From Chamaelirium japonicum (Eukaryota; Streptophyta; Magnoliopsida; Liliales; Melanthiaceae), in contig OX393551.1 of NCBI GenBank assembly GCA_947650365.1, positions 60,877,173-60,941,172 on the forward strand: a stretch of 64,000 bases of DNA. The letters are read 5' to 3'. Each line of letters starts with the position of its first letter. The stretch's first letter is position 1. Below are positions 1 through 64,000 of this stretch, in pieces. Made by a program: the position numbers and the translations under genes. A model generated the notes under the pieces. It ran no database searches. It was not told where the DNA came from and saw only the letters and a list, made by a program, of their open reading frames with translations.

Positions 1-3000
1 TCTATCCATTCTAATTCATTCGTATGATCCATTCTAATTCATTCGCACAATCTATTCTAATTCATTCGTACAATCCATTCTAATTCATTAGCATGATCCA
101 TTCTAATTCAATCGTACGATCCATTCTATTTTATTCGTACGATCCATTCTAACTCAATGAATTAGAATGAACCGTGCGAATAAATTAGAATGGATCATAC
201 GAATGAATTAGAATGGATACATTCGTGCGAATGAATTAGAATGGATCGTACGAATGAGTAAGAATGGATCGTACGAATGAAATAGAATGGATAGTATGAA
301 TGAGCAAGAATGGTTCGACCGAATGCGTAAGAATGGATCGTACGAAGGAATTGGAATGGATCGTACGAAGGAATTATAATCGATCGTACGAAGGAATTAG
401 AATGGATCGTACGAATGAATTAGAATGGATACATTCATGTGAAAAAATTAGAATGGATTGTATGAACGAATTAAAATGGATCGTATGAATGAATTAGAAT
501 GGATCATGCGAATGAATTAGAATGGATCGTACGAATGAATTAGAATGGATCGTATGAATGAATTAGAATAGATCGTGCAAATGAATTAGAATGGATCGTA
601 CGAATGAATTAGAATGGATACATTCGTACGATCAATTCTAATTCATTATAATTGATTTGTACGATCCAATCTATTTCATTCTAATTCATTTGTACGATCC
701 ATTCTATTTCATTAGCATGATCCTTTCTAATTCATTCGTACAATCCATTCTAATTCATTCGCAGGAATGTATCCATTCTAATTCATTCGTATGATCCATT
801 CTAATTCATTCGCACGATCCACTCTAATTCATTCATACGATCCATTCTAATTCATTCGTACGATCCATTCTAATTCACTCGCATGATCCATTCTAATTCA
901 TTCATACGATCCATTCTAATTCATTCATACAATCCATTCTAATTCTTTCGCACGAATGTATCCATTCTATTTCATTCGTACGATCCATTCTAATTCCTTC
1001 GTACGATCCATTCGAATTCATTCATAAGATCTATTTTAATTCATTCATACGATCCATTCTAATTCATTCGCTCGAATGTATCCATTCTAATTCATTCGTA
1101 TAATCCATTCTAATTTATTCGCACGATCCAATCTAATTCATTCGCACGGTCCATTCTAATTCATCATTCGCACAATCTATTCTAATTCATTCGTACGATC
1201 CATTATAATTCATTAGCATGATCCATTCTAATTCATTCGTACGATCCATTCTATTTCATTCGTACGATCCATTCTTACTCATTCGTACGATCCATTCTAA
1301 TTCATTCGCATAAATGTATCCATTCTTACTCATTCGTACGATCATACGAATGAAATAGAATAGATCGTACGAAGGAGGTCCATTCTAATTCATCATTCGC
1401 ACAATCTATTCTAATTCATTCGTACGATCCATTATAATTCATTAGCATGATCCATTCTAATTCATTCGTACGATCCATTCTATTTCATTCGTACGATCCA
1501 TTCTTACTCATTCGTACGATCCATTCTAATTCATTCGCATGAATGTATCCATTCTTACTCATTCGTACGATCATACGACTGAAATAGAATGGATCGTACG
1601 AAGGAATTATAATGGATCGTACAAAGGAATTAGAATGGATCGTACGAATGAATTAGAATAGATACATTCATGCAAAAGAATTAGAATGGATTGTATGAAT
1701 GAATTAGAATGGATCGTACAAATGAATTAGAATGGATCGTGCGAATGAATTAGAATGGATCATACGAATGAATTAGAATAGATTATGCGAATGAATTAGA
1801 ATGGATCATACGAATGAATTAGAATGGATACATTCGTGCGAATGAATTAGAATGGATCGTATGAATGAATTAGAATGGATCGTATGAATGAATTAGAATG
1901 GATCGTTGAATGAATTTGAATGGATACATTCGTGCGAATGAATTAGAATGGATCATACGAAGGAATTAGGGTGGATCGTACGAATGAATTAGAATGGATA
2001 CATTCGTGCGAAAAAATTAGACTGGATTGTATGAATGAATTAGAATGGATCATATGACTGAATTAGAATGGATCGTGCGAATGAATTAGAATGGATCGTA
2101 CGAATGAATTAGAATTGATCGTATGAATGAATTAGAATGGATCATGTGAATGAATTAGAATGGATCGTACGAATGAAATTGAATGGATACATTCGTGCGA
2201 ATGAACTACAATGGATCATACGAATGAGTAAGAATAGATCGTACGAATGAATAAGAATAGATTGTGCGAATGAATTATAATGGATCGTACGAATAAATTA
2301 GAATGGATTGTATGAATGAATTAGAATGGATCGTATGAATGAATTAGAATGGATACATTCGAGCGAATGAATTAGAATGGATCGTATGAATGGATCGTAC
2401 GAAGGAATTAGAAAGAATTAGAATTGATACATTTGTGCGAATGAATTATAATGGATCGTATGAATGAATTAGATTGGATCGTATGAATGAATTTGAATGG
2501 ATCGTACGAATGAATTAGAATGGATACATTCATGGGAATGAATTAGAATGGATCGTACGAAGGAATTAGAATGGATCGTACGAAGGAATTAGAATGGATC
2601 GTACGAATGAATTAGAATGGATACATTCGTGCAAAAGAATTTGAATGGATTGTATGAATGAATTAGAATGGATCGTATGAATGAATAAGAATGGATACAT
2701 TTGTGGGAATGAATTAGAATGTATATTACGAAGGAATTAGGATCGATCGTACGAATGAATTAGAATGGATACATTTGTGCGAAATAATTAGAATGGATTG
2801 TATGAATGAATTAGAATGGATCGTATGAATGAATTAGAATGGATCGTGCGAATGAATTAGAATGGATCATACGAATGAATTAGAATGGATCATATGAATG
2901 AATTAGAATGGATCGTACGAATGAATTAGAATGGATCGTACAATGTATTAGTATGGATACATTCGTGCGAATGAATTAGAATGGATCGTACGAATGAGTA

Positions 3001-4627
3001 AGAATGGATAGTATGAATGAATTAGAATGGATCATACGAATGAATTAGAATGGATCGTGCGAATGAATTAGATTGGATCGTGCGAATGAATTAAAATGGA
3101 TCGTACAAATGAATTAGAATGGATACATTCGTGCGAATGAATTAGAATGGACCGTATGAAAGAATTCGAATGGATCATACGAATGAATTAGGATGGATAC
3201 ATTCGTGCGAATGAATTAGAATGGATCATACGAAGGAATTAGGGTGGATTGTACAAATGAATTAGAATCGATACATTCGTGCGATAGAATTAGAATGGAT
3301 TGTATGAATGAGTTAGAATAGATCGTATGAATGAATTAGAATGGATCGTGCGAATGAATTAGAATGGATCTTGCGAATGAATTAGAATGGATCGTGCGAA
3401 TGAATTAGAATCATTCTTACGAATGAATTATAATGGATACATTCGTGCGAATGAATTTGAATGGATCGTACGAATGAGTAAGAATGGATCGTATGAATGA
3501 AATAGAATGGATCGTACGAATAAATTAGAATGGATCGTGCTAATGAATTAGAATGGATCGTACGAATGAATTAGAATAGATTGTGCGAATGAATTAGAAT
3601 GGATCGTACGAAAGAGTTAGAATGGATTGTATGAATGAATTTGAATGGATCGTGCGAATGAATTAGAATGGATCGTACGAATGAATTAGAATGGATACAT
3701 TCGTGTGAATGAATTAGAATGGATCGTACGAATGAGTAAGAATGGATCGTACGAATGAAATATAATGGATCGTACGATTAATTAGAATGGATTGTGCTAA
3801 TGAATTAGAATGGATCGTACGAATGAATTAGAATAGATTGTGAGAATGAATACATTCGTGCGAATGAATTAGAATGGATCGTATGAATGAATTAGAATGG
3901 ATCGTATGAATGAATTAGAATAGATTGTATGAATAAATTAGATTGGATCGTATGAATGAATTAGAGTGGATCATACGAATGAATTAGAATGGATACATTA
4001 ATGGGAATGAATTAGAATAGATCATACCAAGGAATTAGAATGGATCATACGAATGAAATAGAATGGATAGTACAAAGGAATTAGAATGGATCGTACGAAG
4101 GAATTAGAATGGATCGTACGAAGGAATTAGAATGGATACATTCGTCCAAAAGAATTAGAATGCATTGTATGAATGAATTAGAATGGATCGTGCAATTGAA
4201 TTAGAATGGATCGTGCGAATGAGGATACATTCGTGCGAATGAATTAGAATGGATCGTACGAATAAGTAAGAAAGGATCGTACGAATGAAATAGAATGGAT
4301 CGTACAAAGGAATTAGAATGGATTGTGCGAATGAACTAGAATAGATTGTATGAATGAATTAGAATAGGTCGTGCGAATGAATTAGAATGAATCGTATGAA
4401 TGAATTAGAATCGATCATGCGAATGAATTAGAATGGATCGTACGAATGAATTAGAATAGATCGTATGAATAAATTAGAATGGATCGTGCGAATGAATTAG
4501 AGTGGATCATATGAATGAATTAGAATGGATCGTCCGAATGAATTAGAATGGATCGTCCGAATGAATTAGAATAGATCGTACGAATGAGTAAGAATGGATC
4601 GTACGAATAAAATAGAATGGATCGCAC
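1..4627. repeat. Satellite segment, first partial ~4-5 kb higher-order copy
   Basis: Block order is - 1-154, + 155-628, - 629-1340, short + 1341-1376, - 1377-1571, + 1572-4627. The switch near 154 (CTCAATGAATTAG) is the same junction seen at 5334, 9283, 39138 and 50994. The segment from 1140 to 1340 is repeated almost exactly at 1378-1570, a local duplication of about 200 bp that includes the 189-bp octamer signature. The long + block is made of 23-bp monomers with 28-bp variants every few units. Confidence 0.85.
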
Positions 4628-7600
4628 TTACGATCCATTCTAATTCATTCATACGATCCATTTTAATTCATTCGCACGAATGTATCCATTCTAATTCATT
4701 AGTACGATCCATTCTAATTCATTCTCATAATCTATTCTAATTCATTCATACGATCCATTCTAATTCATTCGCACAATCCATTCTATCTCATTTGTACGAT
4801 CCATTCTAATTCATTCATACAATCCATTCTAATTCTTTTGCACGAATGTATCCATTCTAATTCATTCGTACGATCTATTCTAATTCCTTCGTACGATCTA
4901 TTCTAATTTCTTCGTATGATCCATTCTAATTCATTCGTACGATCCATTCTAATTCATTTGTACGATTCATTCTAATTCATTCATACAATCCATGCTAATT
5001 CATTCGCACGATCCATTCTAATTCATTTGTACGATCCATTCTAATTCATTCATACAATCCATTCTAATTCTTTTGCACGAATGTATCCATTCAAATTTAT
5101 TCGTACGATCCATTCTAATTCATTCATACGATCCAATCTAATTCATTCATACGATCCATTCTAATTCATTCGCACGAATGTATCCATTCTAATTCATTCG
5201 TACGATCCATTCTAATTCATTCGCAAAATCTATTTTAATTCATTCGTACGATCCATTCAAATTTATTAGCATGATCCATTCTAATTCATTCGTATGATCC
5301 ATTCTATTTCATTCATACGATCCATTCTTACTCAATGAATTAGAATGGATCGTGCGAACGAATTAGAATGGATCGTACGAATGAATTAGAATGGATACAT
5401 TCTTGTGAATGAATTAGAATGGATCATACGAATGAAATAGAATTGATTGTATGAATGAGCAAGAATGGATCGTACGAAAGAGTAAGAATGGATCTTACGA
5501 AGGAATTAGAATGGATCGTACGAAGGAATTATAATGGATCATACGAAGGAATTAGAATGGATCGTATGAATGAATTAGAATGGATACATTCGTGCGAAAG
5601 AATTAGAATAGATTGTATTAATGAATTAGAATGGATCGTATGAATGAATTAGAATGGATCATGCGAATGAATTAGAATGGATCGTACGAATGAATTAGAA
5701 TGGATCGTATGAATGAATTAGAATGGATCGTGCGAATGAATTAGAATGGATCGTACGAATGAATTAGGATGGATACATTCGTACGATCAATTCTAACTCA
5801 TTCTAATTCATTTGTACGATCCATTCTAATTCATTCTAATTCATTTGTAAGATCCATTCTAATTCATTAGCATGATCCATTCTAATTCAATCGTACGATC
5901 CATTCTATTTCATTCGTACGATCCATTCTTACTCATTCGTACGATCCATTCTAATTCATTCGCACGAATGTATACATTCTAATTCATTCGTATGATCCAT
6001 TCTAATTCATTCGCACGATCTATTCTAATTCATTCATACAATCCATTCTAATTCATTCATATGATCCATTCTAATTCATTCGCACGATCCATTCTAATTC
6101 ATTCATACGATCCATTCTAATTCATTCATACAATCCATTCTAATTCTTTCGCACGAATGTATCCAGTCTAATTCATTCGTACGATTCATTCTAATTCCTT
6201 TGTACGATCCATTCGAATTCATTCATATGATCCATTCTAATTCATTCATACGATCCATTCGCACGAATGTATCCATTCTAATTCATTCATACGATCCATT
6301 CTAATTCATTCGCACGATCCAATCTAATTCACTCGCACGATCCATTATAATTTGACATTCACACAATCTATTCTAATTCATTCGTACGATCCATTCTAAT
6401 TCATTAGCACGATCCATTCTAATTCATTCGTACGATCTATTCTATTTTATTCGTACGATCCATTCTTACTCATTCGTACGATCCATTCTAATTCATTCAC
6501 ACGAATGTATCCATTCTAATTCATTCGTATGATCCATTCTAATTCATTCGCACGATCCATTCTAATTCATTCATACGATCCATTCAAATTCATTCGTACG
6601 ATCCATTCTATAGAATGGATACATTCATGGTAATGAATTAGAAAGGATCATATGAAGGAATTAGAATAGATCATACGAATGAAATAGAATGGATCGTACG
6701 AAGGAATTAGAATGGATTGTATGAAGGAATTAGACTGGATCGTACGAATGAATTTGAATGGATACACTCGTGCAAAAGAATTAGAATGGATCATGCGAAA
6801 GAGTAAGAATGGATCGTACGAATGAATTAGAATGGATCCATTCGTGCGAAAGAATTAGAATGGATTGTATGAATGAATTAGAATGGATCGTATGAATGAA
6901 TTAGAATGGATCGTGCGAATGGTGGATCGTATGAATGAATTAGAATGGATCCATTCGTGCGAAAGAATTAGAATGGATCGTACGAATGAGTAAGAATGGA
7001 TCGTACGTATGAATTAGAATGGATACATTCATGGGAATGAATTAGAATGGATCATACGAAGGAATTAGAATAGATCATATGAATGAAATAGAATAGATTG
7101 TGCGAATGAATTAAAATGGATCGTATGAATGAATTAGAATAGATCGTACGAATGAATTAGAATGGATTAGAATGGATCGTATGAATGAATTAACACAAAT
7201 GAATTAGAATGGATCGTACGAATGAATTAGAATGGATCGGGCGAATGAATTAGATTGGATCGTGCGAATGAATTAGAATGGATCGTATGAATGAATTAGA
7301 ATGGACACATTCGTGCGAATGAATTAGAATGGATCGTACGAATGAAATAGAATGGATCGTATGAATGAATTCGAATGGATCATACGAATGAATTAGAATG
7401 GATCATACGAAGGAATTTGGGTGGATCGTACGAATGAATTAGAATGGATACATTCGTGCGAAAGAATTAGAATGGATTGTATGAATGAATTAGAATGGAT
7501 CGTATGAATGAATTAGAATGGATCGTGCGAATGAATTAGAATGGATCGTACGAATGAATTATAATGGATACATTCGTGCGTACAAATGAATTAGAATGGA

Positions 7601-8713
7601 TACATTCGTGCAAATTAATTAGAATGGATCGTACGGATGAGTAAGAATGGATCATACGAATGAATGGATCGTACGAATGAATTGGAATGGATACATTCGT
7701 GCGAATGAATTAGAATGGATCGTACGAATGAGTAAGAATGGATTAGAATGGATCGTATAAATGAATTAGAATGGATCGTACGAATGAATTAGAAAGGATA
7801 TATTTGTGCGAATGAATTAGAAAGGATCGTACGAATGAGTAAGAATGGTTCGTACGAATGAAATAGAATGGATCGTGCTAATGAATTAGAATGGATCGTA
7901 CAAATTAATTAGAAAAGATTGTGCGAATGAATTAGAATGGATCGTATGAATGAATTAGAATGGATACATTCGTGCAAATGAATTAGAATGGATCGTATGA
8001 ATGAATTAGAATGGATCATATGAATGAATTAAAATGGATCTTACGAATGAATTAGAATGGATCGTATGATTGAGTAAGAATGGATCGTGTGAATGAATTA
8101 TAATGGATCGTACGAATGAATTAGAATGGATACATTCGTGCGAATGAATTAGAATGGATCGTACGAATGAGTAAGAATAGATCGTATGAATGAATTAGAA
8201 TGGATCGTGCTAATGTATTAGAATGGATCGTACGAATGAATTAGAATAGATTATGCGAATAAATTAGAATGGATCGTACGAATGAATTAGAATGGATATA
8301 TTCGTGCGAAGGAATTAGAATGGATCGTACGAATGGATCGTACAAAGGAATTAGAATGAATTAGAATGGATACATTCGTGCGAATAAATTAGAATGGATC
8401 GTATGAATGAATTAGATTGGATCGTATGAATGAATTAGAAAGGATCGTACGTATGAATTAGAATGGATACATTCATGGGAATGAATTAGAATGGATCGCA
8501 CGAAGGAATTAGAATGGATCGTACGAAGGAATTAGAATGGATCGTACGAAGGAAATAGAATTGATCGTACGAATGAATTTGAATGGATACATTCATGCAA
8601 AAGAATTAGAATGGATTGTATGAATGAATTAGAATGGATCGTGCGAATGAATTAGAATGCATCGTACGAATGAGTAAGAATGGATCGTACGAATGAAATA
8701 GAATGGATCGTAC
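4628..8713. repeat. Satellite higher-order repeat, ~4 kb, copy A
   Basis: Block order is - 4628-5334, + 5335-5782, - 5783-6610, + 6611-8713. The same order and the same variant monomers recur in the next segment. The CTATAG palindromic switch at 6610/6611 matches that at 10581/10582 (3971 bp apart). A distinctive run of variants near 5643 matches one near 9614, also 3971 bp apart. An earlier, more diverged copy is at about 155-628. Confidence 0.85.
6601..6620. repeat. Palindromic orientation switch (20 bp)
   Basis: A perfect 20-bp palindrome centred on CTATAG, between 6610 and 6611, joins reverse satellite on the left to forward satellite on the right with no spacer. The identical join is at 10572-10591, carried there by the ~4 kb higher-order repeat. 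Confidence 0.85.
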
Positions 8714-8728
8714 GTACGATCCATTCTA
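8699..8728. repeat. Palindromic orientation switch (30 bp)
   Basis: A perfect 30-bp palindrome centred on GTACGTAC (between 8713 and 8714) joins forward to reverse satellite. Related but imperfect joins are at 4627 and 41245. Confidence 0.85.
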
Positions 8729-10581
8729 ATTCATTCATACGATCCATTCTAATTCATTCGCACGAATGTATCCATTCTAATTCATTCGTTCGATCCATTC
8801 TAATTCATTCACACAATCTATTCTAATTCATTCATACGATCCATTCTAATTCATTCGCATGATCCATTCTAATTCATTTGTACGATCCATTCTATTTCAT
8901 TCATACAATCCATTCTAATTCTTTTGCACGAATGTATCCATTCTAATTCATTCGTACGATCCAATCTAATTCCTTCGTACGATCCATTCTAATTCATTCG
9001 TATGATCCATTCTAATTCCTTCGTATGATCCATTCTAATTCATTCCCATGAATGTATCCATTCTAATTCATACGTACGATCCATTCTAATTCATTCATAC
9101 GATCCAATCTAATTCATTCAAACAATCTATTCTAATTCATTCGCACAAATGTATCCATTCTAATTCATTCGTACCAATCTATTCTAATTCATTCGTACGA
9201 TCTATTCTAATTCAATAGCATGATCCATTCTAATTCATTCGTACGATCCATTCTTTTTCATTCGTACGATCCATTCTTACTCAATGAATGAGAATGGATC
9301 GTGCGAATGAATTAGAATGGATCGTACAAATGAATTAGAATGGATACATTCGTGCGAATGAATTAGAATGGATCGTACGAATGAGTAAGCATGGATCATA
9401 CGAATGAAATAGAATGGATCGTATGAATGAGAAAGAATGGATCGTACGAATGAGTAAAATGGATCGTACGAAGGAATTAGAATGGATCGTACGAAGAAAT
9501 TATAATGGATCGTACGAAGGAATTAGAATGGATCGTACAAATGAATTAGAATGGATACATTCATGCGAAAGAATTAGAATGGATTGTATGAATGAATTAG
9601 AATGGATCGTATGAATGAATTAGAATGGATCGTGCGAATGAATTAGAATGGATCGTACGAATGAATTAGAATGGATCGTACGAATGAATTAGAATGGATC
9701 GTGCGAATGAATTAGAATGGATCTTACGAATGAATTAGAATGGATACATTCGTACGATCCATTCTAATTCATTCTAATTCATTTGTACGATCCATTCTAA
9801 TTCACTCTAATTCATTTGTACGATCCATTCTAATTAATTAGCATGATCCATTCTAATTCATTCGTACGATCCATTCTATTTCATTCGTACGATCCATTCT
9901 TACTCATTCGTACGATCCATTCTAATTCATTCGCACGAATGTATCCATTATAATTTATTCGTATGATCCATTCTAATTGATTCACACGATCCATTCTAAT
10001 TCATTCATACAATCCATTCTAATTCATTCGTACGATCCCTTATAATTCATTCGCACGATCCATTCTAATTTATTCATACGAACCATTCTAATTCATTCAT
10101 ACAATCCAGTCTAATTCTTTCGCACGAATGTATCCATTCTAATTCATTCGTACGATCCATTCTAATTCCTTCGTACGATCCATTCGAATTCATTCATACG
10201 ATCCATTCTAATTCATTCATACGATCCATTCGCACGAATGTATCCATTCTAATTCATTCGTACGATCCATTCTAATTCATTCGCATGATCCAATCTAATT
10301 CATCCGCACGATCCATTCTAATTCATCATTCGCACAATCTATTCTAATTCATTCGTACGATCCATTCTAATTCTTTAGCACGATCCATTCTAATTCATTC
10401 GTACGATCCATTCTATTTCATTCGTACGATCCATTCTTACTCATTCGTACGATCCATTCTAATTCACTCGCACGAATGTATCCATTCTAATTTATTCGTA
10501 CGATCCATTCTAATTCATTCGCACGATCCAATCTAATTCATTCATACGATCCATTCTAATTCATTCGTACGATCCATTCTA
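8714..10581. repeat. Satellite higher-order repeat copy B, left part
   Basis: Block order is - 8714-9283, + 9284-9752, - 9753-10581, repeating the layout of 4628-6610. The left edge is a perfect 30-bp palindrome and the right edge a perfect 20-bp palindrome. The following + block (10582 onward) begins like 6611 onward, so the copy continues into it to about 12.4 kb. Confidence 0.85.
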
Positions 10582-10591
10582 TAGAATGGAT
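10572..10591. repeat. Palindromic orientation switch (20 bp), second copy
   Basis: Same CTATAG-centred palindrome as at 6601-6620, exactly 3971 bp further on, again going from reverse to forward satellite. Confidence 0.85.
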
Positions 10592-13500
10592 ACATTCATG
10601 GTAATGAATTAGAATGGATCGTATGAAGGAATTAGAATGGATCATACGAATGAAATAGAATGGATCGTAAGAAGGAATTAGAATGGATTGCACGAAGGAA
10701 TTAGACAGGATCGTACGAATGAATTAGAATGGATCCATTCGTGCGAAAGAATTAGAATGGATTGTATGAATGAATTAGAATGGATCGTATGAATGAATTA
10801 GAATGGATTGTGTGAATGGAGGATCGTACGAATGAATTAGAATGGATCCATTCGTGCGAAAGATATAGAATGGTTAGTATGAATGAGTAAGAATGGATCA
10901 TATGTATGAATTAGAATGGATATATTCATGGGAATGAATTAGAATGGATCGTACGAAGGAATTAGAATGGATCATACGAATGAAATAGAATAGATTGTGC
11001 GAATGAATTAGAATTGATCGTATGAATGAATTAGAATGGATCGTACGAATGAATTAGAATGGGTCGTACGAATGAATTAGAATGGATTAGAATGGATCGT
11101 ATGAATAAATTAGCACGAATGAATTAGAATGGATCGTGCGAATGAATTAGAATGGATCGTGCGAATGAATTAGATTGGATCGTGCGAATGAATTAGAATG
11201 GATCGTATGAATGAATTAGAATGGATACATTCGTGCGAATGAATTAGAATGGATCGTATGAATAAAATAGAATGGATCGTATGAATGAATTAGAATGGAT
11301 CGTACGAATTAATTAGAATGGATACATTCATGCGGATGAATTAGAATAGATCATATGAAGGAATTTGGGTGGATCGTACGAATGAATTAGAATGGATACA
11401 TTCGTGCGAAAGAATTAGAGTGGATTGTATGAATGTATTAGAATGGATCGTATGAATGAATTAGAATAGATCGTGCGAATGAATTAGAATGGATCGTACA
11501 AATGAATTAGAATGGATTGTATGAATGAATTAGAATGGATCGTGCGAATGAATTAGAATGGATCGTACGAATGAATTAGAATGGATACATTCGTGCGAAT
11601 GAATTAGAATGGATCGTATGAATGAGTAAGAATGGATCGTACGAATGAAATAGAATTGATCGTACGAATGAATTAGAATGGATCGTGCTAATGAATTAGA
11701 ATGGATCGTATGAATGAATTAGAATAGATTATGCGAATGAATTAGAATGGATCGTATTAATGAATTAGACTGGATCGTATGAATGAATTAGAGTGGATCG
11801 TGCGAATGAATTATAATGTATATATTCGTGCGAATGAATTAGAATGGATCATACGAAGGAATTATGGTGGATCGTAAGAATGAATTAGAATGGATATATT
11901 CGTGTGAAAGAATTAGAATAGATTGTATGAATGAATCGTATGAATGAATTAGAATGGATCGTATAAATGAATTAGAATGGATCTTGTGAATGAATTAGAA
12001 TGGATCGTACGAATGAATTAGAATGGATCGTATGAATGAATTAGAATGGATCGTGCGAATGAATTAGAATGGATCGCATGAATGAATTCAAATTAGAGTG
12101 AATTAGAAGGGATCGTACGAATGAATTAGAATGGATCGTACTAATGAATTAGAATGGATCGTACGAATGAATTAGAATAGATTGTGCCAATAAATTAGAA
12201 TGGATCGTACGATGAATTAGAATGGATATATTCGTGCAAATGAATTAGAATGGATCGTATAAATGAATTAGATTGGATCGTATTAATGAATTAGAATGGA
12301 TCGTACGTATGAATTAGAATAGATACATTCATGGGAATGAATTTGAATTGATCGTACGAAGGAATTAGAATGGATCATACAAATGAAATAGAATAGATCG
12401 TACGAAGGAATTACATTGGATCGTGCAAATGAATTAGAATGATCGTGCGAATGAGGATACATTCGTGCGAATGAATTAGAATGGATCCTACGAATGAGTA
12501 AGAATGGATCACACGAATGAAATAGAATGGATCGTAAGAATGAATTAGAATGGATCGTGCGAATGAATTAGATTGGATTATGCGAATGAATTAGAATGGA
12601 TCGTACGAATGAATTAGAATGGATACATTCGTGCGAATGAATTAGAATGGATTGTATGAATGAATTAGAATGGATCGTATGAATGAATTCGAATTGATCG
12701 TACGAATGAATTAGAATGGATACAGTCGTGCGAATGAATTAGAATAGATCATACGAAGGAATTAGGGTGGATCGTACGAATGAATTAGAATGGATACATT
12801 CGTGCGAAAGAATTAGAATGGATTGTATGAATGAATTAGAATAGATCGTATGAAAGAATTAGAATGGATCGTGTGAATGAATTAGAATGGATCGTACGAA
12901 TGAATTAGAATAGATCGTATGAATGAATTAGAATGGATCGTGCAAATGAATTAGAATGGATCGTATGAATGAATTCGAATGGATTGTACGAATGAATTAG
13001 AATAGATACATTCGTGCGAATGAATTAGAATGGATCATACAAATGAATTAGGGTGGATCGTACGAATGAATTAGAATGGATTAGAATGGATCGTGCAAAT
13101 GAATTAGAATGGATCGTACGAATGAATTAGAATGGATACATTCATGCGAATGAATTAGAATGGATCGTATGAATGAATTAGAATGGATCGTGCGAATGAA
13201 TTAGAATGGATCGTACGAATGAATTAGAATGGATACATTCGTGCGTACAAATTAATAAGAATGGATACATTCGTGCGAATGAATTAGAATAGATCGTACG
13301 AATGAGTATGATTGGATCGTACGAATGAATGGATCGTACGAATGAATTAGAATGGATACATTCGTGCGAATGAATGAGAAAGGATCGTATGAATGAGTAA
13401 GAATGGATTAGAATGGATCGTACGAATGAATTAGAATGGATCGTACGAATGAATTAGAATGGATACATTCGTGCGAATGAATTGGAATGGATCATACGAA

Positions 13501-16500
13501 TGAGTAAGAATGGATCGTACGAATGAAATAGAATGGATCGTACGAATGAATTAGAATGGATCGTGCTAATGAATTAGAATTGATCGTACAAATGAATTAG
13601 AATAGATTGTGCGAATGAATTAGAATGGATCGTACGAATAAATTAGAATGGATACATTCGTGCGAATGAATTAGAATGGATCGTAAAAATGAATTAGAGT
13701 GGATCGTATGAATAAATTAGAATGGATCGTACGAATGAATTAGAATGGATCGTATGAATGAGTTAGAATGGATCGTGCGAATGAATTAGAATGGATCGTA
13801 CGAATGAATTAGAATGGATACATTCGTGCGAATGAATTAGAATGGATCATACGAATGAGTAAGAATGGATCGTACGTATGAAATAGAATGAATCGTACGA
13901 ATGAATTAGAATGGATCGTGCTATTAAATTAGAATGGATCGTACGAATGAATTAGAATAGATTGTGCGAATAAATTAGAATGGATCGTACGAATGAATTA
14001 GAATGAATATATTCATACGAAGGAATTAGAATGGATCGTACGAATGGATTAGAATGAATCCCATGAATGAGTAAGAATGGATCATACGAATGAAATAGAA
14101 TGGATCGTACGAATGAATTAGAATGGATCGTGTGAATGAATTAGATTGGATCATGCGAATGAATTAGAATAGATCATACGAATGAATTAGAATGGATACA
14201 TTCGTGTGAATGAATTAAAATGGATCGTATGAATGAATTAGAATGGATCGTATGAATGAATTCGTATGGATCGTACGAATGAATTAGAATGGATACAGTC
14301 GTCCGAATGAATTAGAATAGATCATACGAAGGAATTCGGGTGGATCGTACGAATTAATTAGAATGGATACATTCGTGCGAAAGAATTAGAATGGATTGTA
14401 TGAATGAATTAGAATGGATCGTGTGAATGAATTAGAATGGATCGTAAGAATGAATTAGAATGGATCGTATGAATGAATTAGAATGGATCGTGCGAATGAA
14501 TTAGAATGGATCGCATGAATGAATTCGAATGGATCATACGAATGAATTAGAATGGATACATTCATGCGAATGAATTAGAATGGATCATAAGAATGAATTA
14601 GGGTGGATCATACGAAAGAATTAGAATGGATTAGAATGGATAGTACGAATGAATTAGAATGGATACATTCGTGCGAATGAATTAGAATGGATCATATGAA
14701 TGAATTAGAATGGATCGTGCGAATGAATTAGAATGGATCGTACGAATGAATTAGAATGGATACATTCGTGCGTACGAATGAATTAGAATGGATACATTCG
14801 TGCGAATGAATTAGAATGGATCGTACAAATGAGTAAGAATGGATCGTACGAATAAATGGATCGCACGAATGAATTAGAATGGATACATTCGTGCGAATGA
14901 ATTAGAATGGATCGTACGAATGAGTAAGAATTGATTAGAATGGATCGTACGAATGAATTAGAATGGATCGTGCGAATGAATTAGAATGGATACATTCGTG
15001 CGAATGAATTAGAATGGATCATACGAATGAGTAAGAATGGAAAGTACGAATAAAATAGAATGGATCGTACGAATGGATTAGAATGGATCGTGCTAATGAA
15101 TTAGAATGGATCGTACAAATGAATTAGAATAGATTGTGCGAATGAATTAGAATTGATCGTACGAATGAATTAAATGGATACATTCGTGCGAATGAATTAG
15201 AATGGATCGTATGAATGAGTTAGAATGGATCGTATGAATGAATAAGAATGGAGCGTATAAATGAGTTAGAATGGATCGTTCGAATGAATTAGAATGGATC
15301 GTACGAATGAATTAGAATTGATACATTCGTGCGAATGAATTAGAATGGATCGTACGAATGAGTAAGAATAGATTGTGCGAATAAATTAGAATGGATCGTA
15401 CGAATGAATTAGAATGGATATATTCGTGCGAAGGAATTAGAATGGATCGTACGAATGGATTAGAATAGATCCTACGAATGAGTAAGAATGGATCATACGA
15501 ATGAAAAAGAATGGATCGTACAAATGAATTAGAATGGATCATGTGAATGAATTAGATTGGATCATGCGAATGAATCAGAATGGATCGTACGAATGAATTA
15601 GAATGGATACATTCGTGCGAATGAATTAGAATGGATCATATGAATGAATTAGAATGGATCGTATGAATGAATTCGAATGGATCGTACGAATGAATTAGAG
15701 TGGATACAGTCGTGCGAATGAATTAGAATAGATCATACGAAGGAATTCGGGTGGATCGTACGAATGAATTAGAATGGATACATTCGTGCGAATGAATTAG
15801 AATGGATCGTATGAATGAATTAGAATGGATCGTGTGAATGAATTAGAATGGATCGTACGAATGAATTAGAATGGATCGTACGAATGAATTAGAATGGATC
15901 GTGCGAATGAATTAGAATGGATCGTACGAATGAATTAGAATGGATACATTCGTGCGTACGAATGAATTAGAATGGATACATTCGTGCGAATGAATTAGAA
16001 TGGATTGTACGAATGAGTAAGAATAGATCGTACGAATGAATGGATCGTACGAATGAATTAGGATGGATACATTCGTGCGAATGAATTAGAATGGATCGTA
16101 CGAATGAGTAAGAATGGATTAGAATGGATCGTACGAATGAATTAGAATGGATCGTACTAATGAATTAGAATGGATACATTCGGGTGAATGAATTAGAATC
16201 GATCATACGAATGAGTAAGAATGGATCGTACGAATGAAATAGAATGGATAGTACGATTGAATCAGAATGGATCATGCTAATATATTAGAATGGATCATAC
16301 AAATGAATTAGAATAGATTGTGCGAATAAATTAGAATGGATCGTACGAATGAATTAGAATGGATACATTCGTGCGAATGAATTAGAATGGGTCATAAGAA
16401 TGAATTAGAATGGATCGTATGAATGAATTAGAATGGATCGTACGAATGAATTAGAATGGATCATATAAATGAGTTGGAATGGATTGTGCGAATGAATTAG

Positions 16501-17569
16501 AATGGATCGTACGAATGAATTAGAATGGATACATTCGTGCGAATGAATTAGAATGGATCACACGAATGAGTAAGAATGGATCGTACGAATGAAATAGAAG
16601 GGATCGTACGAATGAATTAGAATGGATCGTGCTAATGAATTAGAATGGATCGTACGAATGAATTAGAATAGATTGTGCGAATAAATTAGAATGGATCGTA
16701 CGAATGAATTAGAATGGATATATTCGTGCGAAGGAATTAGAATGGATCGTACGAATGGATTAGAATGGATCCTACGAATGAGTAAGAATGGATTATACGA
16801 ATAAAATAGAATGGATCGTACGAATGAATTAGAATGGATCGTGTGAATGAATTCGATTGGATCATGCGAATGAATTAGAATGGATCGTACGAATGAATTA
16901 GAATGGATACATTCGTGCGAATGAATTAGAATGGATCATATGAATAAATTAGAATGGATCGTATGAATTAGAATGGATCATACGAATGAAATAGAGTGGA
17001 TCGTATGAAGGAATTAGAATGGATTGTACGAAGGAATTAGAATCCATCGTACGAAGGAATTAGAATGGATCGTACGAATGAATTAGAATGGATACATTCG
17101 TGCAAAGAATTAGAATGGATTGTATGAATGAATTAGAATAGATCGTGCAAATGAATTAGAATGGATCGTGTGAATGAATTAGAATGGATCGTATGAATGA
17201 ATTAGAATAGATTGTGCGAATGAATTAGAATGGATCGTACGAATGAATTAGAATGGATACATTCGTGCGAATGAATTAGAATGGATCGTATGAATGAATT
17301 CGAATGAATCGTACGAATGAATTAGAATGGATACAGTCATGCGAATGAATTAGAATAGATCATACGAAGGAATTCAGGTGGATCGTACGAATGAATTAGA
17401 ATGGATACATTCGTGCGAAAGAATTAGAATGAATTGTATGAATGAATTAGAATGGATCGTATGAATAATCGCACGAATGAATTAGAATGGATCGTACGAA
17501 GGAATTAGAATGGATACATTCGTGGGAATGAATTAGAATGGATCGTACGAAGGAATTAGAATGGATCGT
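10582..17569 (+). repeat. Longest single-orientation satellite block (7 kb)
   Basis: This is a continuous forward block. From about 12.4 kb it contains nested repeats of 1.2-1.5 kb: the rare junction CATTCGTGCGTAC is at 13236, 14763 and 15947, and the variant ATTCGTGCGAAGG (or close) is at 14010, 15421 and 16721. The 189-bp octamer is clean here: 28-bp variants start at 13461 and 13650, 13816 and 14005, and 16527 and 16716, each pair exactly 189 bp apart. It ends in a perfect 32-bp palindrome. Confidence 0.9.
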
Positions 17570-17585
17570 ACGATCCATTCTAATT
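17554..17585. repeat. Palindromic orientation switch (32 bp)
   Basis: A perfect 32-bp palindrome centred on the TCGTACGA found in every consensus monomer (centre between 17569 and 17570). Forward satellite turns into reverse satellite at the monomer's own 8-bp palindrome. Confidence 0.85.
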
Positions 17586-20500
17586 TATTCGCACGAATGT
17601 ATCCATTCTAATTCATTCGTACGATCTATTCTAATTCATTCGCACAATCTATTCTAATTCATTCGTACGATCCATTCTAATTCATTCGCACGATCCATTT
17701 TAATTCATTCGCACGATCCATTCTATTTCATTCGTACGATCCTTTCTTACTCATTCGTACGATCCATTCTAATTCATTCACACGATCCATTCTAATTCAT
17801 TCATACGATCCATTCTAATTTATTAGCACGATCCATTCTAAGTCATTCGTACGATCCATTCTTTTTCATTCGTACGATCCATTCTTACTCATTCGTACGA
17901 TCCATTCTAATTCATTTGCACGAATGTATTGATTCTAATTCATTCGTACGATCCATTCTAATTCATTCGCACGATCCATTCTAATTCATTCATACGATCC
18001 ATTCTAATTCATTCATACTCATTCGTGCGAATGAATTAGAATGGATTGTATGACTGAATTAGAATGGATCGTATGAATGAATTAGAATGTATCGTGCGAA
18101 TGAATTAGAATGGATCGTACAAATTAATTAGAATGGATCGTATGAATAAATTAGAATAGATCGTGCGTATGAATTAGAATGGATCGTACGAATGAATTAG
18201 AATGGATACATTCGTGCGAATGAATTAGAATGGATCGTACGAATGAGTAAGAATGGATCGTACGATTGAAATAGAATGGATTGTACGAATGAATTAGAAT
18301 GGATCGTGCTAATGAATTAGAATGGATCGTACGAATGAATTAGAATGGATCATACGAAGGAATTAGAGTGGAACGTACGAATGAATTAGAATGGACACAT
18401 TCGTGCGAAAGAATTAGAATGGATTGTATGAATGAATTAGAATGGATCGTGCAAATGAATTAGAATGGATCGTGCAAATGAATTAGAATGGATCGTACGA
18501 ATAAATTAGAATAGATTGTGCGAATGAATTAGAATGGATCGTACGAATGAATTAGAATGGATCGTATGAATGAATTAGAATGGATCACATGAATGAATTA
18601 GAATGGATCATGCGAATGAATTAGAATGGATCGTACGAATGAATTAGAATGGATACATTCGTGCGAATGAATTAGAATGGATCGTACGAATGAGTAAGAA
18701 TGGATCGTACGAATAAAATAGAATAGATCGTATGAATGAATTAGAATGGATCGTGCGTATGAATTAGGTTGCATCGTGCGAATGAATTAGAATGGATCGT
18801 ACGAATGAATTAGAATGGATACAATCGTGCGAATGAATTAGAATGGATACATTCGTGCGAATGAATTAGAATGGATCGTGCAAATGAATTAGAATGGATC
18901 GTACGAATAAATTAGAATAGATCATATGAATGAATTAGAATGGATCGTAAGAATGAATTAGAATGGATATATTCGTGCAAAAGAATTTAGAATGGATCGT
19001 ACGAAGAAATTAGAATGAATTAGATTGAATACATTCGTGCAAATGAATTAGAATGGATCGTGCTAATGAATTAGAATGGATCGTGCGAATGAATTAGAAT
19101 GGATCGTAGAAAAGAATTAGAATGGATACATTCGTGCGAATGAATTAGAATGGATCGTACAAATAAGTAAGAATGGATGGTAGGAATGAAATAGAATGGA
19201 TCATGCGAATGAATTAGAATGGATCGTACGAATGAATTAGAATGTATCGTATGAATGAATTAGAATGGATCGTGCGAATGAATTAGAATGGATCGTACGA
19301 ATGAATTAGAATGGATACATTCGTGCGAATGAATTAGAATGGATCTTACGAATGAGTAAGAATGGATCGTACGAATGAAATAGAATGGATAGTGCGAATG
19401 AATTAGAATAGATCGTACGAATGAATTAGAATGTTAGAATGGATCGTACGAATGAATTAGAACGGATCGTGCGAATGAATTAGAATGGATCTTACGAATG
19501 AATTAGAATGGATACATTCGTGCGAATGAATTAGAATGGATCGTACAAATGAGTAAGAATGGATCGTACGAATGAAATAGAATCGAACGTACGAATGAAT
19601 TAGAATGGATCGTGTGAATGAATTAGATTGGATCGTGCGAATGAAATAGAATGGATCGTATGAATGAATTAGATTGGATCGTATGAATGAATTAGAATTG
19701 ATCGTATGAATGAATTAGAATGGATCGTACGAATGAATTAGAATTAATTAGAATGGATCCATTCTAATTCCTTCGTACGATCCATTCTAATTCATTCCCA
19801 TGAATGTATCCATTCTAATTCATACGTACGATCCATTCTAATTCATTCATAATGTACGATCCATTCTAATTCCTTCGTACGATCCATTCAATTTCATTCG
19901 TATGATCCATTCAAATTCCTTCGTACGATCCATTCTAATTCATTCCCATGAATGTATCCATTCTAATTCATACGTACGATCCATTCTAATTAATTCATAC
20001 GATCCAATCTAATTCATTCATACGATCCATTCTAATTCATTCGCATGAATGTATCCATTCTAATTCATTCTTACGATCCATTCCAATTCATTCACACAAT
20101 CTATTCTAATTCATTCGTACGATCCATTCTAATTCATTAGCACAATCAATTCTAATTCAATTGTACGATCCATTCTATTTCATTCGTACGATCCATTCTT
20201 ACTCATTCGTACGATCCATTCTAATTCATTCGCACGATCCATTCTAATTCATTCATACGATCCATTCTAATTCATTAGCACGATCCATTCTAACTCATTC
20301 GTACGATCCATTCTATTTCATTCGTACGATCCATTCTTACTCATTCGTACGATCCATTCAAATTCATTTGCATTAATGTATCCATTCTAATTCATTCGTA
20401 CGATCCATTCTAAGTCATTCGCACGATCCATTCTAATTCATTCATACAATCCATTATAATTCATTCATACTCATTCGTGCGAATGAATTAGAATGGATTG

Positions 20501-21225
20501 TATGAATGAATTAGAATGGATCATATGAATGAATTAGTATGGATCGTGCGAATGAGTTAGAATGGATCGTACGAATTAATTAGAATGGATCGTATGAATG
20601 AATTAGAATGGATCGTGCGAATAAATTAGAATGGATTGTACGAATGAATTAGAATGGATACATTCGTGCGAATGAATTAGAATGGATCGTACGAATGAGT
20701 AAGAATGGATCGTACGAATGAAATAGAATGGATCGTACGAATGAATTAGAATGGATCGTGCTAATGAATTACAATGGATCGTATGAATGAATGAGAATGG
20801 ATCATAGGAAGGAATTAGGGTTGATCGTACGAATGAATTAGAATGGATACATTCGTGCGAAAGAATTAGAATGGATTGTATGAATGAATTAGAATGGATT
20901 GTGCAAATGAATTAGAATGGATCGTGCGAATGAATTAAAATGGATCGTACGAATGAATTAGAATAGATTGTGCGAATGAATTAGAATGGATCATACGAAT
21001 GAATTAGAATGGATCGTATGAGTGAATTAGAATGGATCGCATGAATGAATTAGAATGGATCGTGCGAATGAATTAGAATGGATACATTCGTGCGAATGAA
21101 TTAGAATGGATCGTACGAATGAGTAAGAATGGATCGTACGAATAAAATAGAATGGATCGTACGAATGAATTAGAATGGATCGTGCGAATGAATTAGATTG
21201 GATCGTGCGAATGAATTAGAATGGA
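17570..21225. repeat. Satellite segment with ~2.45 kb tandem duplication
   Basis: Block order is - 17570-18019, + 18020-19757, - 19758-20472, + 20473-21225. The unusual join ATTCATACTCATTCGTGCGA is at 18011 and again at 20463, 2452 bp apart, and the flanking monomers agree on both sides, so the segment holds two copies of a roughly 2.45-kb unit. The switch at 19757/19758 is a perfect 24-bp palindrome centred on GGATCC, and the switch at 21225 also falls on GGATCC. Confidence 0.85.
19746..19769. repeat. Palindromic orientation switch (24 bp)
   Basis: A perfect 24-bp palindrome centred on GGATCC (between 19757 and 19758) joins forward to reverse satellite. The switch at 21225 uses the same GGATCC centre but with shorter arms. 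Confidence 0.85.
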
Positions 21226-24200
21226 TCCATTTGCACGATCCATTCTAATTCATTCATACGATCCATTCTAATTCATTCATACAATCCATTCTAATTCTTT
21301 CGCACGAATGTATCCATTCTAATTCATTCGTACGATCCACCCTAATTCCTTCGTTTTATCCATTCTTATTCATTCGTACGATACATTTTAATTCATTCGC
21401 ACAATCCATTCTAATTCATTCATACGATCCATTCTAATTCATTCGTACGATCCATTCTAATTCATTCGCACAATCTATTCTAATACATTCGTACGATCCA
21501 TTCTAATTCATTAGCACGATCCATTCTAATTCATTCGTACGATCCATTCTAATTCATTAGCATGATCCATTCTAATTCATTCATACGATACATTCTAATT
21601 CATTCGCACGAATGTATCCATTCTAATTCATTCGTACGATCCATTCTAATTCATTCGCACAATATATTCTAATTCATTCGTACGATCCACCCTAATTCCT
21701 TCGTATGATTCATTCTAATTCATTCGCACGAATGTATCCATTCTAATTCATTCGTACGATCCATTCTAATTCCTTCGTATGATCCATTCTAATTTATTCG
21801 CACAAATGTATCTATTCTAATTCATTCGTACGATCCATTCTAATTCATTCGCACAATCTATTCTAATTCATTCGTACGATCCATTCTAATTCATTCGCAC
21901 GATCCATTCTAATTCATTGGTAGGATCCATTCTAATTTATTTATACAATCCATTCTAATTCTTTTGTACGAATGTATCCATTCTAATTTATTCGTACGAT
22001 CCATTCTATTTCATTCGTACGATCCATTCTAATTCATTCATACGATCCATTCTAATACATTCATACGATCCATTCTAATTCATTCGTACGATCCATTCTA
22101 ATTCATTCGTACGATCCACCCTAATTCCTTCGTATGATCCATTCTAATTCATTCGCACGAATGTATCCATTCTAATTCATTCGTACGATCCATTCGAATT
22201 CATTCTACGATCCATTATAATTCATTCGTACGATCCATTCTAATTCATTCGCACGATCCATTATAATTCATTCATATAATCAATTCTAATTCATTTGTAC
22301 GATCCATTCTAATTCCTTCGTACGATCCATTCTAATTCATTCGTACGATCCATTCTAATTCATTCGTACGATCCATTCTAATTCATTCATACGATCCATT
22401 CTTACTCATATGTACGATCCATTCTTACTCATTTTTACGATCCATTCTAATTCATTCGCACGAATGTATCCATTCTAATTCATTCGCACGAATATATCCA
22501 TTTTTACGATCAATTCTGATTGATTTGTACGATCCATTCTAATTCCTTCGTACGATCCATTCTAATTTATTCGTACGATCCATTCTATTTCATTCGCACG
22601 ATCCATTCTAATTCATTCATACGATCCATTCTAATACATTCGTACGATCCATTCTAATTCATTCGTACGATCCATTCTAATTCATTCGTACGATCCATTC
22701 TAATTCATTCATACGATCCATTCTAATTCATTCGTACGATCCATTATAATTCATTCGCACGATCCATTCTAATTCATTCATACGATCCATTCTAATTCAT
22801 TCATACAATCCATTCTAATTCTTTCTCACGAATGTATCCATTCTAATTCATTCGTACGATCTACCCTAATTCCTTCGTATGATCCATTCTAATTCATTCG
22901 CACGAATGTATCCATTCTTATTCATTCGTACAATCCATTCTAATTAATTCATACGATCCATTCTAATTCATTCATACGATCCATTCTAATTCATTCGCAC
23001 GAATGTATTCATTCGCACAATCTATTCTAATTCATTCGTATGATCCATTCTAATTCATTAGCACGATCCATTCTAATTCATTCGTATGATCCATTCTATT
23101 TCATTCATACGATCCATTCTTACTCATTCGTACGATCCATTCTAATTCATTCGCAAGATCCATTCTAATTCATTCATACGATCCATTCTAATTCATTCGT
23201 ACGATCCATTCCAATTCATTCGCACAATCTATTCTAATTTATTCGTACGATCCATTCTAATTCATTAGCACGATCCATTCTAATTCTTTCGTACGATCCA
23301 TTCTAATTCATTCGTACGATCCATTCTAATTCATTCATACGATCCATTCTAATTCATTCGCATGAATGTATCCATGCTAATTCCTTCGTATGATCCATTC
23401 TAATTGATTCGTACAATCCATTCTAATCCATTCTAATTCATCATTTGCATAATCTATTCTAATTCATTCATACGATCCATTCTAATTCATTAGCACGATC
23501 CATTCTAATTCATTCGTACGATCCATTCTATTTCATTCGTACGATCCATTCTTGCTCATTCGTATGATCCATTCAAATTCATTCGCACGAATGTATCCAT
23601 TCTAATTCATTCGTACGATCCATTCTAATTCATTCGTACGATCCACCCTAATTCCTTCGTATGATCCATTCTAATTCATTCGCACGAATGTATCGTACGA
23701 GAATTAGAATGGATCGTACGTATGAATTAGAATGGATCGTACGAATGAGTAAGAATGGATCGTACGAATGAATTAGAATGGATCGCACAAAGGAATGAAT
23801 TAGAATGGATACATTCGTACAATCCATTCTAATTCATTCATACGATCCATTATAATTCATTCGAATGATCCATTCTAATTCTTTTGCACGAATGTATCCA
23901 TTCTAATTCATTCGTACGATCCACCCTAATTCCTTCGTATGATCCATTCTAATTCATTCGTACGATCTATTCTAATTCATTCGTACGATCCATTCATATT
24001 TATTCATACGATCCATTCTAATTCATTCATACGATCCATTGTAATTTATTCGCTCGAATGTATCCATTCTAATTCATTCGTACGATGCATTCTAATTCGT
24101 TCGTAAGATCCATTCTAATTCTTCGTACGATCCATTCTAATTCCTTCGTACGATCCATTCTAATTCCTTCATACGATCCATTCTATTTCATTCGTATGAT

Positions 24201-25320
24201 CCATTCTAATTCCTTCGTACGATCCATTCTAATTCATTCGTACAATCCATTCTAATTCATTCATACGATCCATTCTAATTCATTCATACAATCCATTCTA
24301 ATACTTTCGCACGAATGTATTAGAATGGATTGTATGAATGAATTAGAATGGATCGTACAAATGAATTAGAATGGATCGTGCGAATGAATAAGAATGGATC
24401 GTACGAATGAATTAGAATAGATTGTGCGAATAAATTAGAATGGATCGTACGAATGAATTAGAATGAAATAGAATGGATACATTCGTGCGAATGAATTAGA
24501 GTGGATCATATGAATGAATTAGATTGGATTGTATGAATGAATTAGAATGGATTGTACGTATGAATTAGAATGGATACATTCATGGGAATGAATTTGAATG
24601 GATCGTACGAAGGAATTAGAATGGATCGTACGTATGAATTCTATTTCATTCTAATTCATTAGCACGATCCATTCTAATCCATTCTAATTCATTCGTACAA
24701 TCCATTATAATTCATACGAAGGAATTAATTCATACGATCCATTCTAATTCATTCGTACGATCTATTCTATTCACTTGTACAATCCATTCTATTTCATTCA
24801 CACGAATTTATCCATTCTAATTCATTCATACGATCCATTCTAATTCATTCGCACAATCTATTCTAATTCATTCATACGATCCATTCTAATTCATTTGCAC
24901 GATCCATTCTAATTCATTTGCACGATCCATTCTAATTCATTCATATGAATCTATCCATTCTAATTCATTCCCACGAATGTATCCATTATAATTCATTCGT
25001 ACGATCAATTCTAATTCATTCGCACGATCCAATCTAATTCATTCGCATGATCCATTCTAATTCATTCGTACGATCCATTCTATTTCATTCGTACGATCCA
25101 TTCTTACCCATTCGTACAATCCATTCTAATTCATTCGTATGAATGTATCCATTCTAATTCATTCGTACGATCCATTCTAATTCATTCGCACGATCCATTC
25201 TAATTCATTCATACGATCCATTCTAATTCAATCGTACGATCTATTCTAATTCATTCGCACGATCCATTCTAATTCATTCGCATAATCTATTCTAATTCAT
25301 TCGTAATTCATTCGCACGAT
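21226..25320 (-). repeat. Mostly reverse satellite block left of foldback 1
   Basis: The stretch is reverse apart from two short forward inserts at about 23695-23818 and 24319-24640. The first insert starts with the odd join TATCGTACGAGAATTAG (23691), found again at 30144. The second starts at TATTAGAATGG (24319), found again at 30703 and 34632. Monomers carrying CACCCTAATTCC recur through the block. It ends at the left arm of the first foldback element. Confidence 0.85.
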
Positions 25321-25497
25321 CATTCAGGTGTTTAGGTTGCAGCCTCAGACTTTGTATTTGGTTGAATACAAAGGTGCACCTTTGAATGACTTAGAATGGA
25401 TCACACAGGGTCTCCCCACGATCAACTAACATTCAAAGGTGCACCTTTGTATTCAACCAAATTCAAAGTCTGAGGCCACAACCTAAACACCTGAATG
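25321..25497. repeat. 177-bp foldback element, copy 1
   Basis: This is the only non-satellite sequence type inside the array. It has 68-bp terminal inverted arms (left 25321-25388, right 25430-25497) differing at about three positions, around a 41-bp loop. The ends read CATTCAGGTGTTTAGG and its complement. Each arm contains the 14-bp perfect palindrome AAAGGTGCACCTTT. Part of the loop (TTAGAATGGATCACAC) is satellite-like. No target-site duplication is visible; instead the flanks are reverse complements, so the palindrome runs on into the satellite: reverse on the left, forward on the right. There is no ORF. It could be a captured MITE-like element (the GGTGTTTAGGTTG end loosely recalls Tourist- or hAT-type MITEs) or a foldback formed in place. 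Confidence 0.85.
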
Positions 25498-27210
25498 ATC
25501 GTGCGAATGAATTACGAATGAATTAGAATAGATTGTGTGAATGAATTAGAATGGATCGTGCGAATGAATTAGAATGGATCGTGCGAATGCATTAGAATGG
25601 ATCGTACGAATAAATTAGAATGGATACATTCGTGCGAATGAATTAGAATGGATCGTACGAATGAGTAAGAATGGATCGAACGAATGAAATAGAATGGATC
25701 GTACGAATGAATTAGAATGGATCGTGCGAATGAATTAGATTGGACCGTGGGAATGAACTAGAATGCATCGTACGAATGAATTAGAATGGATATATTCGTG
25801 CGAATGAATTAGAATGGATACATTCGTGCGAATGAATTAGAATGGATCGTGCAAATGAATTAGAATGGATCGTGCGAATGAATTAGAATGGATCGTACGA
25901 ATGAATTAGAATAGATTGTGCGAATGAATTAGAATGGATCGTACGAATGAATTAGAATGGATACATTCGTACGAATGAATTAGAATGGATCGTATGAATG
26001 AATTAGAATGGATCGTACGGATGAATTAGAATGGATAAATTCGTGCGAATGAATTAGAATGGATCATACGAAGGAATTAGGGTGGATCGTACGAATGAAT
26101 TAGAATGGATACATTCGTGCAAAACAATTAGAATGGATTGTATGAATGAATTAGAATGGATTGTATGAGTGAATTAGAATGGATATTGCGAATGAATTAG
26201 AATGGATCATACGAATGAATTAGAATGGATCGTATGAATGAATTAGAATGGATCGTGCGAATGAATTAGAATGGATCATACGAATGAATTAGAATGGATA
26301 CATTCATGCGAATGAATTAGAATGGATCGTACGAATGAATTAGAATAGATTGTGCGAATGAATTAGAATTTATCGTACGAATGAATTAGAATGGATCGTA
26401 TGAATGAATTAGAATGGATCGTACGAATGAATTAGAATGGATACATTCGTGTGAATGAATTAGACTGGATCGTACGAATGAGTAAAAGAATGGATCGTCC
26501 GAATGAAATAGAATGGATCATACGAATGAATTAGAATGGATCGTGCTAATGAATTAGAATGGGTCGTACATATGAATTAGAATAGATTGTGCGAATGAAT
26601 TAGAATGGAACGTACGAATGAATTAGAATGGATCGTATGAATGAATTAGAATGGATCGTGTGAATGAATTAGAATGGATTGTACGAATGAATTAGAATGG
26701 ATTGTATGAATGAATTAGAATGGATCGTGCGAATGAATTAGAATGGATCATACGAAGGAATTGGGGTGGATCGTACGAATGAATTAGAATGGATACATTC
26801 GTGTGAAAGAATTAAAATGGATTGTATGAATGAATTAGAATGTATCGTATGAATGAATTTGAAAGGATCGTGCGAATGAATTAGAATGGATCGTACGAAT
26901 GAATTAGAATGGATCGTATGAATGAATTAGAATGGATCGTGCGAATGAATTAGAATGGATCCTATGAATGAATTAGAATGGATACATTCGTGCGAATGAA
27001 TTAGAATGGATCATACGAATGAGTAAGAATGGATCGTACGAATGAAATAGAATGGATCATACGAATGAATTAGAATGGATCATGCTAATGAATTATATTG
27101 GATCGTACGACGAATGAATTAGAATGGATACATTTGTGCGAATGAATTAGAATGGATCGAACGAATGAGTAAGAATGGATCATATGAATGAAATAGGATG
27201 GATCATACGA
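25498..27210 (+). repeat. Forward satellite block right of foldback 1
   Basis: The first monomers mirror the reverse block left of the foldback, including the rare TAATTCATTCG duplication next to the element. Farther out the two sides lose register by whole monomers. 28-bp variants appear regularly. The block ends near 27210, where ATACGAATGTATCC joins the forward and reverse orientations. Confidence 0.85.
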
Positions 27211-30200
27211 ATGTATCCATTCTATTTCATTCATACGATCCATTCTTACTCATTTGTACGATCCATTCTTATTCATTCGCACGAATGCATCCATTCTAAT
27301 TCATTCGTACGATCCATTCTAATTCATTCACACGATCAACTCTTATTCATTCAAACGATCCATTCTAATTCATTCATACGATCCATTCTAATTTATTCGT
27401 ACGAATGTATCCATTCTAATTCATTCGTACGATCCATTCTAATTCATTCACACAATCTATTCTAATTCATTCGTACGTTCCATTCTAATTCATTCGCACA
27501 ATCTATTCTAATTCATTCGTACAATCCATTCTAATTCATTCATATGATCCATTCTAATTCATTCGCACGATCGATTCTAATTCATTCATACGATTCATTC
27601 TAATTCATTCATACAATCCATTCTAATTCTTTCGCACGAATGTATCCATTCTAATTCATTCGTACGATCCACCCAAATTCCTTCGTATGAACCATTCTAA
27701 TTCATTCGTACGATCCATTCTAATTTATTCGCACGATCCATTGTAATTCATTCATACGATCCATTCTAATTCATTCGTACGATCCATTCTAATTCATTCG
27801 CACAATCTATTCTAATTCATTCGTACGATCCATTCTAATTCATTAGCATGATCCATTCTAATTCATTTGTACGATCCATTCTAATTCATTAGCATGATCT
27901 ATTCTAATTCATTCATACGATCCATTCTAATTCATTCGCACGAATGTATCCATTCTAATTCATTCGTACGATCCATTCTAATTCATTCGCACAATCTATT
28001 CTAATTCATTCGTACGATCCACCCTAATTCCTTCGTATGATCCATTCTAATTAATTCGCACGAATGTATCCATTGTAATTTATTCGTACGATCCAATCTA
28101 ATTCATTCGTACGATCCATTCTAATTCATTCATACGATCCATTGTGCGATCCATTCTAATTCATTCATAAGATCATTCATACGATCCGTTCTAATTCATT
28201 CATACGATCCATTCTGATTCATTCATACGATCCATTCTAATTCATTCGCACGATCCATTCAAATTCATTCATACGAATGTATCCATTCTAATTCATTTGT
28301 ACGATCCATTCTAATTCATTCGCATGATCCATTCTAATTCATTCATACGATCCATTCTAATTCATTCGTACGATCCATTCTAATTCATTCGCACGATTCA
28401 TTCTAATTTATTTGTACGATCCATTCTAATTCATTCATACAATCCATTCTAATTCTTTTGTACGAATGTATCCATTCTAATTCATTCGTATGATCCATTC
28501 TATTTCATTCGCACTATCCATTCTAATTCATTCATATGATCCATTCGAATACATTCGTACGATCCATTCTAATTCATTCGTATGATCCTTTCTAATTCAT
28601 TCGTACGATCCACCCTAATTCCTTCGTATGATCCATTCTAATTCATTTGCACCAATGTATCCATTCTAATTCATTCGTACGATCCATTCGAATTCATTCT
28701 ACAATCCATTCCATTTCATTCGTACGATCCATTCTAATTCATTCGCACGATCCATTCTAATTCATTCATACAATTCATTCTAATCCATTTGTACGATCCA
28801 TTCTAATTCCTTCGTATGATCCATTCTAATTCATTCGTATGATCCATTCTAATTCATTCGTACGATCCATTCTAGTTCATTCGTAGGATCCATTCTAATT
28901 CTTTCATACGATCCATTCTTTCTCATTCGTGCGATCCATTCTTACTCATTCGTACGATCCATTCTAATTCATTCGCACGAATGTATCCATTCTTACTCAT
29001 TCGTACGATCCATTCTAATTCATTCGCACGAATGTATCCAATCTAATTCGTTCGTACGATCCATTCTAATTCATTCGCACGATCCATTCTAATTCATTCA
29101 TACGATCCATTCTAATTCATTCGTATGATCCATTCTAATTCATTCACACGATCCATTCTAATTCATTCATACGATCCATTCTAATTCATTCATACGATCC
29201 ATTCTAATTCATTCATACAATCCATTCTACTTCTTTCGCACGAATGTATCCATTCGAATTCATTCGTACGATCTACCTTAATTCCTTCGTATGATCCATT
29301 CTAATTCATTCGCACGAATGTATCCATTCAAATTCATTCATACGATCCATTCCAATTCATTCATACGATCCATTCTAATTCATGTATACGATCCATTCTA
29401 ATTCATTCATACGATCCATTCTAATTCATTCGCACGAATGTATTCATTCCCACGAATGTATTCATTCGCACAATCTATTCTAATTCATTCGTATGATCCA
29501 TTCTAATTCATTAGCACGATCCATTCTAATTCATTCTTACGATCCATTCTATTTCATTCGTACGATCCATTCTTACTCATTCGTACGATCCATTCTAATT
29601 CATTCGCACGATCCATTCTAATTCATTCATACGATCCAGTCTAATTCATTCGTACGATCCATTCCAATTCATTCGCACAATCTATTCTAATTTATTCGTA
29701 CGATCCATTCTAATTCATTAGCACGATCCATTCTAATTCTTTCGTACGATCCATTCTAATTCGTTCGTACGATCCATTCTAATTCATTCATACGATCCAT
29801 TCTAATTCATTCGCACGAATGTATCAATTCTAATTCCTTCGTACGATCCGTTCAAATTCATTCGTACGATCCATTCTAATCCATTCTAATACACCATTCG
29901 CACAATCTATTCTAATTCATTCGTACGATCCATTCTATTTCATTAGCACGATCCATTCTAATTCATTCGTACGATCCATTCTATTTCATTCGTACGATCC
30001 ATTCTTACTCATTCATACGATCCATTCTAATTCATTCGCACGAATGTATCCATTCTAATTCATTCGTACGATCCATTCTAATTCATTCCGACAATCCACC
30101 CTAATTCCTTCGTATGATCCATTCAAATTCATTCGCACGAAAGTATCGTACGAGAATTAGAATCGATCGTACGTATGAATTAGAATGGATCGTACGAATG

Positions 30201-32585
30201 AGTAAGAATGGATCGTACAAATGAATTAGAATGGATCGCACAAAGGAATGAATTAGAATGGATACATTCGTACAATCCATTCTAATTCATTCGTACGATC
30301 CATTCTAATTCATTCACACGATGCATTCTAATTCTTTCGCATGAATGTATCCATTCTAATTCATTCGTATGATCCACCCTAACTCCTTCGTATGATCCAT
30401 TCTAATTCATTCGTACGATCCATTCTAATTCATTCGTACGATCCATTCTAATTCATTCGAACGATCCATTCTAATTCATTCATACGAACCATTCTAATTC
30501 ATTCATACGATCCATTCTAATTCATTCGCACGAATGTATCCATTCTAATTCATTCATACGATACATTCTAATTCTTTCGTAAGATCCATTCTAATTCCTT
30601 CGTACGATCCATTTTAATTCATTCGTACAATCCATTCTAATTCATTCATACGATCCATTCTAATTTATTCATACAATCCATTCTAATACTTTCGCACGAA
30701 TGTATTAGAATGGATTGTATGAATGAATTAGAATGGATCGTACAAATGAATTAGAATGGATCGTGCGAATGAATTAGAATGGATCGTACGAATGAATTAG
30801 AATAGATTGTGCGAATGAATTAGAATGGATCGTACGAATGAATTAGAATGGATACATTCGGGTGAATGAATTAGAATGGATCGTACGAAGGAATTAGAAT
30901 GAATTAGAATGGATACATTCGTGCGAATGAATTAGAATGGATCGTATGAATGAATTAGATTGGATCGTATGAATGAATTAGAATGGATCGTACGTATGAA
31001 TTAGAATGGATACATTTATTGGAATGAATTAGAATGGATCGTACGAAGGAATTAGAATGGATCGTACGTATGAATTCTATTTCATACTAATTCATTAGCA
31101 CGATCCATTCTATTCCATTCTAATTCATTCGTACAATCCATTCTAATTCATACGAAGGAATTAATTCATACGATCCATTCTAATTCAATCGTACGATCTA
31201 TTCTATTCATTCGTACGATCCATTCTAATTAATTCGCACGAATGTATCCATTCTAATTCATTCATACGATCCATTCTAATTCATTCGCACAATCTATTCT
31301 AATTCATTCGTACGATCCATTCTAATTCATTTGCACGATTCATTCTAATTCATTTGCACGATCCATTCTAAATCATTCACACGAATGTATCCATTCTAAT
31401 TCATTCGTACGAATGTATCCATTCTAATTCATTCGCACGATCCATTGTAATTCATTCGTACGATCCATTCTATTTCATTCGTACGATCCATTCTTACTCA
31501 TTCGTACGATCCATTCTAATTCATTCACACGAATGTATCCATTCTAATTCATTCGTACGATCCATTTTAATTGATTCGCACGATCCGTTCTAATTCATTC
31601 GTACGATCCATTCTAATTCATTCGTATGATCCATTCTCATTCATTCGCACGATCCATTCTAATTCATTCATACAATACATTCTAATTCATTCATACGATC
31701 CATTCTAATTCCTACGTACGATCCATTCTAATTCATTCGCACGATCCAATCTAATTCATTCGCACGATCCATTCTAATTCATTCGTACGATTCATTCTAA
31801 TTCATTCATACAATCCATTCTAATTCTTTTGCACGAATGTATCCATTCTAATTTATTCGTAAGATCCATTCTAATTCCTTCGTATGATCCATTCTGATTT
31901 CTTCGTACGATCTATTCTATTTCATTCGTATGATCCATTCTAATTCCTTTGTACGATACATTCTAATTCATTCGTACAATCCATTCTAATTCATTCATAC
32001 GATCCATTCTAATTCATTCATTCAATCCATTCTAATTCTTTCGCACGAATGTATCCATTCTAATTCATTCGTTCGATCCACCCTAATTTCTTCGTATGAT
32101 CCATTTTAATTCATTCGCAGGAATGTATCCATTCTAATTCATTCGTACGATCCATTCGAATTCATTCATACGATCCATTCTAATTTATTCGCAGGAATGT
32201 ATCCATTCTAATTCAGTCATACGATCTATTCTATTTCATTCGTATGATCCATTCTTACTCATTCATACGATCCATTCTAATTCATTCGCACGATCCAATC
32301 TAATTCATTCGTACGATCCATTCTAATTCATTGTACGATCCATTCTATTTCATTCGTACGATCCATTCTTACTCATTCGTACGATCCATTCTAATTCATT
32401 CGCACGAATGTATCCATTCTAATTCATTCGTACGATCCATTCTAATTCATTCGCACGATCCATTCTAATTCATTCATACGATCCATTCTAATTCATTCGT
32501 ACAATCCATTCTAATTCATTCGTACGATCCATTCTAATTCATTCGCACAATCTATTTTAATTCATTTGTAATTCATTCGCACGAT
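27211..32585 (-). repeat. Mostly reverse satellite block left of foldback 2
   Basis: Reverse orientation except for short forward inserts at about 30146-30271 and 30703-31074. These are the counterparts of the inserts at 23695 and 24319, about 6.4 kb earlier. The block is therefore a second, longer copy of 21226-25320. The small join GGAATTAATTC, flanked by CATACGAA, is at 31157 here and also at 24721, 34355 and 35099. Confidence 0.85.
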
Positions 32586-32762
32586 CATTCAGGTGTTTAG
32601 GTTGCGACCTCAGACTTTGTATTTGGTTGAATACAAAGATGCACCTTTGAATGAATTAGAAAGGATCACATGGGGTCTCCCCACGATCAACTAACGTTCA
32701 AAGGTGCACCTTTGTATTCAACCAAATACAAAGTCTGAGGCCACAACCTAAACACCTGAATG
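32586..32762. repeat. 177-bp foldback element, copy 2
   Basis: Same length, arms and loop as copy 1, with only scattered base differences (for example one change inside the left-arm GGTGCACC palindrome). The loop reads GAATTAGAAAGGATCACA, again a partial satellite monomer. The flanks are reverse satellite on the left and forward satellite on the right, with the same mirrored joins as copy 1. It lies 7265 bp from copy 1. Confidence 0.85.
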
Positions 32763-34272
32763 ATCGTGCGAATGAATTACGAATGAATTAGAATAGATTG
32801 TGCGAATGAATTAGAATGGATCGTGCGAATGGATCGTACGAATGAATTAGAATGGATCGTACGAATGAATTAGAATGGATTGTGCGAATGAATTAGAATG
32901 GATCGTACGAATGAATTAGAATGGATACATTCGTGCGAATGAATTAGAATGGATCCTGCGAAAGAGTAAGAATGGATCGTACGAACGAAATAGAATGGAT
33001 CATACAATGAATTAGAATGGATCGTGCGAATGAATTAGATTGGATCGCGTGAATGAATTAGAATGGATCGTACGAATCAATTAGAATGGATACATTCGTG
33101 CGAATGAATTAGAATGGATACATTCGTGCGAATGAATTAGAATGGATCGTGCAAAAGAATTATAATGGATCGTGCGAATGAATTAAAATGGATCGTACGA
33201 ATGAATTAGAATAGATTGTGCGAATGAATTAGAATGGATCGTACGAATGAATTAGAATGGATACATTCGTGCGAATGAATTAGAATGGATCGTATGAATG
33301 AATTCGAATGGATCATACGAATGAATTAGAATGGATCATACGAAGGAATTAGGGTGGATCTTATGAATGAATTATAATGGATACATTCGTGCAAAAGAAT
33401 TAGAATGGATTGTATGAATGAATTAGAATGGATCGTATGAATGAATTAGAATGGATCGTGCGAATGAATTAGAATGGATCGTACGAATGAATTAGAATGG
33501 ATCGTATGAATGAATTAGAATGGATCGTGCAAATGAATTTGAATGGAACGTACGAATGAATTAGAATGGATACATTCGTGCGAATGAATTAGAATGGATA
33601 CATTCGTGCGAATGAATTAGAATATATCGTACGAATGAATTAGAATAGATAGTGCGAATGAATTAGAATTGATCGTACGAATGAATTAGAATGGATCGTA
33701 TGAATGAATTAGAATGGATCGTGCGAATGTATTAGAATGGATCGTACGAATGAATTAGAATGGATACATTCGTGCGAATGAATTAGAATGGATACATTCG
33801 TGCGAATGAATTAGAATGGATCGTACGAATGAGTAAGAATGGATCGTACGAATGAAATAGAATGGATCGTACGAATAAATTAGAATGGATCGTGCCAATA
33901 AATTAGAATGGATTGTACAAATGAATTAGAATTGATAGTGCGAATGAATTAGAATAGAACGTACGAATGAATTAGAATGGATCGTATGAATGAATTAGAA
34001 TGGATCGTGCGAATGAATTCGAATGGATCGTACGAATGAATTAGAATGGATACATTCGTGCGAATGAATTAGAATGGATCGTACGAAGGAATTGGAATGA
34101 ATTAGAATGGATACATTCGTGCGAATGAATTAGAATGGATCGTATGAATGAATTAGATTGGATCGTATGAATGAATCAGAATGGATCGTACGTATGAATT
34201 AGAATGGATACATTCATGGGAATGAATTAGAACGGGTCGTATGAAGGAATTAGAATGGATCGTACGTATGAA
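32763..34272 (+). repeat. Forward satellite block right of foldback 2
   Basis: Forward monomers whose order repeats that to the right of foldbacks 1 and 3, including the series GAGTAAG, GAAATAG and the 28-bp variants. It ends at a GAATTC centre (34270-34275), the same short palindromic switch seen at 24640, 31074 and 35016. Confidence 0.85.
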
Positions 34273-36513
34273 TTCTTTTTCATTCTTATTCATTAGCACG
34301 ATCCATTCTATTCCATTCTAATTAATTCGTACAATCCATTCTAATTCATACGAAGGAATTAATTCATAGGATCCATTGTATTTCAATCGTATGATCTATT
34401 CTATTCATTCGTACGATCCGTTCTAATTCATTCGCACGAATGTATCCATTCTAATTCATTCATATGATCCATTCTAATTCATTCGCACAATCTATTCTAA
34501 TTCATTCGTACGATCCATTCTGATTCCTTCATACGATCCATTCTAATTCATTCGTACAATCCATTCTAATTCATTCATACGATCCATTCTAATTCATTCA
34601 TACAATCCATTCTAATACTTTCGCACGAATGTATTAGAATGGATTGTATGAATGAATTAGAATGGATCGTACAAATAAATTTGAATGGATCGTGCGAATG
34701 AATTAGAATGGATGGTACGAATAAATTAGAATAGATTGTGAAAATGAATTAGAATGGATCGTACGAATGAATTAGAATGGATACATTCGTGCGAAAGAAT
34801 TAGAATGGATCGTACGAATGGATCGTACGAAGGAATTAGAATGAATTAGAATGGATACATTCTTGCGAATGAATTAGAATGGATCGTATGAATGAATTAG
34901 ATTGGATCGTATGAATGAATCAGAATGGATCGTACGTATGAATTAGAATGGATACATTCATGGGAATGAATTAGAATGGGTCGTACGAAGGAATTAGAAT
35001 GGATCGTACGTATGAATTCTATTTTATTCTAATTCATTAGCACGATCCATTCTATTCCATTCTAATTCATTCGTACAATCCATTCTAATTCATACGAAGG
35101 AATTAATTCATACGATCCATTCTAATTCAATCGTACGATCTATTCTATTCATTCGTACGATCCATTCTAATTCATTCGCACGAATGTATCCATTCTAATT
35201 CATTCATACGATCCATTCTAATTCATTCGCACAATCTATTCTAATTCATTCATATGATCCATTCTAATTTATTTGCACAATCCATTCTAATTCATTTGCA
35301 CGATCCACTCTAATTCATTCGCACGAATGTATCCATTCTAATTCATTCGCACGAATGTATCCATTCTAATTCATTCGTACGCTCAATTCTAATTCATTTG
35401 CACGATCCAATCTAATTCAATCGCACGATCCATTCTAATTCATTCGTACGATCCATTCTAGTTCATTCGTACGATCCATTCTTACTCATTCGTACGATCC
35501 ATTCTAATTCATTCGCACGAATGTATCCATTCTAATTCATTCGTACGATCCATTTTAATTTATTCGCACGATCCATTCAAATTCATTCGTACGATCCATT
35601 CTAATTCATTCGTATGATCCATTCTAATTCATTCACACGATCCATTCTAATTCATTCATACAATACATTCTAATTCCTTCGTAAGATCCATTCTAATTCT
35701 TTCGCACGATCCAATCTAATTCATTCGCACGATCCATTCTAATTCATTCGTACGATCCATTCTAATTCATTCATACAATCCATTCTAATTCTTTTGCACG
35801 AATGTATCCATTATAATTCATTCATACGATCCATTCTAATTCCTTCGTACGATCAATTCTAATTCCTTCGTACGATCTATTCTATTTCATTCGTATGATC
35901 CATTCTAATTCCTTCGTATGATGCATTCTAATTCATTCGTACAATCCATTCTAATTCATTCATACGATCCATTCTAATTCATTCATACAATCCATTCTAA
36001 TTCTTTCGCACGAATGTATCCATTCTAATTCAATCGTTCGATCCACTCTAATTCCTTCGTATGATCCAATATAATTCATTCGCACGAATGTATCCATTCT
36101 AATTCATTCGTACGATCCATTCGAATTCATTCATACGATCCATTCTAATTCAACATTCTATTTCATTCGTATGATCCATTCTTACTCATTCGTACGATCC
36201 ATTCTAATTAATTCGCACGATCCAATCTAATTCGTTCGTACGATCCAATCTAATTCATTCGTACGATCCATTCTATTTCATTCGTACGATCCATTCTTAC
36301 TCATTCGTACGATCCATTCTAATTCATTCGCACGAATGTATCCATTCTAATTCATTCGTACGATCCATTCTAATTCATTCGCACGATCCATTCTAATTCA
36401 TTCATACGATCCATTCTAATTCATTCGTATGATCCATTCTAATTCATTCATACGATCCATTCTAATTCATTCGCACAATCTATTCTAATTCATTTGTAAT
36501 TCATTCGCACGAT
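34273..36513. repeat. Satellite segment left of foldback 3
   Basis: Block order is - 34273-34631, + 34632-35016, - 35017-36513. The GAATTC switch with its neighbours occurs twice here, 744 bp apart (34270 and 35014), so this part has a local duplication. The forward insert starting at 34632 is 3929 bp after its counterpart at 30703. Confidence 0.85.
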
Positions 36514-36690
36514 AATTCAGGTGTTTAGGTTGCGACCTCAGACTTTGTATTTGGTTGAATACAAAGATGCACCTTTGAATGAATTAGAATGGATCACATA
36601 GGGTCTCCCCATGATCAACTAACGTTCAAAGTTGCACCTTTGTATTCAACCAAATACAAAGTGTGAGGCCGCAACCTAAACACCTGAATG
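36514..36690. repeat. 177-bp foldback element, copy 3
   Basis: Third copy, again exactly 177 bp, starting 3928 bp after copy 2. This spacing equals that of the flanking forward inserts (3929 bp), so the element was copied together with its satellite surroundings. Its first base differs (AATTCAGG), slightly spoiling the outermost arm pairing. Its flanks are again reverse on the left and forward on the right. Confidence 0.85.
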
Positions 36691-39056
36691 ATCATGCGAA
36701 TGAATTAGAATAGATTGTGCGAATGAATTAGAATGGATCGTGCGAATGAATTAGAATGGATCGTACGAATGAATTAGAATGGATCGTACGAATGAATTAG
36801 AATGGATTGTGCGAATGAATTAGAATGGATCGTACGAATGAATTAGAATGAATACATTCGTGCGAATGAATTAGAATGGATCCTGCGAATGAGTAAGAAT
36901 GAATCGTACGAATGAAATAGAATGGATCGTACGAATGAATTAGAATGGATCATGCGAATGAATTAGATTGGATCGTGTGAATGAATTAGAATGGATCGTA
37001 CGAATGAATTAGAATGGATACATTCGTGCGAATGAATTAGAATGGATACATTCGTGCGAATGAATTAGAATGGATTGTGCAAATGAATTAGAATGGATCG
37101 TGCGAATGAATTAAAATAGATCGTACGAATGAATTAGAATAGATTGTGCGAATGAATTAGAATGGATCGTACGAATGAATTAGAATGGATACATTCGTGC
37201 GAATGAATTAGAATCGATCATATGAATGAATTCGAATGGATCGTACGAATGAATTAGAATGGATACATTCGTGCGAATGAATTAGAAAGGATCATACGAA
37301 GGAATTAGGGTGGATCTTATGAATAAATTAGAATGGATACCTTCGTGCAAAAGAATTAGAATGGATTGTATGAATGAATTAGAATGGATTGTATGAATGA
37401 ATTAGAATGGATAATTCGAATGAATTAGAATGGATCGTATGAATGAATTAGAATGGATCGTATGAATGAATTAGAATGGATCTTGCGAATGAATTAGTAT
37501 GGAACGTACGAATGAATTAGAATGGATACATTCGTGCGAATGAATTAGAATGGATCGTACGAATGAGTAAGAATGGATCGTACAAATCAAATAGAATGGA
37601 TCGTATAAATGAACTAGAATTGATCGTGCTAATAAATTAGAATGGATCGTACGAATGAATTAGAATAGATTGTGCGAATAAATTAGAATTGATCGTACGA
37701 ATGAATTAGAATGGGTCGTATTAATGAATTAGAATGGATCGTGCGAATGAATTAGAATGGATCGTACGAATGAATTAGAATGGATACATTCGTGCGAATG
37801 AATTAGAATGGATCGTACGAATGAGTAAGAATGGATCGTACAAATGAAATAGAATGGATCGTACGAATGAATAAGAATGGATCGTGCTAATGAAATAGAA
37901 TGGATCGTACGAATGAATTAGAATAGATTGTGCAAATGAATTAGAATGGAACGTACGAATGAATTAGAATGGATCGTATGAATGAATTAGAATGGATCGT
38001 GCGAATGAATTAGAATAGATCGTACGAATGAATTAGAATGGATACATTCATGCGAATGAATTAGAATAGATTGTATGAATGAATTAGAATCGATCGTATG
38101 AATGAATTAGAATGGATCATGCGAGTGAATTAGAATGGATCGTACGAATGAATTAGAATGGATCGTGCGAATGAATTAGAATGGATCGTACGAATGAATT
38201 AGAATGGATACATTCGTACGAATGAATTAGAATGGATCGTACAAATGACTAAGAATATATCGTACGAATGAAATAGAATGGATCGTACGAATGAATTAGA
38301 ATGGATCGTGCTAATGAATTAGAATGGATCGTACGAATTAATTACAATAGATTGTGCGAATGAATTTGAATGGATCGTACGAACGAAATAGAATGGATAC
38401 ATTCGTGCGAAAGAATTAGAATGTATTGTATGAATGAATTAGAATGGATCGTATGAATGAATTAGAATGGATCGTGCGAATGAATTAGAATGGATCGTAC
38501 GAATGAATTAGAATGGATCATATGAATGAATTAGAATTGATCGTGCGAATGAATTAGAATGGATCGTACGAATGACTAAGAATGAATCGTACGAATGAAT
38601 TAGAATGGATCGTACGAATGAATTAGAATGGATCGTACAAATGAATTAAAATGGATCGTACTAATGAATTAGAATAGATTGTGCGAATGAATTAGAATGG
38701 ATCGTACGAATAAATCAGAATGGATACATTCGTGCGAATGAATTAGAATGGATCGTATGAATGAATTAGATTGGATCGTATGAATGAATTAGAATGGATC
38801 GTACGTATGAATTAGAATGGATACATTCATGGGAATGAAATAGAATAGATCGTACGAAGGAATTAGAATGGATCATATGAATGAAATAGAATTGATCGTA
38901 TGAAGGAATTAGAATGGATTGTACGAAGGAATTAGAATGGATAGTACGAAAGAATTAGAATGGATCGTACGAATGAATTAGAATGGATACATTCGTGCAA
39001 AAGAATTAGAATGGATTGTGTGAATGAATTAGAATGGATCGTATGAATGAATTAGA
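36691..39056 (+). repeat. Forward satellite block right of foldback 3
   Basis: Continuous forward block. Its first 1.5 kb follows 32763-34272 closely; the rest carries several 189-bp-type octamer signatures (GAGTAAG, GAAATAG, GTGCTAATG, AATAGATTGTGCG). It ends where GAATTAGATCC joins directly to reverse monomers. Confidence 0.85.
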
Positions 39057-41885
39057 TCCATTCTAATTCATTCGTATGATCCATTCTAATTCATTCATAC
39101 GATCCATTCTAATTCATACGTACGATCCATTCTTACTCAATGAATTAGAATGGATCGTGCGAATGAATTAGAATGGATCGTACGAATGAATTAGAATGGA
39201 TACATTCGTGCGAATGAATTAGAATGGATCGTACAAATGAGTAAGAATGGATGGTACGAATGAAATAGAATAGATCGTACGAATGAATTAGAATGGATCG
39301 TGCTAATGAATTAGAATGGATCGTACGAATGAATTAGAATATATTGTGTGAATGAATTAGAATGGATCGTATGAATGAATTAGAATGGATATATTTGTGC
39401 GAAGGAATTAGAACGGATCGTACGAATGGATCGTACGAAGGAATTAGAATGAATTAGAATTGATACATTCGTGCGAATGAATTAGAATGGATCGTATGAA
39501 TGAATTAGATTGGATCGTATGAATGAATTAGAATGGATCGTACGTATGAATTAGAATGGATACATTCATGGGAATGAATTAGAATGGATCGTACGAAGGA
39601 ATTAGAATGGATCGTACGAAGGAATTAGAATGGATACATTCGTGCAAAAGAATTAGAATGGATCGTATGAATGAATTAGATTGGATCGTATGAATGAATT
39701 AGAATGGATCGTACGAATGAATTAGAATGGATCGTATGAATGAATTAGAATGGATCGTGCGAATGAAATAGAATGGATCGTACGAATGAATTAGAATGGA
39801 TACATTCGTGCAAAAGAATTAGAATGGATTGTATGAATAAATTAGAATGGATCGTGCAAATGAATTAGAATGGATCGTGCGAATGAATTAGAATAGATCG
39901 TACGAATGAATTAGAAAAGACTGTGCGAATGAATTAGAATGGATCGTACGAATGAATTAGAATGGATATATTCGTGCGAATGAATTAGAATGGATCGTAT
40001 GAATGACTTAGAATGGATCGTACGTATGAATTAGAATGGATACATTCATGGGAATGCATTAGAATGGATCGTATGAAGGAATTAGAATGGATCATACGAA
40101 GGAATTAGAATGGATACGTTCGTGCAAAAGAATTAGAATGGATTGTATGAATGAATTAGAATGGATCGTACAAATGCATTAGAATGGATCGTGCGAATGA
40201 ATTAGAATGGATCGTACGAATGAATTAGAATAGATTGTGCGAATGAATTAGAATGGATCGTAAGAATGAATTCGAATGGATTGTACGAATGAATTAGAAT
40301 TGATACATTTATGCGAATGAATTAGAATGGATCATACGAAGGAATTAGGGTGGATCGTACGAATGAATTAGAATGGATACATTCGTGCGAAAGAATTAAA
40401 ATGGATTGTATGAATGAATTAGAATGGATCGTATGAATAAATTAGAATGGATCGTGCGAATAAATTAGAATGGATCGTACGAATGAATTAGAATGGATCG
40501 TATGAATGAATTAGAATGGATCGTGCGAATGAATTAGAATGGATCATATGAATGAATTAGAATGGATACATTCGTGCGAATGAATTAGAATGAATCGTAC
40601 GAATGAGTAAGAATAGATCGTATGAATGAAATAGAACGGTTCGTACGAAGGAATTAGAATGGATCGTATGAATGAATTAGAATGGATCGTACGAATAGAT
40701 TAGAATGGATCGTACAAATGAATTAGAATGGATCGTATGAATGAATTAGGGTGGATCTTACGAATGAATTAGAATGGATAATTAAAATAGATCGTACGAA
40801 TGAATGAGAATGGATACATTCGTGCGAATGAATCAGGATGGATCGTACGAATGAGTAAGAATGGATCGTACGTATGAAATAGAATAGATCGTATAAATAA
40901 ATTAGAATGGATCATGCTAATGAATTAGAATGGATCATACGAATGAATTAGAATAGATTGTGCGAATGAATTAGAATGGATCGTACGAATGAATTAGAAT
41001 GGATCGTATGAATGAATTAGAATGGATCATGCGAATGAATTAGAATGGATTGTACTAATGAATTAGAATGGATACATTCGTGCGAATGAGTTAGAATGGA
41101 TCGTACGAATAAGTAAGAATGGATCATACGAATAAAATAGAATGGATCGTATGAATGAATTAGAATGGATCGTGTGAATGAATTAGAATGGATCGTACGA
41201 ATGAGTAAGAATGGATCGTACGACTGAAATAGAATGGATCGTATGTACGATCCATTCTAATTCATTCATACGATTCATTCTAATTTATTTGCACGAATGT
41301 ATCCATTCTAATTCATTCGTACGATCCATTCTAATTCATTCGCACAATCTATTCTAATTCATTCGTACGATCCATTCTAATTCATTCGCACGATCCATTC
41401 TAATTCATTTGTACGATCCATTCTAATTCATTCATACAATCCATTCTAATTCTTTTGCACGAATGTATCCATTCTAATTCATTCATATGTTCCATTATAA
41501 TTCCTTCGTATGATCCATTGTAATTCCTTCATACGAATGAATTAGAATGGATTGTCTGAATGAATTAGAATGGATCGTATGAATGAATTAGAATGGATTG
41601 TGCGAATGAATTAGAATGGATCGTATGAATGAATTAGAATGGATCGTATGAATGAATTCGAATTAAAATGAATTAGAACGGATCGTACGAATGAATTAGA
41701 ATGGATCATACGAATGAATTAGAATAGATCGTGCTAATGAATTAGAATGAATCGTACGAATGAATTAGAATAGATTGTGTGAATGAATTAGAATGGATCG
41801 TACGAATGAATTAGAATGCATACAATTTGTGCGAATGAATTAGAATGGATCGTACGAATGAATTAGAATAGATTGTGCGAATGAA
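39057..41885. repeat. Satellite segment with short reverse inserts
   Basis: Block order is - 39057-39138, + 39139-41245, - 41246-41532, + 41533-41885. The first switch back to forward uses the CTTACTCAATGAATTAG join shared with 5334, 9283 and 50994. The last switch is a perfect 14-bp palindrome centred on GAATTC at 41885/41886. Confidence 0.85.
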
Positions 41886-44800
41886 TTCATTCATACGATC
41901 CATTCTAATTCATTCGTACGATCATTCTAATTCATTCGCACGATCCATTCTAATTCATTCATCTGATCCATTCTAATTCATTCGTAAGATCCATTCTAAT
42001 TCATTCGCACGATACATTCTAATTCATTCATACGATCCAATCTAATTCATTCATACGATCCATTCTAATTCATTCGCACGAATGTATCCATTTTAATCCA
42101 TTCGTACGATCCATTCTAATTCATTCGCACAATCTATTCTAATTCATTCGTATGATCCATTCTAATTCATTCGCACGATCCATTCTAATTCATTTGCACG
42201 ATACATTCTAATTCATTCATACAATCCATTCTCATTCTTTTGCACGAATGTATCCATTCTAATTCATTCGTACGATCCATTCTAATTTCATTAGCACGAT
42301 CCATTTTAATTCATTCGTACGATCCATTCTAATTCATTCGTATGATCCATTCTAATTCATTCGTATGATCCATTCTAATTCATTTGTACGATCCATTCTA
42401 ATTCATTCATAAAATCCATTCTAATTCTTTTGCATGAATGTATCCATTCTAATTCTTTCGTACGATCCATTCAAATTCCTTCGTACGATCCATTCTATTT
42501 CATTCGTATGATCCATTCTAATTCCTTCGTATGATCCACTCTAATTCATTCCCATGAATGCAACCATTCTAATTGATACGTACAATCCATTCTAATTCAT
42601 TCATACGATCCAATCTAATTCATTCATACGATCCATTCTAATTCATTCGCACGAATGTATCCATTCTAATTCATTCATACGATCCATTCTAATTCATTCG
42701 CACAATCTATTCTAATTCATTCGTACGATCTATTCTAATTCATTAGCACGATCCATTCTAATTCATTCGTACAATCCATTCTATTTCATTCGTACGATCC
42801 ATTCTTACTCATTCGTACGATCCATTCTAATTCATTCGCACGAATGTATCCATTCTAATTCATTCGTACGATCCATTCTAATTCATTCGCACGATCCATT
42901 CTAATTCATTCATACGATCCAATCTAATTCATTCATACGATCCATTCTAGTTCATTCATACAATCCATTCTTATTCTTTTGCACGAATGTATCCATTCTA
43001 ATTCATTCGTAAGATCCATTCTAATTTCATTAGCACGATCCATTCTAATTCATTCGTACGATCCATTCTAATTCATTTGTACGATACATTCTAATTCATT
43101 CATAGAATCCATTCTAAATCTATTGCACGAATGTATCCATTCTAATTCATTCGTACGATCCATTCTAATTCCTTTGTACGATCCATTCTAATTGCTTCGT
43201 ACGATCCATTCTATTTCATTCGTATGATCCATTCTACTTCCTTCGTACGATCCATTCTAATTCATTCCTATGAATGCATCCATTCTAATTCATACGAACG
43301 ATCCATTCTAATTCATTCATACGATCCAATCTAATTCATTCATACGATCCATTCTAATTCATTCGCATGAATATATCATTTCTAATTCATTCGTACGATC
43401 CATTCTAATTCATTCGCACAATCTATTCTAATTCATTCGTACGATCCATTCTAATTCATTAGCACGATCCATTCTAATTCATTCGTACGATCCATTCTAT
43501 TTCATTCGTACGATCCATTCTAATTCATTCGCACGAATGTATCCATTCTAATTCACTCGTACGATCCATTCTAATTCATTCGCACGATCCATTCTAATTC
43601 ATTCATACGATCCAATCTAATTCATTCATACGATCTATTCTAATTCATTCGCACGAATGTATCCATTCTAATTCATTCGTACGATCCATTCTAATTAATT
43701 CGCACAATCTTTTCTAATTCATTCGTACGATCCATTCTAATTCATTAGCACGATCCATTCTAATTCATTCGTACGATCCATTCTATTTTATTCGTAGGAT
43801 CCATTCTTACTCATTCGTACGATCCATTCTAATTCATTCGCACGAATGTATCCAATCTAATTCATTTGTACGATCCATTCTAATTCATTTGCACGATCCA
43901 TTCTAATTCATTCATACTATCCATTCTAATTCATTCGTATGATCCATTCTAATTCATTCGCACGATCCATTCTAATTCGTTTATACGATCCATTCTAATT
44001 CATTCATACAATCCATTCTAATTCTTTCGCACGAATGTATCCATTCTAATTCATTCGTACGATCCATTCTAATTCCTTCGTACGATCCATTCTAATTCCT
44101 TCGTACAATCCATTCTATTTCATTCGTATGATCCATTCTAATTCCTTCGTACGATCCATTCTAATTCATTCCCATGAATGTATCTATTCTAATTCATACA
44201 TACGATCCATTCTAATTCATTCATACGATCCAATCTAATTCATTCATACGATCCAGTCTTATTCATTCGCACGAATGTATCCATTCTAATTCATTCGTAC
44301 GATCCATTCTAATTTATTCACACAATCTATTCTAATTCATTCGTACGATCCATTCTAATTCATTAGCACGATCCATTCTAATTCATTCGTACGATCCATT
44401 CTAATTCATTCGCACGATCCATTCTAATTCATTCGCACGATCCATTCTAATTCATTCATACGATCCATTCTAATTCATTCATACAATCCATTCTAATTCA
44501 TTCTTATTCATTCGCACGATCTATTCTTATTCATTCGTACGATCCATTCAATCTAATTCATTCGCACGATCCAATCTAATTCATTCGCACGATCCATTCT
44601 AATTCATTCGTACGATACATTCTATTTCATTCGTACGATCCATTCTTACTCATTCGTACGATCCATTCTAATTCTTTCGCACGAATGTATCCTCATTCAC
44701 ACGATCCATTTAAATTCATTTGCACGATCCATTCTAATTCATTCATACAATCCATTCTAATTCTTTTGCACGAATGTATCCATTCTAATTCCTTCGTACG

Positions 44801-44887
44801 ATCCATTCTATTTCATTCGTATGATCCATTCTAATTCCTTCGTACGATCCATTCTAATTCATTCGTACGATCCATTCTAATTCATTC
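41886..44887 (-). repeat. 3-kb reverse satellite block with ~0.7-0.9 kb repeats
   Basis: Continuous reverse block. A rare monomer with an extra T (CTAATTTCATTAGCACG) occurs in two copies about 739 bp apart (28-bp variants before them at 42242 and 42981). Variants with CATGAATG or TATGAATG are spaced at 0.7-0.9 kb. The 189-bp octamer is exact in reverse orientation at 42649 to 42838 and at 43651 to 43840. It ends in a 36-bp perfect palindrome. Confidence 0.88.
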
Positions 44888-44905
44888 GAATGAATTAGAA
44901 TGGAT
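44870..44905. repeat. Palindromic orientation switch (36 bp)
   Basis: The longest spacer-free palindrome found: 36 bp, perfect, centred on CATTCGAATG between 44887 and 44888, turning reverse satellite into forward. A second copy is at 47924-47959. Confidence 0.88.
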
Positions 44906-47900
44906 ACATACGAAAAAATGGATCGTGCGAATGAATTTGAATGGATCGTACTAATGAATTAGAATGGATACATTCGTGCGAATGAATTAGAACGGATCAT
45001 ACAAAGGAATTAGGATGGATCGTACGAATGAATTAGAATGGATACATTCGTGCGAATGAATTAGAATGGATCGTATGAATGAATTAGAATGGTTCGTGCG
45101 AATGAATTAAAATGGATCGTACAAATGAATTAGAATGGATCGTATGAATGAATTAGAATGAATCGTGCGAATGAATTAGAATGGATCGTACGAATGAATT
45201 AGAATAGATACATTCGTGCGAATGAATTATAATGGATCGTACGAATGAGTAAGAATGGATCGTACGAATGAATTAGAATAGATTGTGCGAATGAATTAGA
45301 TTGGATCGTACTAATGAATTAGAATGGATACAATCGTGCAAATGAATTAGAATGGATCGTATGAATGAATTAGATTGGATCGTATTAATGAATTAGAATG
45401 GATCGTGCGAGTGAATTAGAATGGATCGTACGAATGAATTAGAATGGATACATTCGTGCTAATGAATTAGAATGGATCGTACGATTGAGTAAGAATGGAT
45501 CGTACGAATGAAATAGAATAGATCGTACGAATGAATTAGAATGGATCGTGCTAATGAATTAGAATTGAGCGTACGAATGAATTAGAATAGATTGTGCGAA
45601 TGAATTAGAGTGGATCGTACAAATGAATTAGAATGGATATATTCGTGCGAATGAATTAGAATGGATCGTATGAATGAATTAGATTGGATCGTATGAATGA
45701 ATTAGAATGGATCGTATGTTTGAATTATAACGGATATATTCATGGGAATGAATTAGAATGGATCCTACAAAGGAATTAGAATGGATCATACGAATGAAAT
45801 ATAATGGGTTGTACAAAAAAATTAGAATGGATCGTACGAAGGAATTAGAATGGATCGTACGAATGAATTAGAATGGATACATTCACGCAAAAGAATTAGA
45901 ATGGATTGTATGAATGAAATAGAATGGATCGTGCAAATGAATTTGAATGGATCGTGCGAATGAATTAGAATGGATCGTACGAATGAATTAGAATAGATTG
46001 TGCGAATGAATTAGAATGGATCGTACGAATGAATTAGAATGGATACATTCGTGCGAATGAATTAGAATGGATCATATGAATGAATTAGAATGGATCGTAT
46101 GAGTGAATTCGAATGGATCGTGCGAATAAATTAGAATGGATCGTACGAATGAATTAGATTGGATCGTATGAATGAATTAGAATGGATCGTGCGAATGAAT
46201 TAGAATGGATCGTATGAATGAAATAGAATGGATCGTATGAATTAGAATGGATCATACGAAGGAATTAGAATGGATCATACGAATGAAATAGAATGGATCG
46301 TACGAAGGAATTAGAATGGATCGTACGAATGAATTAGAATGGATACATTCGTGCAAAAGAATTAGAATGGATTGTATGAATGAATTAGAATAGATCGTGC
46401 AAATGAATTACAATGGATCATGCGAATGAATTAGAATGGATCGTACGAATGAATTAGAATAGATTGTGCGAATGAATTAGAATGGATCATACGAATGAAT
46501 TAGAATGGATATATTCGTGCGAATGAATTAGAATGGATCGTATGAATGTATTAGATTGGATCGTATGAATGAATTAGAATGGATCGTGCGAATGAATTAG
46601 AATGGATCGTACGAATGAATTAGAATGGATCGTATGAATGAATTAGAATGGATCGTGTATCCATTCTAATTCATTCGTACGATCCATTCTAATTCATAAG
46701 TACGACCCATTCTAATTCATTCAAACGATCCATTCTAATTCATTTGCACGAATGTATCCATTCTAATTCATTCGTACAATACATTCTAATTGCTTCGTAC
46801 GATCCATTCTAATTCCTTCGTATGATCCATTCTAATTCCTTCGTACGATCCATTCTTATTCATTCCCATGAATGTATCCATTCTAATTCATACGTACGAT
46901 CCATTCTAATTCATTTATACGATACATTCTAATTCATTCATACAATCCATTCTAATTCTTTCGCACGAATGTATCCATTCTAATTCATTCGTACGATCCA
47001 TTCTAATTCCTTCGTACGATCCATTCTAATTCCTTCGTACAATCTATTCTATTTCATTCGTATGATCCATTCTAATTCCTTCGTACGATCCATTCTTATT
47101 CATTCCCATGAATGTATCCATTCTAATTCATACATACGATCTATTGTAATTCATTCATACGATCCAATCTAATTCATTCATACGATCCATTCTTATTCAT
47201 TCGCACGAATGTATCCATTCTAATTCATTCGTACGATCCATTCTAATTTATTCGCACAATCTATTCTAATTCATTCGTACGATCCATTCTAATTCATTAG
47301 CACGATCCATTCCAATTCATTCGTACGATCCATTCTAATTCATTCGCACGATCCATTCTAATTCATTCGTACGATCCATTCTAATTCATTCATACGATCC
47401 ATTCTAATTCATTCATACAATCCATTCTAATTCATTCTTATTCATTCGCACGATCTATTCTTATTCATTCGTATGATCCATTCAATCTAATTCATTCGCA
47501 CGATCCAATCTAATTCATTCGCACGATCCATTCTAATTCATTCGTACGATACATTCTATTTCATTCGTACGATCCATTATTACTAATTCGTACGATCCAT
47601 TCTAATTCTTTCGCACGAATGTATCCTCATTCACACGATCCATTCAAATTCATTTACACGATCCATTCTAATTCATTCATACGATCCATTCTAATTCATT
47701 CGCACGAATGTATCCATTCTAATTCATTCGTACGATCCATCCTAATTCCTTCGTATGATCCGTTCTAATTCATTCGCACGAATGTATCCATTCTAATTCC
47801 TTCGTACGAGCCATTCTAATTCCTTCGTACGATCCATTATATTTCATACGTATGATCCATTCTAATTCCTTCGTACGATCCATTCTAATTCATTCGTACG

Positions 47901-47941
47901 ATCCATTCTAATTCATTCGTACGATCCATTCTAATTCATTC
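44888..47941. repeat. 3.05-kb satellite higher-order repeat, copy 1
   Basis: Forward 44888-46657 followed by reverse 46658-47941. The next segment has the same structure with the same rare joins: the start is offset by 3054 bp, the inner switch by about 3123 bp, and the odd truncated join TATCCTCATTCACACG (44689 and 47623) lies 2934 bp apart. These are two recent tandem copies, differing by small gains and losses of monomers. Confidence 0.88.
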
Positions 47942-47959
47942 GAATGAATTAGAATGGAT
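47924..47959. repeat. Palindromic orientation switch (36 bp), second copy
   Basis: Same CATTCGAATG-centred 36-bp palindrome as at 44870-44905, 3054 bp away. It marks the start of the second 3.05-kb higher-order unit. Confidence 0.88.
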
Positions 47960-50900
47960 ACATACGAAAGAATGGATCGTGTGAATGAATTCGAATGGAT
48001 CATACTAATGAATTAGAATGGATACATTCGTGCGAATGAATTAGAACGGATCATACGAAGGAATTAGGATGGATCGTACGAATGAATTAGAATGGATACA
48101 TTCGTGCGAATGAATTAGAATGGATCGTATGAATGAATTAGAATGGATCGTGCGAATGAATTAGAATGGATCGTACGAATGAATTAGAATGGATCGTACG
48201 AATGAATTAGAATAGATCGTACGAATGAATTAGAATAGATACATTCATGCGAATGAATTATAATGGATCGTATGAATGAAATAGAATGGATCGTACGAAT
48301 GAATTAGAATGGATCGTGCTAATGAATTAGAATGGATCGTACGAATGAATTAGAATAGATTGTGCGAATGAATTAGATTGGATCGTACGAATGAATTAGA
48401 ATGGATACATTCGTGCGAATGAATTAGAATGGATCGTATGAATGAATTAGATTGGATCGTATTAATGAATTAGAATGGATCGTGCGAATGAATTAGAATG
48501 GTTCGTACGAATGAATTAGAATGGATACATTCATGCGAATGAATTAGAATGGATCGTACGATTGAGTAAGAATGGATCGTACGAATGAAATAGAATAGAT
48601 CGTACGAGTGAATTAGAATGGATCGTGCTAATGAATTAGAATTGAGCGTACAAAAGAATTAGAATAGATTGTGCGAATGAATTAGAGTGGATTGTACAAA
48701 TGAATTAGAATGGATATATTCGTGCGAATGAAATAGAATGGATCGTATCAATGAATTAGATTGGATCGTATGAATGAATTAGAATGGCCCGTACGTTTGA
48801 ATTAGAATGGATATATTCATGGGAATGAATTAGAATAGATCCTACAAAGGAATTAGAATGGATCATACGAATGAAATATAATGGGTTGTACAAAAAAATT
48901 AGAATGGATCGTACGAAGGAATTAGAATGGATCGTACGAATGAATTAGAATGGATACATTCGTGAAAAAGAATTAGAATGGATTGTATGAATGAATTAGA
49001 ATGGATCGTGCAAATGAATTTGAATGGATCATGCGAATGAATTAGAATGGATCATACGAATGAATTAGAATAGATTGTGCAAATGAATTAGAATTGATCG
49101 TACGAATGAATTAGAATGGATACATTCGTGCGAATGAATTAGAATGGATCATATGAATGAATTAGAATGGATCGTATGAGTGAATTCGAATGGATCGTGC
49201 GAATAAATTAGAATGGATCGTACGAATGAATTAGAATGGATCGTATGAATGAATTAGAATGGATCGTGCGAATGAATTAGAATGGATCGTATGAATGAAA
49301 TAGAATGGATCTTATGAATTAGAATGGATCGTACGAAGGAATTAGAATGGATCATATGAATGAAATAGAATGGATCGTACGAAGGAATTAGAATGGATCG
49401 TACGAAGGAATTAAAATGGATCGTACGAATGAATTAGAATGGATACATTCGTGCAAAAGAATTAGAATGGATTGTATGAATGAATTAGAATGGATCGTGC
49501 AAATGAATTACAATGGATCATGCGAATGAATTAGAATGGATCGTACGAATGAATTAGAATAGATTGTGCGAATGAATTAGAAAAGATTGTGCGAATGAAT
49601 TAGAATGGATCATACGAATGAATTAGAATGGATATATTCATGCGAATGAATTAGAATGGATCGTATGAATGAATTAGATTGGATCGTATGAATGAATTAG
49701 AATGGATCGTGCGAATGAATTAGAATGGATCATACGAATGAATTAGAATGGATCGTATGAATGAATTAGAATGGATCATGTATCCATTCTAATTCATTCG
49801 TACGATCCATTCTAATTCATAAGTACGATCCATTCTAATTCATTCATACGATCCATTATAATTCATTTGCATGAATATACCCATTCTAATTCATTCGTAT
49901 AATCCATTCTAATTCCTTCGTACGATCCATTCTAATTCCTTCGTATGATCCATTCTAATTCCTTCGTACGATCCATTCTTATTCATTCCCATGAATGTAT
50001 CCATTCTAATTCATACGTACGATCCATTCTAATTCATTTATACGATCCAATCTAATTCATTCATACAATCCATTCTAATTCATTCGCACGAATTTATCCA
50101 TTCTAATTAATTCGTACGATCCATTCTAATTCATTCGCACAATCTATTCTAATTCATTCGTACGTTCCATTCTAATTCATTAGCATGATCCATTCTAATT
50201 CATTCGTACGATCCATTCTATTTCATTCGTACGATCCATTATTACGATCCATTCTAATTCTTTCGTACGATCCATTCTAATTCATTCGCACAATCTATTC
50301 TAATTCATTCGTACGATCCATTCTAATTCATCAACACGACCCATTCTAATTCATTCATACAATCCATTTTAATTCTTTTGCATGAATGTATCCATTCTAA
50401 TTCATTCGTACGAGCCATTCTAATTCCTTCAAACGATCCATTCTAATTCCTTCGTACGATCCATTCTAATTCATTCCCATGAACGTATCCATTCTAATTG
50501 ATACGTTCGATCCATTCTATTTCATTCGTACGACCCATTCTTACTCATTCGTACGATCCATTCTAATTCATTCGCACGAATGTATCCACTCTAATTCATT
50601 CGTACGATCCATTCTAATTCATTCGCACGATCCATTCTAATTCATTCGTACGATCTATTCTAATTCATTCGCACGATCCATTCTAATTCATTCATACGAT
50701 CCATTCTAATTCATTCATACGATCCATTCTAATTCTTTCACATGATCCATTCTAACTCATTCGTACGATCCATTCTAATTCATTCGTACAATCCATTCTA
50801 TTTCATTCGTATGATCCATTCTTACTCATTCGTACGATCCATTCTAATTCATTCGCACGAATGTATCCATTCTAATTTATTCGTACGATCCATTCTAATT

Positions 50901-50994
50901 CATTCGCACGATCCATTCTAATTCATTTGCACAATCTATTCTAATTCATTCGTATGATCCATTCTATTTCATTCGTACGATCCATTCTTACTCA
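47942..50994. repeat. 3.05-kb satellite higher-order repeat, copy 2
   Basis: Forward 47942-49779 followed by reverse 49780-50994. The forward half follows copy 1 monomer by monomer, including rare variants such as GTTTGAATTA and AAAAAAATTAG. The reverse half diverges towards its end. The right edge is the shared CTTACTCAATGAATTAG join. Confidence 0.88.
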
Positions 50995-52560
50995 ATGAAT
51001 TAGAATAGATCGTACGAATGAATTAAAATGGATCATACGAATGAATTAGAATCTATACATTCGTGCGAATGAATTAGAATGGATCGTACGAATGAATTAG
51101 AATGGATCGTATGAATGAATTAGAATGGATACATTCGTGCGAATGAATTAGAATGGATCGTATGAATGAATTAGATTGAATCGTATGAAAGAATTAGAAT
51201 GGATCGTACCTATGAATTAGAATGGATACATTCATGGGAATGAATTAGAATGGATCGTACGAAGGAATTAGAATGGATCGTACGATCCATTCTAATTCAT
51301 TCGCACGATCCATTCTGATTCATTCGCACGATCCATTCTAATTCATTCTTACGGTCCATTCTAATTCATTCATACAATCCATTCTAATTCATTCTAATTT
51401 ATTCGTACGATCCCTGAATTAGAATGGATCGCGTGAATGTATCCATTCTAATTCATTCGTATGATCAATTCTAATTCCTTCGTACGATCCATTCTATTTC
51501 ATTCGAATGATCCATTCTAATTTCTTCGTACGATCCATTCTAATTCATTCGTACAATCCATTCTAGTTCATTTGTACGATCCATTCTAATTCATTCGCAC
51601 AATCTATTCTAATTCATTCATACGATCCATTCTAATTCATTCTTACGATCCATTCTAATTCATTCGCACGATCCATTCTTATTCATTCATACGATCTATT
51701 CTAATTCATTCGTACGACATTCTAATTCATACGTACGATCCATTCTAATTCATTCATATGACCCAATCTAATTCATTCATATGATCCATTCTAATTCATT
51801 CGCACGAATGTATCCATTCTAACTCATTCATACGATCCATTCTAATTCATTCATGCGATCCATTCTAATTCATTCGCACGAATGTATCCATTCTAATTCA
51901 TTCGTATGATCTATTCTAATTAATTCGCACGATCCATTCTAATTCATTGAGTAAGGATGGACCGTACGAATAAAATAGAATGGATCGTACGAATGAATTG
52001 GAATAGATTGTGTGAATGAATTAGAATGGATCATACGAATGAATTAGAATGGATCGTATGAATGAATTAGAATGGATCGTGCGAATGAATTAGAATGGAT
52101 CGTACGAATGAATTAGAATGGATACATTCGTGCGAATGAATTAGAATGGATCATACGAATGAGTAAGAATGGATCGTACGAATGAAATAGAATGGATTGT
52201 ACGAATGAATTAGAATGGATCGTACGAATGAATTAGAAAGGATCGTGCGAAAGAATTAGAATGGATCGTATGAATGAATTAGAATGGATCTTGCGAATGA
52301 ATTAGAATGGATCGTGCGAATGAATTAGAATGGATCGTATGAATGAATTAGAATGGATCGTGCGAATGAATTAGAATGGATCGTACGAATGAATTAGAAT
52401 GCATACATTCGTGCGAATGAATTAGAATGGATCGTACGAATGAATTAGAATGGATTGTACGAATGAAATAGAATGGATCGTATGTATGAATTAGAATGGA
52501 TCGTGCAAATGAATTAGAATGGATCGTACGAATGAATTAGATTGGATACATTCGTGCGAA
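50995..52560. repeat. Terminal satellite segment
   Basis: Block order is + 50995-51281, - 51282-51412, one isolated forward unit at about 51413-51437, - 51438-51947, + 51948-52560. The switch at 51281/51282 is a perfect 34-bp palindrome. The satellite stops within a 28-bp variant (GGATACATTCGTGCGAA) at 52560 with no gradual decay. Confidence 0.88.
51265..51298. repeat. Palindromic orientation switch (34 bp)
   Basis: A perfect 34-bp palindrome centred on TCGTACGA (between 51281 and 51282), the same type of centre as at 17569, joining forward to reverse satellite. Confidence 0.85.
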
Positions 52561-52827
52561 TTGTGGGCGAAAATCTTCGTGCCGACCCGAAGACTTTGCC
52601 GCACCAGTCAATCAAGGTTCGAGTTGAAGATCGTTGTTCGATCTATTGATTGAAGTTGAAGCTTCCGATATGCAAACAGAGAGAAATGCAATCAGAGAGT
52701 TGACGCAAGAGATGTGATCTCGGAGTTCAGCCAAAGCCTACGTCTCCGTGTTATAGGGAGCAACCCGAATTCACTAACACTTGTATCGAAGTGATCTCGA
52801 CAGGCCGAGTATCACTGAAACCACTCT
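52561..52827. other. Unidentified sequence between satellite and LTR element
   Basis: 267 bp of non-repetitive sequence with mixed composition. No ORF starts and ends inside it, and it contains no satellite monomer. It is the DNA into which the chromovirus inserted; the five bases ACTCT before the LTR are the candidate target-site duplicate, whose partner lies beyond the window. The stretch with GCCTACGTCTCCG and the following CACTAACACTTG loosely recalls plant LTR or leader sequence of another retroelement, but this is only an impression. Confidence 0.5.
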
Positions 52828-53190
52828 TGTAATACCCGGTACGTTGATTTCAGGGCAGCCCGGTTTTATTTTTTATTTTATTGTTGCAAGATTGATTGAT
52901 TGTTTTCGTAATTATGATCGTCGATGGTGTGTGTTTGAACCTGAGTCGAACCGGGCAGTGGGCCCCGGGTCCGAGTCGCTAGGCGACACTGGAGGCATGG
53001 CATGATTGTTTGATCATTTAAATTAATTAATATATCAGGTTTTTAGACGAGTCTGTCGGACTCGTGACGTTTGCGCACCGGCCCGTCTCGGTGGCCCGTC
53101 TCGGTGCGATGCGAGCTCGACTGCGAGCAATGCGTGATTGCTTAAAAATAAAAATAATAAAAATAAAAATAAAAATAAAAACACAAACCC

Positions 53191-53310
53191 ATCCCAACCC
53201 AACCCTTTTAACCAACCCATTCAACCAAACCCTCTTTCAATTATTCAGCCAACCCAACCCAACCCTTTTAACCAACCCATTCAACCACACCCTCTTTCAA
53301 CTATTCAGCC
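53191..53310 (+). repeat. 60-bp tandem duplication in 5' LTR
   Basis: Two adjacent 60-bp units, marked by AACCCTTTTAACCAACCCAT at 53201 and 53261, differing at about two positions. The same pair is in the 3' LTR at about 61557-61676, so the duplication existed before insertion. It lies upstream of the putative TATA box and could be a promoter-proximal repeat, but no function is shown. Confidence 0.85.
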
Positions 53311-53613
53311 AACCCAACTCAACCCAATTACAGAGCATCTCTCTCTCTATCTCTCAATCCCCAAACCCGAGCCATCACTTTCCCTCTCAAAACCGTTCTC
53401 TCTTCTCTCTCTATCTCTCCCTCTCTATCCCAAACGCACAACCCCGATCCCCTCCCCCCAACCCGATCCGATCTCCTCCGCGAGATTTACTCCCTATCCC
53501 GCAGCCCCCATCAACCCGATTCCCTTCCGAAATCCCCACGATCCCCCCTCATCTCTATCCCGCCAACCTCATCCCTTTTCCCCCGATCCCAATCCCCGCA
53601 GCCCCCTCTCCCC

Positions 53614-53620
53614 TATAAAT
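53614..53620 (+). promoter_or_regulatory. Candidate TATA box of the LTR promoter
   Basis: TATAAAT preceded by C/T-rich sequence (CCCCTCTCCCC) and followed about 30 bp later by a plausible start region. The pyrimidine-rich context is typical of plant core promoters. The same motif is at 61980-61986 in the 3' LTR. Position and context only; no transcript evidence. Confidence 0.55.
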
Positions 53621-54493
53621 CAAAGCCCTAAACCGATCCGACCCCCCTCATCCCTCTCCGATCTCCCTCGTCATCTTCCCTATCTCTCTCGTTTTCTCTC
53701 TCCTGCGGTGGGGCTCTACTTGCACGGCGCCGGAGAGCAACTGGCCGGAGGAGTCGCTGCCGGAGTCAACAACTCCCCTTGCATCAGGTCAGCCTCCCCT
53801 CCATCCCCTGTTCTTCCTTTTTTCTTTCTTTCTTTTTTCTGCTCTGTTGAGAGCCCGTTGAATCCCTGTTTTTTTTTTTTTTTTTTTTTTTTTCTGTGCT
53901 GATCCGACCAACACCCCGCCCCTATTACCTTCGGTTATGCATGGCCATGGCCACCGGCCAGATGGCAGTTGGCTGTGCAGCCAACGAGCCCAACCCATTT
54001 CAGAATGCCTTTTCCACACACCTTGGCAGGTGGCTGTGTAGTCGACGAAGTCGTCCCAACCACCTGTGGTCTATCACCTCCCAGTGCCCAGACTTCCTTG
54101 TTTGCCATAGCCGTAGCCACGGGTTTGTTGGTCAACGGCTGTGAAGGCGACGGAGCCGCATCAACCCAACCAATTTTTATTTTTTTTATTATTATTTTCT
54201 CGTTCTTGTCTCCAATGCCGTCAATGTTTACCGAAACCCGTGGGAACCCTTGATCAGGGTTGTTTGATAATGCGATTCATCGGCCCTTAGTGGCTGATGG
54301 TTTACCGCCTGTTGGCACCTTATTCGGTTTTGGCATATGAACCATCGTGCCATGCACATCGGTGGCCGCCAAGTGACTCATAGGCCAAAACTTGCCAATT
54401 CCCAGATTCGACCCATCGAGACTAGTTGTTTACCCCGATCCGAGTTTAGACTCGGTAAGGCCCACAAGTCCGTTCGTAAAATATTTTTTCTAA

Positions 54494-54508
54494 ACCCTAA
54501 ACCCTAGC
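54494..54508 (+). repeat. Two plant telomere-type units inside the LTR
   Basis: CTAAACCCTAAACCCTA includes two CCCTAAA units, the plant telomere heptamer. With only two copies, and present in both LTRs, it belongs to the element (a telo-box-like motif) and is not a telomere or an interstitial telomere tract. Confidence 0.6.
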
Positions 54509-55145
54509 CCGAGGACGTCTCGGACGAAAGACGAACCGAGCCCCGACTTGGCTTTCTCACCCTTTTAGAAACCCACCGACTTAGGTTTTAATGTATGCTC
54601 GTGTGTTTGAATTACTAGTTTGTACCAGGACGATCCAGCCGAGGACGGAGCAGAGGCCAGAGACGGGAGTCCGTGCACGTCGACCAGGTGACACAGCACG
54701 CTTTCTTTAATAATTAATAACGTGAATATAGAAATGAAGGGTAGGTGTCCATAACGCTGCATGCGGGTCCCGTCGGACGTCGTCGCATGTGGTCGAGTGG
54801 ACCCCGCCTTGCATGCGGAGTCGCGAGTCCGGCGACGCATGCATAAAAAGTTAATAATTTAATAACAAATATTATACTGTTTGCATGGACACCATAGCTA
54901 GATTTTCCCTTAATTTGAATAAATAAATAATTAAAGAATTTCCGGGACCCACCCTCCTGAGGGAAGCGTGATAACCCCGGTAAATGGATTTTGGGTGAGA
55001 GTGCTTATTTTATTTGATTATGATGCTGGGTTGTGAGTGGGTGCGAATCCCGGGGTAATCCATTGAAAATGATTTAAACACTGTTTAGTTCTTTCAATGC
55101 AATGTGTTTTGTTAACCTACCTGGTTAGAGGGTAGGGACCCCGTG

Positions 55146-55174
55146 CGCGCAAGGGTCGTGAACCACCTTGCGCG
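55146..55174 (+). other. GC-rich hairpin in the LTR
   Basis: A perfect 9-bp stem (CGCGCAAGG with CCTTGCGCG) around an 11-base loop. It is repeated in the 3' LTR near 63508. It lies about 1.5 kb downstream of the TATA candidate, so it would be in the transcribed leader if that TATA box is used. Function unknown. Confidence 0.55.
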
Positions 55175-56362
55175 TACAGCCGAAGTTAAGTAGGTTAGGG
55201 GTCACGGGCAAGGGTTGTGGTAAAGCCAATAGGAGGTGCCCTCGAGTAGGGATTGGCCTAGCAACCCTGTCCCGGGGAGTTGAAGTCCCCATAGTTAAGC
55301 AAGTTGGGCGGTAGAGCTCCACCGTGAAAGACGGGAAACCCCTTATGATCATCTGGGTGAATTGTGCATGGTGTTGGTGGATGCACGGCGAGAGAGTTGG
55401 CCCTCTACATCGAAATAAAAGGCCCGATAGTAATGCCCGACCGGGGGCAGGTTGAACAAAATATCCGGGGTTCATGTTTGAATGTATAATTGTTTGATTA
55501 TTAAATTTTGGATTATATGACTGTATACACGATGACCTAGTGACAGTAGGATTTGCATGTGAATGTAGAAATTTCATGGACACATAGGACGTGATTGAGA
55601 ACATAGCCTGACAATTAGGTAAATCAATAATTTATCTTAAAATTTGAGCGTTGTTAGTTATTAAGATTGTTAGCTTGTCACTAGCCATTTATTTGGCTAA
55701 TCTCCCAAATGTATTTTTGGGGGCTACTCATTCCCACGAGTAGACTCTTCTGCAGGAGCTGAGGCACAGGAGCAGCAGTAGGAGTCCAGCAGTCAGTAGA
55801 GTAGCAGCTTATATTTTTTTTTCTATTTATGTCAATCTTAGTAGTGGTACCTTTTCATCGGATGTAATCGAAGTGGATTGGAATAAGTTTCTATTAGTTA
55901 GTTAGTGTGATAAGTGGTGATGTGCCAGCTGAATTTTCTTTGGGTAGGCCTCTCCTCAAGGCCCCAAGCCTAGGTTAGATCACTACAAAAATATAAGATG
56001 AATAATTGACCTAATTCGACAAGCCCAATAGATAGGACCTTCAGACAGATGCACCGAGTGCTCGGGAGCGGGTGAGATACTCGGCTCGCCGTCGGAGGCT
56101 TGAGCCGCGTGCTCCTTTAGAGGATATTCTGTCAGTATGTTGTGACCCCGTTGGGTCGCATGTACTGAAAGGATACTCCTTTTAAAGGTCGAGCCTGATC
56201 TTTTGTTTCTCCCCCTTCTTTCATTTGCTTGTGTGTGAGCGTAGAAAGAGCCCAGTGAGAATCCTAAAATTGGCATAGTTAAGTAACCATACCCAGAACC
56301 CTTTTCCTTTTTTTCACCTCACACCCCAGGAATCGGCCTTCAGATTTCTGGGGCGTGACAGC

Positions 56363-56375
56363 TGGTATCAGAGCC
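56363..56375 (+). other. Primer-binding site (initiator Met tRNA)
   Basis: TGGTATCAGAGCC, two bases after the LTR end, is complementary to the 3' end of plant initiator methionine tRNA, the usual primer for minus-strand synthesis in plant Ty3/Gypsy elements. This fixes the LTR boundary and the orientation. Confidence 0.95.
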
Positions 56376-56482
56376 TAGGGATATGTTCCTAGGGGTTAGT
56401 TTCTAAGATTAGGAGTCTAAGTCTAGAGTCTGAATAGTTGGTTAATAGATAGTTGACATTAGGACTATTTTTTCAATTTCAG
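56376..56482 (+). other. Leader between primer-binding site and gag
   Basis: About 107 bp of untranslated leader rich in A, G and T (TTAGTTTCTAAGATTAGG). Nothing else recognisable is seen. Confidence 0.6.
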
Positions 56483-57640
56483 ATGGCGGGTACTAGGAGT
56501 GGAAATGGTGCGAGCAACGGAGCAGGATCGTCCTCGGTGTCTGATAGCACGGCGAGGATGATGGAAATACTCCAGGGGATGGCCACCATGGTCCAGCAGC
56601 AGCAGGTTGCTGTTGCGCAGCAGCAGATGGCTGCTCAGCAGCAGGCCGAGCTAGCACAGGCTGCTCTTGCCCAGGCCCAGGCTCGTCAGCAGGCTGAGGG
56701 CGATCGGCAAGGGAAATTGCTGAAAGACTTCAAGGAGATAGGACCACCGAGCTTCAAGGGTGAGCCAGACCCCATTGAGGCCGATCGATGGTTCCAGCAG
56801 ACTGAGAAGATACTGAACGCATTGGGCATCACCGACGATAGGAGAGTGACCTTCGCCTCGTACCAGTTTGAGGCTGAGGCAGACTTCTGGTGGCAGACTG
56901 TCCAGCGCACCAGAGCAGTAGATCGAGGAGCGATTACGTGGCAGGAGTTCGAAGAACTCTTTCGGAAGAAGTTCTTTTCGGTTACCGTGCAGAACCAGAT
57001 GGAGATGGAGTTTCTGGCGCTCTATCAGGGATCTCGTACTGTGACACAGTATGAGGCCAAGTTCTCGGAGCTTGCGAGGTATGCTCCACACCAGGTGGCG
57101 ACCGACGGTAGGAGAGCCTTGCGCTTTGAGCATGGCTTGAATCCAGCAATCAGAGGTAGGGTTACCCCTTTCTTGGGGCAATCTTATGAGGAATTGGTCA
57201 ACCGGTCCCTGGCAGTGGAGCAGGAGTTGAAGGAGTCCCGCGCTATCATGGAGAAGCGGAGTGGCAGCAGTCGCAACGGTCCACCGGCTCAGAAGAGGTT
57301 TAGGCCTATGGAGACTCGACCCCCGCCGCGCCAGCCTCAGAACTTTCGTGGTCCCCCAGCTCTTGGACCGCCGCGGCGTGGATGTTTTCAGTGCGGTTCG
57401 TTTGAGCATCTGAAGTGGAACTGTCCACAGTTTCGTCGGCAGCCACTCCTACCAGCTCCACCCCAGAGGCCTGCTCTGCTGCCACCACCTGTGCAGCAGC
57501 AGAGGCCTCCACAGAGAGCTCAGCAGCAGCAGCGTCCTCCCCAGGCACAACAGCAGAGGTCTTTCCCCCGTCAGGGCGGAGGAGGCAACCAGGCTCAGGG
57601 AAGGACGTACATGCTAGTTGGTCAAGACCCAGAGGCTTCT
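56483..57640 (+). CDS. gag (capsid-nucleocapsid) of the chromovirus
   Basis: Gag forms the virus-like particle and binds the element RNA. The preferred start is the Met of MAGTRSGNG at 56483; an upstream in-frame Met at 56453 would add ten residues unlike Gag. In order, counted from the upstream Met: a glutamine/alanine-rich N-terminal stretch (about residues 45-85), the retrotransposon gag domain (about residues 95-255, with FKGEPDPIEADRWF and the W-rich FWWQTV), a basic proline-rich linker, and a zinc knuckle of CX2CX4HX4C form (CFQCGSFEHLKWNC, residues 311-324), then a glutamine/proline-rich tail. The length of about 400 residues is usual for chromovirus Gag. The right limit is rounded to the end of the recognisable region. 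Part of a fossil element. Confidence 0.9.
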
Positions 57641-57799
57641 GGGGGAGCGATCGAAGGTAACCCTGAACTTAGAATTTCAATTCGTAGACGTATGGTGTAG
57701 TTGTCTTTGCTATTAGTTTTGATTCGTTAGAACTTGTAGCAACCGGTAGTTAGATTAGTTTCTTACATGTTTCCGATAACGCTAGGTACCCTTCCTGTC

Positions 57800-58130
57800 T
57801 TTTCGACCCTTGCTTTCGTTCATTTCGATAGCGGGTCTACTCACTCCTATATCGTCCCTAGTTTTGTCAAGACTTTGGGACTAGAGTCGGTTCCATTGGG
57901 TCATACTCTGTCGGTGTTTTCACCGCTCGAGGTAAGTACTGATGTGGATCGGATCTGCCGGGACTGCATCATTCATATAGGAGACAGAGAGCTCTCGGCA
58001 GACCTCATTGTCCTGAACTTAGGAGGAGTGGACGTACTGCTTGGGATGGATTGGATGTCAGCCTATCACGTTACCCTTGATTGCTTTACTAAGAAGGTCA
58101 CCTTCTCACCTCCGGGGAGCGAGACATTCT
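57800..58130 (+). other. Aspartic protease domain
   Basis: Retropepsin-type active site DSGSTHSYI at 57827, followed by the conserved LLGMDW motif at about 58037. The enzyme cleaves the Gag-Pol precursor inside the particle. The spacing between the two motifs is normal for plant Ty3/Gypsy elements. Confidence 0.9.
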
Positions 58131-58299
58131 ACTTCTTGGGAGACAAGCAGAAGATCTTGTGCCCGGTACCGCTGCAGCAGATAACCCTCAGCTTACTAGC
58201 ACAGCTACCGAGTAGAGATAAAGATGGGAATCCAGTGGTGCTACCACCGATGGTTCGTGAGTTTCCGGATGTCTTCCCAGATGAGCTTCCAGGCTTGCC

Positions 58300-58970
58300 T
58301 CCACCTCGAGAGGTTGAGTTTGCTATAGATCTTGCACCGGGAGCAGTACCGATCTCGGTTGCTCCGTATAGGATGGCTCCCGCGGAGCTAAAGGAGCTGA
58401 AGACCCAGTTGGAGGAGTTACTCGATAGAGGCTTTATTCGTCCCAGCACGTCTCCTTGGGGAGCCCCAGTTCTTTTTGCTCAGAAGAAGGATGGGACGAA
58501 GAGGCTCTGTATCGACTATCGTAAGCTGAATAGCATAACGATCAAGAACAAGTACCCTTTACCTCGAATTGAGGACCTGTTTGATCAGTTGAAAGGGGCT
58601 TGCTATTTCTCGAAGATTGACTTGAGGACCGGATATCACCAGTTGGCTGTGAGAGCAGAGGATATTCCGAAGACGGCATTCCGGACGCGATATGGGCATT
58701 ATGAGTTCTTGGTCATGCCTTTCGGTCTAACGAACGCCCCTGCAGCATTTATGGATCTGATGAACCGAGTCTTCAGCATGTTCCTGGACAGGTTCGTAGT
58801 AGTGTTTGTGGACGATGTCCTCATTTACTCCAAGACGGAGGGAGATCATCGAGAGCACCTGAGTGCTGTGTTGCAGACCCTCAGAGACCACCAACTGTAT
58901 GCTAAGCTCAGTAAGTGTGAGTTTTGGATGCAGGAGGTGAAATTTCTCGGACACGTTGTCTCGCAGGAAG
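58300..58970 (+). other. Reverse transcriptase domain
   Basis: Shows the successive Ty3/Gypsy motifs: [80 protein letters not shown] and the catalytic [10 protein letters not shown] at 58802. Two of the three catalytic aspartates are in FVDD and the third in KIDLR. It copies the element RNA into DNA starting at the tRNA primer. Confidence 0.95.
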
Positions 58971-59219
58971 GCATCTCCGTGGATCCATCGAAGATAGAGG
59001 CCGTGATGGACTGGGAGCAGCCGAAGAACGTATTTGAGATCAGGAGTTTCTTGGGGCTAGCAGGCTATTATAGACGTTTTGTGGAGGGATTTTCTCGTCT
59101 AGCAGCACCTCTCACCCGTCTGACAAAGAAGGGTGTCAGGTTCGAGTGGTCGGAGGATTGTGAGAAGTCCTTCCGGGAGTTGAAGAGGCGGCTTACTTCG
59201 GCCCCAGTGCTTACAATTC

Positions 59220-59580
59220 TGGTCAGCGGCAAAGGCTATGTTGTCTTCACCGATGCCTCACTGATGGGGCTTGGAGCTGTACTGATGCAGGATGGTAGGG
59301 TAGTAGCCTATGCCTCTAGGCAATTGAAGACTCACGAGAGGAACTATCCCACCCATGACTTGGAGTTGGCTGCAGTGGTTTTCGCCCTGAAGATATGGAG
59401 GCACTACTTGTACGGTGAGGAGTTCGACATGTATTGCGACCATGAGAGTCTGCGATACATCGGGAGTCAGAAGGATCTGAATATGCGTCAGAGGAGATGG
59501 ATCGAGGTCTTGAAGGATTTCAACTATTCGTTCTTTTACCACCCTGGTAAAGCGAATGTAGTTGCAGATGCCTTGAGCCG
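59220..59580 (+). other. RNase H domain
   Basis: [13 protein letters not shown] at 59246, [25 protein letters not shown] and NVVADALSR give the expected acidic residues in order. It removes the RNA strand from the RNA-DNA hybrid. This is the ordinary RNase H joined to reverse transcriptase; no second, plant-type RNase H copy is seen. Confidence 0.92.
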
Positions 59581-59869
59581 GAAGTCCCGCAGCCAGCTTG
59601 CTAGATTGGTGACTGATCGACAGGACTTTCTGGCCACGATAGAAGGCTTTGATTTGTGGGTTCAGTGGGAGTCCTCTCATACCGTGTTGTGCACCATGCG
59701 AGTGCAGCCTAGCCTACTTCAGAAGGTGATTACAGCACAGAGGCTGGATTCTGAGTTGGAGGAGATTAGAGTACGGTGCGACAGTGGGGAGTCTGTCCCT
59801 GATTGGTCGATCGATGCTGATGGAGGTCTGAGGTTTCGGAGGAGGTTGTGCCTCCCTGCTGATGAGGAG

Positions 59870-60720
59870 GTTCGAGATGAGGTGTTGTCAGAGGCGCATC
59901 GATCCAAATTTTCGGTGCACCCTGGCGGCACCAAGATGTATCTTGATTTGAGGAGACAGTTCTGGTGGAAAGGGCATGAAGCGTGACGTGGCCGCCTTTG
60001 TGTCTAGATGTTTGACTTGTCAGCAAGTCAAGGCTGAGCACCAGAGACCGGCTGGATTGCTACAGCCGCTTCCAGTAGCTGAGTGGAAATGGGAGCACAT
60101 CACGATGGATTTTGTTTCGGGGTTGCCTCTGACCCGGAACAAACATGACTCAGTTTGGGTGATCGTGGACCGACTGACGAAGTCGGCACATTTTCTTCCG
60201 GTGCGGACGACGATGACATCTGTCGATCGAGCGAAGTTATATGTGAGGGAAATTGTCAAGCTGCACGGAGTTCCAGTTTCTATTGTCTCGGATCGAGATC
60301 CTCGGTTCATATCTCGATTTTGGGAGAGCCTGCAGACAGCTTTGGGAACGGAGCTCAGTTTTAGCACTGCGTTTCACCTGCAGACGGATGGCCAGTCAGA
60401 AAGGACGATTCAGATTTTGGAGGATATGTTGCGGGCTTGCTCAGTAGATTTTGGAGGCAGTTGGGAGGAGCACCTACCTCTGGTAGAGTTCGCTTACAAC
60501 AATAGTCACCAAGCTAGCATCGGCATGGCCCCCTATGAGGCTTTGTACGGGAGACCATGTCGGTCACCCCTTTGTTGGGCGGAGGTAGGAGAGCGGAGTC
60601 TCTTGGGGCCAGAGCTTGTCCAGGAGACTACTGAGAAGATCCAGCTGATTAGAGAGCGACTTAGAGCGGCGCAGAGTCGACAGAAGAGCTACGCGGATGT
60701 GCGTCGACGCCCGCTCGAGT
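59870..60720 (+). other. Integrase (zinc-binding and catalytic core)
   Basis: An HHCC zinc module (H in EAHRSK and VHPGG, C in CLTCQQVK) precedes the DDE core: D in TMDFVSGLP (60108), D in SDRDPRF (60291) and E in GQSERTIQ (60399), with 35 residues between the last two as in retroviral-type integrases. It inserts the DNA copy into the genome. Confidence 0.92.
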
Positions 60721-60779
60721 TTACTGTCGGAGACCATGTCTTCCTGAAGGTTTCCCCTCGGCGAGGCATCACCAGATTT

Positions 60780-61140
60780 GGGAAGAAAGGGAAGTTGGCT
60801 CCGAGGTTCATAGGTCCTTTCGAGATCTTGGAGAGAGTTGGCGAGGTGGCATATCGTCTGGCACTGCCCCCGCAGCTCTCTAACGTCCACGGTGTCTTTC
60901 ACGTGTCCATGCTTAGGAGGTATGAGCCAGACCCGTCGCACGTGTTAGATTGGCAGGACCTGACCCTCAGTTCAGAAGCGTCCTATGAGGAGCGACCGAT
61001 TAGGATCTTGGCTAGAGAAGATCGAGTGCTTCGTACGAAGACCATCCCCATGGTGAAGGTGCAGTGGCAGCACTGTAGTGAGGAGGAGGCTACGTGGGAG
61101 CTCGAGTCAGCGATGCGGTCCCAGTACTCTTCTTTGTTTG
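60780..61140 (+). other. GPF module and C-terminal chromodomain
   Basis: PRFIGPFEILERVGEVAYRL is the GPY/F module found after integrase in many Ty3/Gypsy elements. VHGVFHVSMLRRY follows, and the last 50 residues (IRILAREDRVLR through VQWQHCSEEEATWELE to the end) form the chromodomain that defines chromoviruses. It lacks some of the aromatic-cage residues of canonical HP1 chromodomains, as is known for the plant Tekay/Del group (group II). The domain is thought to steer integration to heterochromatin, which agrees with its position beside a satellite. Confidence 0.85.
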
Positions 61141-61148
61141 ATGATTAG

Positions 61149-61180
61149 TGTTAGTTAATTTTCAGGACGAAAATTTTAAT
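61149..61180 (+). other. Short 3' untranslated stretch
   Basis: TTCAGGACGAAAATTTTAAT before the polypurine tract closely follows the usual end of plant Tekay-like elements (a GGACGAAAATT motif). No further feature is seen. Confidence 0.6.
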
Positions 61181-61193
61181 AAGGTGGGTAGGA
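61181..61193 (+). other. Polypurine tract
   Basis: AAGGTGGGTAGGA immediately before the 3' LTR, purine-rich with two T interruptions. It primes plus-strand DNA synthesis in LTR retrotransposons. Its abutment on TGTAATACCC supports the 3' LTR start at 61194. Confidence 0.85.
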
Positions 61194-64000
61194 TGTAATA
61201 CCCGGTACGTTGATTTCAGGGCAGCCCGGTTTTATTTTTTATTTTATTGTTGCAAGATTGATTGATTGTTTTCGTAATTATGATCGTCGATGGTGTGTGT
61301 TTGAACCTGAGTCGAACCGGGCAGTGGGCCCCGGGTCCGGGTCGCTAGGCGACACTGGAGGCATGGCATGATTGTTTGATCATTTAAATTAATTAATATA
61401 TCAGGTTTTTAGACGAGTCTGTCGGACTCGTGACGTTTGCGCACCGGCCCGTCTCGGTGGCCCGTCTCGGTGCGATGCGAGCTCGACTGCGAGCAATGCG
61501 TGATTGCTTAAAAAAAATAATAATAAAAATAAAAATAAAAATAAAAACACAAACCCATCCCAACCCAACCCTTTTAACCAACCCATTCAACCAAACCCTC
61601 TTTCAATTATTCAGCCAACCCAACCCAACCCTTTTAACCAACCCATTCAACCACACCCTCTTTCAACTATTCAGCCAACCCAACTCAACCCAATTACAGA
61701 GCATCTCTCTCTCTATCTCTCAATCCCCAAACCCGAGCCATCACTTTCCCTCTCAAAACCGTTCTCTCTTCTCTCTCTATCTCTCCCTCTCTATCCCAAA
61801 CGCACAACCCCGATCCCCTCCCCCCAACCCGATCCGATCTCCTCCGCGAGATTTACTCCCTATCCCGCAGCCCCCATCAACCCGATTCCCTTCCGAAATC
61901 CCCACGATCCCCCCTCATCTCTATCCCGCCAACCTCATCCCTTTTCCCCCGATCCCAATCCCCGCAGCCCCCTCTCCCCTATAAATCAAAGCCCTAAACC
62001 GATCCGACCCCCCTCATCCCTCTCCGATCTCTCTCGTCATCTTCCCTATCTCTCTCGTTTTCTCTCTCCTGCGGTGGGGCTCTACTTGCACGGCGCCGGA
62101 GAGCAACTGGCCGGAGGAGTCGCTGCCGGAGTCAACAACTCCCCTTGCATCAGGTCAGCCTCCCCTCCATCCCCTGTTCTTCCTTTTTTCTTTCTTTTTT
62201 TTTCTGCTCTGTTGAGAGCCCGTTGAATCCCTGTTTTTCTTTTTTTTTTTTTTTTCTGTGCTGATCCGACCAACACCCCGCCCCTATTACCTTCGGTTAT
62301 GCATGGCCATGGCCACCGGCCAGATGGCAGTTGGCTGTGCAGCCAACGAGCCCAACCCATTTCAGAATGCCTTTTCCACACACCTTGGCAGGTGGCTGTG
62401 TAGTCGACGAAGTCGTCCCAACCACCTGTGGTCTATCACCTCCCAGTGCCCAGACTTCCTTGTTTGCCATAGCCGTAGCCACGGGTTTGTTGGTCAACGG
62501 CTGTGAAGGCGACGGAGCCGCATCAACCCAACCAATTTTTATTTTTTTTATTATTATTTTCTCGTTCTTGTCTCCAATGTCGTCAATGTTTACCGAAACC
62601 CGTGGGAACCCTTGATCAGGGTTGTTTGATAATGCGATTCATCGGCCCTTAGTGGCTGATGGTTTACCGCCTGTTGGCACCTTATTCGGTTTTGGCATAT
62701 GAACCATCGTGCCATGCACGTCGGTGGCCGCCAAGTGACTCATAGGCCAAAACTTGCCAATTCCCAGATTCGACCCATCGAGACTAGTTGTTTACCCCGA
62801 TCCGAGTTTAGACTCGGTAAGGCCCACAAGTCCGTTCGTAAAATATTTTTTCTAAACCCTAAACCCTAGCCCGAGGACGTCTCGGACGAAAGACGAACCG
62901 AGCCCCGACTTGGCTTTCTCACCCTTTAAGAAACCCACCGACTTAGGTTTTAATGTATGCTCGTGTGTTTGAATTACTAGTTTGTACCGGGACGATCCAG
63001 CCGAGGACGGAGCAGAGGCCAGAGACGGGAGTCCGTGCACGTCGACCAGGTGACACAGCACGCTTTCTTTAATAATTAATAACGTGAATATAGAAATTAA
63101 GGGTAGGTGTCCATAACGCTGCATGCGGGTCCCGTCGGACGTCGTCGCATGTGGTCGAGTGGACCCCGCCTTGCATGCGGAGTCGCGAGTCCGGCGACGC
63201 ATGCATAAAAAGTTAATAATTTAATAACAAATATTATACTGTTTGCATGGACACCATAGCTAGATTTTCCCTTAATTTGAATAAATAAATAATTAAAGAA
63301 TTTCCGGGACCCACCCTCCTGAGGGAAGCGTGATAACCCCGGTAAATGGATTTTGGGTGAGAGTGCTTATTTTATTTGATTATGATGCTGGGTTGTGAGT
63401 GGGTGCGAATCCCGGGGTAATCCATTGAAAATGATTTAAACACTGTTTAGTTCTTTCAATGCAATGTGTTTTGTTAACCTACCTGGTTAGAGGGTAGGGA
63501 CCCCGTGCGCGCAAGGGTCGTGAACCACCTTGCGCGTACAGCCGAAGTTAAGTAGGTTAGGAGTCACGGGCAAGGGTTGTGGTAAAGCCAATAGGAGGTG
63601 CCCTCGAGTAGGGATTGGCCTAGCAACCCTGTCCCGGGGAGTTGAAGTCCCCATAGTTAAGCAAGTTGGGCGGTAGAGCTCCACCGTGAAAGACGGGAAA
63701 CCCCTTATGATCATCTGGGTGAATTGTGCATGGTGTTGGTGGATGCACGGCGAGAGAGTTGGCCCTCTACATCGAAATAAAAGGCCCGATAGTAATGCCC
63801 GACCGGGGGCAGGTTGAACAAAATATCCGGGGTTCATGTTTGAATGTATAATTGTTTGATTATTAAATTTTGGATTGTATGACTGTATACACGATGACCT
63901 AGTGACAGTAGGATTTGCATGTGAATGTAGAAATTTCATGGACACATAGGACGTGATTGAGAACATAGCCTGACAATTAGGTAAATCAATAATTTATCTT
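61194..64000 (+). repeat. 3' LTR, cut off by window end
   Basis: Matches 52828-55638 with an offset of 8366 bp at its start and 8362 at the window end, so only four bases of net length change, mostly in homopolymers and the A/T simple repeat. About ten base substitutions were counted by eye over 2.8 kb. By comparison with the 5' LTR about 0.7 kb is missing beyond the window. It contains the same TATA candidate, 60-bp duplication and hairpin as the 5' copy. Confidence 0.95.
61980..61986 (+). promoter_or_regulatory. TATA box candidate in the 3' LTR
   Basis: TATAAAT in the same context as at 53614. In this copy it would drive transcription outward into flanking DNA beyond the window, as LTR promoters can. 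Confidence 0.5.

Follow-up and report, generated by a model that had tools for sequence, protein, structure and literature searches.

The 177-bp unit at positions 25321-25497 of the window (the whole analysed stretch of 64,000 nucleotides, positions 60877173-60941172 of contig C3 in a 1.52-Gb genome assembled in 3253 contigs) is probably the fossil of a fold-back inverted duplication, which arose within an array of 23-bp satellite, was amplified together with that satellite and in places lost one of its arms. The copies that were read have a common junction with the satellite and matching arms and near flanks; the unit is estimated to be present as up to about 177 two-armed "doubles" distributed over several chromosomes, and is accompanied by forms with one arm. 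The similarity of satellite units to one another makes it difficult to trace how inversions arise within satellites and whether they spread. The foreign 58-bp arm core, X, labels one type of inversion junction, and through the approximately 368 centres that appear to carry it one apparent inversion event can be traced through amplification, chromosome-to-chromosome dispersal and arm loss.

The unit contains three parts: the left arm (25321..25388), a 41-bp loop (25389..25429, + strand) and the right arm (25430..25497). The 68-bp arms pair at 65 of 68 positions, leaving three mismatches, and are included in a longer inverted pair of 196 nt at 94%. The core X occupies residues 25435-25492 of the right arm and its reversed counterpart, X', residues 25326-25383 of the left one. 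A segment close to one forward satellite unit (25384..25404, + strand; family D3, 68% over 28 nt) runs from the last bases of the left arm into the loop; it reads GAATGACTTAGAATGGATCAC in this copy and GAATGAATTAGAATGGATCAC in many others. The right part of the loop, ACACAGGGTCTCCCCACGATCAACTAA, is non-satellite, leads into X, and recurs almost entire in the one-arm forms C and D described below. The earlier note called the unit foreign to the satellite, which holds only in part: the segment 25384-25404 is near-satellite, and the ends of the hairpin, CATTC and GAATG, read as satellite.

The unit is placed on a reverse-to-forward switch of the satellite. Its flanks, 25193..25320 in reverse orientation (- strand) and 25498..25625 in forward orientation (+ strand; pair I2), mirror each other perfectly over the first 37 bases and at 120 of 128 positions overall, and the right one begins with ATCGTGCGAATGAATTACGAATGAATTAG and has an 11-bp insertion. 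No target-site duplication is visible at 25321-25497, the immediate flanks being reverse complements of each other. The coordinates, the arm and loop lengths, the reverse satellite on the left and forward satellite on the right, and the lack of a target-site duplication are thus all as the earlier note had them, while the mirrored flanks, which it put at about 30 plus about 25 bases, are longer. Folded as single-stranded DNA, the 177 nt have a predicted energy of -77.3 kcal/mol (z -19.0), and such a fold is not a matter of chance, since none of 200 shuffled sequences reached its stability. The core X by itself folds somewhat better than its own shuffles (z -3.15). No match to a known RNA family was obtained at gathering scores across the whole window.

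Bases 1-52547 of the window consist of the 23-bp satellite, with the unit GAATGAATTAGAATGGATCGTAC and 28-bp variants, and run in both directions. With single-unit segments dropped, the orientation changes 43 times, comprising 22 reverse-to-forward and 21 forward-to-reverse switches. The 177-bp unit is found at three of the former and at none of the latter. The second copy (32586..32762, + strand) is 94.9% identical to the first, and the third (36514..36690, + strand) is 93.8% identical over 36515-36690; both lie at reverse-to-forward switches. The core is absent from 40 of the 43 switches of the window. The core-less switches, in the window and in the fetched loci, fall into recurrent spacer classes, and many of their joins are near-palindromic; the most frequent classes are each shared by 9-15 loci. 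The only long spacer of a reverse-to-forward switch unrelated to X or to its surroundings, among the loci examined, is one of ~126 bp with a T-run (L011:2228-2353).

Genome-wide pattern counts were made with up to three mismatches, each pattern read backwards serving as a control that gave zero matches. The arm core has 536 matches and the left-type inner flank of X has 177. Three further forms were recognized. Form A, a single X after reverse satellite and AACTAACGTTC, has 87 matches; form C, a single X after a longer core and reverse satellite, has 99; form D has 5, every one on contig C7. In a separate count, X with the usual forward flank after it has 491 matches. The right-arm core was present beside the left-type copy in 36 of the 37 read and lost in one (L064), so that true doubles (X'-loop-X) number at most about 177. 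Together these pattern matches suggest about 368 centres in the genome, made up of up to 177 doubles, 99 + 87 one-arm forms and 5 of the fourth form. Since 2x177+87+99+5 = 545 is near 536, the doubles and forms A, C and D probably make up nearly all X within the three-mismatch limit. X centres are located on at least nine large contigs plus many small ones; C1-C5 and C7-C10 have matches, and C6 has none among the matches listed. Forms C and A keep a fixed order on one strand, with C positioned 2.6-8.2 kb upstream in 69 of the 87 form-A places, mostly at a distance of 4.2-5.4 kb, as if both were within one large repeated block (as in L040 and L041).

All copies that were read join the 58-bp core to the same satellite variant, for which reason a single origin of the X centres is likely. 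In the 25 copies read first, the junction between X and the satellite is at the same place on both sides in every one, with point changes. The 11-bp insertion of the adjoining satellite unit is found in all 25 left flanks and in 21 of the 25 right flanks listed, the right flanks without it being those of L010, L012, L022 and the window copy at 36514. The majority consensus of X with 75 bp outward is identical for the left arms (31 rows) and the right arms (32 rows), and the consensus of form A (15 rows) differs from it by one base and that of form C (13 rows) by four.

Within a copy, X and X' differ at 0-6 of 58 positions, and the two are different in 30 of the 31 doubles of equal length; the doubles therefore look like old duplications and not like read artefacts. 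Long-read sequencing is known to generate palindromic artefacts, and fold-back chimeric reads could in principle yield such structures at assembly or read level. An artefact is scarcely credible here, given hundreds of copies on many contigs, in which each arm bears its own mutations.

The mirror symmetry of the doubles continues outward into the satellite for a limited distance. The lengths of successive units mirror each other in many copies as judged by eye, for example 23x6,28,23x6,28,28 on one side of L009 and 23x5,28,23x6,28,28 on the other. When 370 bp of the two sides are aligned, the mirrored score averages 260 against a control mean of 207, with 95 of 1092 control stretches reaching or exceeding the mirrored score; in 18 of 32 copies no control does so. 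In sliding windows of 92 bp, a comparison that is blurred by the periodicity of the satellite, the mirrored place wins in 23, 9, 21 and 6 of 31 doubles at 0, 92, 184 and 276 bp and in 0-4 beyond, while in three single-X loci it wins in 1, then 2, then mostly 0 of the three. As the mirrored place mostly loses from 276 bp out, a mirrored flank is established no further than ~370 bp.

The fold-back duplication that we favor would have started from a non-satellite segment of ~90 bp, made up of core X and the right part of the loop, within forward-running 23-bp satellite. A former position of the core in a plain forward array is suggested by the forward unit in the left part of the loop and by the right arm running into forward satellite. 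A broken end would then have folded back, with GAA...TTC, an inverted match of 3 bases whose halves are 45 nt apart, as the priming site. Synthesis from there would have produced an inverted copy of X and of the satellite next to it, giving a palindrome X'-spacer-X with mirrored satellite on either side. The copies would subsequently have spread passively as blocks of the array were amplified, sometimes dropping one arm. The fold-back step and its place in the order of events, the passive spread and the occasional arm loss are what we infer from the sequences of the copies. In this model the unit is found at an inversion centre because it is itself the inversion junction. The earlier note offered two readings, one of which, an inverted duplication that left the hairpin as its scar, agrees with the shared junction, with the same consensus of arm and 75 bp on both sides, and with the short spacer.

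The arms do begin at the 3-base match GAA...TTC, which could be due to chance; in PMC3907307, 134 of 1000 simulated spacers had a match of two bases or more. The pre-palindrome state, the core in a plain forward array, was not found with one pattern at up to three mismatches, which gave two matches, neither with the core. The unrearranged ancestor is not a strict requirement, because it may be lost.

Fold-back inverted duplications described in human (PMC3907307) and yeast (PMC7467729) are alike in having inverted copies around a non-duplicated spacer; an inverted match of a few bases lies at its edge, to which GAA...TTC may correspond, and hairpin-primed synthesis would explain the order of the parts. 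Inverted arms around a single-copy spacer are present in the unit with its 68-bp arms, 41-bp loop and mirrored satellite. The human and yeast cases are fresh rearrangements, those in human being large with spacers of 766-70,466 bp, while the X unit has a spacer of ~45 nt and up to about 177 copies in satellite.

Forms A and C can be losses of one arm, and form D reads as a double whose X' was lost between two GATCA copies. Form A could be an independent inverted junction and not a decayed double. The basis for this is a flank motif without X, of which 57 of 84 copies are located 368-888 bp to the left of a form A on the opposite strand, and 6 of the remaining 27 at 1.7-3.3 kb to the left of a form A; it may represent an allele lacking X that was captured in an inverted fusion of its own. 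In a broader version, the double, form A and form C would be three separate inverted junctions in or at the ~90-bp core, the uninverted allele having gone, and the core would be a hairpin-prone foreign insert that repeatedly made the satellite reverse its direction. We consider this tentative and rather unlikely.

The position of the centres relative to the switches is uniform. All 61 centres for which both flanks were scored (32 doubles, 15 of form A, 13 of form C and 1 of form D) have reverse satellite on the left and forward satellite on the right, in a sample in which diverged copies are under-represented, because the centres were taken from lists ranked by score or mismatch. Five additional short reads comprise four doubles and one other copy; the four have reverse satellite to their left, and their right flank can be judged over its first bases only. 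An occurrence in unidirectional satellite, named in the earlier note as a refutation, was encountered once. This copy, L064, has X with the loop and lies between satellite of like orientation, bar one unit, because its right arm is missing and the remainder is joined to satellite at ACGATC/GTACGAATTAATTC. We read this copy, which has lost one arm, as decay and not as a free insertion.

The uniform position would also agree with the palindrome being an active engine of inversion, a possibility raised by the earlier note; its arms would then form cruciforms or recombine and thereby flip the surrounding array. The very stable predicted hairpin and the presence of a switch at every complete copy with both flanks read are in line with such an activity. 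However, 19 of the 22 reverse-to-forward switches of the window occur without the unit, two X-free stretches of 2 kb show 3 and 2 switches when single units are disregarded, and 33 loci outside the window, 256 kb in total, contain 145 X-less switches of both kinds. Nor are additional switches concentrated close to the centres. Within 500 bp of a centre they are scarce (2 counted, 0.06 per kb), and the rate is 0.41 per kb between 0.5 and 1 kb, 0.86-1.02 between 1 and 3 kb, and 0.23-0.57 between 3 and 5 kb, compared with 0.78 per kb in the window with the same filter, loci with two centres being counted twice. Loop orientation is also retained relative to the flank variants: each of 32 doubles has its best match in a copy whose loop is oriented alike, the nearest neighbor of a single flank is on the same side in 61 of 64, and the arm variant 9A, found in 9 of the 25 copies listed, is always in the left arm. 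When every ordered pair is considered, flipping gives the higher score in 322 of 992, a result that we take to be uninformative for distant pairs. An engine of inversion is thus very unlikely, and this part of the earlier note is not upheld.

The other reading of the earlier note was that a palindromic element had inserted. Miniature inverted-repeat transposable elements (MITEs) and other hairpin elements are short, palindromic and present in many copies. These features are shared by the X unit, which has terminal inverted repeats, hundreds of copies and, for a MITE or another small palindromic transposon preferring inversion centres of the satellite, a consistent position at switches in 61 of 61 fully read centres. 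It differs from MITEs in the absence of a target duplication, in having a single junction and in being confined to satellite as far as found. The copies read share one outer junction instead of showing many independent insertion sites, and the flanks of the doubles read are reverse complements and not direct repeats. Exact X without the preceding C is found genome-wide at only 2 places and without the following G at only 8; the two of these ten places that were checked, C179 and C64:816216 (L059), are point variants of the shared junction. A form with a single X exists as well. The earlier note proposed a search for a copy outside the satellite with a target duplication, and none was seen in the loci fetched, where diverged copies could be missed. 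Insertion of such an element is highly improbable.

A transposon with a target duplication was rejected on the flanks and the single junction. Where the core is inferred to have inserted, GATC, or GAATGGATC lacking one base, could be taken for a short target duplication; it is not claimed, because a match of this kind is weak evidence in a 23-bp tandem array.

A foldback transposon of the FB or Tetris type provides a different connection between a palindrome and a satellite. The satellite would then have grown out of tandem repeats in the terminal inverted repeats of the element, whose interior would survive as X and the loop. Mirrored tandem repeats do flank a short non-repeat core, and the loop contains a near-satellite unit. 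Tetris of Drosophila virilis, with its TIR-220 satellite (PMC4079207), is alike in its tandem repeats within mirrored arms and in its link of palindrome and satellite, and shows that such elements can seed satellites. Tetris has target duplications of 8-10 bp, while none was seen at the X unit. Outer ends, a target duplication or a coding version were likewise not seen in the loci fetched, in which the ends of arrays are hardly sampled. X is missing from the 19 window switches and from the 145 switches elsewhere that were counted above, and the approximately 368 centres stand against 2.23 million exact satellite units. A foldback transposon is therefore an unlikely source of the unit.

Spread by passive amplification of a fold-back product has a parallel in higher-order repeats with inversions, where blocks of variant units reach many arrays by copying, inversion junctions included. 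The same copying of blocks is proposed for X, and the X block differs in that a foreign hairpin core labels one type of junction. The orientation of arrays is treated in PMC7004042. The literature searched did not contain the satellite strings, and no description of this repeat or of the X structure was found there.

The satellite that hosts the unit is also notable for its abundance. Exact copies of the 23-bp unit number 1,110,541 in forward and 1,124,000 in reverse orientation, 2.23 million in all, and sum to at least 51 Mb. If other arrays contain exact units at the density of the window and the fetched loci, a rough extrapolation gives 485-514 Mb of satellite in 1519 Mb, or approximately one third of the genome. 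At C1:1367758-1384198 each of the 100 exact units among the matches listed is in forward orientation, across 16 kb, and some arrays may therefore be unidirectional.

The array in the window adjoins a Ty3-type LTR retrotransposon (52828-64000), with matches to gag, protease, reverse transcriptase, RNase H and integrase. Together with the layout of the genome, this element points to a plant as the host. Its two LTR copies, at 52828-55638 and 61194-64000, the second of which is cut by the end of the window, are 99.4% identical.
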